A DNA stretch of 64,000 nucleotides from an uncultured Neglectibacter sp. (GTDB lineage: Bacteria > Bacillota > Clostridia > Oscillospirales > Acutalibacteraceae). Within the stretch, counting starts at the first letter, position 1; every line of letters begins with the position of its first letter. Location of the stretch: assembly GCA_947647615.1 (NCBI GenBank), contig CANSKS010000004.1, forward strand, positions 30,442-94,441. The letters run 5' to 3'. Under the pieces are notes generated by a model. The model worked only from the letters and a program-made list of their open reading frames with translations. It was not told where the DNA came from and did no database searches. Both the position numbers and the translations under genes were made by a program. Shown piece by piece: positions 1-64,000 of the stretch.

Positions 1-456
1 CCCACACTGATATTCAGCAGCTTGCAGCTTTTTTCACCCATTTCCAATCCACTGAACTTCGTAACAGTTGCATCCAAGTTCGTTTCCAAACGAAAAAAGG
101 CGCGGGCGTTTTCCATTCCCGTGACAGTGAGGCCTTCCACCTGCCAAACGTGTTGAGGCATAGCGGTCATGGTGCCTTCCATATAAACAGCCTTCTTTTC
201 ACGCTCATCGTACCCACGGATTTTTACCAAAATGGACTCGTCAATTTGGAGGCCTACAGTCTCGGAATATTGATGCAGCTCCCCACGATCGCCGTCCAAA
301 GCTTCCAGCTTTGCCACAAAAAGCGGCCGTCCTTTGTCGTTTGCTACCTCTACCCGCATACCAGAATAGGCGGCAAGCATCTTCGCTTTTTCCGCCGCTT
401 CTGTTTTCTCCGGCGATTCTTTTCCCTTTTCGCCAAACAAACGAAAAAACTTCACA
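1..456 (-). CDS. PilZ-like domain protein, partial (runs off the left edge)
   Basis: Reverse-strand reading from GTG at 454-456: VKFFRLFGEKGKESPEKTEAAEKAKMLAAYSGMRVEVANDKGRPLFVAKLEALDGD...LLNISVG; open to the edge; ends in a PilZ-like 'xISxG' motif. Confidence 0.55.
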
Positions 457-508
457 AAATCTCTCCTAATCAAGCCGTTACGGCATTAAGATAATTTAAT
501 AAAAGGCA

Positions 509-1438
509 TTATTTCTCGTATAATTGCTTCATTTTCTCATCTGCCCAAATCACTCTGTTCCGGCCAGATTTCTTCGCGTCATACAGCATGGTGTCTGCCA
601 CTTTTAAGTAATAAGCATAAGAGCTTTCCGATTTCGGGACAACAGAAACCCCTCCTACACTAATGGTAACCCATTCCGACACCGCCGGGTCGTGAGGAAT
701 ATGAAGGTCCTCCACCGCCTGCCGTACCTTTTTCAAATACTCAAAGGCCTTTTCGGAATCATCTCCCAAAAGGAACGCCACAAACTCCTCGCCGCCATAC
801 CGGGCAAGAAAATCTGTGCTGCGCCGCAGGTAAGAAGAAGCCGTCTTCGCAACCGCCTGAATGACCTTGTCACCGGCCGGATGTCCAAAAGTGTCGTTAT
901 ATGCTTTGAACTTGTCAATATCAAACATACAAATGGAAAAAGGAACATGCAGGCGAATTGCCTCTTTCCACTTCATGGCGCTGTAACGGTCGTGCTGCCT
1001 TCTGTTGCCTATCCCCGTCAGCTGGTCCGTTTGGGACTGGTACTCTACCTGCCTGCGGTAATTATACAGCTTCACGTGGGTGTTCACCCGCGCCTTGACG
1101 ATTAGAGGACTAAAGGGCTTTGTGATATAATCTACTGCGCCCAGCACAAGCCCCCGCTGCTCGTCTGCTACATCGGAAAGGCTGGTGATCAGAATCACGG
1201 GGACGCTTTGAGTAATAATTTGTTCTTGCAATTTTTTCAACAGCGTAAAGCCATCCATGCCCGGCATAACTACATCCAGCAGGATTAAAGAATAATCTTC
1301 TTTGCTGGCACGGCTCAACCCCTCCTCTGCCGTGTGGGCAAGAGTCACATCGTAATCGTCTTCCAAAATGGATTCCAGCTGGGTTGCCTGCACAACACTG
1401 TCGTCTACAATCAATATCTTTTCCATATTCACAGTCAC
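509..1438 (-). CDS. Response regulator with GGDEF output domain (diguanylate cyclase)
   Basis: N-terminal REC (ILIVDDS...LILLDVVMPGMDG...ITKPF); GGEEF signature with RxxD (RSTD) five residues upstream as in an inhibitory I-site. Start may be the internal ATG at 1426. Confidence 0.9.
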   Translation of the reverse strand: MTVNMEKILIVDDSVVQATQLESILEDDYDVTLAHTAEEGLSRASKEDYSLILLDVVMPGMDGFTLLKKLQEQIITQSVPVILITSLSDVADEQRGLVLGAVDYITKPFSPLIVKARVNTHVKLYNYRRQVEYQSQTDQLTGIGNRRQHDRYSAMKWKEAIRLHVPFSICMFDIDKFKAYNDTFGHPAGDKVIQAVAKTASSYLRRSTDFLARYGGEEFVAFLLGDDSEKAFEYLKKVRQAVEDLHIPHDPAVSEWVTISVGGVSVVPKSESSYAYYLKVADTMLYDAKKSGRNRVIWADEKMKQLYEK

Positions 1439-1705
1439 TTTCCTTATCCCGCAGATCCTAGAATTTTGGCCTGCACAGGAAATAATCTATTCCTGCTCTT
1501 CTTTCATCAAATCTTCACATTTCCCATTGGAACACATAGAACTTCCGCCTTTTACAGAAGCTCTGCCCAAAGGAAAGCACTTACTCTCTATGTGTCAAAA
1601 CAAGGGAAATGTAGATGATATAAGTTTCATCCATTATACCTTGTCTTGGGAAAAAATAACAGCCCTTTTTTCAAATTTATCGCAAAGATTAGCCAATCCA
1701 AGACG

Positions 1706-1734
1706 AAAAAAGAGGGCCATGGCTTTAGCCCTCA
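1706..1734 (-). terminator. Rho-independent terminator downstream of asnA
   Basis: Minus strand GAGGGC-TAAAGCCATG-GCCCTC followed by TTTTTT. Confidence 0.75.
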
Positions 1735-1743
1735 GGTAACTGC

Positions 1744-2745
1744 TTACAACAATACAATATGGTTCTCTTTGCAGACCCGGATGGTTTCTTCATCCCACAG
1801 GGAAGCCTGCACTTCCCCAATATGGGCTTTCCCCAACAAAAGCATGCAAAGCCGGCTTTGTCCAATGCCTCCGCCAATAGTCAAAGGCAGTTCCCCTTTT
1901 AAGAGCATCTGGTGGAAGGGAAGCTCACGCCGGTAATCGCATTTTGCCTCCTGCAGCTGGCGGTTTAAGCTTTCCGAATCCACTCGAATTCCCATGCTGC
2001 TGATTTCCAAAGCCACGCCCAACGTCTGGTGCCAAAACAACAGGTCGCCGTTCAATTCCCAATCGTCATAATCGGGAGCGCGGCCGTCGTGCCTTTCTCC
2101 GCTTTTCAGCTTTCCGCCAATCTTTTGAATAAATACTGTTTTATGTTCCTTCACAATGGCATTTTCCCGCTCCTTCGGAGTGAGCTTTGGCCAGCGGTCT
2201 TCCAACTCTTGGGCGGTGACAAAAAAAACCTCCCGGCAGAGCTCCGTTTCCAGGTCGGAAAACTGACATTTCAATTCATCCAAAGTGCCGCAAATAGCGC
2301 TGACAATTCGGCACACAGTGCCCTTCAAATATTCCTCATTCCGCATAGAACGGTCAATCACTTTCTCCCAATCCCACTGGTCCACATAAATAGAATGCAG
2401 GTTATCCAGCTCTTCATCCCGGCGAATGGCGTTCATATCGGTAATAAGACCATTGCCCACGAAAAACTCATAATTATGTAAGGCAAGTCGCTTCCATTTG
2501 GCCAAAGAATGCACTACCTGAGCTTCTTTCCCCACTGCCGGCACATCAAAGCCTACCGGCCGTTCCACTCCATTCAGATCGTCATTGAGCCCGGTGGCCG
2601 GGTCTACAAACAAAGGCGCTGTCACTCGTTTCAGGTGAAGGGCTGCGCACAGCTTTACCTGAAAAACGTTTTTGATAAGCCCTATCGCCTTCTGGGTCTC
2701 ATACAAGCGAAGGGTCGCTTTATAATGTTTTGGAACTATCGTCAT
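1744..2745 (-). CDS. asnA: Aspartate--ammonia ligase
   Basis: Full-length AsnA-like protein ([42 protein letters not shown]). Confidence 0.93.
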
Positions 2746-2946
2746 CCTATTCCCTCCAACCGGAAAACCTCCTGGCAGTTTCCCGTCGCGTTTTGTGAAA
2801 TTGATCCGGCACTCCTAAGGGAACCGGCATTACACCGACCAGCTTCCCACGAAGGACATTGCTCTTTGCAAGTATTATACCGCAAATAAAAGCTTTTTGC
2901 AAAAAAAACTTCCCGCAAGGAGTGTCTAATTAACCTAAAACACCGC

Positions 2947-3711
2947 TTACGGGACAAACTTTTCTTCCGGAGTATCCTCAATAGAGAAAAGGTAATGGAG
3001 CATTTGCTCCGGATTGTTTAAAAATTGCTTTGTCAAACGGAAATGCTCCGTTTCCCGGTAATCTGCCACGCGGAGCCCGCTTTCCTGAAAAAGAAATACT
3101 TCGGCATTGGGAAATGCCATTAAAATGGGGGAATGCGTAGAGATGATAAACTGAGAACCCGCACTGGTAAGACGGCGCAGTTCTGTTAAAAGCACAAGGA
3201 GACGGCTTGGCGATAAAGCGGACTCCGGTTCGTCCAGCAAGTAAAGACCGTTCCCGCCAAACCGGTTTTGCACAAGGGCCAAAAAACTTTCCCCGTGGGA
3301 CTGCTTATGGAGCGAACGGCCGCCATAGCTTTCCAAAGCACAGGGATCATCCTCTTCCAGGCGTTCCAAATAAGTGGCCATATTGTAAAAGCTTTCCGCT
3401 CGTAAAAAGAAACCGTCTTTAAAATAGGCCTTTCGCACCGGAGTCAGGTATTCGCCCAGCGTGGAGTGGGTATTTTCTGTAGAAAACCGGAAATGCTTGG
3501 AGCCTCCTTCCGGATTAAAGCCACAGCACAAAGCAATAGCCTCTAAAAGGGTGGACTTTCCGGTTCCGTTTTCCCCCACAAAAAATGTGACGGGGCTTTC
3601 GAACACCATCCGGTTTTTTTCCCGAAGGTAGCGTACCGGCGGCAGGTCATAAAAATAGGCGTCTTCCGGGACCAGCCCGTGAAGCTCAACTGCCGAAAGA
3701 TATTTTATCAC
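2947..3711 (-). CDS. AAA/ABC-type ATPase (AAA_21/AAA_23-like)
   Basis: Walker A GENGTGKS, Walker B LYLLDEPE, STHSP motif. Confidence 0.85.
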   Translation of the reverse strand: MIKYLSAVELHGLVPEDAYFYDLPPVRYLREKNRMVFESPVTFFVGENGTGKSTLLEAIALCCGFNPEGGSKHFRFSTENTHSTLGEYLTPVRKAYFKDGFFLRAESFYNMATYLERLEEDDPCALESYGGRSLHKQSHGESFLALVQNRFGGNGLYLLDEPESALSPSRLLVLLTELRRLTSAGSQFIISTHSPILMAFPNAEVFLFQESGLRVADYRETEHFRLTKQFLNNPEQMLHYLFSIEDTPEEKFVP

Positions 3712-3739
3712 CGCAATCTCCTTCCCAAAGCCGGCAGCC

Positions 3740-5458
3740 TTAGGGTTCCGTTTTTATCAAAGCCAACTCCCACGCCCTCCGGAACTGGGAAATAGACTGC
3801 TGCCGTTCTGCCCGGTTGTCGCTTACTGCCCGGCTTACTACCCTGTAGGTTTCTCGAGAAAGAGGCCAGGCCGCTTCCTCCCGGTTATAATTCGAAAAGA
3901 GGGCGAAAGCCGTAGCGCCCAAGGTATAGACATTGGTCACCTCGTCCAAAACAGCGCCCCACACATATTCCTCCGGCGATTGAAAATGGCTGCTGCCCCA
4001 CATACGACCCATATCGTTTACACAGGGCTTCTTCCGGAAGAAATCGATATCGCAAATGGTGGTTTTCCCGGAAGCGAAATCATAGAGCACACTGCCGTCG
4101 TAAAAATCGATAGCTTCAAAGCCTTCCCTTGCCAAATATTCAAAAAAGGAAAGGATATCGGCAAAAATTTTCTTTCTGGCTTCTAAACTGGTATGTAAAA
4201 AGCGTTCCCGGGCAGCAGGGTACATACGTCCCATGCACGCCCCTTCCGCCCAGCGGAATTTCAACAAAAACCCACCGCCGATTTCTTGGGAACCTAAAAA
4301 TTCGATAAGGTTCGGGTGGCGCAGCGCTTGATATACCGGCAGGGTTGCCTTCAAGCGTTCTACCGCCTCCTTGGGGGAGCCCTCATATTGTTCGGTAGGA
4401 GCCCCGGCAAACTTCAGAAAATACTTTTCTCCTTCCTGGGCTACGCCAAAACAAATATTGCCGGAATCCTGGTCGTCGAACACCTGAAACACCTTGCCGT
4501 ATTCCTTTAAAAAGCCGAAATCGTAAGGAGACTTCAGCTTATAAGGGCAACCGTCAATTTCCTGCAAATAGTAGCCGGGAAAATACCAGGACGGTATATA
4601 ATTTTGATGCCCCCGGTACCATTCCAAAATCTCCCTGGCCTGACGGCGCATGGTTTCCACTTCCTGCTCTCCAAAGGGAATCGCCCAGTACAAGGAAGAA
4701 AGTATGTTACTGGAAATATATAGGGCCAAAAGCCGCCAAAATTCGGGCGGCACTTCCCCTTGGAAATATCCATTCACCATACCGGAAGCAAAAAGGGGCG
4801 ATTGCTGGACGCACCAAGGAATACGGTTGAATTCCTCCCAAGGGTCGCCGCAGTCATCTCTGTCAAAGTCTATGACATACAAATTCCCTGTGGGATCGAT
4901 CAACATATTCCCAAGGTGATAATCCCCATGCTGGTAGCTCTGAGGCCGGTCGCGGAGCAGCTCCCTGTTTTCCTCAATCGCAGTGAAGAAAAAGCCATCT
5001 TCCTCATATTTCAGCGGACAGGCCCAGTAGCCCTCTATTTTCCGCTGAACCTTTCTCCCAAACCGGAGGTGCCAATCTTCTGCAGCCTCTGGCGGAGAAA
5101 GGGAATGGATTTCCCGCAGAATTTCCCCGGCCCGCAGGCCGTAAACGTACTGCTGAGTGTCGGAGCAAAGGGGGATTTTCGCTTCCGCTTCTTCTCCCTC
5201 TATCCAAGTTTCCAGAGTGTAAACGCCTTCCTCACAAACGCCACACTCTATCGCATAGCACAGGGGAAGGTTCAGATTTTCCAGACGCTTCCTGTTTTTA
5301 AATTGGGCCCTTCGCCTTTCCAGCCGCTCTAAGGGAGAAATTTTCAGCAAATAGCAGGTTCCCTCTTTTGTAGTGACCCGGTATTTTTTATCGGCAGACC
5401 AGCCCTTCAAAATAGGTTCTTTAGCGGCAAAATCGAACTCCATTTCTCCCTCCAACAC
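3740..5458 (-). CDS. Tandem kinase-like protein: N-terminal APH phosphotransferase plus C-terminal protein-kinase-like domain
   Basis: N-half HGDYHLGNMLID...VIDFDRDDCGDP; C-half kinase fold features (YFLKFAG, LRHPNLIEFLG, DIDFF, SPEEYVWGAVLDEVTNVYTLGATAFAL). Confidence 0.75.
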   Translation of the reverse strand: MLEGEMEFDFAAKEPILKGWSADKKYRVTTKEGTCYLLKISPLERLERRRAQFKNRKRLENLNLPLCYAIECGVCEEGVYTLETWIEGEEAEAKIPLCSDTQQYVYGLRAGEILREIHSLSPPEAAEDWHLRFGRKVQRKIEGYWACPLKYEEDGFFFTAIEENRELLRDRPQSYQHGDYHLGNMLIDPTGNLYVIDFDRDDCGDPWEEFNRIPWCVQQSPLFASGMVNGYFQGEVPPEFWRLLALYISSNILSSLYWAIPFGEQEVETMRRQAREILEWYRGHQNYIPSWYFPGYYLQEIDGCPYKLKSPYDFGFLKEYGKVFQVFDDQDSGNICFGVAQEGEKYFLKFAGAPTEQYEGSPKEAVERLKATLPVYQALRHPNLIEFLGSQEIGGGFLLKFRWAEGACMGRMYPAARERFLHTSLEARKKIFADILSFFEYLAREGFEAIDFYDGSVLYDFASGKTTICDIDFFRKKPCVNDMGRMWGSSHFQSPEEYVWGAVLDEVTNVYTLGATAFALFSNYNREEAAWPLSRETYRVVSRAVSDNRAERQQSISQFRRAWELALIKTEP

Positions 5459-5508
5459 AACAAAACTCTCTTTTCTCTCGTTTCGCTCCCCAGGTTACAG
5501 AGTTTTCC

Positions 5509-5646
5509 TTAATTCCCTTTATTCCCGACCTTTGTCAAAAGATATACTACAATGGCGATTAAGCCGATCACCACGAAGATGCCAAGCATCCCCTTTCCCA
5601 TGATTCCCGCCGCTTCTATTAAATTTTTCATTACCTGTTCACTCAT
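5509..5646 (-). CDS. Small OadG-like (oxaloacetate decarboxylase gamma-type) membrane subunit, 45 aa
   Basis: Not in the ORF track; reverse reading MSEQVMKNLIEAAGIMGKGMLGIFVVIGLIAIVVYLLTKVGNKGN*; directly downstream of the beta subunit gene. Confidence 0.7.
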   Translation of the reverse strand: MSEQVMKNLIEAAGIMGKGMLGIFVVIGLIAIVVYLLTKVGNKGN

Positions 5647-5705
5647 CTTATTCTCTCCTTGTCATTTTTAACTGCTAACTGCGTGAAGGGCAACAGGACA
5701 CCTTC

Positions 5706-6833
5706 TCACATGAAGAAACCCAGTACAATCCCCCCGGCCACCGCAGAAGCGATTTGGCCCGACACATTGGCGCCCACGGCGTGCATCAAAAGATGGTTCT
5801 GGTTGTTTTCTGCAATCCCCATTTTCTCTATCACCCTAGCAGACATTGGAAATGCCGAAATCCCCGCGGCTCCTACCATAGGGTTCATCTTTTTCCTGCT
5901 GAACAGGTTCAAAAGCTTGGCAAAAAGCACGCCGCCAACTGTGTCGAATATAAAGGCGAACAGCCCCAAAGCCATAATCATTAAGGTCTGCCAATTCACA
6001 AATTGTTCCGCCCGCATAGAGAAAGAAATGGTGATGCCCAAAAGGAGCGTGATGAGATTGGCCAAATCGTTTTGAGCGGTTTCGGAAAGGCGGTTCAAAA
6101 CACCGCACTCTCGAATCAAATTGCCGAACATCAAAAAGCCCACCAAAGAAACAGAGGCGGGAGCTACCAGCCCGGCGATGAAAGTAACGATAATCGGGAA
6201 CAGGATGCGAGTTGTCTTACTCACTGCGGCGGGGCGATATTCCATTTGAATGGCCCGCTCCTTTTTCGTAGTAACAGCTTTGATGGCCAGCGGCTGTATA
6301 ATGGGCACCAAGGCCATATAAGAATAGGCTGCCACTGCGATAGGCCCAATATAATTCGATTTCAGCACCTGAGATACCAGAATAGAGGTTGGCCCGTCGG
6401 CGGCGCCGATAATGCCAATGGAAGCGGCGTCTCGAATATCAAAGCCCAGCAGAGCAGCCAAAACAATGGTGAGGAAAATGCCGAACTGAGCCGCCGCCCC
6501 AAACAAAAACATTTTGGGGTTGGAAAGCAGCGGGCCAAAATCGATCATGGCGCCAATGCCAATGAACAGCAGAAGCGGCATGGCCTCCGAAGCTTCTATG
6601 CCAATTTCAAACAGCCATTGAATAATGCCATTGGTTTCCCCAACGCCGGCCATAGTCTGGTTCAGCACGCCGGAGAAGGGCAGGTTCACCAAAATGGCGC
6701 CAAAGCCCATGGGCATTAGCAGCGCGGGTTCGTAATCTTTTTTAATAGCCAGCCAAATGAGCGCCGCGCCCACCAAATACATCACTACCTGCTTCCAGGT
6801 GATAGCAAGCAGGCCTTCCCACAAAAATTCCAT
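5706..6833 (-). CDS. Sodium ion-translocating decarboxylase, beta subunit (OadB/GcdB/MmdB family)
   Basis: Polytopic protein with IGIIGAADGPTSILVSQ, FPMSARVIEKMGIAENNQNHLLMHAVGANVSGQIASAVAGG; start ATG at 6833 with upstream GGAAGGAAG; the longer ORF start at 6926 overlaps the leader RNA. Confidence 0.92.
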   Translation of the reverse strand: MEFLWEGLLAITWKQVVMYLVGAALIWLAIKKDYEPALLMPMGFGAILVNLPFSGVLNQTMAGVGETNGIIQWLFEIGIEASEAMPLLLFIGIGAMIDFGPLLSNPKMFLFGAAAQFGIFLTIVLAALLGFDIRDAASIGIIGAADGPTSILVSQVLKSNYIGPIAVAAYSYMALVPIIQPLAIKAVTTKKERAIQMEYRPAAVSKTTRILFPIIVTFIAGLVAPASVSLVGFLMFGNLIRECGVLNRLSETAQNDLANLITLLLGITISFSMRAEQFVNWQTLMIMALGLFAFIFDTVGGVLFAKLLNLFSRKKMNPMVGAAGISAFPMSARVIEKMGIAENNQNHLLMHAVGANVSGQIASAVAGGIVLGFFM

Positions 6834-6879
6834 GTTTCTACTTCCTTCCTTTTTCCATAGCGTTCCCAAATTGGGGGAT

Positions 6880-6918
6880 AAATAAAACCAGACCCATGCC
6901 TTTTGGCACAGGTCTGGT
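6880..6918 (-). terminator. Intrinsic terminator inside the 5' leader of the beta-subunit gene
   Basis: Minus strand ACCAGACCTGTGCC-AAAA-GGCATGGGTCTGGT followed by TTTTATTT; 47 nt upstream of the start codon. Confidence 0.85.
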
Positions 6919-7001
6919 CGTTTCAAGCTAAACCAGGGACAGAACCCAGGATTGTTGATTTAGCTGCATGGTATTCCACGCCGACTACTCCCCCATAACT
7001 G
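6880..7001 (-). promoter_or_regulatory. Candidate cation-sensing riboswitch leader (yybP-ykoY-like)
   Basis: GGGGAGTAG core (6985-6993) near the predicted transcript 5' end, structured middle, and an intrinsic terminator before the ORF. Confidence 0.55.
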
Positions 7002-7007
7002 CAACAA

Positions 7008-7036
7008 AGTGTAACATATTTTTCAAAAAGTGTCAA
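7008..7036 (-). promoter_or_regulatory. Sigma-A-type promoter for the leader/beta-subunit transcript
   Basis: Minus strand TTGACA - 17 nt - TACACT. Confidence 0.6.
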
Positions 7037-7133
7037 GAATTTCCGCAAATAAACTCCGTGACTAAACTCCGTGACAATTCCCGCCAAAGAGTAAAACAGG
7101 AAGCGGCAGTTACAGAAGGGAAAACCAAATAGC

Positions 7134-7694
7134 CTAATTCTCTTTATGGGGAGCAGATTTCTCACGGTTTAGCCTTTTCAATTTGCAAAACAGCCTTCGT
7201 TTCGCAGCCCGCACCTTTGCCATGTAGCTGCTTGTGTACAAAGCTCCTACCAAAAGCGCCGCAAAAACGAATCCCATAGAAAAACTGGCAAGTCCGGAAT
7301 ACCCTTTTTGGAAGGCCAACCCCAAAAACACCAGCAGGCTATAAATTCCAAAGGCGGCAATCGCGAAACAAAAAAGTATGCATATCCTGCCGGAAAATTG
7401 TTTTTTGCCGGCGCCTTCATAGCCGGCTACTTTTAAGAGAGTCTGTTCTGTTTTTGAATCTGTTTTTTGATCTGACATTTCTGCCTTCTTTTCTCCATCC
7501 AAAAACTCTTCAATACTTACAGAAAAATAACGGGAAAGTTCAATGACCAAATCAAAATCGGGTAAGCTCACCCCGTTCTCTCAACGGGAAATACTGCGGT
7601 TCGAAACACCCAGCACTTCTGCCAGCTGTTCCTGTGTCAGCTTTTTTTCTTTCCGAAGCTCCTTTAAAAACGACCCAATCTTCTTTTGATCCAT
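7134..7694 (-). pseudogene. XRE-family regulator with C-terminal TM region, interrupted by in-frame TGA at codon 38
   Basis: MDQKKIGSFLKELRKEKKLTQEQLAEVLGVSNRSISR*ENGVSLPDFDLVIELSRYFSVSIEEFLDGE...; stop (7581-7583) sits where the family has Trp in SRWENG; same frame as ORF 7134..7571. Confidence 0.85.
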
Positions 7695-7799
7695 AAAATC
7701 TCCTTTTCCTCCTTCCTCTTTCCTGTAAGCAGCTTAGTTTTTGAGGCGGAAAAAGTACAGGACACAACCTGAGAATTCCAGGTTTTTCAGCCTGTTTCT

Positions 7800-8762
7800 T
7801 TATTCCAAGGGGTAGATCCTGTCCGCGATTGGGTCTTCCCCGGTAAGCATCCGGGTCCTTTTCCCGGCAAAATGGATATTTTCCAAAGTGTACTGCATAT
7901 TCATATCTTTTCCGTCTACACGGCGGTAAAAGGATTTCATCTCTGCGGCAAACAGTACCTTGCTTTCTTGTCCTGGCGGGAAGGGGATGACATATTCTTC
8001 TCTATCGTCTGTTCCGGCGATAACGCGCCTGCAAAGCTCAACCCCTTCCTCAATGATCGTAGCGGGGAAATCTTCATGACCGCCTAACAGGTAACGAATC
8101 TTGCCAATATATTTTTGCAGGTGGAGCAGGCCCTCCAAATATTCCTCAATAGAATCGCTGCCACGCACAATCGTATCGTTATTACAGGTGTCGCCGGAAT
8201 AGGCTATCCCATATTCCGGGTCCAACAGCATGATGCTTCCCGGGGAATGGCCCCCTACATGAATCACTGTCAGTTGCCTGCCGCCAATATCGAACACGTC
8301 GCCATCAAAAATAGGAAAAGCCTTCATGGGCCGCATTTCACACATATCTTCTGGCTTCAGGTGTTCCACGAATTCCGGCTTTGCCGTTTCCACAGCCCGC
8401 GCAAACAGCTCTTCCCTGGTTTTCGCGAAGCCTTGATAAATGCCGGGCAAGTCGTAGGCATGGATGTAACAGCTTTCGAAATCAAAATTTCCGGCGGCAT
8501 GGTCCCCGTGAAAATGGGAATTCACCAGAATCAGGGGCAGGCTGGTCACCTTTTCGCAGAATCTCCGCAGGTTGCCATAGCCAAACATGGAGTCGTAAAC
8601 AATGGCCCTTTTCTCCCCTACAATCAAAAAGCAATACACCAGAAGACTGTCCGGCCGGAACCAGGGCTGTGAGATCTTGTACACACCGGGGAACATTTCT
8701 GTGGCTCGGAAATACGCATCCTCTATCACCTTTGGATTTTCCAATACTAGATCGTTGATCAA
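7800..8762 (-). CDS. MBL-fold metallo-hydrolase
   Basis: HFHGDHAAG motif; GGHSPGS; SGDTC. Confidence 0.9.
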   Translation of the reverse strand: MINDLVLENPKVIEDAYFRATEMFPGVYKISQPWFRPDSLLVYCFLIVGEKRAIVYDSMFGYGNLRRFCEKVTSLPLILVNSHFHGDHAAGNFDFESCYIHAYDLPGIYQGFAKTREELFARAVETAKPEFVEHLKPEDMCEMRPMKAFPIFDGDVFDIGGRQLTVIHVGGHSPGSIMLLDPEYGIAYSGDTCNNDTIVRGSDSIEEYLEGLLHLQKYIGKIRYLLGGHEDFPATIIEEGVELCRRVIAGTDDREEYVIPFPPGQESKVLFAAEMKSFYRRVDGKDMNMQYTLENIHFAGKRTRMLTGEDPIADRIYPLE

Positions 8763-8985
8763 ACTGCATTTTCCTCCTTTTTGTTTTTTCGGGGCAAAGG
8801 CTCCGGCAGAATGTTGTAGTAATTCTGACCAGATCCCTTTTTCCCCTTTTCTGTTTTTTGTTATTTTACTACATTTCTATATAATTGTCTAGAATTTTCT
8901 ATTAACAACAGATGGGCTCTTTTTTCTCCAAAATGCGAAAAATACGATTGTTCTGTATAATAAAATTTTACTTATTAGAAAAATA

Positions 8986-9013
8986 TTGACATTTTTTTGT
9001 AAAAGCTTATAAT
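8986..9013 (+). promoter_or_regulatory. Consensus sigma-A promoter upstream of the ABC-2 cassette
   Basis: TTGACA - 16 nt - TATAAT in an AT-rich region about 90 bp before the first gene. Confidence 0.65.
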
Positions 9014-9100
9014 TTTAAATATCTATTACCATCGCCAATTCATTAAAAAATCGTAAAGATTTCGCTTTGCAAAACTAAGAAAGTATGGGGTAGCAAAGAT

Positions 9101-10069
9101 ATGATACATTGCCAAAATCTGACAAAAAATTATCGCACAGTAGCCGGGAAGGGCCCCTTTTCTTTTGGTCGGCAAAAAGATTCCGAAAGTTTTCTCGCAG
9201 TAGATCGTATTTCTTTTCACATTGCTTCTGGAGAAATGATTGGTTACATCGGCCCCAATGGCGCAGGGAAATCGACAACAATTAAGATGATGTGCGGCAT
9301 CCTGACGCCGACGTCTGGCGAGCTAACCGTCAACGGGCTTGTGCCCTACAAAAACCGGCAGAAAAACGCGCGGCAGATCGGCGTGATCTTCGGGCAGAAA
9401 TCCCAGCTCTGGTGGGATCTGCCTATCACGTCTTCCCTGAAGCTGTACCAGAAAATGTATGAGATACCTGACGACGTCTACCACGAGCGATATATGCAGC
9501 TTTGTGACATGCTCGAGCTCGACGAGTTTGCCGACCGGCCGGTGCGGACGCTCTCGCTGGGCCAGCGCATGCGTGGCGAGCTTGCGGCCGCCGTTCTGCA
9601 CCGCCCGCCAGTACTGATCCTCGACGAGCCGACGATCGGCATGGACGTCGTCGTTAAGGAGCGCATCCGCACGTTTTTGAAGGAGCTGAACAGCGCCTAC
9701 GGCACGACGATTTTGCTCACGACGCACGACATGACCGACATCGAAAAGGTCTGCGCGCGGGCGATCATGATCAATAAGGGCAAGAAGCTGTTTGACGGTA
9801 CGCTCGAAGCACTGCGGCAGAACAGCCAGTCGGATTCCCGCGTGACGGTCCGGCTTGAAAAAGCGGTGCCGCCATGGCTGGAAGCGCGGCTGCGCGGGTT
9901 GGAAAAGCCGAAGGCGGGCACCTATATTTTCCGGCTCAGTCACACGGACGAGGAAAACCGCCTCCTGAGCGAAGTCCTGCAGAACAACCGCGTACTGGAC
10001 ATGTACATCGCGGAACCGACGCTCGAAGAACAGGTCGCACACTACCTCGGAGAGGGGGAAGCGCGGTGA
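9101..10069 (+). CDS. ABC-2-type transporter ATP-binding protein (COG4586-like)
   Basis: Walker A GPNGAGKST; LSLGQRMRGELAAA signature; LILDEPTIGMD. Confidence 0.92.
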   Translation: MIHCQNLTKNYRTVAGKGPFSFGRQKDSESFLAVDRISFHIASGEMIGYIGPNGAGKSTTIKMMCGILTPTSGELTVNGLVPYKNRQKNARQIGVIFGQKSQLWWDLPITSSLKLYQKMYEIPDDVYHERYMQLCDMLELDEFADRPVRTLSLGQRMRGELAAAVLHRPPVLILDEPTIGMDVVVKERIRTFLKELNSAYGTTILLTTHDMTDIEKVCARAIMINKGKKLFDGTLEALRQNSQSDSRVTVRLEKAVPPWLEARLRGLEKPKAGTYIFRLSHTDEENRLLSEVLQNNRVLDMYIAEPTLEEQVAHYLGEGEAR

Positions 10070-10875
10070 AATTAATGCGGTCGTTTTTTCAGACGGCGTA
10101 CACTGCCTTTGCTTCCGGCTTCACGTATCGGGCCAATACGGCGCTCGGCGTGCTGGAACGGCTGGTACGCATCTCCGTGCCGCTGTTCGTCTGGTCGGCG
10201 CTGTACGGCGCGAGCGGAGAGACGGTCATCAACGGCCGCACCCTCGGCGAAATGATGATTTACGTTCTGATCTCGCAGACCTGCACAGCGCTCGTTTCGG
10301 CGGACTTTGCCTCGACAATCGAAAATCGGATGCGCACCGGCATCATCGAGTACAATTTCATCCGGCCGATTCCCCCACGTATGATCTTCGTGGGGGAGGG
10401 ATTCGGGCAGTCGCTATATGCGTTGTTGCTCACCGGGATCCCGGCCGCGGTGCTGGCGGCAGTCCTAATCCCACAGATCGGGTTTTCGCTCTCACCGGTG
10501 TATCTGCTTCTGTTTATCACATCCCTTGTGCTCGGCTATGTGGTCTCCACGGTTTTCGAGCTGCTGAAAGGCATGTTTGCGTTCTGGTTTGTAAACGTCT
10601 ATATCCTGAATTGGTTCATGGACCTCTTCTATGTGCTGCTTTCGGGCGCGTTCGTCCCGCTCTGGTTTTACCCGGACTGGCTACGCGCGATCGCGGCAGT
10701 GCTGCCGTTTCAGGCGGCCTATTACCTGCCGGTCGAGATCTTCCTCGGCATCCGCGACATTCCCGGCTGCTTTTCGGCGCTCGGGGTCCAGCTGTTCTGG
10801 ATCGTGGTGCTCTGGATTTTGCAGGAGATCCTGTGGCGCAAAAGCGTTTACAAGCTGACGGTGCTGGGGGGCTGA
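10066..10875 (+). CDS. ABC-2 family permease
   Basis: GTG start overlapping the preceding stop; hydrophobic protein in frame with ORF 9874..10875; cassette context. Confidence 0.85.
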   Translation: MKLMRSFFQTAYTAFASGFTYRANTALGVLERLVRISVPLFVWSALYGASGETVINGRTLGEMMIYVLISQTCTALVSADFASTIENRMRTGIIEYNFIRPIPPRMIFVGEGFGQSLYALLLTGIPAAVLAAVLIPQIGFSLSPVYLLLFITSLVLGYVVSTVFELLKGMFAFWFVNVYILNWFMDLFYVLLSGAFVPLWFYPDWLRAIAAVLPFQAAYYLPVEIFLGIRDIPGCFSALGVQLFWIVVLWILQEILWRKSVYKLTVLGG

Positions 10876-10879
10876 GCAT

Positions 10880-11689
10880 ATGAAAACGATAAAACGGTAC
10901 ATTTCTCTCGGGCTGGCGCTGATCCGCATGGGCTGGCAGTCCCAGATCAGCTACATGGGTTTCAGCGCGCTTTTGAGCTATGTCGCGCAGATCATCCAGT
11001 TTGCTTCGCGCTTCGGCGTTATTTGGCTGATGATGCTCTCGTTTACGAACCTCGCGGGCTTCGGCCTGTGGGAGGTTCTCGTGATTTTTGCGCTGGAGCT
11101 GTTCTCCTATGCGCTGGCGAACGCCTTTCTGCAACCGTTCTGGAAAATGCGCGACCTCGTATTCGGCGGCGAGATGGATTTCTATCTCGTGCGGCCGGTC
11201 AACACGCTGTACTATATCATGACGAAGGGCTTCGCGCCCGGCTACACAGCGCACATCGTGCTTTCGACGATCGTGTTGGTCACCGCTTCGGTGCAGCTCG
11301 GCCGGTTCACGAGCCCCGGTTTCTGGCTGCTAGTGATCCTGACGATCCTCGTCGGTGCGGGTATCCAGTTCGGCCTGCGGTGCATTCCAGCATTTCTGAC
11401 CTTCTGGTTCGGGAACATCGACAACCTGCACTGGCTGGTAGGCCAGTTTCGGAATGTTGTCCGCTATCCGCTCAGCATTTACCCGTTCTTCATTCAGGCG
11501 ATCTGCACGTTTCTGCTGCCGTACGCCTTCATCAATTATTTTCCGAGCCTGCTCCTGTTTGAGAAGATCGGGCTGACAGAAGGAATTGTGCTCTTCTGCT
11601 GTGGAATTCTGGTTTCCGCTCTGATGGTCGCCTTGCCGGTGTGGATGTTTTCCCGTGGGCTCCGGCGTTATGAAAGCGGAAACGGATAA
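10880..11689 (+). CDS. ABC-2 family permease
   Basis: Polytopic 269-aa protein immediately downstream; same composition. Confidence 0.85.
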   Translation: MKTIKRYISLGLALIRMGWQSQISYMGFSALLSYVAQIIQFASRFGVIWLMMLSFTNLAGFGLWEVLVIFALELFSYALANAFLQPFWKMRDLVFGGEMDFYLVRPVNTLYYIMTKGFAPGYTAHIVLSTIVLVTASVQLGRFTSPGFWLLVILTILVGAGIQFGLRCIPAFLTFWFGNIDNLHWLVGQFRNVVRYPLSIYPFFIQAICTFLLPYAFINYFPSLLLFEKIGLTEGIVLFCCGILVSALMVALPVWMFSRGLRRYESGNG

Positions 11690-11708
11690 GCAATCCTCAA
11701 TAACCTGT

Positions 11709-11758
11709 AAACTCAAAACGAACGCCGCTAAAAGCCAACGGCGCTCGTTTTTGAGTTT
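11709..11758. terminator. Bidirectional terminator
   Basis: AAACTCAAAACGAACGCCG...CGGCGCTCGTTTTTGAGTTT long near-perfect stem between convergent genes. Confidence 0.8.
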
Positions 11759-11776
11759 CTTTATTTTTAGTATCAA

Positions 11777-12979
11777 TTACCCCATGGTAACATCCCGGAC
11801 AATCTCCACCGCTTGCTTCAGCTTTTCCAGGTTCCCGTTCAGCGTATAGACATCCCGAAAAATATATTCTGTGGGGATATCTTTGGTAAGGGAGGCTGTT
11901 TTCTGGATGTAAGCACGAAAGCCCTGGGCGTCGAGTTCCTTAAGTACCCCTAAAAAATTGGGCGAAGGCTTACGGGAATAGATAATATTTTTTCCCTTGA
12001 GCCGTTCCGCCATCGCCTCTTCCTCACACCAGGGGGAGATCGAAATTTTTCTCAGGTTGGGCAGATTTTTCAAACTGGTATCCCAAAAGCTATGAACGGG
12101 CTCACAGCAGCCATAGTAGACCAGACCAAATTCCTTGGCCAGCTGTTCATAGTAGGGATAAATAAACTCCCGGTACATTTCCGGGCTGACCCCTACGGTT
12201 TCCTGAGAGTTCAAATGGCCCCAGGTGGTGGCGCTGGTACCGTCAAATTCCAGCTCACGGTTAAAGCAATAGCTGCCGCTTCCCATGTAATCGTTGCCGT
12301 TATTGGCAAAGATCAGTTTATTTTCCTCCTGCCAGCGCAGGAAGCGTTTATCGTCATCCACAATAAACTGCATGAGGCAGTGGAATTCCTGGGGGTAATC
12401 GTACATGGCGCAGAACATATTTTCCATGCTCATAAGCTCCACCACATTTTGAGTGATGCCAAAGTGCCAATGGTTTTGGCTATTCACATAGCGGACGGGG
12501 AGCACATCGCCGAATATGCTGTGGGCCAGTTCCGCCATTTGTTCCGTGGCCCCTTTATCGTAGAAGAATTCCGAGGGCGAAAGCTTGGAAAAATCTTCCG
12601 CCAGATCTTCGATCACCGGAACATCGTGAAATCCCAGCCCTTCTTTGGCATATTCCCGCTTCCGCTCCACGCCGAACTGTTTTACCCGAATAGCTAACGG
12701 CACTTTAAAATAGCCCGGCACCACTTTATCGTCGTCGATCAGGCGGTAGCTTTGGATGTTCTCTAAAAGCTGTGTTTCCACAGCGCGCTCCAACGGGTTT
12801 TCACAAACCGGCGCGATGATCTCCTTTAAAAAAGTGCCTTCTTCTATTACCACCATGGGCCGCTTTCCCTGCAGGCTGTTGTGGGCATACCAGGCCTCTT
12901 CCCGCTCCCGCATCACCGGCAGGGCGGCAAGCTCCGCCTGCTGCAGGGCAAGGTCTCTCAAATATTGTTTGGTATCCAT
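11777..12979 (-). CDS. Uroporphyrinogen decarboxylase (URO-D) family protein
   Basis: URO-D/MtaA-like full-length protein (GLVYYGCCEPVHSFWD...LRKISISPWCEEE). Confidence 0.85.
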   Translation of the reverse strand: MDTKQYLRDLALQQAELAALPVMREREEAWYAHNSLQGKRPMVVIEEGTFLKEIIAPVCENPLERAVETQLLENIQSYRLIDDDKVVPGYFKVPLAIRVKQFGVERKREYAKEGLGFHDVPVIEDLAEDFSKLSPSEFFYDKGATEQMAELAHSIFGDVLPVRYVNSQNHWHFGITQNVVELMSMENMFCAMYDYPQEFHCLMQFIVDDDKRFLRWQEENKLIFANNGNDYMGSGSYCFNRELEFDGTSATTWGHLNSQETVGVSPEMYREFIYPYYEQLAKEFGLVYYGCCEPVHSFWDTSLKNLPNLRKISISPWCEEEAMAERLKGKNIIYSRKPSPNFLGVLKELDAQGFRAYIQKTASLTKDIPTEYIFRDVYTLNGNLEKLKQAVEIVRDVTMG

Positions 12980-13008
12980 TAGGCAAGCTCCTCTTCGCGT
13001 TCCAAGGG

Positions 13009-14982
13009 TTATAAAATTTCTGTGACAGATTTGATATGGTACCGTTTGCTGGGAAGCTCTTTTTCGGAACCATCCACTGTAAACAAGGTAACCGGGACAT
13101 TCCTGGTGACTCCATCATCCTCTACCAGCAAGGCCGACCCGCCCATTCCGTATTTCCGAAGTTCCAGCTCAAACACAGTATCTTCTCCCAAATAGGATTC
13201 CGGTTCTGCCAAGGGCAGCAGGCTGCCCTCTTTCACGAACACCGGGATATTTCCTGTTCTCACCGTATGTTCGCCGGGCTCCAGCTTTTCGTTTGTCCAA
13301 AAATCGTACCACCCCCCCTGGGGCAAATAGACCTTTCGTTCCTCTTCCCCTGCCACCATAGGCGCAACCAGGAACACGTCGCCCAGCAAATATTGGTCAT
13401 CGCAGCGGTAGGTCGCCGGGTCACCGCTATAATCGGCTACCAGGGGCCGCACTGGGGGCTTTCCCGTTTCCCGGTAAAGGTAAAAAGCGCTGTACAAATA
13501 GGGAACCAAACGCATACGAAGGCGTAAAAGCTCTGCCGCTTCTTCCCGGCACCCCAGTTGCTCCCAGGGCACCCCGTCGATATACCAGGCATTTACCATG
13601 CTGAGGGCAGAAAACACCACTGTTTGCAGCCGGCGGAGCAGGTCTTCCTTACTCTTCCCTTCCCGTAATTCCGGGCACCAGAGCAAGCCACTGAGCCCGC
13701 TAGTGCAGAGGGCCCGAATAAAATCTTTGTGGTCATAAAGATCGCTGTACAGCACAAATGGGTAAGAGGCGGCAAAGGCCCCGGAATTTCTCACCTGAGA
13801 ATAGGTTCTGGTATTCCCTAAAGCCTTCAGTACGGCTTGCTGATACAGAATGCCAAAGCAGTTGTGCATCTGCTCGCCGTCCAGACCCGAAGGAAACTGA
13901 GCGCTGTTGGGGTAGGTCCAGCTTCCGGTATAGTCGCTGCCGTCACATTCATCCAGCTTAAAACCGGAAACACCCAGGCTGGTAAAGGACTTTTCATGGT
14001 ACCCCGCGAAAATATCTGTTGCTTCCCGCAAAGAAAAATCGGGAACCAAGCCATTCCACACCGGCACGTCGCCGCTGCAGGGCTTTAGCTCTTCGTAAAT
14101 TGGAGAAGAAGGATGGGTAAAAGCATGCTCCCACAAATTCAGTTCCATATGCTCTGCCTTTAAATCTCCCACCAACTTTTTAAAATTGGGGAACTGCTCT
14201 TTGTTGACCCGGTAAGAGCAAGAATAGGTATGGGTCTGCCAGCCTGGCTCCAGACCTATACAGGAAACGGGAATTTTAGCCTTTCGAAAAGAACAGGCCG
14301 TTTCCAAAACCTGATCCTGCGTGTATTTGGTATAGCAGCGGTAAGTATTTCCAAGGCCCCAAAGAGGCGGCAGGCATCCACCTCCGGAAAAGCGGTTATA
14401 CTCCGCTACTACGTCGGTAATGGTATCGCCCTCAAACACATAAAGCGTCACGCCTTTCGCCACCGGGACATGGATCATCATATATTCTTCCCAGGCAGTT
14501 TTTTTGGCGTCGTAAAGGCCCTCAAAGGAAGCTTTTACTTCGTAGCTTTCTTCCTCCTCCCTGCAGCGGTGAGGGTACCCGCAGTAAAATTCCACCGAAC
14601 GAAGGGAGTCTACACAAACACCATAACCGGCCGTGCTCACAAAAAAGGGTACCGCCGCATGGGCGTCGCCGGTGTTGGCCACCGGGTCGGCGTTGGAGCG
14701 AATCACCTTTTTGGTATGCCGGCAGGCAAAGCCCTTCATTTGCAGGCCAAAACCAAAAAACTCCTCCGTTTCCCCCAAGGGGAATTCCAGGGTAATACCC
14801 CGAGGTGTAACTTTCCAGCTCAGTTTTTCCGAGGGAAATTTGCAGCTTTCCGTAAGCTCTGTCTTCCCCTCCGGTTTATAACGGGAGGGGACCAATTCTT
14901 CTGGAGTTCCTAAAGTGATGGTATACACGTTCCTATTCCTTTCCCCGAATCGGGTTCCATATTTCCTTTCCTGCCAAAACAA
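13009..14982 (-). CDS. Glycoside hydrolase family 31
   Basis: GVSGFKLDECDGSDYTGSW catalytic region, GLEPGWQ, SGLLWCPELREG, DVFLVAPMV. Confidence 0.9.
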   Translation of the reverse strand: MFWQERKYGTRFGERNRNVYTITLGTPEELVPSRYKPEGKTELTESCKFPSEKLSWKVTPRGITLEFPLGETEEFFGFGLQMKGFACRHTKKVIRSNADPVANTGDAHAAVPFFVSTAGYGVCVDSLRSVEFYCGYPHRCREEEESYEVKASFEGLYDAKKTAWEEYMMIHVPVAKGVTLYVFEGDTITDVVAEYNRFSGGGCLPPLWGLGNTYRCYTKYTQDQVLETACSFRKAKIPVSCIGLEPGWQTHTYSCSYRVNKEQFPNFKKLVGDLKAEHMELNLWEHAFTHPSSPIYEELKPCSGDVPVWNGLVPDFSLREATDIFAGYHEKSFTSLGVSGFKLDECDGSDYTGSWTYPNSAQFPSGLDGEQMHNCFGILYQQAVLKALGNTRTYSQVRNSGAFAASYPFVLYSDLYDHKDFIRALCTSGLSGLLWCPELREGKSKEDLLRRLQTVVFSALSMVNAWYIDGVPWEQLGCREEAAELLRLRMRLVPYLYSAFYLYRETGKPPVRPLVADYSGDPATYRCDDQYLLGDVFLVAPMVAGEEERKVYLPQGGWYDFWTNEKLEPGEHTVRTGNIPVFVKEGSLLPLAEPESYLGEDTVFELELRKYGMGGSALLVEDDGVTRNVPVTLFTVDGSEKELPSKRYHIKSVTEIL

Positions 14983-14998
14983 CCGGCAGGTGTTGGAC

Positions 14999-16063
14999 TC
15001 AAGTATGGGCTTTCAGCCACGCAGCCAGTTCCTCAAATTCTCCTTCACTTTTCACACTGGTATGATAGATCGTCTGGTGAGGATTCAAAGTTTTGCTGGC
15101 GTTTTTAATTTCCTCCGGGGAACCGGTGAACACAATTCCCTTCCCCGCCTGCTGGCAAAGGCTGTAAAGCTCCAGCATCTGGGTATGGGTTTCGTAATGG
15201 TTGGGTACATAGCTGAAAGTATGTAAATTTTTGATTTGCATTAAAGAGTCCTTGTGCTTTAGGGCCGCCGGGCCATCCCAATGGAACACACAGCGTTCCC
15301 CGATCACTTCCGATTCGTAGGTAAGAGTGGGCACCGCGAATTCGTCGAACATTTCCCGGCCGATTAAAGCGGCAAAATCACAAGCCAGGGTCGTGATGGG
15401 CTTTTCCGAAAAATATTCAAAATAATACCCGTACTCTTCACTTTTTGAGGCCTCTACAAAATCGGACCATATCTTTTGAAAAATGACGCAGCTGTCTTCC
15501 AGGCCCTTATGCACCATCTGGGGGCAATCCAGCGTATCCATACATAAATTGGCATCCCCTCGAATAGAGAGCAGGAAATCTAAATTGCTGTGAAAATCGT
15601 AGCCATAGGGCAGCATTCGGCCCTCCAGCACGGCGGATGCCTTCCGGTAGAGCTCCAGTGCCCTGCGGTACATGAAGGAATTCTCCTGCAGGCGGATGGG
15701 CAGAATTTCTTCCAAGGGTCTTGGATCCTGCTTACACCAGTTGGTGTAACCCGCCCACTCCACCTCATAGCCGCAGAAGGTGGCAATTTCATGGGTGCCC
15801 AGGCTGGTCCACAAGCCCGGCACAGCCTCGCCCAAATATTTGGTATGCCGGGCATTTTCCAAATTTGTCCGCAGGATCTGGTCCAAATCGCCATATACCC
15901 GATCGTAATAACTTTCTCGAGGGGTATAGGAAAAATCTTTTTCTGGCTGTAGGGTGGCAATGATAATAGGCCGGTCCAGCATATCGTGGTTCCAGTACGC
16001 TTCCATACGCCGGTAGGTTTCGTCGAAATCCGGTTTGATTTCGTAAATATTCCGATTGTTCAT
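14999..16063 (-). CDS. URO-D family protein
   Basis: YWNHDMLDRPII N-terminus; CVFHWDGPAAL motif; paralogue of the 16090 gene. Confidence 0.75.
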   Translation of the reverse strand: MNNRNIYEIKPDFDETYRRMEAYWNHDMLDRPIIIATLQPEKDFSYTPRESYYDRVYGDLDQILRTNLENARHTKYLGEAVPGLWTSLGTHEIATFCGYEVEWAGYTNWCKQDPRPLEEILPIRLQENSFMYRRALELYRKASAVLEGRMLPYGYDFHSNLDFLLSIRGDANLCMDTLDCPQMVHKGLEDSCVIFQKIWSDFVEASKSEEYGYYFEYFSEKPITTLACDFAALIGREMFDEFAVPTLTYESEVIGERCVFHWDGPAALKHKDSLMQIKNLHTFSYVPNHYETHTQMLELYSLCQQAGKGIVFTGSPEEIKNASKTLNPHQTIYHTSVKSEGEFEELAAWLKAHT

Positions 16064-16089
16064 TTTCTATTCCTTACATTTTCTATTTC

Positions 16090-17163
16090 CTATAGAAAAA
16101 TTTTTGTTTTTTTATACGCCTCTTCCGCTTCCCGGATGATCCGGTCCGCCTGTTCCCGGCTTTCGGCCCAAAGGGAATAGCGCACTCCTTCCGGCTTCAG
16201 CCCGCTGGAAAACAGTGCCGTCATATCTTCCGGTTCACAGGTGATTTCTATGAGCTTCCCGGCATCTTGAATGGCTTTTAAGGTATCGATCCAATAAGCG
16301 GCAGTAGGCTGGCCAGCTCCATATACCCATTGGATCCCGTGGATCTCCGGCATTTCCAGAAGCTTTTCCAAATGCCGCTTAGAGCCAATTCCGTCTAAAT
16401 GATAAATGTTGTTGCCAATAATTTCGGCTTCCCGCCGAATGCTTTCCCTGGAAAATTCCTCGAAAACTTCCGGGGAAACCAGGTAAATGAAATCTGAGGA
16501 AGACACATACCATTTTCCGGGGTGATAAATGCCCATCCAGTTGGTGGTTCCCTTTTGCTTTCCTTCAAAGAGACCGTAGGACTTTTCCAAAATCGTGGTA
16601 AAGGCCTCCTGCACTTCCCCTAATACTCGCTTTACTTCATCCGGCTCGTCGTAAAGGTCCATACAAAGAGCTTCCGGACCGCGCATGGAAACCAGAGCGT
16701 CCATGCCTTCGTGAATATCCGTAAGGCCCACCAAAAAATCCCCGTGGCTTTCTTCCAGGAACCGCTCTGTCATGTGGCATATCTTCTGCCAATAGGCATT
16801 TCCTTCGTCAAAGGTGATATGCACCTGCTTCCAATCTTCTACAAAGGGCTTTGCATAGCTGGTACTTTCCTCATAAACAATTTCACTGCCCAAAAAGGCG
16901 GCAAACACATCCGGCCCCAGGTTCGGGCACAAAATGGGCAAAGCTTCCCCGGCAAAATAGGTGGTTTCCATAGAGTTCCTGGCAGAGGCCAAACAATACT
17001 CCTCATCCCACCATCTTTCCTGCAAGGTTCCGTGAAATTCCAAGTTTTTCCTCTGCTTTCCGTTGGGAGCGCAGATGCTCAGAATAGGACGATCGTGGTT
17101 TTTCTTCTCCCAATAGGCCTCATAGCTGGCCAGGCGTTCTCCCATGTTTTCAACGTAACTCAT
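16090..17163 (-). CDS. URO-D family protein
   Basis: YEAYWEKKNHDRPILSI; NNIYHLDGIGSKRHLEKLL; start taken at MSYVENMGER with SD AAAGGAAAA (ORF track start 17211). Confidence 0.75.
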   Translation of the reverse strand: MSYVENMGERLASYEAYWEKKNHDRPILSICAPNGKQRKNLEFHGTLQERWWDEEYCLASARNSMETTYFAGEALPILCPNLGPDVFAAFLGSEIVYEESTSYAKPFVEDWKQVHITFDEGNAYWQKICHMTERFLEESHGDFLVGLTDIHEGMDALVSMRGPEALCMDLYDEPDEVKRVLGEVQEAFTTILEKSYGLFEGKQKGTTNWMGIYHPGKWYVSSSDFIYLVSPEVFEEFSRESIRREAEIIGNNIYHLDGIGSKRHLEKLLEMPEIHGIQWVYGAGQPTAAYWIDTLKAIQDAGKLIEITCEPEDMTALFSSGLKPEGVRYSLWAESREQADRIIREAEEAYKKTKIFL

Positions 17164-17261
17164 CGCAATTTTCCTTTCGCACAAATTTCTTTTCCGAGCA
17201 TTCTTCCCCATACTCCACAGAGCGAAAAAGAACTAAAAACCGTGGGGAGGTTTAGCCTATT

Positions 17262-18155
17262 TTACCCTTTTACGCTGCCCATCACAAGCCCTGTAGTAAA
17301 ATATTTTTGCAGGAAAGGATATGCTACCAACACAGGGATCGTAGCCACGAACAATTGAGCCGCCCGGGCCGTTTGATTGCTTAAGGAGAGCAAAAGCCTC
17401 GCCATTTCGTCGGTAGGGTTCATCACCTGCATGATCGATTCCGGAGTCACCACAATAGACTGCAAATAGCTCTGCAAGGGATAATTTTCCGGCCGGTTCA
17501 TATAGATCATGCCATCGAACCAGGCATTCCAATGGTTTACAATACAAAACAGCGTAATGGTGGCAATAGAAGGGGTGGAAAGGGGCACGAAAATACGCCA
17601 GAGAATGGTCCAATGGCCCGCGCCGTCGATAAGCGCGGCCTCTTCCAGCTCCTTTGGCAGATTGCGGAAAAAGTTCAGCATGACCACCATGTTGAAAATG
17701 GGAAGAGCACCAGGCAAAACCAAGGCCCAAATGGTGTCGATAAGCCCCAGGTTCTGCACCACAATAAAGGAGGGGATCATACTGGGCACAAAGAGCATAG
17801 TAAAAATAAAAAACCAGGAATAAACTGTTCTCGATTTAAAATCTTTGGAGCTTTTGGAAAGGGGGTAAGCGGTAAGTATAATCACTACTATGTTAATCGC
17901 CACGCCCAAAGCCACACGCTGCAAAGAAATAAGGAAGGATCGAATAAACCTGTTGGAATGCAAAATGAATTCGTAGGCCGAAAGGTCTAAATCTACAGGC
18001 CAGAACAGCACTTCGCCGGCGGCCACGGCGCTGCGGTTGCTCAAAGAAACCGCCAGCAGGTTGACAAAGGGCAGTAAACAGGTAAGTGCGGCGCTGATGA
18101 GAATGATATAATTGAATATCTCAAATACCAGCCGCCCTTTAGACATTTTTTTCAT
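17262..18155 (-). CDS. Carbohydrate ABC transporter permease (LplC-like)
   Basis: MalG-like EAA loop (ELEEAALIDGAGHWTILWRIFVPLSTPSIATI); terminal MGSVKG. Confidence 0.93.
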   Translation of the reverse strand: MKKMSKGRLVFEIFNYIILISAALTCLLPFVNLLAVSLSNRSAVAAGEVLFWPVDLDLSAYEFILHSNRFIRSFLISLQRVALGVAINIVVIILTAYPLSKSSKDFKSRTVYSWFFIFTMLFVPSMIPSFIVVQNLGLIDTIWALVLPGALPIFNMVVMLNFFRNLPKELEEAALIDGAGHWTILWRIFVPLSTPSIATITLFCIVNHWNAWFDGMIYMNRPENYPLQSYLQSIVVTPESIMQVMNPTDEMARLLLSLSNQTARAAQLFVATIPVLVAYPFLQKYFTTGLVMGSVKG

Positions 18156-18175
18156 AACTCTGTTTTCCCCTTCCC

Positions 18176-19111
18176 TTAGAAAATGCGGTAATTGGCCAGT
18201 TTATCTGCCAGCAGATAAGAAAGCGATACAAAAAGGAACGATACCACCGATTTGAAAAGCCCCACTGCAGCGGAAGCGGAATACTGGGCCTGTATCATAC
18301 CCAGACGGTAAATGAAGGTGTCGATCACATCGCCGGTGTCGTAAACAGCTGGGCCCAAAAGGTTGAAAATTTGGTCGAATCCGGCATTTAAAATATTGCC
18401 CAGACCCAACACTGTCATCAAAATGACAATGGGAGCCATACCCGGCAGGGTCACATGTATGGTTTGCTTCCACCGTCCCGCGCCATCGATCATAGCGGCT
18501 TCATACAGGCTTGGGTCAATGTTGGTAAGGGCCGCCAAATAAATGACGGTTCCAAAGCCAAAGCCTTTCCAAATATCGGTGACAATCATAGTGACAGGGA
18601 ACCAAAACTTATCGCCCAAAAAGAAAATGGGCTCTATCCCGAACACACCTAAAATGTTATTGACAAGCCCGTCCGAAGGAGAAAACAGGTCCATAATAAT
18701 GCCGCTCAGAATAATCCAGGAAAGAAAGTTAGGCATGTAAATAAAGGTTTGCAGCACCCGCTTGGACTTGTTGGAGCGCAGCTCATTCAACAGCAGCGCA
18801 AAGGTGACTGGCACTATAATGTTGCCCACGATTTTAAAAAAGGCAATATAAATGGTATTCCGCAACACCTGAAAGGTGCCGGGCAGCGCAGCAATGAACT
18901 CAAAATTCTTCAGCCCCACCCATTCCGAACCAAAAAAACCTTTGATGGGGTTATAATCCTGAAAGGCCATCACAGAGCCTACCAATGGCAAATAGACAAA
19001 TATGAGAGAAATGATAATGCCGGGAATGAGCATGAGATGCAATGGAAGATTTCTTTTCAATTTTCTTTTATTCATCAAAAAATCCTTTCCCGGAGGAACG
19101 CTGAAAAGCAC
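18176..19111 (-). CDS. Carbohydrate ABC transporter permease (LplB-like)
   Basis: EAA loop (SLYEAAMIDGAGRWKQTIHVTLPGMAPI); ends LSYLLADKLANYRIF. Confidence 0.93.
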   Translation of the reverse strand: MLFSVPPGKDFLMNKRKLKRNLPLHLMLIPGIIISLIFVYLPLVGSVMAFQDYNPIKGFFGSEWVGLKNFEFIAALPGTFQVLRNTIYIAFFKIVGNIIVPVTFALLLNELRSNKSKRVLQTFIYMPNFLSWIILSGIIMDLFSPSDGLVNNILGVFGIEPIFFLGDKFWFPVTMIVTDIWKGFGFGTVIYLAALTNIDPSLYEAAMIDGAGRWKQTIHVTLPGMAPIVILMTVLGLGNILNAGFDQIFNLLGPAVYDTGDVIDTFIYRLGMIQAQYSASAAVGLFKSVVSFLFVSLSYLLADKLANYRIF

Positions 19112-19166
19112 TACGCCCTTGCCGTAATCATATTTGAATAAAAGCTTCTCACCAAAAGAAGAAGAG

Positions 19167-19195
19167 AAAAGGGGAGAGGAAAATTACCTCTCCCC
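19167..19195 (-). terminator. Intercistronic hairpin (attenuator/mRNA stabiliser) after the solute-binding gene
   Basis: Minus strand GGGGAGAGG-TAATTTT-CCTCTCCCC followed by TTTTCTCTTCTTCTTTT. Confidence 0.65.
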
Positions 19196-19240
19196 CCGAA
19201 AAAAGACTTTTTGCTTAAGGGATGTTATGAGAGACCGCTC

Positions 19241-20926
19241 TTATTTCCCATACCATTCATTGACTTCTACTGTAGCATCGTCGCCACCCAGCTTTTTCCA
19301 ATCTTCCACAAACTTATCGAACTCGTCAATGGGAGCGCCCATGATGATCTTCGTATAAGTATCGTCGCGCAGCTTTTTCAAGGTTTCGGAAACTTTGGCA
19401 TAGTTGGGAGGTACAGCGCCCTGCATACGGTCTAAAAGGATCCTGTCGTTATCTACATAAGGGGCAATGACAGAATAGGCGCCGTTGGGACCCATTTGCA
19501 CATAGCGTCCATAGGCGGAGTTATCGGTAACGGTATCTTTTTCATCCTGCCACATTTTTGCCGCGGTGTAGAAAGGCCGCTGCTGAGCAGTGATCTTGGA
19601 ATCATCTCCGGTCACCAGTGCTTCCGAAATGTTTTTATAAGAAACATATTCGTTGGTGGGGTCGCACTGAGTAGCGGAAGGCCAGGTCCAGTAAGAGGTG
19701 CCCTTATATTCGGGTTCATCAAAAGTACCTGCCGCAAAATGCTTGCAGAATACATTGATCATCTTGATCACCGCTTCGGGGTGTTCCATATTCTTGTTAA
19801 TAACAATATATTCGCCTACCGGCCAGCCGCCCTGGAGATAAACATCGTCGTCGGCATTAAGCTTGGGAATATCAAAGGGGATGAATGCTGCGTCAGGGTC
19901 ATTCTTTGCCAGGTCGTAAACTGCCCAGAAGCCGATGTTGTTGCAGGCCAGGGTAATGCCCACTTTTCCGGCAGTAGTGTCTTCTGTCACCTTATTGGTA
20001 TCTTTTACAGAAAATTCCTTATCAAAAATGCCGTCGGCATACATTTTCTGAATGCGTTCCAGCGCGGTTTTTACTTCAGGCTGAATGTCGCCACAAACCA
20101 AAGTGCCATCGTCAGCCTCTACCCAGATCCCCGGATAAGCGCCGTAAGCGTTCATAATGGGAGTAAGGGAATTGACGCCGCTGAGCAGTGATTTTTCCAA
20201 AGCAACCACCGAGCCGGGATGGTTCTCCTGGAATTTCTTGGCCAGGGCTTCGAACTCATCCAAGGTCTTGGGAGCTTCCATGCCGCTTTCTGCCAGCCAA
20301 TCCTGGCGGATCCACATGATATTGGGCATGGAAATGATGCCCCATCCCAGGTCGGCAATACCGTAATGCTTCCCGTTGACAAAACCGGAATCGTAACCCT
20401 CTTTGAAGTTAGAGTCGTGAGTCTTCAAAAGGTCGCTGGCCCAGGTGTCATAAAGCTCGGTAATATCCATGACCGCGTCGTTCTGCGCCAGGTTCATGAA
20501 ATCGGCCGAATTGGCACGGAAATAATCGGGCAGCGCGTTAGATGCCAGCATGGTGGCAAATTTTGCCTGGGCTTGGTTTGCGTCTACCACCCAATCGTAC
20601 TTTACGGTGATTCCCAGCTCCTCATAAAGCAGCCTGGTATAGGGGTTGTTTTCGATGTCATCGCCATCTTGAAATATGCTGGTTTCAGCGTTGACAGAGC
20701 GAACCGCTGTCAGGGTAATGGGCGGGTCGTACTTTCCAAAGGGGTCTATTTCGGCTTCACCTGTCGGTTCCGTGACAGCTGAACTGTCTGTGGAAGTGCT
20801 GCTGGAAGTGCCTTCCGAAGCAGAAGGTGTGCTGCTTTTTTCCGGCTCCTTGGAAACGCAGCCTGTCATAGAGGCCACCAGAACAACTGCCAGGAAGAAA
20901 GCAAGGCATCTTTTCATTCTGTTCAT
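19241..20926 (-). CDS. Extracellular solute-binding lipoprotein (carbohydrate ABC transporter, LipO-like)
   Basis: Lipobox VASMTGC; SBP-type sequence; adjacent to LplB/LplC permeases. Confidence 0.93.
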   Translation of the reverse strand: MNRMKRCLAFFLAVVLVASMTGCVSKEPEKSSTPSASEGTSSSTSTDSSAVTEPTGEAEIDPFGKYDPPITLTAVRSVNAETSIFQDGDDIENNPYTRLLYEELGITVKYDWVVDANQAQAKFATMLASNALPDYFRANSADFMNLAQNDAVMDITELYDTWASDLLKTHDSNFKEGYDSGFVNGKHYGIADLGWGIISMPNIMWIRQDWLAESGMEAPKTLDEFEALAKKFQENHPGSVVALEKSLLSGVNSLTPIMNAYGAYPGIWVEADDGTLVCGDIQPEVKTALERIQKMYADGIFDKEFSVKDTNKVTEDTTAGKVGITLACNNIGFWAVYDLAKNDPDAAFIPFDIPKLNADDDVYLQGGWPVGEYIVINKNMEHPEAVIKMINVFCKHFAAGTFDEPEYKGTSYWTWPSATQCDPTNEYVSYKNISEALVTGDDSKITAQQRPFYTAAKMWQDEKDTVTDNSAYGRYVQMGPNGAYSVIAPYVDNDRILLDRMQGAVPPNYAKVSETLKKLRDDTYTKIIMGAPIDEFDKFVEDWKKLGGDDATVEVNEWYGK

Positions 20927-21132
20927 CTCGTTCTCTCCATTCTCAATAAATTTTCGTCGCTTTCCTTACGACTTTCTATAGCCTTTACTATAGCATGAAG
21001 CCTACTCCAGAAAAATAGTAACATTTTTACATTTTAGACTTTTTTTGTCCAGTTTCTTGCTACAGCTTTTCTTATGGTCAAAAAAATGCTAGGATAAGAT
21101 AAACAGAAAGTTATTATTGAGAGGGAATAATC

Positions 21133-22911
21133 ATGGGAAAACGACGAAAGCTCTCTGATCCGGCAGTCAAAGGAAACAGGCTTTCCATTTCGATCTTAAT
21201 TGTTTTACTATGCATGATCCTCTGCTCCAGCCTGCTCTTTATAGGCTCGGCTTTCTACTGGAACAGCTATAATTTAATGGTGAACCAATACCAAGATTCG
21301 GTAAAAAAGCAGGTCTCTCTTTACCTTGCAGGGCTGGAAACAGAATTTTCTGCCATAGAACAAACCCAGCAAAGCTTCTTAAACAACAGTGATGTCCTCT
21401 ATCTACAAAACGGCAATATCGCCGCCATCGACTTTAATATGGCCAGCGCTTTAAACCGCCTGATCTCCCAAATTGCTACTATACAGATGAGCAACCGTTA
21501 TATCAAAAACCTTTTTATTCATCTGGACAGCCTGGAACGTACCCTGAGCACAGCGCCCGTCAGCTTTACGGAGCTTGATCGAGGGCGTATAGAAGAAATG
21601 CTGCAAAAGAATCACAGCGGTCTCCTTTACTCCTCGGAGGAACTGCACTTGCTCACCTTGCCCTTTGCCGCTTCCCCACTCGGACCGGATTTTATTTTCT
21701 GTGTAGAAACAGTGTTCGACCAAAATTTCATCATTCAAAATCTCAAAAGCTTTCATGTCTCGGAGGAGGCCCAGAGTATTTTGATCTTCGACGATTTCGA
21801 ACACCATATTGCTACTTCCCCCGATATCTTACCGTTGTTGGAAAACACCAGTTGGAAAGGCTCCCAAAAAACAGTTTTACATGGTCAATCCTATGTCATC
21901 GTTCCCTACTACTCTTCGGCCCTCCACGCCAATTACGTTCAGATTATCCCGGAAAAGGCCGTATTTTCCAATATGCAAAAGCTTTCCCTTCAGTTTTTGT
22001 TTTTTGCCTCAGCTGTCTCCCTTTTAACGGTGATCTACTGTATTGCCCTCTACCGAATGATCAAGAAGCCTGTTGATCAGTTGATCAATGCGCTGAGCCA
22101 GGTGGAAAACGAAAATTTTGGCGCGAAGCTGCCCGCAGCCCACTTGCGGGAATTCGCCACAATTTATGCCGCCTTTAACCGTATGACCGAAAAGCTTAAA
22201 TATTTGATTAACAACATCTTCACCCAAAAAATCCTCATCCAAAAAGCTGACCTGCGCCAGCTGCAGGCCCAGATCAATCCCCATTTTCTTTACAACAGCT
22301 TCTTTATCTTAAAAAAACGCATCAACTCTAAAGAGTACGAGGAGGCCAAAGAGTTTGCGGATATGTTAGGCAGATATTTCAAATATGTCACAAAAAATGA
22401 CAGCGATTCCATCCCTCTGTCCGAAGAGCTCCTCCATGCCAAGGTCTATGCCGATATCCAAGCCATCCGGTTTAAAGACAGGCTCACTATAAATTGGGGC
22501 CAGCCCCCACCCCAATGCAAAGAACTGCTTGTCCCTCGGCTGATCCTACAGCCGATTTTAGAAAACTCCTTCAAATACGGCCTGGAGGACGTGGAATTCG
22601 ACGGAATTTTACAGATCGCTTTTGAAGAAGAACAGAATTATCTCCTGATTCATGTGGAAGATAATTCCGAAGGCTACCAGCAACATTTAACTCAGATCGA
22701 GGATCTGAGTCAACACCTCTCCGGAGAGGTGAAAGAAGCAAAATCCTCCGGCCTGGTAAATATTCACCGCAGGCTACAGTTGTTTTTCCATGACAACCTC
22801 TGCGGGTTGGAATTGTCACAAAGTGAATTGGGCGGGCTCCGGGTTACCATGCGGCTCCCCGGAAAGCCTTCCCTTGATCCAAAGGCGGGAAAGGAGAAAA
22901 GTCCATGGTAA
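21133..22911 (+). CDS. Sensor histidine kinase (YesM-like)
   Basis: Two TM segments, HAMP, AQINPHFLYNSF His-kinase motif, LVPRLILQPILENSFKYG. Confidence 0.93.
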   Translation: MGKRRKLSDPAVKGNRLSISILIVLLCMILCSSLLFIGSAFYWNSYNLMVNQYQDSVKKQVSLYLAGLETEFSAIEQTQQSFLNNSDVLYLQNGNIAAIDFNMASALNRLISQIATIQMSNRYIKNLFIHLDSLERTLSTAPVSFTELDRGRIEEMLQKNHSGLLYSSEELHLLTLPFAASPLGPDFIFCVETVFDQNFIIQNLKSFHVSEEAQSILIFDDFEHHIATSPDILPLLENTSWKGSQKTVLHGQSYVIVPYYSSALHANYVQIIPEKAVFSNMQKLSLQFLFFASAVSLLTVIYCIALYRMIKKPVDQLINALSQVENENFGAKLPAAHLREFATIYAAFNRMTEKLKYLINNIFTQKILIQKADLRQLQAQINPHFLYNSFFILKKRINSKEYEEAKEFADMLGRYFKYVTKNDSDSIPLSEELLHAKVYADIQAIRFKDRLTINWGQPPPQCKELLVPRLILQPILENSFKYGLEDVEFDGILQIAFEEEQNYLLIHVEDNSEGYQQHLTQIEDLSQHLSGEVKEAKSSGLVNIHRRLQLFFHDNLCGLELSQSELGGLRVTMRLPGKPSLDPKAGKEKSPW

Positions 22912-23666
22912 AAATATTGATCGTAGATGACGAGCTGGAAATTCTGGACAGCATTTACCGAACTCTGAAAAACGGGCTCCCTCAGTACGAATACCTAAAA
23001 ACCACCATGAGCCGGCAGGCCCGGGAAATCCTGCGTACCGATATCATCGACATTTTGCTTACCGATATTAAAATGCCGAACTGGAACGGCTTCGAACTGG
23101 CAGAGGTCGCCAAGAAAGCAAACCAAAACTGCCGAGTTTTGCTTTTGACGGGTTACAACGATTTCGACTACGCTTATCAGGCTATCAAAACCAAATGTGA
23201 CGATTTCATTTTGAAGTACAACCTGGATGAAGAGATCGTGGAATCGGTAAAGAAATATGCCAACCTTGTGGAAAAGGAACGGGCCAGCGCAGAAAGGGAA
23301 ACACTTCCCATGCTCCAAAAAGACAAAGACAATCAAAACACCATCGATTTTATCAAAAATTATATTCACGAACATATTGACAGTGACCTCTCCCTAAATA
23401 CTTTGTCACAAACGGTATATTTAAACCCCACCTACTTTTCCCGGCTGTTTAAAAATGCCACTGGCGTTACCTTGACAGAATACCTGCTCCAAGCCCGAAT
23501 AGACGCCGCGAAAAAGCTGCTGCTAAAACCCGGCAAAAAGATCCAGGATGTCGCCCTGGCCGTAGGCATAGATTCCCCCACCTATTTCGCCCGGATTTTT
23601 AAGAAAGCAACCGGTTATACGCCTCAAGAATACCGCACTTTCTTTTACGGCGAACACAAAAACTGA
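22905..23666 (+). CDS. Response regulator, AraC-type (YesN-like)
   Basis: REC domain ILIVDDELEIL + AraC HTH (YFSRLFKNATGVTLTEYLLQARI...YFARIFKKATGYTPQEYR); overlaps kinase end. Confidence 0.93.
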   Translation: MVKILIVDDELEILDSIYRTLKNGLPQYEYLKTTMSRQAREILRTDIIDILLTDIKMPNWNGFELAEVAKKANQNCRVLLLTGYNDFDYAYQAIKTKCDDFILKYNLDEEIVESVKKYANLVEKERASAERETLPMLQKDKDNQNTIDFIKNYIHEHIDSDLSLNTLSQTVYLNPTYFSRLFKNATGVTLTEYLLQARIDAAKKLLLKPGKKIQDVALAVGIDSPTYFARIFKKATGYTPQEYRTFFYGEHKN

Positions 23667-23783
23667 CGGCAAAGCCAATACCCTGAATTCCGGAAAAGGT
23701 GTTTGCCGGAAACTTTTCCATTTTACCGGAAGAAACACATTATAAAAAAGCAACAGGCAAAAAACAGCCCGTCGCCGAAAAAT

Positions 23784-23820
23784 AAAAGGGAAACAACCTC
23801 CGAAGAAGCGTTTCCCTTTT
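23784..23820. terminator. Intrinsic terminator between convergent genes
   Basis: AAAAGGGAAAC ... GTTTCCCTTTT. Confidence 0.7.
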
Positions 23821-23891
23821 CGTAACCCTTTTAAATAATTTTAAGCAATGTCTCGCACAAAAAACATGGACTGCTGTAAGAAGGCGTCTTT

Positions 23892-24755
23892 TTACAGCTC
23901 GATCAGGTCATATTTTCGAGTGCCTATGCCCAGTTCTTCGGCGGCCTCCACAGTATGGACGCCATTGCGGGATTCTATGCGCTCCAGCAAGTGGGGTTTT
24001 CCCGGGTCGTCACAAGCATATACCAAATCCAGACAGGCCTGGTCCAAAGCTACAGGGTCTAGAGAAGACAAAATGCCAATATCTGCAATGGCAGGATCTT
24101 CCGCCACCGCGCAGCAGTCGCAGTCTACCGACATGTTCTTCATCACATTTACAAAGGCAATTTTGCCCTTAAAATATTCTACAATAGATTTGGAAGCGTC
24201 AGCCATAGATTCCAGGAAAGCGTCATGGTCGGCCGTCCACAGTTTTTTCGGATCGCCCGCACCATGAATATAAGCCTTGCCGAAGGCAGAGGCAATGCCA
24301 ATGGAAATGTTTTTCAAGGCTCCGCCGAAACCGCCCATGGGATGGCCCTTAAAATGAGAAAGCACCAGCATGGAATCGTAATTTTTCAGGTTTGCGCCTA
24401 CGTAATTTTTCTGAATGCGCTTGCCGCCTTCTACCGGCAATTCCAAGTCTCCGGTGGAATCCATAATATCGACGGGGGCGATCTCTGTCCAGCCATGAAG
24501 CTTCATGGTCTTTTCATGCTCCTCGGTGGTGTTTCGCTTGCCCTCGTAGGCGGTATTGCATTCCACAATCGTACCCTTCACAGCATCAATCACCGGCTTC
24601 ATAAAATCGGGCCGCAGGAAATTCTGGTTCCCCACCTCACCGGAATGAAGCTTTACCGCCACCTTGCCTGGAAGCTTTAGGCCCAAAGCCTCATAAAGCC
24701 TCACCACAGCCTGGGGCGTGATCTCTTTTGTGAAATAGACTTTTGCCTTTTCCAT
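23892..24755 (-). CDS. DUF362 domain-containing protein
   Basis: VAVKLHSGEVGNQNFLRPD, SHFKGHPMGGFGGALKN, CDCCAVAEDPAIADIGILSSLDPVALDQA. Confidence 0.88.
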   Translation of the reverse strand: MEKAKVYFTKEITPQAVVRLYEALGLKLPGKVAVKLHSGEVGNQNFLRPDFMKPVIDAVKGTIVECNTAYEGKRNTTEEHEKTMKLHGWTEIAPVDIMDSTGDLELPVEGGKRIQKNYVGANLKNYDSMLVLSHFKGHPMGGFGGALKNISIGIASAFGKAYIHGAGDPKKLWTADHDAFLESMADASKSIVEYFKGKIAFVNVMKNMSVDCDCCAVAEDPAIADIGILSSLDPVALDQACLDLVYACDDPGKPHLLERIESRNGVHTVEAAEELGIGTRKYDLIEL

Positions 24756-24836
24756 AGAAATTTCCTTCTTTCTGTATCAAGAATATGGTCTACGTTCTCT
24801 GGTGAGAAAACAAAAAGCCTCTCTTGTAGAAAATTC

Positions 24837-25298
24837 TTACTCTTTTTTGCTGTTGATAATCTTGCTCAGCTCTTCCATAAAGCTATTGATGTCTTTAAAC
24901 TGCCGGTATACCGAAGCGAAGCGGACATAGGCCACCTCATCTACCGTTTTCAGCTTTTCCATGGCATAGGTGCCAATGCGTTGAGAAGAAACCTCCCTGT
25001 CCAGGGAATTCTGAAGCAAGGTTTCAATTTCATCTACAATACGTTCCAGAGTATCTACCGATACCGGCCGCTTTTCACAGGCCCGCAGCAAACCGTTTAA
25101 CAGCTTATTCCGGTCGAAAGTTTCCCGGGATTTATCTTTTTTTATAACAACAATGGGAACGTTTTCAATGATCTCGTAAGTGGTAAATCGTTTGGAGCAT
25201 TTCAGGCATTCCCGCCTGCGCCGGATGCGCGCGCCCTCGTCCGTAGGGCGGGAATCGATCACACGACTTTCACTATAACCGCAAAAAGGGCATTTCAT
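24837..25298 (-). CDS. nrdR: Transcriptional repressor NrdR
   Basis: [42 protein letters not shown] zinc ribbon + ATP-cone; 153 aa. Confidence 0.98.
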
Positions 25299-25396
25299 TA
25301 CCGTTGCCTCCCCGTCAAATTTTGAGCCGGCTATTTATTCCATCGTTTAAGTATACTACACTCGAAAAGGAGAAAGCAAGAAAAAATACATAAAGT

Positions 25397-26242
25397 TTAC
25401 AAATTCTGCCATTCCTTTATAAATTCGAGACTTTTCTCCAGTTCTTCCTCCGCCCCAAAATTGCTTCTATACACTTCTATTACCGCGCTTCCAGGGTACT
25501 CCCGCTCCTCCAAAAAGCGGAAAAAGCTGAAAAACGGAAAAACACCCTTTCCGGGAACCAGGCAATCGTGCCCGGGGCTGCTGTCGCTTACATGAAGATG
25601 GCACAGAGATTCCCCCATGGCCTCCGCTGTTTCTTCCGCAGTCACGCCGGAACGAAGGCACTGCTTCACATCCAGGACAAAGGCACAATTTTCCCCCAGG
25701 TACTTCCTCATGCCCAAAAGGAATTCCATTTTACTGCTCCTGTGGTTGTACACATTTTCCTGCGCCGGACGAACCCCTACCCTTTTCCCCAACTGAGTAA
25801 GCTCTCCAAAACGCTCCCAATAGCCCTCGTCGGAAAGGGCTCCATGGCCAAGCTGCTGGCCGTGAATGACCACATATTTCGCTTTCAAAAAAGCGGCAGC
25901 CTCAAAGTATTTCTCATAAAAGCGAAAGCCTTCCTTGGTGCGCCGGGGATAATTGCCGAACAACAACATAGATTCCGCAGCTGAGGTATACGGATGCACC
26001 GAAACGAACTTGGCCCCAAAGTCTGTGGCCCTCTCCTTCAGCTGCCGCAAAAAAGCAGGCTCCAACTCCTCCTTCGCATTCAAAAAGACTTCGAACAAAC
26101 GGCAGCCCATAGACAGCAGTTTTTCTAACGATCGTTCCGTTTCCAACGGGTATAAGCAAGAGGTGCTGGCCCCAATCTCCAAAAAGATTCCCCCTTTTCG
26201 GTCTGTTATACAGAAGCCTCGTTTCTTTATCTTACGCCGCAT
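25397..26242 (-). CDS. Sugar phosphate isomerase/epimerase-like TIM-barrel protein (AP endonuclease 2 family)
   Basis: VVIHGQQLGHG, QENVYN, FVLDVKQC, LHVSDSSPGHDCLVPGKG. Confidence 0.8.
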   Translation of the reverse strand: MRRKIKKRGFCITDRKGGIFLEIGASTSCLYPLETERSLEKLLSMGCRLFEVFLNAKEELEPAFLRQLKERATDFGAKFVSVHPYTSAAESMLLFGNYPRRTKEGFRFYEKYFEAAAFLKAKYVVIHGQQLGHGALSDEGYWERFGELTQLGKRVGVRPAQENVYNHRSSKMEFLLGMRKYLGENCAFVLDVKQCLRSGVTAEETAEAMGESLCHLHVSDSSPGHDCLVPGKGVFPFFSFFRFLEEREYPGSAVIEVYRSNFGAEEELEKSLEFIKEWQNL

Positions 26243-26470
26243 GGATTATGCAGCATACCTCTTCTATTTTTTCATGCTAATCCATCATTTTTATACGATA
26301 TCTTATAATATCATATTCCCGGCCTTTTTGCAAATTCCACCTTCCTTTCCTGGGGCTAAGTTCGGCGGCTTTACCATTTTCCATAAAACCACTTTTCACT
26401 TTAAAAAGCGGAGAGCCTATTTCCCCCAAGGGGTATATACCGGATCAAAGATGTTCCTTGGCAAAATTGG

Positions 26471-26499
26471 TTGCGAAAACCGCGGTTTTCCTTTATAAT
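26471..26499 (+). promoter_or_regulatory. Promoter with palindromic operator candidate upstream of ABC-F gene
   Basis: TTGCGA - 17 nt - TATAAT; spacer region contains 16-bp perfect palindrome GAAAACCGCGGTTTTC (26475-26490). Confidence 0.5.
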
Positions 26500-26540
26500 G
26501 GAGAATACTACGCAATCAACTATTTTCGGAGAAGATAACC

Positions 26541-28478
26541 ATGGCTATTTTGACCGTTCATAATATTGCCCAAAGCTTTGGCGAAGAAACCATTTTAAAA
26601 CAGGTAACCTTTGAAATGCAAAAGGGGGAACACATCGGCCTGGTAGGTGTCAATGGCAGCGGCAAAACCACTTTATTCAAGGTACTCACCGGGGAATACA
26701 CCCCCGACACCGGCAGTGTGGTTTATGCCAAAGAAACCATTTTAGGCTATATGGAACAGCATGTGTGCCGGGATTTTGAAAAAACAGCATTCGAAGAAGT
26801 TATGACTGTTTTTTCCTCCCTGCTTTCCATAGAACAGCAGCTGGATAAACTGAGCCGCCAGCTTTCCGGTTCCCCTCCGGAAACGGAGATGCACCGGCTC
26901 ATTGCCAAACAGACCGAACTGAACGACCGTTTTGTGGCCGAAGGCGGCCTTACCTGTCGTTCCCGGGCCCGCAGCGCTTTAATGGGGCTGGGATTTTCGG
27001 AAGCCCAATTGGAAAACAAGGTGGGCGTGCTCAGCGGCGGACAGAAAGCCAAGCTCCAGCTGGCAAAAATGCTGCTGGGCGGCGCAAACCTGCTGTTGCT
27101 GGACGAACCTACCAACCATTTGGACATCCTTTCCGTGGAATGGCTGGAGGAATTTTTAAAAAATTATACCGGTTCCTATATTGTCATTTCCCATGACAGA
27201 TATTTCCTGGATAAGGTCACTTCCCGCACCCTGGAAATGGAGGGGAAAACTCTTACCTCCTACAAAGGCAACTACTCCACCTATTTAAAACTTCGGGCGG
27301 AAAAACGCCTTTCTATGGAACGAGTCTATGAAAACACCCAAAAAGAAATCGGCCGTCTGGAAGGGATCATTGAGCAGCAGCGGCGCTGGAATCAAGAGCG
27401 GAACTATGTGACCATTGCCAGCAAGCAAAAGGCTATTGACCGTTTAGAAGCCACATTGGAAAAACCCGAGGCCGAACCCGACAGCATTAAATTCCGCTTC
27501 AAGGCCAGCCGCCGCAGCGGAAACGATGTACTTACCGCCGAAAACCTTTCCCTTTCCTTCGATGGTGGAGAGCCTCTGTTCCAGCACGTAGACTTGGAAA
27601 TCAAGCGCGGGGAAAAAATTTTTCTCATCGGTCCCAATGGCTGCGGCAAAACCTCTTTATTTAAAATTCTGCTGGAGCAATACCGGCCCAATACTGGGTT
27701 TGTCCGGTTGGGAGCAGGGATTGACCTGGGCTACTACGAGCAATCGCAGCTAAGCCTGCACGATGAAAAAACCGTGATCGACGAAATTTGGGATCTGCAC
27801 CCTCAAATGACCCAAACCGAAGTACGCAGCGCCCTGGCGGTATTTCTATTCCGTGGAGAAGACGTATTCAAGCCCATCGGCGGGCTTAGCGGCGGGGAAC
27901 GGGCCCGGGTATTGCTCTTGAAGCTGATGCTTTCAAAAGCCAATTTTCTTCTGCTGGACGAACCCACCAACCATTTGGATATCGGCTCCTGCGAAGCCCT
28001 GGAGGATGCCCTTTCCGGTTACGACGGCACCTTGTTTGTGGTTTCCCATGACCGGTACCTGATCAACAAGCTGGCCGATAAGGTATATGCCCTGGGAAAA
28101 GACGGGGCCCGGTTGTATTTGGGAAATTACGACGCCTATTTGGAAAAGCGGGAAGCGGAAGAGGAGCAGAAAGCTGCCGCTCCCCAAAAAGTAAACCTGT
28201 ACCGGCTGCGGAAAGAGCATGAAGCCGGGGTGCGAAAAAAGCGCTCGGCCCTTGCTCGGCTGGAAAAAGAAATTGAGGAAAATGATTTGGCGCGGCAAGC
28301 CCTGGAGGAACATTTGCAGGACCCGGGAATCGCTTCCGATTATGAGGCCATTTCCGAAACCTCGGAAAAAATCACCCGCCTGCAGGAGGCTTCCGACAGC
28401 CTGCTGCAGGAGTGGACTTCCCTTTCCGAAGAATTGGAGGCTCTGGAGAAGGAGGCAACACAGTGGGACTCAAAGTAA
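26541..28478 (+). CDS. ABC-F family ATP-binding protein
   Basis: Two ABC domains (GVNGSGKTT / GPNGCGKTS; LSGGQKAKLQLAK / LSGGERARVLLL; LLLDEPTNHLDI twice), no TM segments. Confidence 0.95.
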   Translation: MAILTVHNIAQSFGEETILKQVTFEMQKGEHIGLVGVNGSGKTTLFKVLTGEYTPDTGSVVYAKETILGYMEQHVCRDFEKTAFEEVMTVFSSLLSIEQQLDKLSRQLSGSPPETEMHRLIAKQTELNDRFVAEGGLTCRSRARSALMGLGFSEAQLENKVGVLSGGQKAKLQLAKMLLGGANLLLLDEPTNHLDILSVEWLEEFLKNYTGSYIVISHDRYFLDKVTSRTLEMEGKTLTSYKGNYSTYLKLRAEKRLSMERVYENTQKEIGRLEGIIEQQRRWNQERNYVTIASKQKAIDRLEATLEKPEAEPDSIKFRFKASRRSGNDVLTAENLSLSFDGGEPLFQHVDLEIKRGEKIFLIGPNGCGKTSLFKILLEQYRPNTGFVRLGAGIDLGYYEQSQLSLHDEKTVIDEIWDLHPQMTQTEVRSALAVFLFRGEDVFKPIGGLSGGERARVLLLKLMLSKANFLLLDEPTNHLDIGSCEALEDALSGYDGTLFVVSHDRYLINKLADKVYALGKDGARLYLGNYDAYLEKREAEEEQKAAAPQKVNLYRLRKEHEAGVRKKRSALARLEKEIEENDLARQALEEHLQDPGIASDYEAISETSEKITRLQEASDSLLQEWTSLSEELEALEKEATQWDSK

Positions 28479-29767
28479 AGTTTATTACGCTGGGCTGCAA
28501 GGTGAATCAATATGAATCCCAGGCCATGCTGGAGGCTTTGGAAAAAGTGGGATTCCGGCAGGCAGAAGGTCCGGAGAAGGCCGATATAGTGGTGCTTAAT
28601 TCCTGCACGGTCACCGCTGCCAGCGACCAAAAAGCCCGTCAAGCCCTGCGCCGGGCGAAAAAACAAAACCCCGGAGCCATTGCGGTACTCACCGGCTGCT
28701 GGCCCCAGGCATTTCCCAAGGAGGCCCAAAACTTCCTGGAAGCAGATATCGTGCTTGGCGTAAAGAACCGGACTTCCCTGGCGTCCTACCTTTTGGATTA
28801 CCTTTCCAAAAAGCAGCGGATGGTAGACATCCCTCCTCACAAGTCGGGAGACGCCTTTGAACCGCTTCAAGTATCCGATTTTCATGGCAGAACCCGGGCC
28901 TTCCTCAAAATAGAGGATGGCTGTAACAGGTTTTGCTCTTATTGCATTATTCCTTATGCCAGAGGCAGGGTGCGTTCAAAGCCCTTGGCCGACATCACCG
29001 CCGAACTTACCACTCTTGCCGCCCGCGGCTACCAAGAGGCGGTGCTTACCGGGATCAACCTTCCTGCCTATGGCCAGGACCTTGGCCTTCAGCTCTGCGA
29101 CGCTATTGAGGCAGCCTGCAAAGTGGAGGGAATCCGGCGGGTAAGGTTGGGCTCTTTAGAACCAGAACGATTTTCGGCAGAGGTCATTTCCAGAATGCGG
29201 GCTCAGGAAAAGCTATGCCCGCAGTTTCACCTTTCCCTGCAGAGTGGATGTGACGGCACTCTGAGCCGTATGAACCGCCATTACACCACCAGCGAATACC
29301 GGCAGATCGTGGCTGCCTTGCGAAAGGCCTTCCCCAACTGTGCCATCACCACCGACGTAATGGTGGGTTTCGCCGGGGAAACAGAAGAGGAATTCCAGCA
29401 GTCGCTGGCCTTTGTTCAGGAGATGGCCTTTGCCAAGGTACACGTTTTCGCCTATTCCCGCCGGCCGGGCACTAAAGCCTATTCCGCCCCAAACCAATGC
29501 ACGAACCGGGAAAAGGAGGAACGAAGCCACAAGATGCTCACGGCCGCCAAAGCGCTGCAATCCGCTTTTTTTCGGGCCCAGCTGGGAAAAGTCGAAGAGG
29601 TCCTTTTCGAGCAAAAAAAGCAAGGCGATTTCTACGAAGGGTATACCAAAAATTATATTCCCATTTTGGCTGCTTCTCGGAAGCCCCTTCAGGGAAAGAT
29701 CCTGCCTGTGAGGCTCACCCAGGTACAGGAAGAATATTGCCTGGGTGAAGTTTGTGAGATTTGCTAA
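28463..29767 (+). CDS. mtaB: tRNA (N6-threonylcarbamoyladenosine(37)-C2)-methylthiotransferase
   Basis: Radical SAM CxxxCxxC (CNRFCSYCIIPYARG), ITLGCKVNQYES N-terminus; GTG start overlapping ABC-F end. Confidence 0.93.
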   Translation: MGLKVKFITLGCKVNQYESQAMLEALEKVGFRQAEGPEKADIVVLNSCTVTAASDQKARQALRRAKKQNPGAIAVLTGCWPQAFPKEAQNFLEADIVLGVKNRTSLASYLLDYLSKKQRMVDIPPHKSGDAFEPLQVSDFHGRTRAFLKIEDGCNRFCSYCIIPYARGRVRSKPLADITAELTTLAARGYQEAVLTGINLPAYGQDLGLQLCDAIEAACKVEGIRRVRLGSLEPERFSAEVISRMRAQEKLCPQFHLSLQSGCDGTLSRMNRHYTTSEYRQIVAALRKAFPNCAITTDVMVGFAGETEEEFQQSLAFVQEMAFAKVHVFAYSRRPGTKAYSAPNQCTNREKEERSHKMLTAAKALQSAFFRAQLGKVEEVLFEQKKQGDFYEGYTKNYIPILAASRKPLQGKILPVRLTQVQEEYCLGEVCEIC

Positions 29768-29872
29768 AATTTGTTAAATTTTAAAAAAACCATTGTAAAT
29801 CGGACCGTAACATGAGATGATATTCCCAAGAGGGTGCCCGCTCCTCCGGCACCGGCAACTGGGGGTATTACC

Positions 29873-31174
29873 ATGAGAAGTCCAAAACAGGAACATTCCA
29901 GAAAAAAATTCACCAAAGCGGAAAAAAGCTGGATTATGTACGATTGGGCCAATTCCGTTTACGCCACCAATATTCTAGCTGTGCTCTTCCCCATCTATTT
30001 TGGGGCTGTCTGCGAACAAAACGGCGCCAACAATTTAGTGCTTTGGTCTTATGGCACCTCGATTGCCACGTTCCTTGTGGCCATTCTAGCCCCTGTGCTG
30101 GGTTCACTTGCGGACCATAAAGGGCATAAAAAAAAGCTGTTTGCCGCTGCTCTGTTTTTGGGCGTAGCCTTCACCCTGTCCAATGCCTTTGTGGAAGACT
30201 ATCGCCTTTTGCTTCTCGGTTATGTGCTTTCTCACATTGGTTTTTCCGGTTCCTGCCTGTTTTACGATTCTTTTCTTACCGACGTCACCACGCCGGAACG
30301 AATGGATAAGGTATCTTCTTGGGGGTACGCCATGGGGTATATCGGCGGCAGCACCATCCCTTTTGTGCTTTCCATCATAATCCTGTTTGTCATGGGAATG
30401 ACCAACATGCTGGCCTTCCGCCTGGTCATTATTCTCACCAGTGTTTGGTGGCTGGTGTTCAGTCTTCCTACGCTTCTGTATGTAAAGCAAGTTCATTATG
30501 TAGAAGCGAAAAAGGGCCATCTGTTCCGTTCTACTTTTTCCAACCTGTGGAAGACTGCCAAAGAACTGGCAGCCCAAAAAAAAATCTTACTGTTCATTTT
30601 GGCCTACTTCTTTTATATCGACGGGGTAAACACCATTATTTCCATTTCTACTTCCTACGGTTCTAAATTGGGATTGGATAACATTGGCATGATTTTAGCC
30701 TTGCTCCTCACTCAGATTGTGGCCGTCCCCTTTTCCATTTTATTCGGCAAACTTGCGGAGCGGTTTGGTTCCATTCAGGTACTGCTGGGCGCCATTTGCG
30801 TTTATTTTGTAGTTTGCCTGACAGGCTTTTTTATGGGCTTCAATATTGAACAAAACCCCAACAGTTCCGACGCTCTCACCCTTTCCCTGGTTCTGTTCTG
30901 GTGCATGGCTTTTTTGGTGGGTACGGTACAGGGAGGCATTCAAGCCATTTCCCGCTCTTACTTCGGAAAACTGATCCCTCCGGAACGTTCTAACGAATAT
31001 TTTGGCTTCTTTGATATTTTTGGAAAGTTTGCCGCTGTCATCGGCCCCATGCTGGTTGCCGTTTTCACCCAGATCACTGGAAGAGATTCCATTGGGGTTA
31101 TCAGCCTGGCTATCTTGTTCGCCGTGGGAGGCGCTATACTCCTGTTGGGACGGCGGCACTTTTCAGAGGGCTGA
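29873..31174 (+). CDS. MFS transporter, UMF1/Atg22-like
   Basis: SWIMYDWANSVYATNILAVLFPIYF; polytopic; GTVQGGIQAISRSYFGKLIPPERSNEYFGFFDIFGKFAAVIGP. Confidence 0.9.
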   Translation: MRSPKQEHSRKKFTKAEKSWIMYDWANSVYATNILAVLFPIYFGAVCEQNGANNLVLWSYGTSIATFLVAILAPVLGSLADHKGHKKKLFAAALFLGVAFTLSNAFVEDYRLLLLGYVLSHIGFSGSCLFYDSFLTDVTTPERMDKVSSWGYAMGYIGGSTIPFVLSIIILFVMGMTNMLAFRLVIILTSVWWLVFSLPTLLYVKQVHYVEAKKGHLFRSTFSNLWKTAKELAAQKKILLFILAYFFYIDGVNTIISISTSYGSKLGLDNIGMILALLLTQIVAVPFSILFGKLAERFGSIQVLLGAICVYFVVCLTGFFMGFNIEQNPNSSDALTLSLVLFWCMAFLVGTVQGGIQAISRSYFGKLIPPERSNEYFGFFDIFGKFAAVIGPMLVAVFTQITGRDSIGVISLAILFAVGGAILLLGRRHFSEG

Positions 31175-31242
31175 GCCAGCAATTTATTCCTCCCGTTTAA
31201 AAAACACTTAAAAACCTGTAACCCCCTCTCGCTAACAAAGTG

Positions 31243-31292
31243 AAAAAAAGCGGTTTCTCCCAGGCAAAAAGCCAAAGAGAACCCGCTTTTTT
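31243..31292. terminator. Intrinsic terminator
   Basis: AAAAAAAGCGGTTTCTC ... GAGAACCCGCTTTTTT. Confidence 0.75.
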
Positions 31293-31381
31293 CTTCTCCG
31301 GCGACAGAAAAACACCTATCTCTTTTGGCGGATTTCTACCCGGGGGCAGGAAACAGGACAGCCCTGGAGTCTTTCCTAATT

Positions 31382-32449
31382 TTATTCAGAAACTCCCTTT
31401 TTCAATTCCGGAAAATACGCCTTAAAGGCGAAAGGAAGGGGATAAGCCTTCTCTAATTCCTGAGCGGTGACCCAGGTAAACTCTTGAACCTCTTTCGGCA
31501 CCTGAGCCCTCCAGGCCGCCATATGCCATTCCACATGGGTAAAAACGTGCTTTGCCGGGTTTAGTTCCTCCAACCTTTCCAAAGATAGCCCCCATTTCTC
31601 CACTGTTTTCGCCGCCTCTTCCATGCTCAAATGTCCCAAAACGGAAGGAAGCTCCCAGAGACCTGCTAAAAGGCCTTTGGCAGGCCTTTTTTGCAAGGCT
31701 ACCTCCCCCTTACAGAACAACAAAAAAACCGTTCTATCCTCAATTTTCCGAGGTTTCTTTTCGGCCTTTACCGGCAGTTCCGTTTCCGACCCTTCCAAAT
31801 GCGCCCGACACAGCCGGTTCAAAGGGCATAGCAGACATTTCGGCACTCCGTTAGGTAAACACACCATAGCGCCAAGCTCCATAAGGGCCTGGTTAAAATC
31901 TCCTGCCCGAGAGGGAATAATCTGCCTCACTTTTTCTTCTACTCCCCGTTTTGTCTTGGGGCTTAAAACATCTTCCCTGCTGGCCAAAATTCGGGAAAAC
32001 ACCCGCAGTACATTGCCGTCTACCGCAGGCTCCGGCAGGTTAAAGGCAATAGAGGCAATGGCCCCGGCCGTATAATCTCCCACACCTGGCAAAGACTGTA
32101 GCGCCTCCCGACTTGCAGGGATTTCTCCCCCAAAGCGCTCCTTCACCGCCCGCGCCCCCTTTTGCAGGTTCCGCACCCGGTTATAATAGCCTAAACCTTC
32201 CCACAGCTTTAAAAGCTGCTCCTCCGGCGCTTCCGCCAGAGCCTCTACGGTAGGAAGTTCCGCGAGAAAGCGTTCAAAATACGGCTTTACCGCTTCCACC
32301 CTGGTCTGTTGCAGCATGATCTCCGAAACCCAAACCCGATAGGGCCTGGGATCTTCCCGCCATGGCAGCACTCTCGCTCCTTGATCGTACCATGCAAGCA
32401 GCCTTTCCGGCACTTTCCCTAACAATTCCGTTTCCCAATTCTTCTCCAA
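31382..32449 (-). CDS. mutY: A/G-specific adenine glycosylase
   Basis: LPWREDPRPYRVWVSEIMLQQTRVE; LPGVGDYTAGAIASIAF; C-x6-C-x2-C-x5-C Fe-S cluster; NUDIX-like C-terminus. Confidence 0.96.
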   Translation of the reverse strand: MEKNWETELLGKVPERLLAWYDQGARVLPWREDPRPYRVWVSEIMLQQTRVEAVKPYFERFLAELPTVEALAEAPEEQLLKLWEGLGYYNRVRNLQKGARAVKERFGGEIPASREALQSLPGVGDYTAGAIASIAFNLPEPAVDGNVLRVFSRILASREDVLSPKTKRGVEEKVRQIIPSRAGDFNQALMELGAMVCLPNGVPKCLLCPLNRLCRAHLEGSETELPVKAEKKPRKIEDRTVFLLFCKGEVALQKRPAKGLLAGLWELPSVLGHLSMEEAAKTVEKWGLSLERLEELNPAKHVFTHVEWHMAAWRAQVPKEVQEFTWVTAQELEKAYPLPFAFKAYFPELKKGVSE

Positions 32450-32525
32450 ACCGACACCCTTTCCTAAGTTTACTTGTAATCATACTCTTCTTCCACCCAT
32501 AGAGCAAGCGAAAAACAGAAAATGG

Positions 32526-32560
32526 CAGGGCCAGAGTACCGTTTCGGTACCCTGGCCCTG
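32526..32560 (-). terminator. Intrinsic terminator after GH4 gene
   Basis: CAGGGCCAGGGTACCGAAACGGTACTCTGGCCCTG, then T-rich. Confidence 0.75.
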
Positions 32561-32584
32561 AAAGTTATAAGAAGCCGACTTCTT

Positions 32585-33862
32585 TTAAACGCATTTGCGA
32601 ATATAGGGGCGGTTAATCTCGAACAGCTCGTTTACAATCCCCTCGGCAGCAGCCGTGCTATTAATGGTAGGATCGCAGAGCAACGCTTGCAAAGCCAGCT
32701 CCTTGGAGCCTTGAGCGGCAGCGCGAACAGAGAGCCGCTGAGCGGACACCTGCTGGTTCATTAAGCCAATGACGCCATCCGGCATGCCGCGTACTACCCG
32801 CTTATGTACGCCGTCGCCATCCACCGTAATGGGCACTTCCACCGCTATGTCGTTGGGAAGCTGGCTAATAGCACCGTCGTTGTAAACAATGGCAGAAGGA
32901 ATGTTTTTCCTATCGTTGAAGAAGATACCGGTCACCACTTCAATCGCCTGTTCCCCAGAAGGTACCAGCCATTCATCAATATCCTTTTCTCCGGCGACCA
33001 AGGCGGCAATCTCATTTTTCATGCGCACCCGATCTTGGGCGTCCCAGTCGAAATCGTAGCCATGCTCGCCGGCTTCGTAGCCATAAGCCTGATATTCACC
33101 CAGATGATCGTCGGAACAGGTGGGATACAAACCAAAATAGTGGAACATTTTCCGGGAATAGGGCTGGAAATCATCATGGGGATAAGCCTTTTCCATTTCC
33201 CGGAACTTGGGGTACAGATCCTCGCCGGTCTCTTTGTCACGAATAGAGAGAATCCATTGGAAATGGTTCATACCGGCGCCAAATACGTCGGTAGTGCGGC
33301 GCTCGCGGCCCATCATTTCCTCAATGTCATCTTGAGCCATAAAAATGCCATGACACAGGCCAATACATTTGATCTTGGAATACATGTTCACACCCAGAAT
33401 AATCCGGGTTTCCGGGTTGGAGAAATTCAGGAACCAAGCATCGGGGCAAAGCTCCTCCATATCTCTGACAATATCCATAATCACAGGGAAAGTACGCATG
33501 GTAAAAAACAGCGCACCAGGGCCGCCGTTTTCCCCCAGGCAGTGCCGGATGCCATATTTCTTTGGAATATTAAAATCCTGCTTCCACAGCTCGCAGCGCT
33601 CAATAGCCAGACTGTTGATGACAAAATCGGCCCCGGAAAGTACCTCCCGGCGATCCGCCGTTTTTTTGATGGTGAGGCCGTAGCCGGTGTGCTCGTTCAG
33701 CTTTACCGCCAGCCCATACATGCGCTCCAAATTTTCCGGGTCAATATCGACCAGGCAAAGCGTCGCGCCCTTCATCTTGGGATTCGTAAAGATGTCACGA
33801 AAAGTCGGCGTACCAAAAGACATGCTGCCCGCCCCGATAAATACAATCTTGGGAGTTCTCAT
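32585..33862 (-). CDS. Glycoside hydrolase family 4 (alpha-glucosidase/alpha-galactosidase-like)
   Basis: [37 protein letters not shown]; start ATG at 33862. Confidence 0.93.
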
Positions 33863-34013
33863 ATTTTTTACTCCTAACCAAATTTGAGTAGTAGTGATTA
33901 AAGTCCCTCTCCAAGGACTGCACTGCACTAAAAAACACTTCTGTCACCTGCGCTGCCGAAATGTAAAAGCCGAGCAGAGGAACAGCGGCGCGTAAACAGA
34001 TCTCAGAAAAGCC

Positions 34014-35108
34014 TTATCCGGCCAAAGCTGAAAAGTCCTGTTCAAAATAGGCTTTCTTATGTTCCAAAAGCCAGCCTTTCAACTGGGCGGCATTGGGGCT
34101 TTCCCCATGGAACACATAATAGCCGGAAACCGCGTTGGCACAGATCAAAGCCTCCTCCACGCTACAACCGAACAACAGAGCATAAACAAAACCTGCGTTG
34201 AAATTGTCACCGCCGCCGGTAGAAAGCCTGGGCCTTTCCAAAAACAAGTTTGGCCGCCCCCAAAGGCCCGAAGCGTTGGCTGCCAGACCGCCGTTTGGCA
34301 AATGCAGCACTGCTGTATCGGCCAAAAGCTTCTCCCGCAGACGGAAAAGTCGTTTTGCCTCTTCCTTTTCGGCGCATCCCAAGACTTTTCCCAAGGCCTC
34401 CGCCTCGCCGCGGTTCAGGCTTAAAACCACCCTGCCATACCGGGAAAACTCTCGAATCAAACCCGCAGCTTCCAAAAGCTCTTCCTCCGGCCGTTGGGAG
34501 CAATCGGAAAGGTCCAGGAACATCTCTTTCCTTTGGGAAAATTTGGGGAATACTTCTCTTAACAGTCCACTCCAAATTTCTGTGCTGCCCTTCATCTCAC
34601 TCCAGTTAAAAAAAGCCAAAAGCCGGGAGCTTTCCATCAACTCCAAAAGCTTGGGCACAGGCAACTCCTTCAAAAGGGTTTGGAAGTTCAAGCCGTCTAC
34701 CCCTTCGTTCCTGGCAAGCATCACTTTGCCATCGTCAAACTCCAGAGCCTCACAAAAGCCGGGCTCGCACACGCTATACAGCCTGCAGTTTTCCGGAAGG
34801 CCCCGAAAAAGCGGCAAGGGCTCCGGAAGGCCCATCGCGCCCACACAGTTCATCCCTATGCCCAGCTTTGCCAAGGCTTTGGCAAAAATCGGCATATTTC
34901 CGCCTATTTTTTCTTTTTGTAACCTCAGCTCCAGGGAACAGCTTTTCCCGGATTTCCCCTTTAGGTAATCCCCCCACTCATCCATGCGTCGAAAATAGGA
35001 AGCCCCGTTGGTACTGGTTTTCCGACAAACGCGCAGAATACTGTCTACATAGCCATCAAAACCAGCCATCACGGTGAAGGGGCAGGCAGGAGAATCCAAG
35101 ATTTCCAA
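34014..35108 (-). CDS. PfkB-family carbohydrate kinase
   Basis: AGFDGYVD..., KEKIGGNMPIFAKALAKLG, STGGGDNFNAGFVYALLFG. Confidence 0.85.
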   Translation of the reverse strand: MEILDSPACPFTVMAGFDGYVDSILRVCRKTSTNGASYFRRMDEWGDYLKGKSGKSCSLELRLQKEKIGGNMPIFAKALAKLGIGMNCVGAMGLPEPLPLFRGLPENCRLYSVCEPGFCEALEFDDGKVMLARNEGVDGLNFQTLLKELPVPKLLELMESSRLLAFFNWSEMKGSTEIWSGLLREVFPKFSQRKEMFLDLSDCSQRPEEELLEAAGLIREFSRYGRVVLSLNRGEAEALGKVLGCAEKEEAKRLFRLREKLLADTAVLHLPNGGLAANASGLWGRPNLFLERPRLSTGGGDNFNAGFVYALLFGCSVEEALICANAVSGYYVFHGESPNAAQLKGWLLEHKKAYFEQDFSALAG

Positions 35109-35235
35109 TAAATGCCTTTCGATAGCTTTGCTCCCTCCTCACTATTTTAACCTATTTAATAAATGTGTTTTAAAATCTCAAAAAGAAAAAATATCATTGG
35201 CCTTTTCCTGAAAAATACGAGATTTTATTATACTC

Positions 35236-35263
35236 ATTATATCAGACATGGCGAATTTGTCAA
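35236..35263 (-). promoter_or_regulatory. Consensus sigma-A promoter upstream of the PfkB-GH4 genes
   Basis: Minus strand TTGACA - 16 nt - TATAAT. Confidence 0.65.
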
Positions 35264-35302
35264 TAAGCTTAAAGAATATAATTTCACAAAATAAATAGAG
35301 GC

Positions 35303-35335
35303 AAAACCGCCTCTATTTTTTATTGTACCAAGGGC
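35303..35335 (-). terminator. Intrinsic terminator downstream of the RamA-like gene
   Basis: ATAGAGGCGGTTTTGCCTCTAT followed by TTATTTT on the minus strand (also T-rich on plus). Confidence 0.7.
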
Positions 35336-35402
35336 TTTTTAAATTTTCAAAAAGGAAAATTTTCTTCGGGCAAAAAGTCTTTCCTGTCCCGGGAAACCTG
35401 CC

Positions 35403-36959
35403 TTAAAACATCATGCACTCCACATATTGCTCCATAAAATAGGGGGAAGAAGAAAGTTCCAGCAATTTAGATTCCGAAACAATTTTTTGGCTTTCCCTGC
35501 GCCCGGAAAGGCTCAACAGTTCAAATATGGCTCCCATACCGGCGGCGTTGCCAACGGCCCTGGCCTTTTCCACCAACTCTTGGGGAATCAACCCAATTCG
35601 GCCAGCCTTTTCGCAGTTAATGAAACTGCCAAATCCGCCGGCCAACAGCAACTCGTTCAAGTCCTCTGCCTTTTTCCCCGCCTCCTGCAGCAAGGAGCGT
35701 ATTCCGGCACAAATGGCCGACTTGGCCAGCTGCACCTGGCGAACATCTTTTTGGGTGAGCATTACACCGCTTTCCCCCAGCAATACGGCAGGCTCGTCAT
35801 CCGCTTCCACGACATAACGGGAAAACTCTCCGCAGTCTTCATTGATGCAGCCCGTCTCGTCGATCAACCCAGCGTCTAAAAGGGCCGCCACGCCGTCGAT
35901 GAGCCCGGAACCACAGATGCCCAAGGCCTTTCCCCCGCCAATAATCTCACAGCAGATTTTTCCTGCTTCCAGCCACACTTTGCCAATGGCTCCCTCGGCC
36001 GCGGACATGCCGGAAGAAATTCCGGCTCCCTCAAAGGCAGGCCCGGCGGCAGTGGAACAGCAAAACAGCCTTTCCCCATCCCAAAGGCCCATTTCCCCAT
36101 TGGTGCCCACATCGATCAGCAGGGAAGTTTCCGGCCTTCTGGTAATCCCGCTGGAAAGCACCGCGCTGGTAATATCGCTGCCCACAAAAGCTCCAATGAG
36201 TGGAGGCACATAAACCTTGACGCCGGAAAAGGCTTCCATGCCCAAAGCGTTTTGGGAAAGCTCCACGCCATAGCGGCAGGGAGCCTCAAAGGGCGCATGG
36301 GACAAGGGTTCCACGCTTTCGCCAAAGAGCAGGTACATCATGGTAGTATTTCCGGTAATGACCATGCTGTCCACCTGCGAGGGCTCTGCCTTTTGTTCTT
36401 CACACAGCTTTAAGAAACATTTTTCCAGCTTTTCCCGCAGGCAGGCCCGCAAGGCCTCGGCTTCTCCCGCCAAGGCCTTTTCGATGCGGGAAATCACATC
36501 TGCCCCGAAGATCCCCTGGGGATTGGGAAAGGAGTCTTTTCCCAGCAAGAGGGCCTTTTTTAAGTCGTAACAATAAACGGCTACAGTGGTGGTGCCAACA
36601 TCTACGGCAAAGCCCAGCCCGCTGCCCGAGGGCTCCGGCGAAAATTCCGGCAGCTCGCCTTCGGACAGCACCATGGTCTCGGCCTGTTCAACAAGAATCT
36701 GAGCGTCCCCTAAAGCCTGGGTCAGACAAGCCAACCGCTTCCCCTTTTCCAGTTCCTTTCCCAGCGTCTCCCGCTCTTTTTCACCGGGCTCTGAAAGAGC
36801 ACCGGAAGCGGTCACTTTACATTTTCCGCACACGCCTCTGCCTCCGCAGGGCATGGAAAAAGGCACACCGCAGTCCTGTAAAACGCTTGCAAGAAGCACC
36901 GGTTCTTGGTATAATAGCACTGTAGATTTTCCCCGATAAGTTACCGTAACCTGAAACAT
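35403..36959 (-). CDS. RamA-like corrinoid activation/ASKHA-domain protein with N-terminal 2Fe-2S ferredoxin domain
   Basis: CGGRGVCGKCKV...C 2Fe-2S motif; GFAVDVGTTTVAVYCYDL; LLIDVGTNGEMGL; GGFGSFINCEKAGRIGLIP. Confidence 0.9.
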   Translation of the reverse strand: MFQVTVTYRGKSTVLLYQEPVLLASVLQDCGVPFSMPCGGRGVCGKCKVTASGALSEPGEKERETLGKELEKGKRLACLTQALGDAQILVEQAETMVLSEGELPEFSPEPSGSGLGFAVDVGTTTVAVYCYDLKKALLLGKDSFPNPQGIFGADVISRIEKALAGEAEALRACLREKLEKCFLKLCEEQKAEPSQVDSMVITGNTTMMYLLFGESVEPLSHAPFEAPCRYGVELSQNALGMEAFSGVKVYVPPLIGAFVGSDITSAVLSSGITRRPETSLLIDVGTNGEMGLWDGERLFCCSTAAGPAFEGAGISSGMSAAEGAIGKVWLEAGKICCEIIGGGKALGICGSGLIDGVAALLDAGLIDETGCINEDCGEFSRYVVEADDEPAVLLGESGVMLTQKDVRQVQLAKSAICAGIRSLLQEAGKKAEDLNELLLAGGFGSFINCEKAGRIGLIPQELVEKARAVGNAAGMGAIFELLSLSGRRESQKIVSESKLLELSSSPYFMEQYVECMMF

Positions 36960-37216
36960 AGAAGCATTCCTTTCGGTTGTTATTTTTTAAGAATTTTTTA
37001 GAAAAAGTCGAAATGAATATTTTTAGATATTTCTATTATCATAAACCACCAACTCCTTTTTTTCTAGGAATTTTTTATTATTTTTTTTAAAATTTTGACG
37101 AATTCTATTTTTAACACAAAGCCAATGAATGCTCGGTAAAAAAATGCCTGTTTGCATTGCGAGCAAGGGGTTTTAGATCTTTAAATTCTTAATAACTAAG
37201 AAAGTTGTGTGAACTG

Positions 37217-37963
37217 ATGACCCTGCATATAATCGCCTGTCAGGTCTTTTATCGGGAGGTAAGTTTCCTTGCGTCCCAAAGCTCTTGTACCACTACAATC
37301 ACCTGGATGCCCCAGGGCATGCACAACACTCCCGAGCTATTGCAGAAGGCCTTGCAACTGGAGATTGAAAAACTGGATCAAGCCTATGAGTCCGGAACCC
37401 TGCGTCAGGTTCCCAACGCCCTGGTGCTGTGTTACGGTCTTTGTTCTTATGGCGTCGCGGGACTTTCTTCTCGCCATTTTCCTTTGGCACTTCCCCGCAC
37501 AGATGACTGTATCGGCATTTTTTTAGGCTCTCAACAACGATATTTGCGGGAATTCGAAAAACACCCCGGCAGCCTTTGGCTTACAAACGGCTGGTTTGAA
37601 ACAGATGCCGTCCCGGCAGAAAAAGATCCGGCAGCCATTCGGGCAAAATATGCGGAGGAATACGGGGAAGAAAATGCCGATTTTCTATTAGAGCAGGACC
37701 AGGCATGGATTTTTCATTACCATGCCTGCTCTTATATCACCTCTCCCGCCTACCGGAAAAACGCTTCTTTCCAGGAAAGGGCCCGGGCTTTAGCACAAAG
37801 GAACCATTGGGATTTTTACACCTTCAATGGCGATAATTCCCTGCTTTTTCGGCTGCTAAACGGCGAGTTTCCAGAGGATGAAATTTTGCTCTGTCCTCCC
37901 GGCGCCAAAATATTTCCCAGCTTCGATGAAAAGAAGGTTTGTTGGAAAGCTGAAAAAGCATAA
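37217..37963 (+). CDS. DUF1638 domain-containing protein
   Basis: LHIIACQVFYREV, LVLCYGLCSYGVAGL, LPRTDDCIGIFLGS; alternative TTG start 37205. Confidence 0.85.
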   Translation: MTLHIIACQVFYREVSFLASQSSCTTTITWMPQGMHNTPELLQKALQLEIEKLDQAYESGTLRQVPNALVLCYGLCSYGVAGLSSRHFPLALPRTDDCIGIFLGSQQRYLREFEKHPGSLWLTNGWFETDAVPAEKDPAAIRAKYAEEYGEENADFLLEQDQAWIFHYHACSYITSPAYRKNASFQERARALAQRNHWDFYTFNGDNSLLFRLLNGEFPEDEILLCPPGAKIFPSFDEKKVCWKAEKA

Positions 37964-38037
37964 CGTAAAATATTACCAAAAATCATAATTTATTTCTATA
38001 TTTTAAAAAGGAGTTCCGATAAAATAACCTTCGTAAG

Positions 38038-39267
38038 GTGACGTACATGAAAGAGATTACCCTTCAAAAACTACATTTTTATGGCCGTCATTTGGCAGAG
38101 CTGTTTTGTACAGAATATCGGGTGGTCGATACACAGGAGCGTTGCTTTGTGGGTGAACATCGGGACGAAGCTTACCTGTTTGCACCTTATTGCCAAAACA
38201 AAAATTGTGTACTTTTAAACAATTGTCTCTATGGTTGTCACGAAGCTTACCGCTGGGGTGGAAAATACATTTTTTATTGCCCCGAAAGTTTCATTTTCAT
38301 CGCTTCTTCCGTTTCGGATGACAATGGGGAATTGGCCGGCGGCCTCGTCCTTGGCCCTATCATCATGGGGGAACTGGACGACATCATGGAGTTGTACCAA
38401 AACCCTGAGATTCGAAAAGACATCATGTCTATTTCAAATCTTTCCACAGAAAACGTAAACCACATCGCCGAACTCATGGCGGGGCTCACAGAAGGTATTT
38501 CCGGTGTTTCCCACAGCCTGCTGGGCGGCATCACCTTCAAACAGGAAAACTTCTTAAAGTCGCTTTATGAAACGCAAACTCCGGACGACCCTGCCAGGGT
38601 GCCTGTTTATCCCATTGAAACAGAAAAAGAACTGCAATTACTTATCAAAAACGGCGATAAAAACGGCGCTCAGCTGCTGTTAAACGATCTGTTGGGAAAA
38701 ATCTATATTCTTTCGGAATTCGATGTATCTTTGATTAAGATTCGCACCATAGAATTGCTCTCTGTGCTTTCCCGGGCGGCTATCGATGCCGGCGCCGATA
38801 TCAACGAGATCATGTGGTTCAACACCGGCTGTATTCCGGAAATGCAAAAATGCAATACCATTGAGGAACTAAGCGTTTGGATCACTGGCGTTATGCACCG
38901 GTTCATCAGTTATTCCTTCGATTTTTCTTCCGTAAAGCATTCCGACACCGTATATAAGGTGATCGATTATATTCGCCGGAACTATTACCAAAAGATGACT
39001 CTGGACAGCATTGCCAAGTATGTGAATTTCAGCAAGACTTATTTGAGCCGTATCTTTAAAGAAGAGACAGGGGAAAATATTTCTTCCTACATCAACAAGG
39101 TTCGGGTAGAGCGGGCAAAAATTTTACTTGCCGACCAAAATGTGCCCCTTGTAGACGTTGCCAACCTTACTGGATTTGAAGACCAAAGCTATTTCACCAA
39201 GGTATTCAAATCCGTAACGGGGGTCTCCCCCAAAAAATATAAAGAGAACAGAAAGAAACTTTCATAA
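38038..39267 (+). CDS. AraC-family regulator with PocR-like sensory domain
   Basis: N-terminal Cys-rich PocR-like region (C..NNCLYGCHEAYRWGGKYIFYCPESFIFIASSV...GGLVLGPI) + C-terminal AraC HTH. Confidence 0.85.
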   Translation: MTYMKEITLQKLHFYGRHLAELFCTEYRVVDTQERCFVGEHRDEAYLFAPYCQNKNCVLLNNCLYGCHEAYRWGGKYIFYCPESFIFIASSVSDDNGELAGGLVLGPIIMGELDDIMELYQNPEIRKDIMSISNLSTENVNHIAELMAGLTEGISGVSHSLLGGITFKQENFLKSLYETQTPDDPARVPVYPIETEKELQLLIKNGDKNGAQLLLNDLLGKIYILSEFDVSLIKIRTIELLSVLSRAAIDAGADINEIMWFNTGCIPEMQKCNTIEELSVWITGVMHRFISYSFDFSSVKHSDTVYKVIDYIRRNYYQKMTLDSIAKYVNFSKTYLSRIFKEETGENISSYINKVRVERAKILLADQNVPLVDVANLTGFEDQSYFTKVFKSVTGVSPKKYKENRKKLS

Positions 39268-39286
39268 TCTCTAGGAGGAATCAACA

Positions 39287-39937
39287 ATGGATCAGAAAGA
39301 ATTATTGGCAGAAATCAGCAGCTGGCTGCAAAAAGGCCGTATGCCCAAGGTAAAGGAAATGGTCACCCAGGCTTTGGATGAAGGCATTTCCGCCAAAGAT
39401 ATTTTGGAAGAGGGCCTGCTGGATGGTATGAGCGTGATTGGTGAAAAGTTCAAGAACAACGAAGTGTTTGTTCCCGAAGTGCTCATCGCTGCCAGAGCCA
39501 TGAACGGCGGTGTGGAAATTTTGAAGCCCTACTTGGTAGAGGCAGGTGTAGAAACCAAAGGTACCGTTGTAATTGGTACGGTTAAAGGCGACCTGCACGA
39601 TATTGGCAAGAACCTGGTAAAAATGATGATGGAAGGCAAAGGCCTCAACGTGATCGACCTGGGTGTGGATGTCTCTCCTGAACAGTTCGTTGCCACTGCC
39701 AAAGAGAACAACGCCGATATCATTTCCTGCTCCGCTCTGCTCACCACCACCATGGGTGAAATGAAAAACGTAGTTGACCTGGTAAAGGCCGATCCCGAAT
39801 TGAACGGCAAAGTAAAGGTAATGATCGGTGGCGCTCCTGTTACCGAAGCTTATTGCCAGAAAATCGGCGCCGACTGCTATACTTCCGACGCTGCTTCTGC
39901 TTCCGACGCTGCTTTGGCTTTCTGCCAGGGTGCCTAA
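39287..39937 (+). CDS. Methyltransferase cognate corrinoid protein (MtbC/MtaC-like, B12-binding)
   Basis: GTVKGDLHDIGKNLV (DxHxxG), VIDLGVDVSPEQFV, SALLTTTMGEMK, MIGGAPVTEAYCQKIGADCYTSDA. Confidence 0.95.
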   Translation: MDQKELLAEISSWLQKGRMPKVKEMVTQALDEGISAKDILEEGLLDGMSVIGEKFKNNEVFVPEVLIAARAMNGGVEILKPYLVEAGVETKGTVVIGTVKGDLHDIGKNLVKMMMEGKGLNVIDLGVDVSPEQFVATAKENNADIISCSALLTTTMGEMKNVVDLVKADPELNGKVKVMIGGAPVTEAYCQKIGADCYTSDAASASDAALAFCQGA

Positions 39938-39961
39938 GAAGACCAGTTTCTCTTATAAAAA

Positions 39962-39998
39962 AACCGAAAACCTGAGAGCTCAGGTTTTCGGTTTTTTC
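39962..39998. terminator. Intrinsic terminator after the corrinoid protein gene
   Basis: AAACCGAAAACCTGAGAGCTCAGGTTTTCGGTTTTTT. Confidence 0.85.
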
Positions 39999-40008
39999 TT
40001 TCTCAGTC

Positions 40009-40602
40009 TTATTCTCCTGTCGGGGCAGAAAACTCCCTGGCACAAAGCAACTCCCCTTGCATATCCAAGTACCGGATCTCCACAACAGGGTTCTCTATCT
40101 TGACAGTGGTGGCTATGTAAGAAGCCACTCATTCAAAAATAGCGGCTGCATTATCCAGGCTTTCTTCCAAAAGCGAAACCACCTGCTCTCTATCGGCCAG
40201 TTCCTGCTGATATTGATAAACATAGATCATCCTGTTGCCTTCCGCAGTCACCGTAAGGTCCATGCCCCCTTCCTGGGCGGCAGATGCCAGCGCTTCGATC
40301 TCTTCCTGCATGGCCTCGGCGCTCATGAGATCTTCCAGGGTAAAGCTCCCGGCTTCTTCCGAACCGGAGGCTTCGGAAGAAGCTGCGGAGGAAGTGGCTT
40401 CCGACTGCCCCGTGCTGCTCTTTTCTTCCTTTTTCGCCGCCGAACTTTCGCTGTCTTCCGAGGTAGAGACACTGCTTTCTTTTTTGACTTGCTCGGAGCT
40501 GCTCTCTCCTTTTGTGGCGACCAGACTGGCACAAGCCGTCATGGTACATAGGAGAACCAGCGCAATCCCCATACAACAAATACGTTTTTTCATAAAAGTC
40601 AA
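40009..40602 (-). pseudogene. DUF4854-like lipoprotein, interrupted by in-frame TGA near the C-terminus
   Basis: ORF ends ...SLDNAAAIFE*; the same frame continues VASYIATTVKIENPVVEIRYLDMQGELLCAREFSAPTGE*, matching the C-terminus of the neighbouring paralogue (VEVDDPVIVMKFIDVNGKEVFFQEF). Confidence 0.75.
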
Positions 40603-40770
40603 TCTCCTTTAACATAATAATTTTGGCGTAGCTACTGTGCCGACCGCGCGTTTTCTACTCAAACCGACGCCGCAGCCCGGCCTTTTGCTTATATAGAAAC
40701 TCCCGATCCCATAGATATGGAAACAGAAAGCATCTTAAAACCACCTTGGTCCTTCCCTTCACTTTACTTC

Positions 40771-41205
40771 TCAATTTTGAGAATCGAACTCTTGGAAGAA
40801 CACTTCCTTGCCATTCACATCGATAAATTTCATCACAATCACGGGATCATCTACTTCCACAGCGGACTTTAGAGAAGCAAAGATTTCCTCTTTCTGAAGC
40901 TCCAGTTCCTTTACCATTTCTTTAAAAGCATCACTCATACCGCTGGTATTTCCCAAATTCTGCAGGAAAGTAAAGGTGTAAATGAGCCTGTTGTCCTCTC
41001 CGGTAATATCGATCTCTACCAGTCCATCCACCTGATCCTGCAAAACCTTCCGCTGGGACTGCATTTCTTCTGATTCTGCAAATTCCTTCAAGCTGGCCAC
41101 TTTTCCGCTGCAGGCCGCCATAGAAAGCAGCATCAAGGCAGCCAGAAACAAAACTGCCATCTTAAATCCATTTCTTTTCATCCTAGGGATCTCCCTTTCT
41201 ATCAC
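40771..41205 (-). CDS. DUF4854-like lipoprotein
   Basis: Signal peptide + lipobox (LMLLSMAACSG); paralogue of the upstream-coordinate gene; start probably at the MKRNGFKMAV methionine. Confidence 0.75.
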   Translation of the reverse strand: MIEREIPRMKRNGFKMAVLFLAALMLLSMAACSGKVASLKEFAESEEMQSQRKVLQDQVDGLVEIDITGEDNRLIYTFTFLQNLGNTSGMSDAFKEMVKELELQKEEIFASLKSAVEVDDPVIVMKFIDVNGKEVFFQEFDSQN

Positions 41206-41486
41206 AACAATAAGTCATTTTTCCGTTGCCCAAAGAACAGCGAAGCTATGATAGTACTTTCTAAGGCAAAAGTCAACCTGCGCTTTCCGATTTCTCGGAA
41301 AAAAACTTACAAAAACGACAGAATACAAGGGCTTTTCTAACGTTTGGAAAATCGGCTTTACGAAACCAGAAGTTTATGCTATTTTATTAACAGCCTATTG
41401 CTTTTTCTTCCCGGCGGAAGAACCTGGGCGGCAATAAAAGGCCCAGTGTTTTCTGCCACAGTTAATTTTCAAAGGAAAGGAATCTC

Positions 41487-42464
41487 ATGAAAAAGATACT
41501 TTTACTCACCACCGGAGGCACCATCGCTTCCCGCAAAACGGAGCAGGGCCTTGCGCCCCAACTGACGCCGGAAGAACTGCTTTCTTACCTGCCGGACTTT
41601 TCTTCTCTTTGCCGCATCACCACCTTGCCCCTTTTAAATTTGGACAGCACCAACATAAGTCCGGAGCATTGGCTGGAAATGGCCGCGGCCATTGAAGAAA
41701 ACTATTCCTCCTACGACGGCTTTGTTATTTGTCACGGCACCGACACGCTGGCCTATTCGGCCGCGGCCCTTTCTTATTTGATCCAAAATTCCGCAAAACC
41801 CATCGTGCTCACCGGTGCACAGCAGCCCATCGATGCGGAAAACACCGATGCCAGAACCAACCTGGCCGACAGTCTTCTCTATGCCAATTCTGGTCCCAGC
41901 GGTGTGTGTATTGTATTTGGCAGCCATGTAATCGCCGGAACCCGCGCCAAAAAAATGCGCACAAAAAGCTACAACGCCTTTACCAGCATCAACTTTCCCG
42001 AGCTGGCCTCCGTAAGGGGCCAAAGGGTGATTCGTTATATCCCCTGGGAAAAGCCAGATGTCCCTAACTTTTTTCACAAGCTGAACAGCCGGGTATTTTT
42101 GCTGAAATTGACCCCCGGCATGCCCGCCGAGGCCTTTGCCGCCGCCGGCAAGCTCTGCGATGGTCTCATCATAGAAAGCTATGGCGTGGGAGGCATACCC
42201 AGCCTTTATCTTAAGGAATTGGAGGCTCTTACTCAACAGGGAAAGACCATCATCATGGCTACTCAGGTCCCCCAAGAAGGCAGCGACCTTTCTGTTTACC
42301 AGGTGGGGCATATCCTCAAAAAGAAATACCACCTGCTGGAAACCTACGACATGACTCTGGAGGCCACAGTCACAAAGCTCATGTGGGCGTTGGGACAAAC
42401 AAGCGACCAGGAGACCATTCGAGAGTTATTCAAAACCACGGTCAACTACGACCTGCTTTTTTAA
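41487..42464 (+). CDS. Type I L-asparaginase
   Basis: TTGGTIASRKTEQG; HGTDTLAYSAAALS; AQQPIDAENTDARTNLADS. Confidence 0.95.
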   Translation: MKKILLLTTGGTIASRKTEQGLAPQLTPEELLSYLPDFSSLCRITTLPLLNLDSTNISPEHWLEMAAAIEENYSSYDGFVICHGTDTLAYSAAALSYLIQNSAKPIVLTGAQQPIDAENTDARTNLADSLLYANSGPSGVCIVFGSHVIAGTRAKKMRTKSYNAFTSINFPELASVRGQRVIRYIPWEKPDVPNFFHKLNSRVFLLKLTPGMPAEAFAAAGKLCDGLIIESYGVGGIPSLYLKELEALTQQGKTIIMATQVPQEGSDLSVYQVGHILKKKYHLLETYDMTLEATVTKLMWALGQTSDQETIRELFKTTVNYDLLF

Positions 42465-42481
42465 CGGCAGAAGGGCAATCC

Positions 42482-43267
42482 TTAGGGCCGTTTTATTCTT
42501 TCGGGATCATAAAGGAATTCGCGGAGCAGTCCATGGGAAAGGCGGTTACAATGGATGGTCCTTTCACCCAGGGTCATAGTATAGGGTTCTCCCTGCAAGG
42601 TTCCAGCGATCAGGCCCTGCAAGGCCGCTTCCACATCTTCCAGGTAAGAAAATCCCAGCGGTACAGGAGATTGGTACCGGTGACCAGGCAGAATTCTTAT
42701 TTCTCTTCCCCACTTCGTCACTTCTGTTTTCAGCCTTTTTACACCTTCCAGCAGTTCTTCCAAGGAGGTGGTACCTATTTGCATCCAGAAGTGGCCGGAG
42801 CCAATAGCGTCCCCGGAAAAAACAAGGCCCTCTTCTCGAATGAAAAGCACGTCTCCGGCGGGCGTATGTCCGGGAAGAAGCATGGTTTTCAAAACGCGTC
42901 CGCCCAAATCAAATTCCCGGCCGTCTTCCAAATCTTGAAAGAAATCTTCGGGGAGTTCTTTTCCAAGCCGGCCAGCCACCATAGGACGGTCCAACTTGTT
43001 CAGGTACACTTTGCAGCCCGCTTCTACAAATTCCTGGGTGGCAAGGCCAAAATGGTCGGCATGGCCATGGGAAATCACCACATCAATGGGCAAATTGGTA
43101 AGCTCTCGCGCCTTTTGGTAAAGGCCGGTTACCTCCTGGAGCGTGTCGAACATAATGGCCCGCTCTTCCCCACAGATCAGGTACCCGTCTATTTGGTGGC
43201 CGCTTCCCTCGTCCTCAATAAAGTTCCACACCTTTTTCGCTACTTCTTTTACCAGTAAGGTTCTCAT
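42482..43267 (-). CDS. MBL-fold metallo-hydrolase
   Basis: SHGHADHFG, LPGHTPAGD, FSGDAIG. Confidence 0.9.
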   Translation of the reverse strand: MRTLLVKEVAKKVWNFIEDEGSGHQIDGYLICGEERAIMFDTLQEVTGLYQKARELTNLPIDVVISHGHADHFGLATQEFVEAGCKVYLNKLDRPMVAGRLGKELPEDFFQDLEDGREFDLGGRVLKTMLLPGHTPAGDVLFIREEGLVFSGDAIGSGHFWMQIGTTSLEELLEGVKRLKTEVTKWGREIRILPGHRYQSPVPLGFSYLEDVEAALQGLIAGTLQGEPYTMTLGERTIHCNRLSHGLLREFLYDPERIKRP

Positions 43268-43726
43268 AAAATCCCTCTTTCTTTATCTATCTTAGCCGAC
43301 ATCCCGAGCAAGCCGTCAATTCAAGCGCACCTGCCCTTTTCTCATCGGTTTTCACGCCTTGCCAGCGTAAACCGACAAGTTTTAATAAAAGAAGGCCTGT
43401 CTCCATGGCTTTTGGAAACAGGTAACTAATGAGTTTATTATAGCATAAACTTCTATGGCATTCCATAATTTCTTTGACTTTTTCCAAGTTTTTCATAGTA
43501 CGCAAGGCTTTTTGTTTGCCTTCGCGGTGGCACGGAATCTTTTCCGAAAGTGGCATAGAAAAGATAAAGGAGGCCATTCTTTCGCAAAACCTTATTGCAA
43601 TTTTCTTGCAATTTTCCGGGCTATATGCTATAACTTTGACATAGAGGCCAGGCATTTTCTGCCCTATCTTGTCAAAAACGAATAGCAGAGACACAGAATA
43701 AAAGCAAAGCAAAATAGGGGAGCGTT

Positions 43727-44212
43727 ATGTTTAGAGAAATGCGGAGAAACAAGCAGGAATTGAGCCAAGAGGAAGCGGTTTCCATCCTGTCTGAAGCCAC
43801 GTCCGGCGTGCTGGCTCTGGCTGGCGACGAAGGGTATCCTTATGCTGTACCTTTAAGCCATGTATACGCCAATGGCAAGCTGTATTTTCACAGTGCCAGA
43901 ACAGGCCACAAGCTGGATGCCATAAGAGCCTGCGAAAAGGCATCCTTTTGCGTGATCCAGCAGGACCAGGTGGTGCCGGAGAAATACACTACTTATTTTC
44001 GCAGCGCCATTGCTTTTGGCCGCATCCGTGTGTTGGAGGGCGAAGAGGCGTGGAACGCTTTGGAAAAGCTGGCGGGGCGTTTTTCCCCAACCATTTCTCC
44101 GGAAGAACGGCATGCCGCCATAGAGAGGTCCTTTTCCTCCTGCTGTGCGCTGGAACTCACCGTGGAGCATTTAACGGGAAAAGAAGCTAAGGAATTGGCC
44201 TGTAAAGCTTAA
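43727..44212 (+). CDS. Pyridoxamine 5'-phosphate oxidase (FMN-binding split-barrel) family protein
   Basis: GVLALAGDEGYPYAVPLSHVYANGKLYFHSARTGHKLDAI. Confidence 0.9.
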   Translation: MFREMRRNKQELSQEEAVSILSEATSGVLALAGDEGYPYAVPLSHVYANGKLYFHSARTGHKLDAIRACEKASFCVIQQDQVVPEKYTTYFRSAIAFGRIRVLEGEEAWNALEKLAGRFSPTISPEERHAAIERSFSSCCALELTVEHLTGKEAKELACKA

Positions 44213-44373
44213 CCAGGCCGGAGCAAAGATCCGGCAAGACCTTTTCTTTGAGAACCTTGTTCTTTTTAACTAGTCCCCACAGTTCTGTAACTCATGTTTC
44301 GCCTTTGAACAGTGCAGAAAAGTTAAATATATTTTTTCATAGACCGGGTTATACCGAAGCATAGGGCAAAAAT

Positions 44374-44395
44374 AACATACAAAATAGTGTATGTT
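44374..44395. promoter_or_regulatory. Palindromic operator candidate
   Basis: AACATAC-AAAATAGT-GTATGTT perfect 7-bp arms just upstream of the -35. Confidence 0.45.
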
Positions 44396-44400
44396 TGGAA

Positions 44401-44429
44401 TGGACATATACTATTTCCCGTGATATAAT
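44401..44429 (+). promoter_or_regulatory. Promoter for hemerythrin-REC gene
   Basis: TGGACA - 17 nt - TATAAT. Confidence 0.6.
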
Positions 44430-44560
44430 GGGGTATAGAAAAATAAATTAAATTTTCGTCCTTCTGCAGGACATATTTGGAGGAGCGGGAAAGAGGCTGA
44501 GGCTTCTTTTTTTGCAGAGTATTACAAAGCTTTGGTTTTACAGGGGAGGAGTCTGTCTAA

Positions 44561-45928
44561 ATGGAAGACCAATTGGTATGGCTGGAAGAACACAATATTG
44601 GCGTAGAAATTATCGATAAAGAGCACCGGCGTCTTTTTAAAATTATCAATAAGCTCTTTACCTTGGAAGACGGAGAAAAGAAAAACCGGTGGACCTGCCA
44701 GGAAGGCATCAAATATTTTAAATCTCATGCGATGAAACATTTTGCGGATGAAGAGGATTACATGGCTTCCATAGGCTACGAAGGGCTTGAGAGGCACCGC
44801 CGCATTCACGAAGACTTTCGAAAAAATACACTTCCGGCCTTAGAGCTGGAGTTGGAGCAAAGCGACTATTCCCCCGAAACGATCAATCATTTTCTGGGCG
44901 TCTGCGCCGGCTGGCTCATAGGCCACACCCTTACAGAAGACATGGCTATCACCGGCGGACGCATTAGCCGGTGGGGTGACCTTTTGCCGCAAGAAGAGCT
45001 TGCCGCCATGAAAAAGGTGATTGTTCAACTGATCTTCGATATGTTCCACTTAGAGTCTCAGGTAATCAGCGATACCTACGGCGGCGAAAAGTTTGGACGG
45101 GGCGTGTATTACCGGTTGGTTTACGGAACCGAGGCAAACGAAGAAAAGCGGCAGGAAATCATTTTGGTCTTTGAAGAGCAGCTGCTGGTTAACACCGTGG
45201 GAAAAATCATGGGCATACAGACCAATAAACTGGATAGTATGCTGGTACATGCAGCCAGGTATACTGCCCGGCAGTTCGTGGAACGCGTGCGGGAACATTT
45301 TCCCGACATGGGCCTTTATACGTTGACGGAAGAAAACCTGCTCTCGTACGACCAATTCCAGAAAGTTTTCGAACGGGAAAAGCCCCAAGTGAGTCTGCTG
45401 CTCAATACCGGCGCAGGCTATTTTGCCTACTGTGCCATTGCTCCTCATCTGCTTCAAAACGGGGTGGGAACTTCTATTGAGGCCGATAACGCTTTAACCG
45501 AGGTGGAGGAATACCTTTCCAAACGGAAAGAGCAAGACACCGCAAGCTCAAAACGAAAAATATTGATTGTAGACGATTCCTTGACAGTGCGTCAAAGCAT
45601 GAAGGCATTGTTGGAAGGCGATTATGACGTCAACCTGGCCGCTTCCGGCATAGCCGCCATTCGCACTATCACCTTGGATAGGCCGGACCTTGTCCTGTTG
45701 GATTATGAAATGCCGGTTTGCGACGGAAGACAGACCCTGGAAATGCTCCGTTCGGAACCGGAGTTTATCAATATTCCCGTTATTTTCCTTACCGGAAGAA
45801 GCGACCCGGAAAGCGTAAAAAATGTCATGGCCCTAAAAGCGGCAGGTTACCTGTTGAAATATCTGAAGCCCAAAGAACTCAAACAAAAGATCGATAATTT
45901 CTTCGCCAAAACAACGGTCAAAGCGTAA
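44561..45928 (+). CDS. Hemerythrin - uncharacterised (possibly CheX-like) - response-regulator receiver fusion protein
   Basis: N-terminal bacteriohemerythrin (DKEHRRLF, HAMKHFADEEDYM, HRRIHEDF); C-terminal REC (ILIVDDSLTVRQSMKALL...LVLLDYEMPVCDGRQ...IFLTGRSD). Confidence 0.85.
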   Translation: MEDQLVWLEEHNIGVEIIDKEHRRLFKIINKLFTLEDGEKKNRWTCQEGIKYFKSHAMKHFADEEDYMASIGYEGLERHRRIHEDFRKNTLPALELELEQSDYSPETINHFLGVCAGWLIGHTLTEDMAITGGRISRWGDLLPQEELAAMKKVIVQLIFDMFHLESQVISDTYGGEKFGRGVYYRLVYGTEANEEKRQEIILVFEEQLLVNTVGKIMGIQTNKLDSMLVHAARYTARQFVERVREHFPDMGLYTLTEENLLSYDQFQKVFEREKPQVSLLLNTGAGYFAYCAIAPHLLQNGVGTSIEADNALTEVEEYLSKRKEQDTASSKRKILIVDDSLTVRQSMKALLEGDYDVNLAASGIAAIRTITLDRPDLVLLDYEMPVCDGRQTLEMLRSEPEFINIPVIFLTGRSDPESVKNVMALKAAGYLLKYLKPKELKQKIDNFFAKTTVKA

Positions 45929-45958
45929 GGTTTTCACAGCCTTTTCTAAGATAATAAT

Positions 45959-45998
45959 GAAAGTATGGGTGCAGGCCTATGCCCGCACCCATACTTTC
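45959..45998. terminator. Bidirectional hairpin overlapping the GH127 stop codon
   Basis: GAAAGTATGGGTGC ... GCACCCATACTTTC, 14-bp perfect arms between convergent genes. Confidence 0.6.
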
Positions 45999-48022
45999 AT
46001 TTCCCCTTCACCACGATTATTCCAGGCAAAGTACGGAATAAATTTTAACACAGCCGGGCTCTCCTTGGCAGGAACATAAGGGCTGTAAAGAGGCGCGTCG
46101 GAATCTGGCAATACCTGGCGGAAACCCGGAATTTCCAGCATAACCATATTTTGGTCGCCAATCTCAATTCTCCCCACCGCTGTTTTTTCCAAAGCAGCTC
46201 CGTTTACCCGAAGCAAGTGCAGATTTTTCCCGTTATCTGCCTGTTCCAGGCAATAACAAATTGGCCCTCGGGTAACGGCTACCTGACCTATATCCTCTCG
46301 CACTCTGGCGTTAGCGACGTTCAGGCGCACCGGCATGGGAAGGTCTATGGCGACCTTGTCGCCATCTTTCCAGGCGCCAGTCAAATAGAGATAGCCATCT
46401 TTTTCTTCCCTCGCTATCCCCTCCGGCGCTGTGAAGCGGGGAGATTCACACCAGCCGGGGATACGAAAAGCCAAAGTACAAGTCACAGGTGAACCGGCAT
46501 TTACCGTCAGCTGCGCGCTGCCTTCCCAAGGCAGCCTACTTTCCAAAGAGAGACGCAGTTCTTCGCCGCCCACCTGCTTTGTGAGCTCGCTCCCCACATA
46601 AAGGTGAAAAAAGAGAGTATCTTCCCGTTCGGTAAAAGCATAGGCCGCTGCAGAACTTACAATTCTCGCAATATTGGGCGGGCAGCAGGCGCATCCAAAC
46701 CATTTTTGCCGCACGGGCTTCACATGCTGCAGGCGTTTATCCATTTTGCAGGCGGCCGGATTCACTTCCAGCGGATTCACATAGAAAAAGCTTTTGCCAT
46801 CCAGAGCCATACCTGCCAAAACCGTGTTGTACATGGCAAGCTCCATCACATCCCCATACTCCGACTTTGGAGAAATTTCGAGCATCCTCCGGGCAAAAAA
46901 GGCCAGGGCAATCGCTGCACAGGTTTCGGAATAGGCAGAATCGTTTGGCAGGTCATAGGGGTAAGAAAACGCCTCCCCATGTACGGTGCTTCCCATACCG
47001 CCGGTAATATAAAGCTTTTCCCGGAGAATTTCAGCCCACAGCCGTTGGCAGGCAGCATACAGTTCTTCATCCTGCGTGAGCCGCGCTATATCTGCCATAC
47101 CGGAATAAAGGTACCCGGCCCGTACCGCGTGGCCCACCGCCTCTGTCTGTTCCCGCACCGGTTTGTCCGCCTGGTAATAGGCATAGGGAGCAGCATCCTC
47201 ACCGGGGCCCGGTTTTCCTTCAAAAGCCGCCCTGTCTTTGTCTTCCTGCAAAAAGTAGTTGGGCGTTGTGCCTCGTTGATCAATGAAAAATTTGCCTAGC
47301 TTCAAGTATTTTTCTTCCCCGGTGATCTCGTACAGCCTTGCCAAAGCCATTTCGGCAATCTCGTGGCCTGGGTAACCCTTACATTTTTCTGGCTGTGGGC
47401 CAAAACGGGAATCCACATATTCGGCAAAACGGCAAGCCGCTTGCAAAAGTTTCTTTTTGCCGGTGGCCTGGTAATAGGCTACCGCGCCTTCGATCAAATG
47501 GCCCAAGCAGTACAGCTCGTGATGGTCTTTTAAGTTGGTAAAAGCTCTGTCCATGCCATTTAAAATGTAATACGTATCTAAATACCCGCTGTCGTGCTGG
47601 GCCGCGCATACCAGGTCAATGGCTTCGTCAGCAGTTTTTTCCAATTCGGGGTCCGGATGCTGGGTAAGGGAATAACCCACTGCTTCGATCCATTTAGAAA
47701 AATCTGTGTCTTGGAACACAAAACCGTAAAATTTATTCGGATCGGGATGGGACGGATCTTCCGGCAAGCTTTCAAACCCACGGTAAGTATAGGCAGGTTC
47801 CCGAAAATCGGGACTGGCCTTTTTTTCTGCCATCAGCTTCGCCGCCGCCCTAAAATTGTGCATACAGTAGCTGGGTGCTGCGCCCTCCACCTGGTCGTTA
47901 AGGGCCTTCCACTGGTAGGGGATTACCTCCCGCCGTACTGTCTCCTGCATGGTATGCCAAAACGCATCGGTAACTTTCACCTTTTTAATGTCTATAGGGC
48001 TGCTAAAATTTTTTATATCCAT
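45977..48022 (-). CDS. Glycoside hydrolase family 127 (beta-L-arabinofuranosidase-like)
   Basis: WFGCACCPPNIARIVSS; GHAVRAGYLYSGMAD; TGGMGSTVHGEAFSYPYDLPNDSAYSETCAAIA. Confidence 0.95.
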   Translation of the reverse strand: MDIKNFSSPIDIKKVKVTDAFWHTMQETVRREVIPYQWKALNDQVEGAAPSYCMHNFRAAAKLMAEKKASPDFREPAYTYRGFESLPEDPSHPDPNKFYGFVFQDTDFSKWIEAVGYSLTQHPDPELEKTADEAIDLVCAAQHDSGYLDTYYILNGMDRAFTNLKDHHELYCLGHLIEGAVAYYQATGKKKLLQAACRFAEYVDSRFGPQPEKCKGYPGHEIAEMALARLYEITGEEKYLKLGKFFIDQRGTTPNYFLQEDKDRAAFEGKPGPGEDAAPYAYYQADKPVREQTEAVGHAVRAGYLYSGMADIARLTQDEELYAACQRLWAEILREKLYITGGMGSTVHGEAFSYPYDLPNDSAYSETCAAIALAFFARRMLEISPKSEYGDVMELAMYNTVLAGMALDGKSFFYVNPLEVNPAACKMDKRLQHVKPVRQKWFGCACCPPNIARIVSSAAAYAFTEREDTLFFHLYVGSELTKQVGGEELRLSLESRLPWEGSAQLTVNAGSPVTCTLAFRIPGWCESPRFTAPEGIAREEKDGYLYLTGAWKDGDKVAIDLPMPVRLNVANARVREDIGQVAVTRGPICYCLEQADNGKNLHLLRVNGAALEKTAVGRIEIGDQNMVMLEIPGFRQVLPDSDAPLYSPYVPAKESPAVLKFIPYFAWNNRGEGEMKVWVRA

Positions 48023-48040
48023 CTGTTTTCTCCTACAATT

Positions 48041-48343
48041 CTATCTAAAATTGGGGGATGTCCTTTGTTTCTCTTCCAAAAGAGGTGCTTCTGCTTTCCA
48101 GCGGTCTGCCGGGCAGCTCAACCGCCGCTTGGCTGCGCGCACCTCCACAAAACAGCCACATTGGATGCACATGCCGTTTTGCAGGCTTTCGCAGGTGCGG
48201 CAAAGGGCCAGCCGTCCGGCATAAACACTTTGGCTTGCCCTTTCTTCCCAGGGCAGGTTTTCGATATATTGGTAAATAGAGCGGAAATATTCCTCGTCCA
48301 AATCCTTGAGCAGGCAGCGCCTGCAAAGAGGTCTTTGACTCAT
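48041..48343 (-). CDS. Small Cys-rich DUF6171-like protein
   Basis: Multiple CxxC pairs (CRRC, CRTC, CIQCGC); ATG overlaps the GH51 TGA stop (ATGA). Confidence 0.75.
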
Positions 48344-49818
48344 GATACCACAAAGGCTGCCACCGAACAGGCGGGCAGAATGGCCTGGAAGCCATCCGAG
48401 GTAATTTGGGCAGTGGTAGGAACAGGCATCACATTTTCCTCAGAGCCAAAGTCGTTATACTCTCCCCGCTCCCCGGTAAGTACCCGGCCCGATACCTCTG
48501 TCACCTTTCCCAAGCCGGAAAGGACACAGTCAAAGACGGCGGAAGAGGTATCGTCCAAATTGGCCACAGTAACCAACACCCCATCCTCACTCTGACTGGC
48601 GGAAAGATGCAGGTTGGGCACTCTCTCTTCCCCCTGGCCCACAAGGGAGGTTTCCACATAGCTTTCCAGCTGCTGTGCCCCTTGATGGCCCCGGTACATT
48701 TCAAACACATGGTAGGTGGGCGTCAAAACCAACTTTTTCCCCTCCGTAAGGATTACGGACTGCAAGACATTTACCACCTGAGCAATGTTTGCCATGACCA
48801 CTGTGTCGCAGTGGTTGTTAAAGATATTCAAGTTGACCGCCGCCACCAAGGCATCCCGCATAGTATTTTGCTGGTAGAGGAATCCCGGATTTGTACCTGG
48901 CTCCACATCGAACCAAGTGCCCCATTCATCTACACAAAGGCCCACCTTGCGGTTCCCCTGGTACTGTTTTACAATGCGGCCGTGGTTTTCGATAAGCTCG
49001 TCCATATACAAAGTTTTTCTCAGCGTGGTAAAATACTCCTGCCGTGAAAACCCGGTGGCAGGACCCTTATCGTTCCAATTTTCCTCCCGGGGGACTGTGT
49101 AATAGTGAAGGCTTACCGCGTCAATCAAGGCCCCGGCCCTTTCCATGACCACCTTCGTCCAATGGTAATCGGCCGTATTGGCCCCTGAGGCGATTTTGTA
49201 AATGGGATGGTCGCTGTCGTAATTTCGCAGGTAAGTAGCATATTGACGGCACAAGTCACCGTAAAACTCCGGCCGCATATTGCCCCCGCAACCCCAGGCC
49301 TCGTTGCCGATACCCCAATATTTCACATTCCAAGGGGCATCCTGGCCGTTCTTCCGGCGTTCCTCCGCCATAGGGGACTGGCCCCCCATGTTGCAGTATT
49401 CTACCCAATCGGAAAACTCCTGTACCGTACCGCTTCCCACATTGCCCGAAATATACGGCTCGCAATGGAGCTGACGGCACAGCTCTAAAAATTCATGTGT
49501 GCCAAAAGAGTTATCCTCGGTAACCCCGCCCCAGTTGGTATTTACAATTTTTTTGCGCTGCTCTTTGGGACCAATCCCGTCTCTCCAATGGTAGGTATCG
49601 GCAAAGCAGCCACCAGGCCATCGCAGCACTGGAATCCCCAGGGTCTTCAGCGCATTTACCACATCGGTGCGCATCCCCCGAAGATTTGGAATATCGGAAT
49701 TTTCTCCAACATAAATCCCGTTGTAAATACACCGTCCCAGATGTTCCGAAAAGTGGCCATAAATATTTTTGTTGATCTGCCCTTTCGAGCGGTTTCCATT
49801 GATGATGGCCTTTGCCAT
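48340..49818 (-). CDS. Alpha-N-arabinofuranosidase, GH51
   Basis: [63 protein letters not shown]; start MAKAIING at 49818. Confidence 0.96.
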
Positions 49819-50059
49819 GCTAGAACCTCCCATAACGCCAAATATTTTTACACCGGCCGGGACAGAGGCTTCAAAAATTTTTCATCCTGGCCTTAACAAT
49901 CTTCCTGGTAAATTATAGCACAGCAGTGACCGGCAAACAAGCGGCAAAAAGGGCCCGGAAAAAATTATACGGCGGCATCGCGGTATTCCATCGCTTGACT
50001 TTTCTTTCGGGATAGGGCTATAATTAGAAATCAAAAATTCAGGAAAGAAGGGCGCCTTC

Positions 50060-50608
50060 ATGAACGAGATCAACGAGATTGGTCCAAGATTACGTGAGCT
50101 GCGGGAAACCAGCGATTACACTCTGGAGCAGCTGGCGAAAGAGCTTGGCTTGAAAAAAGAAGTATATGAGGCCTACGAAAAAGATGGAAAAGATATTCCC
50201 ATCAGTGTAATTTATGAAGTCGCTAATAAATTTGGCGTCGATTTTACGGAGATTGTGACAGGCACACCTGCCCGCCTGGACACTTATCACATTGTGAAAC
50301 GCGGCCAAGGGAGAACCGTAAACCGCAACCCGGAGTATCATTTTGAAGATCTGGCCTACCGCTATGCGGACAAGATCATGCAGCCCCTGTTGGTGACTCT
50401 GGAACCCACCGATGAACCCGCCAAATTGATCACCCACTCGGGACAGGAATTCAATATGGTGTTGGAGGGCACCGTAGTGGTTTGTATTGGCGATAAGGAA
50501 TTTTCCTTGACCGCAGGCGATTCCATTTACTTTAACCCCACCATCCCCCACGGGCAGCGCTGCGGAGGCGCTGAAAAGGCCCGTTTTGTCACTGTAATCG
50601 CGGAATGA
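50060..50608 (+). CDS. XRE-family regulator with cupin domain
   Basis: HTH (LRETSDYTLEQLAKELGLKKEVYEAYEKDG) + cupin (HSGQEFNMVLEGTVVVCIGDKEFSLTAGDSIYFNPTIPHGQRC). Confidence 0.93.
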   Translation: MNEINEIGPRLRELRETSDYTLEQLAKELGLKKEVYEAYEKDGKDIPISVIYEVANKFGVDFTEIVTGTPARLDTYHIVKRGQGRTVNRNPEYHFEDLAYRYADKIMQPLLVTLEPTDEPAKLITHSGQEFNMVLEGTVVVCIGDKEFSLTAGDSIYFNPTIPHGQRCGGAEKARFVTVIAE

Positions 50609-50649
50609 CCATCCAATGATGCTTGAAACCCAGAAAGGCTGTGATTCCA

Positions 50650-52332
50650 ATGGACATGCTGCTAAAAAAATACCTTCCCCGTATAGAATTCGACTCTTAC
50701 GAAGATTTCAAAGAAAATTACCGGGTAAATGTACCGGAGAATTTCAATTTTGGCTTTGATGTAGTAGATGCCTGGGCCCAGGCGGAGCCAGAAAAAAAAG
50801 CCTTGGTATGGTGTAACGAAGAAGATGAGGAAAAGATCTTTACTTTTTCCGATATCAAAAGGCTTTCCAACCAAGCGGCCAACTTTTTTCAAAGCCTTGG
50901 AGTAAAAAAGGGCTCGGTGGTCATGCTTATTCTGCGCCGCCGCTGGGAATATTGGGTGTGCGCCACCGCTTTGCACAAGCTGGGGGCCATATTGATTCCC
51001 GGCACCTTACAGCTGACAAAGAAAGATATCGCCTACCGGGGTAACGCCGCCAAAGTATGTGCTGTTGTCTGTGTCAACGACCCCTTTGTCATTTCCCAGG
51101 TTGAGGCAGCCCAGGTGGAAGTGCCTTCTTTAAAGCATAAGATTCTGGTGGAAGACCGGCGGGACGGTTGGCTGAATTTTTCGGAGCAGCTCGCCCGGTT
51201 TTCCGAAGAATTTTCCAGGCCCACAGGGGAAGAGGCTTCCCGGTGGGACGATGTCATGCTGGTATATTTTACTTCCGGCACTACCGGAATGCCCAAGATG
51301 GTACAGCACAATTTTGCCTACCCGCTGGGACATATTGTCACGGCCAAATATTGGCAGCAGGTAGAGGAAAACAAGCTGCATATGAGCGTGTCCGATTCCG
51401 GATGGGCCAAATTTGGCTGGGGGAAGATATATGGCCAATGGGTATGCGGCGCTGTGATTTTCTGCTATGACATGGAAGCCAAGTTCAACCCCCGGCATCT
51501 GCTGGAGCACCTGGAAAAATACCGGGTAACCACCTTTTGTGCGCCTCCTACCATGTTTCGTTTTATGCTGCAGGAAGACGTTACAAAGTACGACCTTTCT
51601 TCCATTCATCACTGCTGTATTGCCGGGGAGCCCTTGAATCCCGAGGTGTTCAAGCAGTGGCATAAGCTGACAGGGCTAAAGCTTTATGAGGGCTTCGGGC
51701 AATCGGAGGGTTCCGTATTGCTGGCCAATTTTCCTTGGTTCGAGCCCATTCCCGGTTCCACCGGTAAACCCTCCCCCCTCTACGATATTCAGCTTGTCAA
51801 CGCCGAGGGCGGCTTGTGCGACGACGGCGAGGAGGGAACCATTGCGGTGCTCGATGTAAAACATAACCCACCTACCGGCCTTTTCACAGGATATTACCTG
51901 AACCAGGAGATGACAGAGGAAAAACTGGGTGGCGCTTATTACGACACAGGCGACGTGGCCTGGCGGGACAGCGACGGCTATTACTGGTTTGTGGGGCGCA
52001 ATGACGATGTGATCAAATGCTCCGGCTACCGCATCGGACCCTTCGAGGTAGAATCGGCCTTGCTGGAACACCCCGCTGTGGTGGAATGCGCTATTACCGG
52101 CACACCGGATCCTATTCGCGGCCAGGTGGTAAAAGCTACTATTGTGCTGGCAAAGGGATATACTGGCAGCCCTGAACTTACGAAGGAACTGCAAAACTAT
52201 GTAAAGAAAGCGACTGCCCCTTACAAATATCCCCGTGTGGTGGAATATGTGGAAGAGCTGCCTAAAACCATCGGTGGGAAGATCAAGCGGGCCCAAATTC
52301 GAAAAGCCGACGAAACGGAAACCACAGCGTAA
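50650..52332 (+). CDS. AMP-binding acyl-CoA synthetase
   Basis: YFTSGTTGMPKM; YEGFGQSEG; YYDTGDVAWRDSDGYYWFVGRNDDVIKCSGYRIGPFEVE; PKTIGGKIKR. Confidence 0.93.
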   Translation: MDMLLKKYLPRIEFDSYEDFKENYRVNVPENFNFGFDVVDAWAQAEPEKKALVWCNEEDEEKIFTFSDIKRLSNQAANFFQSLGVKKGSVVMLILRRRWEYWVCATALHKLGAILIPGTLQLTKKDIAYRGNAAKVCAVVCVNDPFVISQVEAAQVEVPSLKHKILVEDRRDGWLNFSEQLARFSEEFSRPTGEEASRWDDVMLVYFTSGTTGMPKMVQHNFAYPLGHIVTAKYWQQVEENKLHMSVSDSGWAKFGWGKIYGQWVCGAVIFCYDMEAKFNPRHLLEHLEKYRVTTFCAPPTMFRFMLQEDVTKYDLSSIHHCCIAGEPLNPEVFKQWHKLTGLKLYEGFGQSEGSVLLANFPWFEPIPGSTGKPSPLYDIQLVNAEGGLCDDGEEGTIAVLDVKHNPPTGLFTGYYLNQEMTEEKLGGAYYDTGDVAWRDSDGYYWFVGRNDDVIKCSGYRIGPFEVESALLEHPAVVECAITGTPDPIRGQVVKATIVLAKGYTGSPELTKELQNYVKKATAPYKYPRVVEYVEELPKTIGGKIKRAQIRKADETETTA

Positions 52333-52344
52333 GAAGGAGCCACC

Positions 52345-55300
52345 ATGTACCTTGCCGACCTACACATCCATTCCCACTATGCTCGTGCCACCAGCCGAGA
52401 TTGCGATCCTGCGCATTTGGACCTTTGGGCCAGGAAAAAGGGGATTTTTCTTCTGGGCACCGGCGATTTTACTCACCCCGCTTGGAGGGCCGAGCTGGAA
52501 GAAGCCTTAGTACCTGCGGAAGAGGGCTTTTACACGTTGCGGGACAGCCTTCGGCAAGAACATTTCTGGGGCGGAGAACCGCCCCGGTTTGTGCTTTCCG
52601 GGGAGATCAGCTCCATTTACAAAAAAAACGGCAGAACCAGAAAAGTCCATAATGTAATTTTGCTTCCCAGTTTAGAAGCGGCCACCAACCTTTCCCACCG
52701 GTTAGAGGCCATTGGCAACATTCATTCCGACGGGCGGCCAATTCTTGGGCTGGATTGCCGGGATCTTTTAGAGCTCACTTTGGAGGCCTGTCCGGAGGCG
52801 GTCTTCATTCCTGCCCATATTTGGACGCCTCATTTTTCCCTGTTCGGTGCCTTTTCCGGCTTTGACACTATAGAAGAATGCTTCGAAGACCTCACCCCCT
52901 ACATCCACGCCCTGGAAACCGGGCTTTCTTCCGACCCTCCCATGAACTGGAGAGTTTCTCAGCTGGACCGGTTCACCCTGGTTTCCAATTCTGACGCCCA
53001 TTCCCCCGCAAAGCTGGGCAGAGAGGCAAATCTCTTGGACACCGGCATTTCCTATCCGGAGCTAAAAGCTGCTTTGGAAACTGGTGTGGGCTTTGCCGGC
53101 ACTTTGGAATTCTTCCCGGAAGAAGGAAAATATCATTTAGATGGCCACCGAAACTGCGGTATACGGCTCACCCCGGCAGAAACAGAGGCCTGCGGGGGAG
53201 TATGTCCCATATGCGGAAAACAGCTTACCATTGGCGTGGAGCATCGGGTGGAAGACCTTTCCGACCGGGAAGAAGGCTATTTGCCGGAACATCGGAAACA
53301 TTTTGAAAGCTTGGCTCCGTTATCGGAAGTGATTGCCGCTTCCACCGGCCTTTCTGAGGGAAGCAAGAAAACTCAGGCCTGTTACGAAGAGCTGCTTCGC
53401 GTCTTGGGCCCGGAATTTCACATTTTGCGAGAAGCTCCCTGCGAGGAAGTAGAAAAGGTTGCTGGCCCCGCAGTAGCTGAGGGACTACATCGCCTGCGTT
53501 CCGGAAAGGTGCTGCGCCAGGCGGGGTACGACGGCGAGTTTGGCCGGGTACAGCTGCTAACCCCTTCGGAGATAGAAGCTTATCACGGCCAAATTTCTCT
53601 GTTTGGCGTATCTTCTACGAAAAAAGAGGAAAAGGGCCCAACCCGGAAAAAGCCTTCTGCTTCCTCTTCCCAACCGCTCCATGCCGCCGTTTTCCCACCT
53701 AACTCGGAGCAACTGGCTGCGGCTTCGGCCCCTGAGCCCATAATTGCCGTGGCAGCTGGACCTGGCACTGGGAAAACCAAAACTCTGGTCGACCGCATCC
53801 TGTTCCTGCTTTCCGAAGGAGGTGCGAAGCCTTCCGAGATCACGGCTGTCACTTTTACAAGGGAGGCCGCCCGGGAAATGCGGCAAAGGCTGGAAGAAAA
53901 ATTAGGGAAGCGTTCCCTTTCCGCCATGACGATCAACACCTTTCACGCCATTTGCTTTGCCCAACTGGGAAATCCGCCGTTAATCGGCAAAGCGGCATCT
54001 CTGGCCTTGGCGGAAGAGGTTCTAAAAGCCAGGGGAAATAAGCTTTCACCACACCGCCTTTTGCAGGCAATTTCCCAAAGGAAAAACGGCGCCTCCAAAA
54101 AAGACCCAAAAATTCCCCCGGAAATTTTAGATGCCTACCAGGAAGCTTTAACGGAAAAAAACCTCTTGGATCTTGACGATCTTTTGTTAGAGGGGCTTTC
54201 TCATCCTCCAAAAAAGCCAAAGGCGTTTACTCACCTGCTGGTCGATGAATTCCAAGACTGCAACCAGCTGCAATACAATTTGACACTGGCTTGGAGCAAA
54301 AACGGGAAAAGCCTTTTTGTCATTGGAGACCCGGACCAATCAATTTACGGTTTCCGAGGCGCCTTAGGTACCTGCTTTTCCCAGCTCCGAACTGATTTCC
54401 CAGGCCTGCGGGAAATTCGTCTTACCCGCAATTACCGCTCCACGCCAGAAATATTGGGAAGCGCTCTTGCAGTGATCTCCCAAAATCCGGGCGGCCCGCG
54501 GGAGCTCACCGCCCAAGTTCCCTCTGGAGAAAAAATTCGGCTGCTCAACAGCAGAGATGAATTTTCGGAGGCCGCTTTTCTAGCAAAGGAAGTCTCCCGC
54601 CGGACCGGCGGCATGGACATGCTTTCCGCCCAGGGAACCACCGAACCGGAAGCCACCCTGGCTTTTTCGGAAATCGCCGTACTGTGCCGCACCCATCGTC
54701 AGCTGGAGTTAATTGAGCGCTTTCTGCGCCGGGAAGACATCCCCTGTATTTTGGTGGGCCGCGAAGACTTTTTAGAAAAGCCTTTGGTACAGGGGACCCT
54801 TGCCTTCTTCCGGTTTCTTTCCGACCCGCGGGACCTGGAAAGCCTAAAAAACTGCCTGAAGCTTCTGTGGGACTGCCCCGGCAGCGCTATAAGCTCTGCC
54901 CTCTCGGCCCTGCCTCCCTTGTACGGCCAGGGACCGGAGCTTTGGGGAAAAGCATTGAGCGACGTTTCCGCTCTTTCTCAATTTTTATGTTCGGCAGCTG
55001 AATATTTTCCCCTGCTCTCTCAAAAGCCGGAAAAGCTTTTGGAACGTTGGCGAAAGCAGTGGCCCCAGGAAAGTTCTTTGCGAAAGCTCCAAAATATGGC
55101 AGCCTTTCACCAAACCCTTTCCGAATTTCTGACTGTGCTGGATTTAGGAGAAGAAGGCGACCTTCGCCGCCCCTCCGGAGCTTCCAAAAGCTCCGGTGCC
55201 GTTCGGTTGATGACCTTTCATGGAGCAAAAGGCCTGGAATTTCCCTTGGTCTTCTTAGCTGGGGTTACCGAGGGAAGAATTCCCAAGGGGCCTGTTCCCT

Positions 55301-55500
55301 TAACAGCAGATCCCTTGGAGGAGGAAGAGGAACGGCGGTTATTTTATGTGGGCATGACCAGAGCGCAAAAGGAGCTTGTCATTTCCGTCCCCGGCACGCC
55401 TTCTCCCTTTTTGCGAGCTTTGCCGGAAGAGCTGTTGTGTGCCTCTGCCCTCCCGAAAAGAGAACGCCCTGCAGAACAGCTTTCCCTTTTCGGAAGCTAA
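52345..55500 (+). CDS. Endonuclease Q-like (PHP) / UvrD-Rep helicase fusion protein
   Basis: N-terminal YLADLHIHSHYARATSRDCD..., CPICGKQLTIGVEHRVEDLSDR as in EndoQ; C-terminal SF1 helicase AAGPGTGKTKTLVDRI, VDEFQDCNQLQ, GDPDQSIYGFRGA, VRLMTFHGAKGLEFPLVFLAG, YVGMTRAQKEL. Confidence 0.9.
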   Translation: MYLADLHIHSHYARATSRDCDPAHLDLWARKKGIFLLGTGDFTHPAWRAELEEALVPAEEGFYTLRDSLRQEHFWGGEPPRFVLSGEISSIYKKNGRTRKVHNVILLPSLEAATNLSHRLEAIGNIHSDGRPILGLDCRDLLELTLEACPEAVFIPAHIWTPHFSLFGAFSGFDTIEECFEDLTPYIHALETGLSSDPPMNWRVSQLDRFTLVSNSDAHSPAKLGREANLLDTGISYPELKAALETGVGFAGTLEFFPEEGKYHLDGHRNCGIRLTPAETEACGGVCPICGKQLTIGVEHRVEDLSDREEGYLPEHRKHFESLAPLSEVIAASTGLSEGSKKTQACYEELLRVLGPEFHILREAPCEEVEKVAGPAVAEGLHRLRSGKVLRQAGYDGEFGRVQLLTPSEIEAYHGQISLFGVSSTKKEEKGPTRKKPSASSSQPLHAAVFPPNSEQLAAASAPEPIIAVAAGPGTGKTKTLVDRILFLLSEGGAKPSEITAVTFTREAAREMRQRLEEKLGKRSLSAMTINTFHAICFAQLGNPPLIGKAASLALAEEVLKARGNKLSPHRLLQAISQRKNGASKKDPKIPPEILDAYQEALTEKNLLDLDDLLLEGLSHPPKKPKAFTHLLVDEFQDCNQLQYNLTLAWSKNGKSLFVIGDPDQSIYGFRGALGTCFSQLRTDFPGLREIRLTRNYRSTPEILGSALAVISQNPGGPRELTAQVPSGEKIRLLNSRDEFSEAAFLAKEVSRRTGGMDMLSAQGTTEPEATLAFSEIAVLCRTHRQLELIERFLRREDIPCILVGREDFLEKPLVQGTLAFFRFLSDPRDLESLKNCLKLLWDCPGSAISSALSALPPLYGQGPELWGKALSDVSALSQFLCSAAEYFPLLSQKPEKLLERWRKQWPQESSLRKLQNMAAFHQTLSEFLTVLDLGEEGDLRRPSGASKSSGAVRLMTFHGAKGLEFPLVFLAGVTEGRIPKGPVPLTADPLEEEEERRLFYVGMTRAQKELVISVPGTPSPFLRALPEELLCASALPKRERPAEQLSLFGS

Positions 55501-55639
55501 CCGACCGGCAGCTCACAGGTTGTCCTCTTTTTTCAAAATATAGAAAATTCCTTCCTGGATAGGGAAAAAACATCTTGCAATTTTGCCCGCTTCATGGTAT
55601 TATTATTTTTGCGTTATGGTAATGCAAGGAGGTGTGACT

Positions 55640-55900
55640 ATGCCAAACATCAAATCGGCTAAAAAACGTGTAAAAGTTATTGCTACGAAGACTTTGCAGA
55701 ATAAGGCCATCAATTCTCAGTTGAAGACCGAGATAAAAAAGGCCAACGCTGCCCTGGAAAATAATTCGGCCGATAAGGCTGCCGCTGTGCGCGTTGCCGT
55801 AAAGAAGATCGACCAAGCCGTTGCCAAGGGAATTCTTCATAAAAATACGGCTGCCAGAAAGAAGTCTGCCCTCGATAAGAAGCTGAATGCCAGCGCCTAA
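55640..55900 (+). CDS. rpsT: 30S ribosomal protein S20
   Basis: MPNIKSAKKRVKVIATKTLQNKAINSQLKTEIKKA; 86 aa; SD AGGAGGTG. Confidence 0.97.
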   Translation: MPNIKSAKKRVKVIATKTLQNKAINSQLKTEIKKANAALENNSADKAAAVRVAVKKIDQAVAKGILHKNTAARKKSALDKKLNASA

Positions 55901-55980
55901 GGCAGAGCTTTCTTTCCTGTAATTTTTGAAAAGATAAAGGGACTGTTGTGATGTTTTGTTCCCGACGGTCTTGTGGAAAA

Positions 55981-56020
55981 ACTGCTTGAGGGTCTAAAAC
56001 GACCCTCAAGCAGTTTTTTG
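55981..56020 (+). terminator. Intrinsic terminator after rpsT
   Basis: CTGCTTGAGGGTCTAAAACGACCCTCAAGCAGTTTTTT. Confidence 0.85.
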
Positions 56021-56148
56021 CTATGGTCTCCCGTAAAATACCAATATTTCCTCGAAAAAGCTTTTTCCCGCTGTTGACTTTTCCCACAAAATTAGGTATT
56101 ATAAGAAAATAGAAGGTTATACTAATCATCACTGTGGAGGTGTCCCCT

Positions 56149-56298
56149 ATGAAAAAAGGTAGTAAGCTTGCAATATTCGTGGGTATTGTAGCTGCGGCAG
56201 CGGCTGTTGTGGCGGCCATTTCCGCCTTTCTCTTATATCTGGACAAAAAAAAGGAAGACGAAGAGCTGGAGCATTATTTAGATTGCTCTATCCAATAG
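56149..56298 (+). CDS. Small single-TM protein, 49 aa
   Basis: Not in the ORF track: MKKGSKLAIFVGIVAAAAAVVAAISAFLLYLDKKKEDEELEHYLDCSIQ*; SD GGAGGTG upstream. Confidence 0.65.
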   Translation: MKKGSKLAIFVGIVAAAAAVVAAISAFLLYLDKKKEDEELEHYLDCSIQ

Positions 56299-56442
56299 GG
56301 AAAGCTGTAGCTTCATAAAAAATGGCAATAGCCTCTTTGGGTTTTTGATATTGCGGTTGAACCCTTATCACGAAACCTTTTAGAGGTTATTTCTTTTTCC
56401 GGGGTTTCAAACCAGCGGACCCGTTTCCTCTCAAAGGCGTTT

Positions 56443-56475
56443 AAAAAGGCTCCCGTGCTTCACGGGAGCCTTTTT
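56443..56475. terminator. Strong intrinsic terminator
   Basis: AAAAAGGCTCCCGTG-CTT-CACGGGAGCCTTTTT, 15-bp perfect arms. Confidence 0.85.
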
Positions 56476-56589
56476 CCTTTGGGAAAAAGGCTTGGCACAT
56501 CCGGCAAAATATGATAAAATAAGACTGTTGAGAAAGCTTGGCCAAACAGCAATAATTTTCAGAATAAGTGTCTTGAGAAGGGAACCGTT

Positions 56590-57633
56590 ATGATCTGTTT
56601 TAATTGCGACTACACGGAGGGGGCTCACCCGAAAATATTGGAACGGCTGCTGGCTACCAACTTGGAGCAAACTGTAGGATATGGAGAAGATCTTTACTGC
56701 GAACAAGCCAGGGGGCTGATTCGGAAAGCCTGTAAAGCGCCCAAAGCGGATGTCCATTTCCTGGTAGGCGGGACCCAGGCCAATTTCACAGTCATTCGCT
56801 CCGCCTTACGTCCGCATCAGGGCGTCTTTTCTGCCGCCATTGGACATATCAACGTACATGAAAGTGGCGCGATAGAGGCCACCGGCCATAAAGTGCTCTC
56901 TTTGCCCTGTGGGCCGGAAGGCAAGCTGACCGCCGATCAAATAGAGGCCGCCTGGTTGGCCCATTGGGAGGATGCCACCCACGAGCACCAGGTACAGCCA
57001 AAAATGGTATATATCTCCCATCCCACGGAAAACGGCGCACTTTATACCAGAAAAGAACTTACCGATTTAAGCGAGGTCTGCAAAACCCGAGGGCTCTTTT
57101 TGTTTTTGGACGGCGCCCGCCTGGGCTACGGGCTCAGCGCGCCGGAAACCGACCTTTCCCTTCCCGATCTGGCCCGGCTCTGCGACGCTTTTTATTTGGG
57201 AGGCACCAAATGCGGCGCCCTTTTCGGTGAAGCGGTAGTGCTCACCCACCCGCAGCTTCAATCCGACTTCCGCTACCTTATCAAACAAAGCGGAGGTATG
57301 TTGGCAAAGGGAAGGCTTCTGGGCCTTCAATTCCTTACCTTAATGGAAAACAACCTTTACCTGGAGATCTGCGGCAAGGCAAACCGCCAGGCAAAGGAGA
57401 TCGCCACCGCCTGCGTAGAGGCTGGGTTTCCCATATACGCCCCCTCCCCCACCAACCAGCAATTCTTTATTTTCCCCAATAGAGTTCTGAGTAAGCTGGA
57501 AGAGAAATATTTGTTTGCTCTGTGGGAAAAGATAGACGCCAGTCATACAGCCGTGCGAATTTGTACCAGTTGGGCTACTACGGACCAACATGTGAAAGCT
57601 TTAACTCAAGATATTCGTGGGCTGAGAGCCTGA
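56590..57633 (+). CDS. Low-specificity L-threonine aldolase-like PLP enzyme
   Basis: NCDYTEGAHPKILERL, FLVGGTQANFTVI, HPTENGALYT, LDGARLGYGL, YLGGTKCGALFGEAVV. Confidence 0.92.
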   Translation: MICFNCDYTEGAHPKILERLLATNLEQTVGYGEDLYCEQARGLIRKACKAPKADVHFLVGGTQANFTVIRSALRPHQGVFSAAIGHINVHESGAIEATGHKVLSLPCGPEGKLTADQIEAAWLAHWEDATHEHQVQPKMVYISHPTENGALYTRKELTDLSEVCKTRGLFLFLDGARLGYGLSAPETDLSLPDLARLCDAFYLGGTKCGALFGEAVVLTHPQLQSDFRYLIKQSGGMLAKGRLLGLQFLTLMENNLYLEICGKANRQAKEIATACVEAGFPIYAPSPTNQQFFIFPNRVLSKLEEKYLFALWEKIDASHTAVRICTSWATTDQHVKALTQDIRGLRA

Positions 57634-57664
57634 GCTCTAACCCAACAGACAGGAAGTGAGCACT

Positions 57665-58195
57665 GTGAAAATTTACGTTGTCCGCCACGGAGAAACTGCC
57701 TGGAACCTGGAAAACAAAGTGTGCGGTGTCACGGATCTGCCGCTGAACGGAACCGGCCGCGCCCAAGCCATAAAAACGGCCCAAGTGCTGCAGGACAAGC
57801 CCATTGATTTGATTTTTTGTTCTCCCATGAAACGAGCGAGGGAAACAGCCGATATTCTCAACGCAAAGAAGGGGCTTCCCATTTTGCTGGATCCGCGCCT
57901 GCGGGAGCAGGATTATGGCTGTTTTGAGGGTGCGCCTCGGAATGACCCCGATTTTTTGAGCCATAAGAAACTATTTGCCACCTGTTACCCTGGCGGGGAA
58001 TCTCACATGAAGACCGCCCAACGGGTGTACACATTTTTGGAAGAGGCAAAAAGAGATTACGCCGGAAAAAACCTGCTGGTCGTGTGCCACGGCGGGATCT
58101 GCCGGATCATCGAGAGTTATTTTCACGACTTGAGCAATGAAGAATTTTTTCGTTTTGGCGTCAAAAACTGCGAAGTACGGGAATATGAACTTTAA
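57665..58195 (+). CDS. Histidine phosphatase family protein
   Basis: VKIYVVRHGETAWNLENKVCG; VVCHGGICRII; ORF track start 57656. Confidence 0.92.
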   Translation: MKIYVVRHGETAWNLENKVCGVTDLPLNGTGRAQAIKTAQVLQDKPIDLIFCSPMKRARETADILNAKKGLPILLDPRLREQDYGCFEGAPRNDPDFLSHKKLFATCYPGGESHMKTAQRVYTFLEEAKRDYAGKNLLVVCHGGICRIIESYFHDLSNEEFFRFGVKNCEVREYEL

Positions 58196-58222
58196 ACCAG
58201 CTCTCCTGCGAAAAGCCATAAC

Positions 58223-58257
58223 AAATCGGGAAAACGCCCTGGGTGTTTTCCCGATTT
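58223..58257. terminator. Bidirectional terminator
   Basis: AAATCGGGAAAAC ... GTTTTCCCGATTT. Confidence 0.8.
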
Positions 58258-58259
58258 TC

Positions 58260-59207
58260 TTATAATTCCAGGCCCTCGTAATTCTCCCGCAAAATTGCGC
58301 AGGAATCGTCAAATTTTTGCTGCTCCTCCGGTGTCAGCATCAATTCCAATACCCGATCCACCCCATTCCTATTCACAATGCAGGGTACTCCGGCATACAC
58401 TTCCTTCTGGCCATATTCCCCCCGCAACCTGGCGGAAACAGTGAGCACGCTGTTCTCGTCGGAAAGCACTGCCCGAACAATGCGCACCAAAGACATGCCT
58501 ATGCCATAATAGGTGGCCTTCTTGGCTTCTATGATCTTTTGTGCCGCATCCCGCACCTCATTGCTGAGCCTTTGCATTTCTTCTACGCAGAATTTTCCGC
58601 CGGACTGTTCACAAATGTCCAGCACCGATTTGGTAGCCAGCATGGCTTGGCTCCAGGGTACAAACTCGCTATCGCCATGCTCTCCTATTACATAGGCATG
58701 CATATTCCGAGGGTCCACAGAAAAATACTCTCCCAAAAGGTATCTCAAACGGGCGGTATCCAATGTGGTACCGGTGCCGAATACCCGGCTGGCATTAAAG
58801 CCGGAAAGCTCATAGGTCACTCTTGTCATGATATCTACCGGGTTGGTAGCTACCAGAAAAATCCCACCAAAACCAGAATGGATAATGGGGCCAATAATAG
58901 AACGGAATACGGCCGTGTTACGCTGCAACAACTCCAGGCGGGATTCTCCCGGCTTTTGGCTTACTCCCGCACAGATCACCACCACATCGGCATCGGAGCA
59001 ATCACCGTAATCACCGGCATAAACTTTCATGCTGCCGCTGGCAAAGGCAACTCCGTGGTTTAAATCCATCGCTTCTCCCTGAGCACGTTTTTTGTCGATA
59101 TCTATCAGTACCAGTTCGTCGCACAAGGCCTGGTTCAAGGCAGAATAGGCGAAGCTCATGCCCACCATGCCGGCTCCCACTAAGACCACTTTTCTTCTGT
59201 TCAACAT
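58260..59207 (-). CDS. ldh: L-lactate dehydrogenase
   Basis: VVLVGAGMVGMSFAYSALNQ; VATNPVDIMT; GEHGDSEFVPWS. Confidence 0.94.
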   Translation of the reverse strand: MLNRRKVVLVGAGMVGMSFAYSALNQALCDELVLIDIDKKRAQGEAMDLNHGVAFASGSMKVYAGDYGDCSDADVVVICAGVSQKPGESRLELLQRNTAVFRSIIGPIIHSGFGGIFLVATNPVDIMTRVTYELSGFNASRVFGTGTTLDTARLRYLLGEYFSVDPRNMHAYVIGEHGDSEFVPWSQAMLATKSVLDICEQSGGKFCVEEMQRLSNEVRDAAQKIIEAKKATYYGIGMSLVRIVRAVLSDENSVLTVSARLRGEYGQKEVYAGVPCIVNRNGVDRVLELMLTPEEQQKFDDSCAILRENYEGLEL

Positions 59208-59461
59208 CTGCGAAAACTCCTTTCCAATCTATCCCTTAATTTTTCCAAATTTTCTTTTAAAATACCTGTGCCTTGGCTTTGACCTCCAACATCGAAGACC
59301 GGTTTTCGTTTTCATCTCCTCCTTTTTCCTGTTCTGTTTCATAAAAGGACAAATGTTCCGGTGAAAAAACACCGGGACAGGCTCACAAACCGACAGGTTG
59401 CCCACTCTCGTATCTTTATAATACTTCTTATAGGAACTTTTTGCAACCGAGGAGGAATGCT

Positions 59462-60322
59462 TTGACCATTTATGCCGATATTCTAGTTCTGACAAACTTA
59501 TACTTAGATTTTTTCCTGCTTTGGTGTGTGGAGAAATGGCTTCAGCTGCGAGTAAAGGGCAGGCGCATGGTGTTGGGCGCCGCTGTGGGCGGTTTTTGCT
59601 CTTTGTTTGCCTTGGCTCCGGTTTCCCGATTGGTTCTGCTGTTCTTTGGTCTTTTCTCGGCTCTCATCACTACGCTGGCCGCCTTTGCCCCTCTTCGGCC
59701 CCTTTTATTGGCAAAAGCTGTATTGGCCTTTTGGCTGTTCTCGTTTTTGCTTGCAGGTTTTTTCTTGTTCCTGCTTGCTTTTCTCCCTATCCGAGGCCTT
59801 GCGGTGCTTGGCAACGCTGTTTACTTCGACATTTCCCCCCTTTTTCTTCTGGCTGCCACCTGCGTCGCTTACTTGCTGTTCTGGCTGCTGCAGCGCCTGT
59901 TTCCAAAGCCTTTGCCTCAACGATACTGCCAGATTTTCGTCGAACAAAGCGGGCGAAAGGTTTCCTTGTTCTGTAAAGCAGATACAGGCTGCGCCCTGCG
60001 GGAACCCTTTTCCGGGTTGCCGGTAATTGTGGGGGAAGTAAACGCCCTTCGGCCGGTAGCTTCTCCTGCCGCGCTGAGCTTTTTGGAAAAGGGCTCTGCC
60101 AATGGTATTTTGCGGCTGGTCCCTTTTGAAACTGTGGGAGGCAAAGGGATTTTACCCGCTTTCCAACCGGAAAAGGTAACCCTTGCCAAAACAGGAACGC
60201 CCTTGGATTGTTACATAGCCCTTTACGGCAAATCTCTTTCTGCCGGTCAATTTAACGGACTTTTTAATCCCGACCTTTTTTCGGAGGAGATCGATTTTAC
60301 TTTCAAAGGAGGCCCATTATGA
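59462..60322 (+). CDS. spoIIGA: Sigma-E processing peptidase SpoIIGA
   Basis: [21 protein letters not shown]-terminus, membrane half, aspartic-protease-like '[19 protein letters not shown]'; directly upstream of sigE; TTG start preferred (ORF track 59441). Confidence 0.93.
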
Positions 60323-61047
60323 TCTCTGAATTTTTTTATGCTCTGCGCTTTTGGAGCAAGCTTTTCCTGCAAAAATTGCTTTCCCGGCTGCCGGCTGAGC
60401 CCTGCCACTATATCAATGGCCCGGAAACCCTGCCGCCCCCATTGACAAAAGAAGAAGAAGCCCAAGTCATGGAAAACATCCGCCAAGGGCTTCCCGGCGC
60501 CCGGGAACCCCTGATTACTCACAACTTACGGTTGGTAGTATATATTGCAAAAAAATTTGAAAGCCCCGGCGCCAACGTGGAAGATTTGATCTCCATTGGA
60601 ACCATTGGGCTCATCAAGGCGGTAAACACCTTCAGCATTGAACGGAACATCAAGCTGGCTACCTATGCTTCCCGGTGCATTGAAAATGAAATTTTGATGT
60701 ACCTGCGCAAAAGCTCTCAGTTGAGAAATGAGGTCTCTATTGACGACCCCTTAAACGTAGACTGGGATGGGAACGAATTGCTGCTTTCCGACCTGCTGGG
60801 CAGCGATCCGGACGCGGTAAACCAAAATATTGAACAGGAAGCCGAAAAAGACATGCTGCTCACTGCCGTGAGGAAGCTTTCCCCCAGGGAGAAGAAAATT
60901 ATGACTTTGCGCTTTGGGTTAGAATCGACCAAAGAACACACGCAAAAAGAAGTGGCAGACGAGCTGGGAATTTCTCAATCTTACATATCCCGGCTGGAAA
61001 AGCGCATTATTCACCGGTTAAAAAAGGATTTGGAAAAAGCGGGCTAA
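60319..61047 (+). CDS. sigE: RNA polymerase sporulation sigma factor SigE
   Basis: Sigma-70 regions 2-4 ([33 protein letters not shown]...; [15 protein letters not shown]); overlaps spoIIGA. Confidence 0.96.
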
Positions 61048-61078
61048 CAACAGAGCAATCATAAGCATCCGCTGCCCA

Positions 61079-61128
61079 AAAATAGCGCGGCGGCACAGTT
61101 TAGAAAAACTGCGCCGCCGCGCTATTTT
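61079..61128. terminator. Bidirectional terminator with long GC-rich stem
   Basis: AAAAATAGCGCGGCGGCACAGTTT-AGAA-AAACTGCGCCGCCGCGCTATTTT. Confidence 0.85.
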
Positions 61129-61138
61129 AACTTTTCCT

Positions 61139-62104
61139 TTATTTTTTATCGTAATTTCCATATTGCCGCCAAAGGTCTATCATCATCTCGTAGCGCTCCA
61201 AAGGAAGGCCCGTGTAAGCGCAGTTAGAAGTGGAGAAAATGTAGCCGCGGCCGGTAGCCATACCTTCCCGCAGGGAGCGCATGACATCCTCCCGGCATTC
61301 CTCATCGGTGCCCGTTTGCAGCAGGCCGCAGTTTACGTTACCGATCAAACAAATGTCTTCTCCCACGATCTTCCTTACCTCGGGGATAGAGACTCCGCCC
61401 TGGGGATCCAAAGAATGAATGGCGTCGGGTTTGCAATCGGCCATAGCCTTGACAATAGGCATGATGTTTCCATCGGTATGCTTAATGGTATAGTAGCCCA
61501 TCTTCCGGTATTCATCAATAGACCTTTTCAAGTAGGGTACAATGAGCTCGTCAAAGAGATCTTCCGGGAAAAAAGGGTTCACATTAAAACAATAATCGGA
61601 GCATAGGGTAAAGCCGTCTAACAAATGCCCCTTGGCGTCCAGCTTTTGCGCAAAGTCCACCGCGAACTCCAGCCTTTGTTCCGACTCTTCCTTCAGCTTT
61701 TCTGGCTCCTCATACATCATAGCGGAGAACTCCATCATGTTGTCTCCGTTGGGCATGGCGTGGGTCACGTCGCCATGCATCATAATGTAATACTCGTCTC
61801 CCGTCCTTTCCCGAATTTCTTCCAAAAGCCACTGGGTGCTTTCCAAGTCACCGGGATTGGGATGAATAAAAATAGCACTGTGATCGTAACGCTGAGCCGT
61901 CTGTATATAAATATCGGCCATATCTTTCATTTGCAGGCTTTTTTCCTTCTGGCTCATCTGGTTCCACTGGGAATAGGCACGGTGAGAAGGATGCACCTTT
62001 CCAAAGGCCTCCATGGTAAGAAAGAAAACCAGTTCGAAAGTGGGTACCTGCCCCCCGATGTTCTCACATTTCAGCGTTTTGATAAATCGTTCCCGCTTTG
62101 TCAT
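61139..62104 (-). CDS. URO-D family protein
   Basis: MTKRERFIKTLKCE; YTIKHTDGNIMPIV; SLDPQGGVSIPEVRKIVGEDICLIGNVNCGLLQTGT. Confidence 0.88.
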   Translation of the reverse strand: MTKRERFIKTLKCENIGGQVPTFELVFFLTMEAFGKVHPSHRAYSQWNQMSQKEKSLQMKDMADIYIQTAQRYDHSAIFIHPNPGDLESTQWLLEEIRERTGDEYYIMMHGDVTHAMPNGDNMMEFSAMMYEEPEKLKEESEQRLEFAVDFAQKLDAKGHLLDGFTLCSDYCFNVNPFFPEDLFDELIVPYLKRSIDEYRKMGYYTIKHTDGNIMPIVKAMADCKPDAIHSLDPQGGVSIPEVRKIVGEDICLIGNVNCGLLQTGTDEECREDVMRSLREGMATGRGYIFSTSNCAYTGLPLERYEMMIDLWRQYGNYDKK

Positions 62105-62254
62105 GGCGTAACGCTCCTTTAACAGCTATATTTTCTTTTCCTGGTATTTTCCTTTTCCTCCCTCGCGCCCTTTTCTATCTGTGGTTTTTGGGGAAGAAAA
62201 TACGGCAACGGCGGGAGCCCATACAGACCCCCGCCGGTTGCGCAAAAAACTTTT

Positions 62255-63262
62255 TTATTTGACAGCCTCATAAACCGCCACAGCGCAGGCCACAGTAGCG
62301 CCTACCATGGGGTTGTTGCCCATGCCCATAAGACCCATCATTTCCACATGGGCAGGCACGGAAGAAGAACCGGCAAACTGGGCGTCGCCATGCATACGGC
62401 CCATGGAATCGGTAAGGCCGTAGGAAGCGGGGCCGGCAGCCATGTTATCGGGATGCAAGGTACGGCCGGTGCCGCCGCCGGAAGCCACGGAGAAATACTT
62501 CTTGCCGTTTTCGCCGGCCCATTTCTTATAGGTGCCGGCCACCAGATGCTGGAAGCGGGTGGGGTTCGTGGAGTTACCGGTAATGGAAACATCTACGCCC
62601 TCGGCCTTCATAATGGCCACGCCTTCCAAAACATCATTGGCGCCATAGCACTTTACCGCAGCACGTTCGCCGTCGGAGAAAGGCTTGGTTTCCAAAACCT
62701 TCAATTCTCCGGTATAAAAATCGAAATCTGTTTTTACATAAGTAAAGCCGTTGATACGGGAAATGATATAAGCAGCGTCTTTTCCCAAACCATTCAAAAT
62801 AATACGCAGGGGCTCTTTCCGGGCACGGTTGGCTGTTTTGGCAATGCCAATAGCGCCTTCGGCCGCAGCGAAAGATTCATGACCCGCCAAAAAGGCAAAG
62901 CACTTGGTTTCGTCGCGAAGCAGCATAGCGCCCAAATTGCCGTGGCCCAAGCCCACGTTCCGCTGCTCGGCCACAGAACCGGGCACACAGAAGGCCTCCA
63001 GGCCAATACCAATAGCCTCGGCGGCCTCGGCGGCGGTTTTCACACCCTTCTTAATTGCCACCGCGCAGCCCAGGGTGTAAGCCCAGCCAGCATTTTCAAA
63101 TGCGATGGGCTGAACGCCCTTCACGATTTCATAAGGATCAAAGCCCTTGCTGGTACAAAGCTCTTTGGCCTCTTCGAGACTGGCAATGCCATATTCGGCA
63201 AGACATTTCTCAATTTTGGGCATTCTTCTTTCTTTGCCTTCAAACATGACGTCGTTAGCCAT
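62255..63262 (-). CDS. GGGtGRT-family protein
   Basis: Signature SVASGGGTGRTLHPDNMAAGPASYG; adjacent to NifU-like scaffold. Confidence 0.9.
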   Translation of the reverse strand: MANDVMFEGKERRMPKIEKCLAEYGIASLEEAKELCTSKGFDPYEIVKGVQPIAFENAGWAYTLGCAVAIKKGVKTAAEAAEAIGIGLEAFCVPGSVAEQRNVGLGHGNLGAMLLRDETKCFAFLAGHESFAAAEGAIGIAKTANRARKEPLRIILNGLGKDAAYIISRINGFTYVKTDFDFYTGELKVLETKPFSDGERAAVKCYGANDVLEGVAIMKAEGVDVSITGNSTNPTRFQHLVAGTYKKWAGENGKKYFSVASGGGTGRTLHPDNMAAGPASYGLTDSMGRMHGDAQFAGSSSVPAHVEMMGLMGMGNNPMVGATVACAVAVYEAVK

Positions 63263-63292
63263 TGTGTTATCCTCCTTATTTTGGTCTTTCTC

Positions 63293-63985
63293 TTATTCTT
63301 CTCTGGGATCAATGTACTTGGCGGCGCCATCGAAGCGTCCGTACTGACCGATATTGTTCTGATAAGCCTCGTTGGGGGATACGCCATGGCGAATGTCTTC
63401 CAGCATTTTGCCCAGCTTTACGAACTGGTAGCCGATGACCTCGCCCTCTTCATCCAAAGCCATTTTAATAACATAACCTTCTGCCATCTCCATGTAGCGA
63501 ACACCTTTGGCCCCGGTAGAGAACATGGTGCCCACCTGAGAACGCAGGCCCTTGCCCAAATCTTCCAGGCCGGCGCCAATGGGCAGGCCATCCTCGGAAA
63601 AAGCAGTTTGGCTGCGTCCATAAGCCAGCTGCTTGAAAATCTCTCTCATAGCCACGTTGATAGCGTCGCATACCAGGTCGGTATTCAAGCATTCCAGCAA
63701 AGTTTTGCCGGGCAGAATTTCGGCAGCCATAGCGGCGGAATGGGTCATACCTGAACAGCCCAAAGTTTCCACCAAAGCCTCCTGCACAATACCTTCCTTC
63801 ACATTCAGCGTAAGCTTACAGGCACCCTGCTGGGGAGCACACCAGCCAATACCATGAGACAGGCCGGAAATGTCCTTAATCTCATAGGACTTTACCCATC
63901 TGCCCTCTTCGGGGATGGGAGCAGGACCATGGTGAGGCCCTTTTTTCACCGTACACATATTTTCCACTTCATGGGAATAGTTCAT
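63293..63985 (-). CDS. NifU-like iron-sulfur cluster assembly scaffold protein
   Basis: Conserved Cys positions (GWCAPQQGACKLTL, VETLGCSGMTHSAAMAAEILPGKTLLECLNTDLVCDAINVAMREIFKQL). Confidence 0.88.
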   Translation of the reverse strand: MNYSHEVENMCTVKKGPHHGPAPIPEEGRWVKSYEIKDISGLSHGIGWCAPQQGACKLTLNVKEGIVQEALVETLGCSGMTHSAAMAAEILPGKTLLECLNTDLVCDAINVAMREIFKQLAYGRSQTAFSEDGLPIGAGLEDLGKGLRSQVGTMFSTGAKGVRYMEMAEGYVIKMALDEEGEVIGYQFVKLGKMLEDIRHGVSPNEAYQNNIGQYGRFDGAAKYIDPREE

Positions 63986-64000
63986 ATTGGTACTCCTTTC

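Follow-up and report, generated by a model that had tools for sequence, protein, structure and literature searches.

The sequence analysed here (the window, a stretch of 64,000 nucleotides from a gut-type bacterium) carries on its minus strand a solitary gene for an OadB-like membrane protein of 375 amino acids (5706..6833; PF03977 / TIGR01109), preceded by a putative regulatory leader. The sequence and a promoter scan revealed a TTGACA-N17-TACACT promoter (7008..7036, minus strand), in which the -35 element TTGACA (7036-7031) and the -10 element TACACT (7013-7008) are separated by a 17-nt spacer; 10 of the 12 consensus positions are matched and a TG precedes the -10 element. Transcription would start near 7001, and GGGGGAGTAG begins at 6994 on the same strand. 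Further downstream lies an intrinsic terminator (6880..6919, minus strand) made of a stem (6919-6886) and a T-rich tail. A preliminary description of this DNA had called it perfect; the terminator itself stands, but three of the 15 pairs of its stem, which closes on a 4-nt loop, are G-U. The ATG of the OadB-type gene, at 6833, follows about 47 nt 3' of the terminator, the spacing originally given, and a ribosome binding site, AGGAAGG, was recognised from the sequence at 6844..6850 (minus strand). Downstream of the OadB gene, a 572-aa gene (3740-5458 of the window, minus strand) has by eye a double kinase/phosphotransferase-type look; no link between this gene and the leader was found.

By themselves, the scans for promoter and terminator gave counts that were not above chance, so that proof of the leader has to come from conservation; the fold of the window leader was better than those of 200 out of 200 dinucleotide shuffles (z = -4.0). 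When 118 genomes were searched at the DNA level, the leader turned up in 22, all from this genus, and genomes of other genera gave no match; 22 of the 29 genomes of the genus carry both the leader and the solitary OadB gene. Among the matches listed, the same gene follows the leader, with identical opening codons in those loci where the displayed stretch extends that far. The promoter, structured leader and terminator first reported on the minus strand thus lie where they had been placed, and the leader is conserved in 22 same-genus genomes.

The aptamer domain was modelled at 6906..7005 on the basis of covariation (model R1, 103 positions, 100.2 bits); all elements given here are on the minus strand. 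The 5' strand of P1.1, the switch helix, occupies 6992..6995 and forms the pairs 6995-6909, 6994-6910, 6993-6911 and 6992-6912. It is followed by the 5' strand of L1, GGAGUA (6986..6991), which is invariant in 94 leaders, and by the 5' strand of P1.2 (6982..6985, partner 6920-6917), where U-A changes to C-G and G-C to A-U. The P2 hairpin (6966..6981) keeps its pairing while sequence and length vary. P3 (6926..6965) comprises P3.1 (6965-6959/6932-6926) and P3.2 (about 6947-6944/6940-6936) and holds L3, TCAACA, at 6958-6953. At the place of P4 there is only a TGAAA linker (6921..6925), which makes the junction three-way and not four-way. Lastly, the L1 3' strand CAGA and the P1.1 3' strand CCUG (6909..6916) are common to the aptamer and the terminator 5' arm; as this stretch (CAGACCUG) is part of that arm, P1.1 and the terminator are mutually exclusive. 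The antiterminator initially proposed, a CTGGT pairing with the terminator arm, was not upheld: CTGGT (6936-6932) sits in P3, its proposed pairing has no covariation support, and the competitor of the terminator is P1.1/P1.2.

Two alignments were used to assess this architecture. The first comprised 22 same-genus leaders and was not fitted to the model. It contains 36 invariant columns, and 95.6% of the cells on P1.1, P1.2, P2, P3.1 and P3.2 were paired, against 83.8 +/- 1.0 after shuffling. Two-sided changes occurred at 14 pairs, giving a covariation score of 0.408 (0.187 shuffled), and sliding the partner by 1-3 columns reduced pairing to 25-45% and the score to 0.04-0.09. The P1.1 pair 6994-6910 (column pair 12/133) was G-U, A-U or G-C in all 22 leaders. 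The second alignment held 94 leaders from many genera and was fitted to the model, so that its covariation leans towards the model; within this limit, 94.0% of cells were paired (98.4% for P1.1), two-sided changes were seen in 25 of the 26 pairs and the score was 0.776 compared to 0.268 after shuffling. GGGAGUA and AGAC were present in 94/94 of these leaders and the CA of L3 in 93/94, and a 5-nt junction takes the place of P4 in 91/94. Covariation in homologous leaders, whose absence the preliminary description had listed among its refuting conditions, is therefore present in both sets.

The Rfam scan proposed at the outset returned nothing at gathering threshold for the whole window. Below threshold, the window leader had two meaningful matches, to SSRC10 (32.5 bits) and to the Mn riboswitch RF00080 (17.4 bits), and no match to the Na+ (DUF1646/Na+-I) and Li+ families was obtained even with E up to 10. 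Two same-genus OadB leaders scored 34.0 and 33.0 bits with RF00080 (E about 1e-7 per genome), again under the gathering cut-off of 45 bits. This cut-off is a poor guide, and the empty window scan uninformative, because the validated E. coli mntP riboswitch (L233:5458-5558) itself reaches only 44.9 bits, 0.1 under the cut-off. Searching 35 related genomes with RF00080 gained little sensitivity. Stronger than any of these was the converse test, in which a model built only from P4-less leaders (R2) found the validated E. coli riboswitch just upstream of mntP, with E = 1.3e-4 in the 22 kb searched. In crystal structures, the adenosine of the L3 CA (A41 in L. lactis, A48 in X. oryzae) gives an N7 contact to Mn2+ (PMC6754395), and A6953 is likely the equivalent of this sensing adenosine. 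As judged by comparison of sequences, the assignment of the switch class is well supported, and the suggestion that GGGGAGTAG is a yybP-ykoY hallmark hinting at Mn2+ agrees with the sub-threshold RF00080 matches and the Mn-class core. Because a 5-nt linker replaces P4, we place the leader not as a plain member of yybP-ykoY but as a P4-less variant that would work like a Mn2+ riboswitch.

The match to SSRC10 fits the same class. In S. pyogenes, SSRC10 sits immediately 5' of a gene described as a "putative calcium transporter" (PMC3675131), and in S. agalactiae the leader of a similar gene carries a yybP-ykoY annotation (PMC4448216); given this adjoining transporter gene and this annotation, SSRC10 is itself probably a Mn-type leader filed as a trans-acting small RNA.

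Across the family, model matches were obtained in 67 of 300 genomes. The gene following 71 family leaders encodes a P-type ATPase in 31 cases, MntP in 18, OadB in seven, a Na/Ca exchanger in six and a TetR-like protein in six, with three other or unassigned; one OadB case (G021) was assigned from a separate analysis, and example genes were checked by Pfam. The leader class as a whole thus precedes Mn2+/cation exporters, and OadB would be a candidate one. Leaders of the same class before mntP, P-type ATPases and Na/Ca exchangers bear out the original proposal of a terminator-controlled metal-type riboswitch ahead of an OadB-type gene. The window genome contains a second copy of the leader before mntP (G000:C69:8767-8859), likewise P4-less, so that one cell has the same kind of RNA before a Mn2+ efflux gene and before OadB.

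Two further target classes were noted in passing. The TetR-family regulator genes behind the same leader come from several family genomes (L048, L051, L054, L073, L076, L100). Na/Pi-cotransporter-family genes (PF02690), a target class unexpected for Mn2+ control, lie behind a Mn-like leader with the L3 form GUCAGUACG or GUCAAUCCG at L238, L242, L243, L244 and L245 (genomes G028, G007, G016, G014 and G021, respectively).

The window protein belongs to PF03977 (512 bits) and TIGR01109 (419 bits) and aligns over nearly its full length to Salmonella OadB of solved structure (6iva). The homology behind its first label, a Na+-decarboxylase beta subunit, is therefore sound; the label is misleading, the protein being a solitary paralogue in a genome whose canonical pump is encoded on another contig. 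There, a second OadB, the better match with 535 bits, is flanked by biotin carrier and carboxyltransferase genes and is part of a canonical Na+ pump. Neither partner was found beside the window gene. Among 80 relatives taken from genome records bearing an organism title, no biotin carrier or carboxyltransferase gene lies within 4 kb when identity to the window protein is 58% or more (L150 is the exception), and most of those at most 54% identical do have one or the other within that distance. In a tree, the leader-bearing genes all group in a clade of 47 members, separate from the canonical genes (support 100/99); L150, with its bccp/pycB neighbour, is one early branch of it. Leader carriers include Marasmitruncus massiliensis, Pseudoflavonifractor capillosus, Lacrimispora saccharolytica, [Clostridium] symbiosum and an Eisenbergiella.

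Considering only the 41 clade genes that had not been picked for their leader, 21 carry it (18 detected by R1, and L125, L127 and L139 by R2), compared to none of 36 canonical genes; about half of the clade is without a detected leader. The Fisher value over all rows, 1.6e-9, is descriptive only since the rows are related. The strongly diverged leaders, clear only with the broader model, lie at L139:3835-3937, L125:3474-3582 and L127:3563-3671, the latter two about 330-420 nt upstream of the gene.

In the Salmonella protein, Na+ is bound by D203, S382 and N412, E40 is needed for decarboxylation, and R304 and N311 are both needed for full decarboxylation (PMC7274780). D203, S382, N412 and E40 are invariant in the solitary clade (47/47), as are Y227, Y229 and R389. 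R304 is present in 9/47 solitary proteins against 35/36 canonical ones, and N311 in 29/47 against 34/36. The solitary clade has thus kept the ion site and relaxed two residues that help decarboxylation, but not E40, the most important one.

Within the genus, two OadB genes were found in 19 of the 20 tested genomes with leader and solitary OadB; the other, G024, gave a single partial match, and there the contig ends 550 nt from the leader. The seven genus genomes without the solitary gene have the canonical OadB only, and in all seven the same riboswitch stands before a Na/Ca exchanger gene. Exchanger genes (PF01699) occur in 7/7 genomes without solitary OadB and, above cut-off, in 0/22 with it, one sub-cut-off match aside. 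The exchangers are of two subtypes (39% identical over 150 residues), and at least three changes between the OadB and exchanger states are needed on a tree of canonical OadB, which is a single gene with modest support. That an exchanger has repeatedly given way to solitary OadB downstream of one and the same switch is the strongest evidence obtained for cation export by the latter; the way in which the two genes replace each other in related species suggests that an OadB subunit has taken on a new role as metal-ion exporter. MntP is encoded in 29/29 genus genomes, so that solitary OadB would be a second exporter; a lack of MntP was accordingly rejected as the reason for needing OadB. Genomes with solitary OadB and without the canonical complex were sought as proof of independence; among good genomes there were none, nearly all having both.

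The explanation that we consider probable is that a P4-less Mn2+ (yybP-ykoY) variant acts as a transcriptional ON switch for an OadB-derived exporter of Mn2+ or a similar divalent cation. We infer the ligand, the direction of switching and the transported ion as follows. With no ligand bound, 6919-6905 would serve as the terminator's 5' arm, keeping the gene off. Mn2+ in excess would bridge L1 (GGGGAGUAG / CAGACC) and L3 (UCAACA), and their docking would let P1.1 and P1.2 form and hold the CCAGACC stretch, blocking the terminator and allowing read-through. For the L. lactis Mn2+ switch, which has this arrangement, experiments showed that Mn2+ stabilises P1.1, whose first two G:C pairs nucleate the helix, and that read-through follows (PMC11087558). 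The solitary OadB then made, presumably derived from the beta subunit of Na+-pumping decarboxylases and now standing alone, would export Mn2+, perhaps coupled to Na+ or H+ via the retained site; Mn2+ or a similar divalent ion is its most likely substrate because the other genes behind the leader export such ions or are predicted to. The broader proposal, that solitary OadB proteins constitute an unrecognised family of Mn2+ exporters which arose from the membrane subunit of a Na+ decarboxylase, is induced by P4-less switches and is interchangeable with exporters of the Na/Ca-exchanger family, we regard as evenly balanced. Counting against the probable explanation are the missing P4 of the solved members, the scores under the Rfam gathering thresholds, the roughly one half of solitary-clade genes in which no leader was detected, and the presence in nearly every genome of a canonical OadB whose partners the solitary protein could share. 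The invariant D203, S382, N412 and E40 also leave room for decarboxylation or Na+ transport by the solitary protein.

A related reading keeps the yybP-like fold and shifts its ligand to another cation, for example Ca2+, Cd2+ or Co2+, which the gene would export or otherwise handle. The loss of P4, the L3 nucleotides after ACA (AAUC versus UACU in MntP leaders) and the Na/Ca exchangers behind the same leader are all in its favour, and Breaker and colleagues anticipate that some yybP variants respond to divalent ions other than Mn2+ (PMC7266159). We nonetheless think it unlikely, as the Mn2+-reading adenosine and the L1 core are kept and this P4-less RNA also stands before mntP in the window genome. 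The most divergent-looking position, a C at column 222, was considered as a specificity change particular to OadB leaders and rejected, as it is also present in ATPase and TetR leaders.

It is similarly doubtful that the solitary OadB has stayed a decarboxylase subunit and can take a place in the canonical pump by exchange, with Mn2+ tuning Na+ energetics, for instance through a carboxyltransferase that uses a divalent metal. Such a role would agree with the invariance of E40, D203, S382, N412, Y227, Y229 and R389 and with a canonical OadB, biotin carrier and carboxyltransferase in the same genome. Against it, no such partner travels with the solitary gene, R304 (9/47) and N311 (29/47) are relaxed, the gene displaced is an ion exchanger and not a metabolic gene, and the other assigned target classes, TetR aside, are all ion transporters.

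Control of a Na+ pump by a Na+ riboswitch (Na+-I / DUF1646 or a new Na+ class) is very improbable. Na+-I riboswitches do occasionally precede OadB genes (PMC9337991) and the downstream protein keeps its Na+ site, but the Na+ families remained unmatched at E up to 10, the core sequence and the helices match the Mn class, and the leader accompanies 0/36 canonical Na+ pump genes; a Na+ or other cation class, held equally possible in the preliminary description, is thus not on a par with Mn2+. That the leader is an attenuator without regulation, or yields a small RNA that stops at the terminator as SSRC10 was taken to do, is hardly credible. In favour of this reading, the best Rfam match is SSRC10, annotated as a small RNA; against it, SSRC10 has a cation transporter gene immediately downstream (PMC3675131), the similar S. 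agalactiae leader is annotated yybP-ykoY (PMC4448216), and covariation of the terminator-excluding P1.1/P1.2 is conserved over 94 leaders.

We found no link between a Mn riboswitch and OadB in the literature, the gene lists of Dambach 2015 and Price 2015 being outside this comparison, and the association is likely, though not proven, to be novel. If the preferred explanation of Mn2+-controlled export is true, the OadB-derived exporter adds a family, a subunit of a primary Na+ pump now serves as a carrier in its own right, and many "oxaloacetate decarboxylase beta subunit" annotations in Oscillospiraceae and Lachnospiraceae would be corrected. P4-less riboswitches are under-detected by the Rfam Mn model, gathering-level scans of which miss even E. 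coli mntP.

Among known systems, the leader resembles the yybP-ykoY Mn2+ riboswitch (RF00080; L. lactis yoaB, E. coli mntP) in P1.1, L1 GGGGAGUAG, P1.2, P2 and P3, in the L3 UCAACA and the CNAGACC 3' strand facing L1, and in its position before cation exporters; as in the L. lactis switch, the terminator arm overlaps P1.1 (PMC11087558). It differs from the solved members, which have P4 and a four-way junction, by its 5-nt UGAAA-like linker and three-way junction (the E. coli mntP riboswitch has, by eye, a 7-bp P4 hairpin), and also by its solitary OadB target and a score below the Rfam cut-off. With the streptococcal SSRC10 (RF02617), also located before a cation transporter gene, it shares GGGAGUA, GUCAA, UGAAAC...GAGACC and a terminator, and the SSRC10 model gives 43.6 bits on the mntP leader of this genome; SSRC10, however, is annotated as a trans-acting small RNA and could have a 3-bp CUG-AAA-CAG where the linker here is open. 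Na+-I (DUF1646) occasionally controls OadB/PycB-type genes by antitermination (PMC9337991) and differs in its motif and in the absence of a model match. The solitary protein, finally, belongs to the same family as the OadB/GcdB beta subunits of Na+-translocating decarboxylases (PF03977) and shares their cation site (D203, S382, N412), but stands apart from them as a separate clade (100/99) with no biotin or carboxyltransferase neighbour and with R304 and N311 relaxed.
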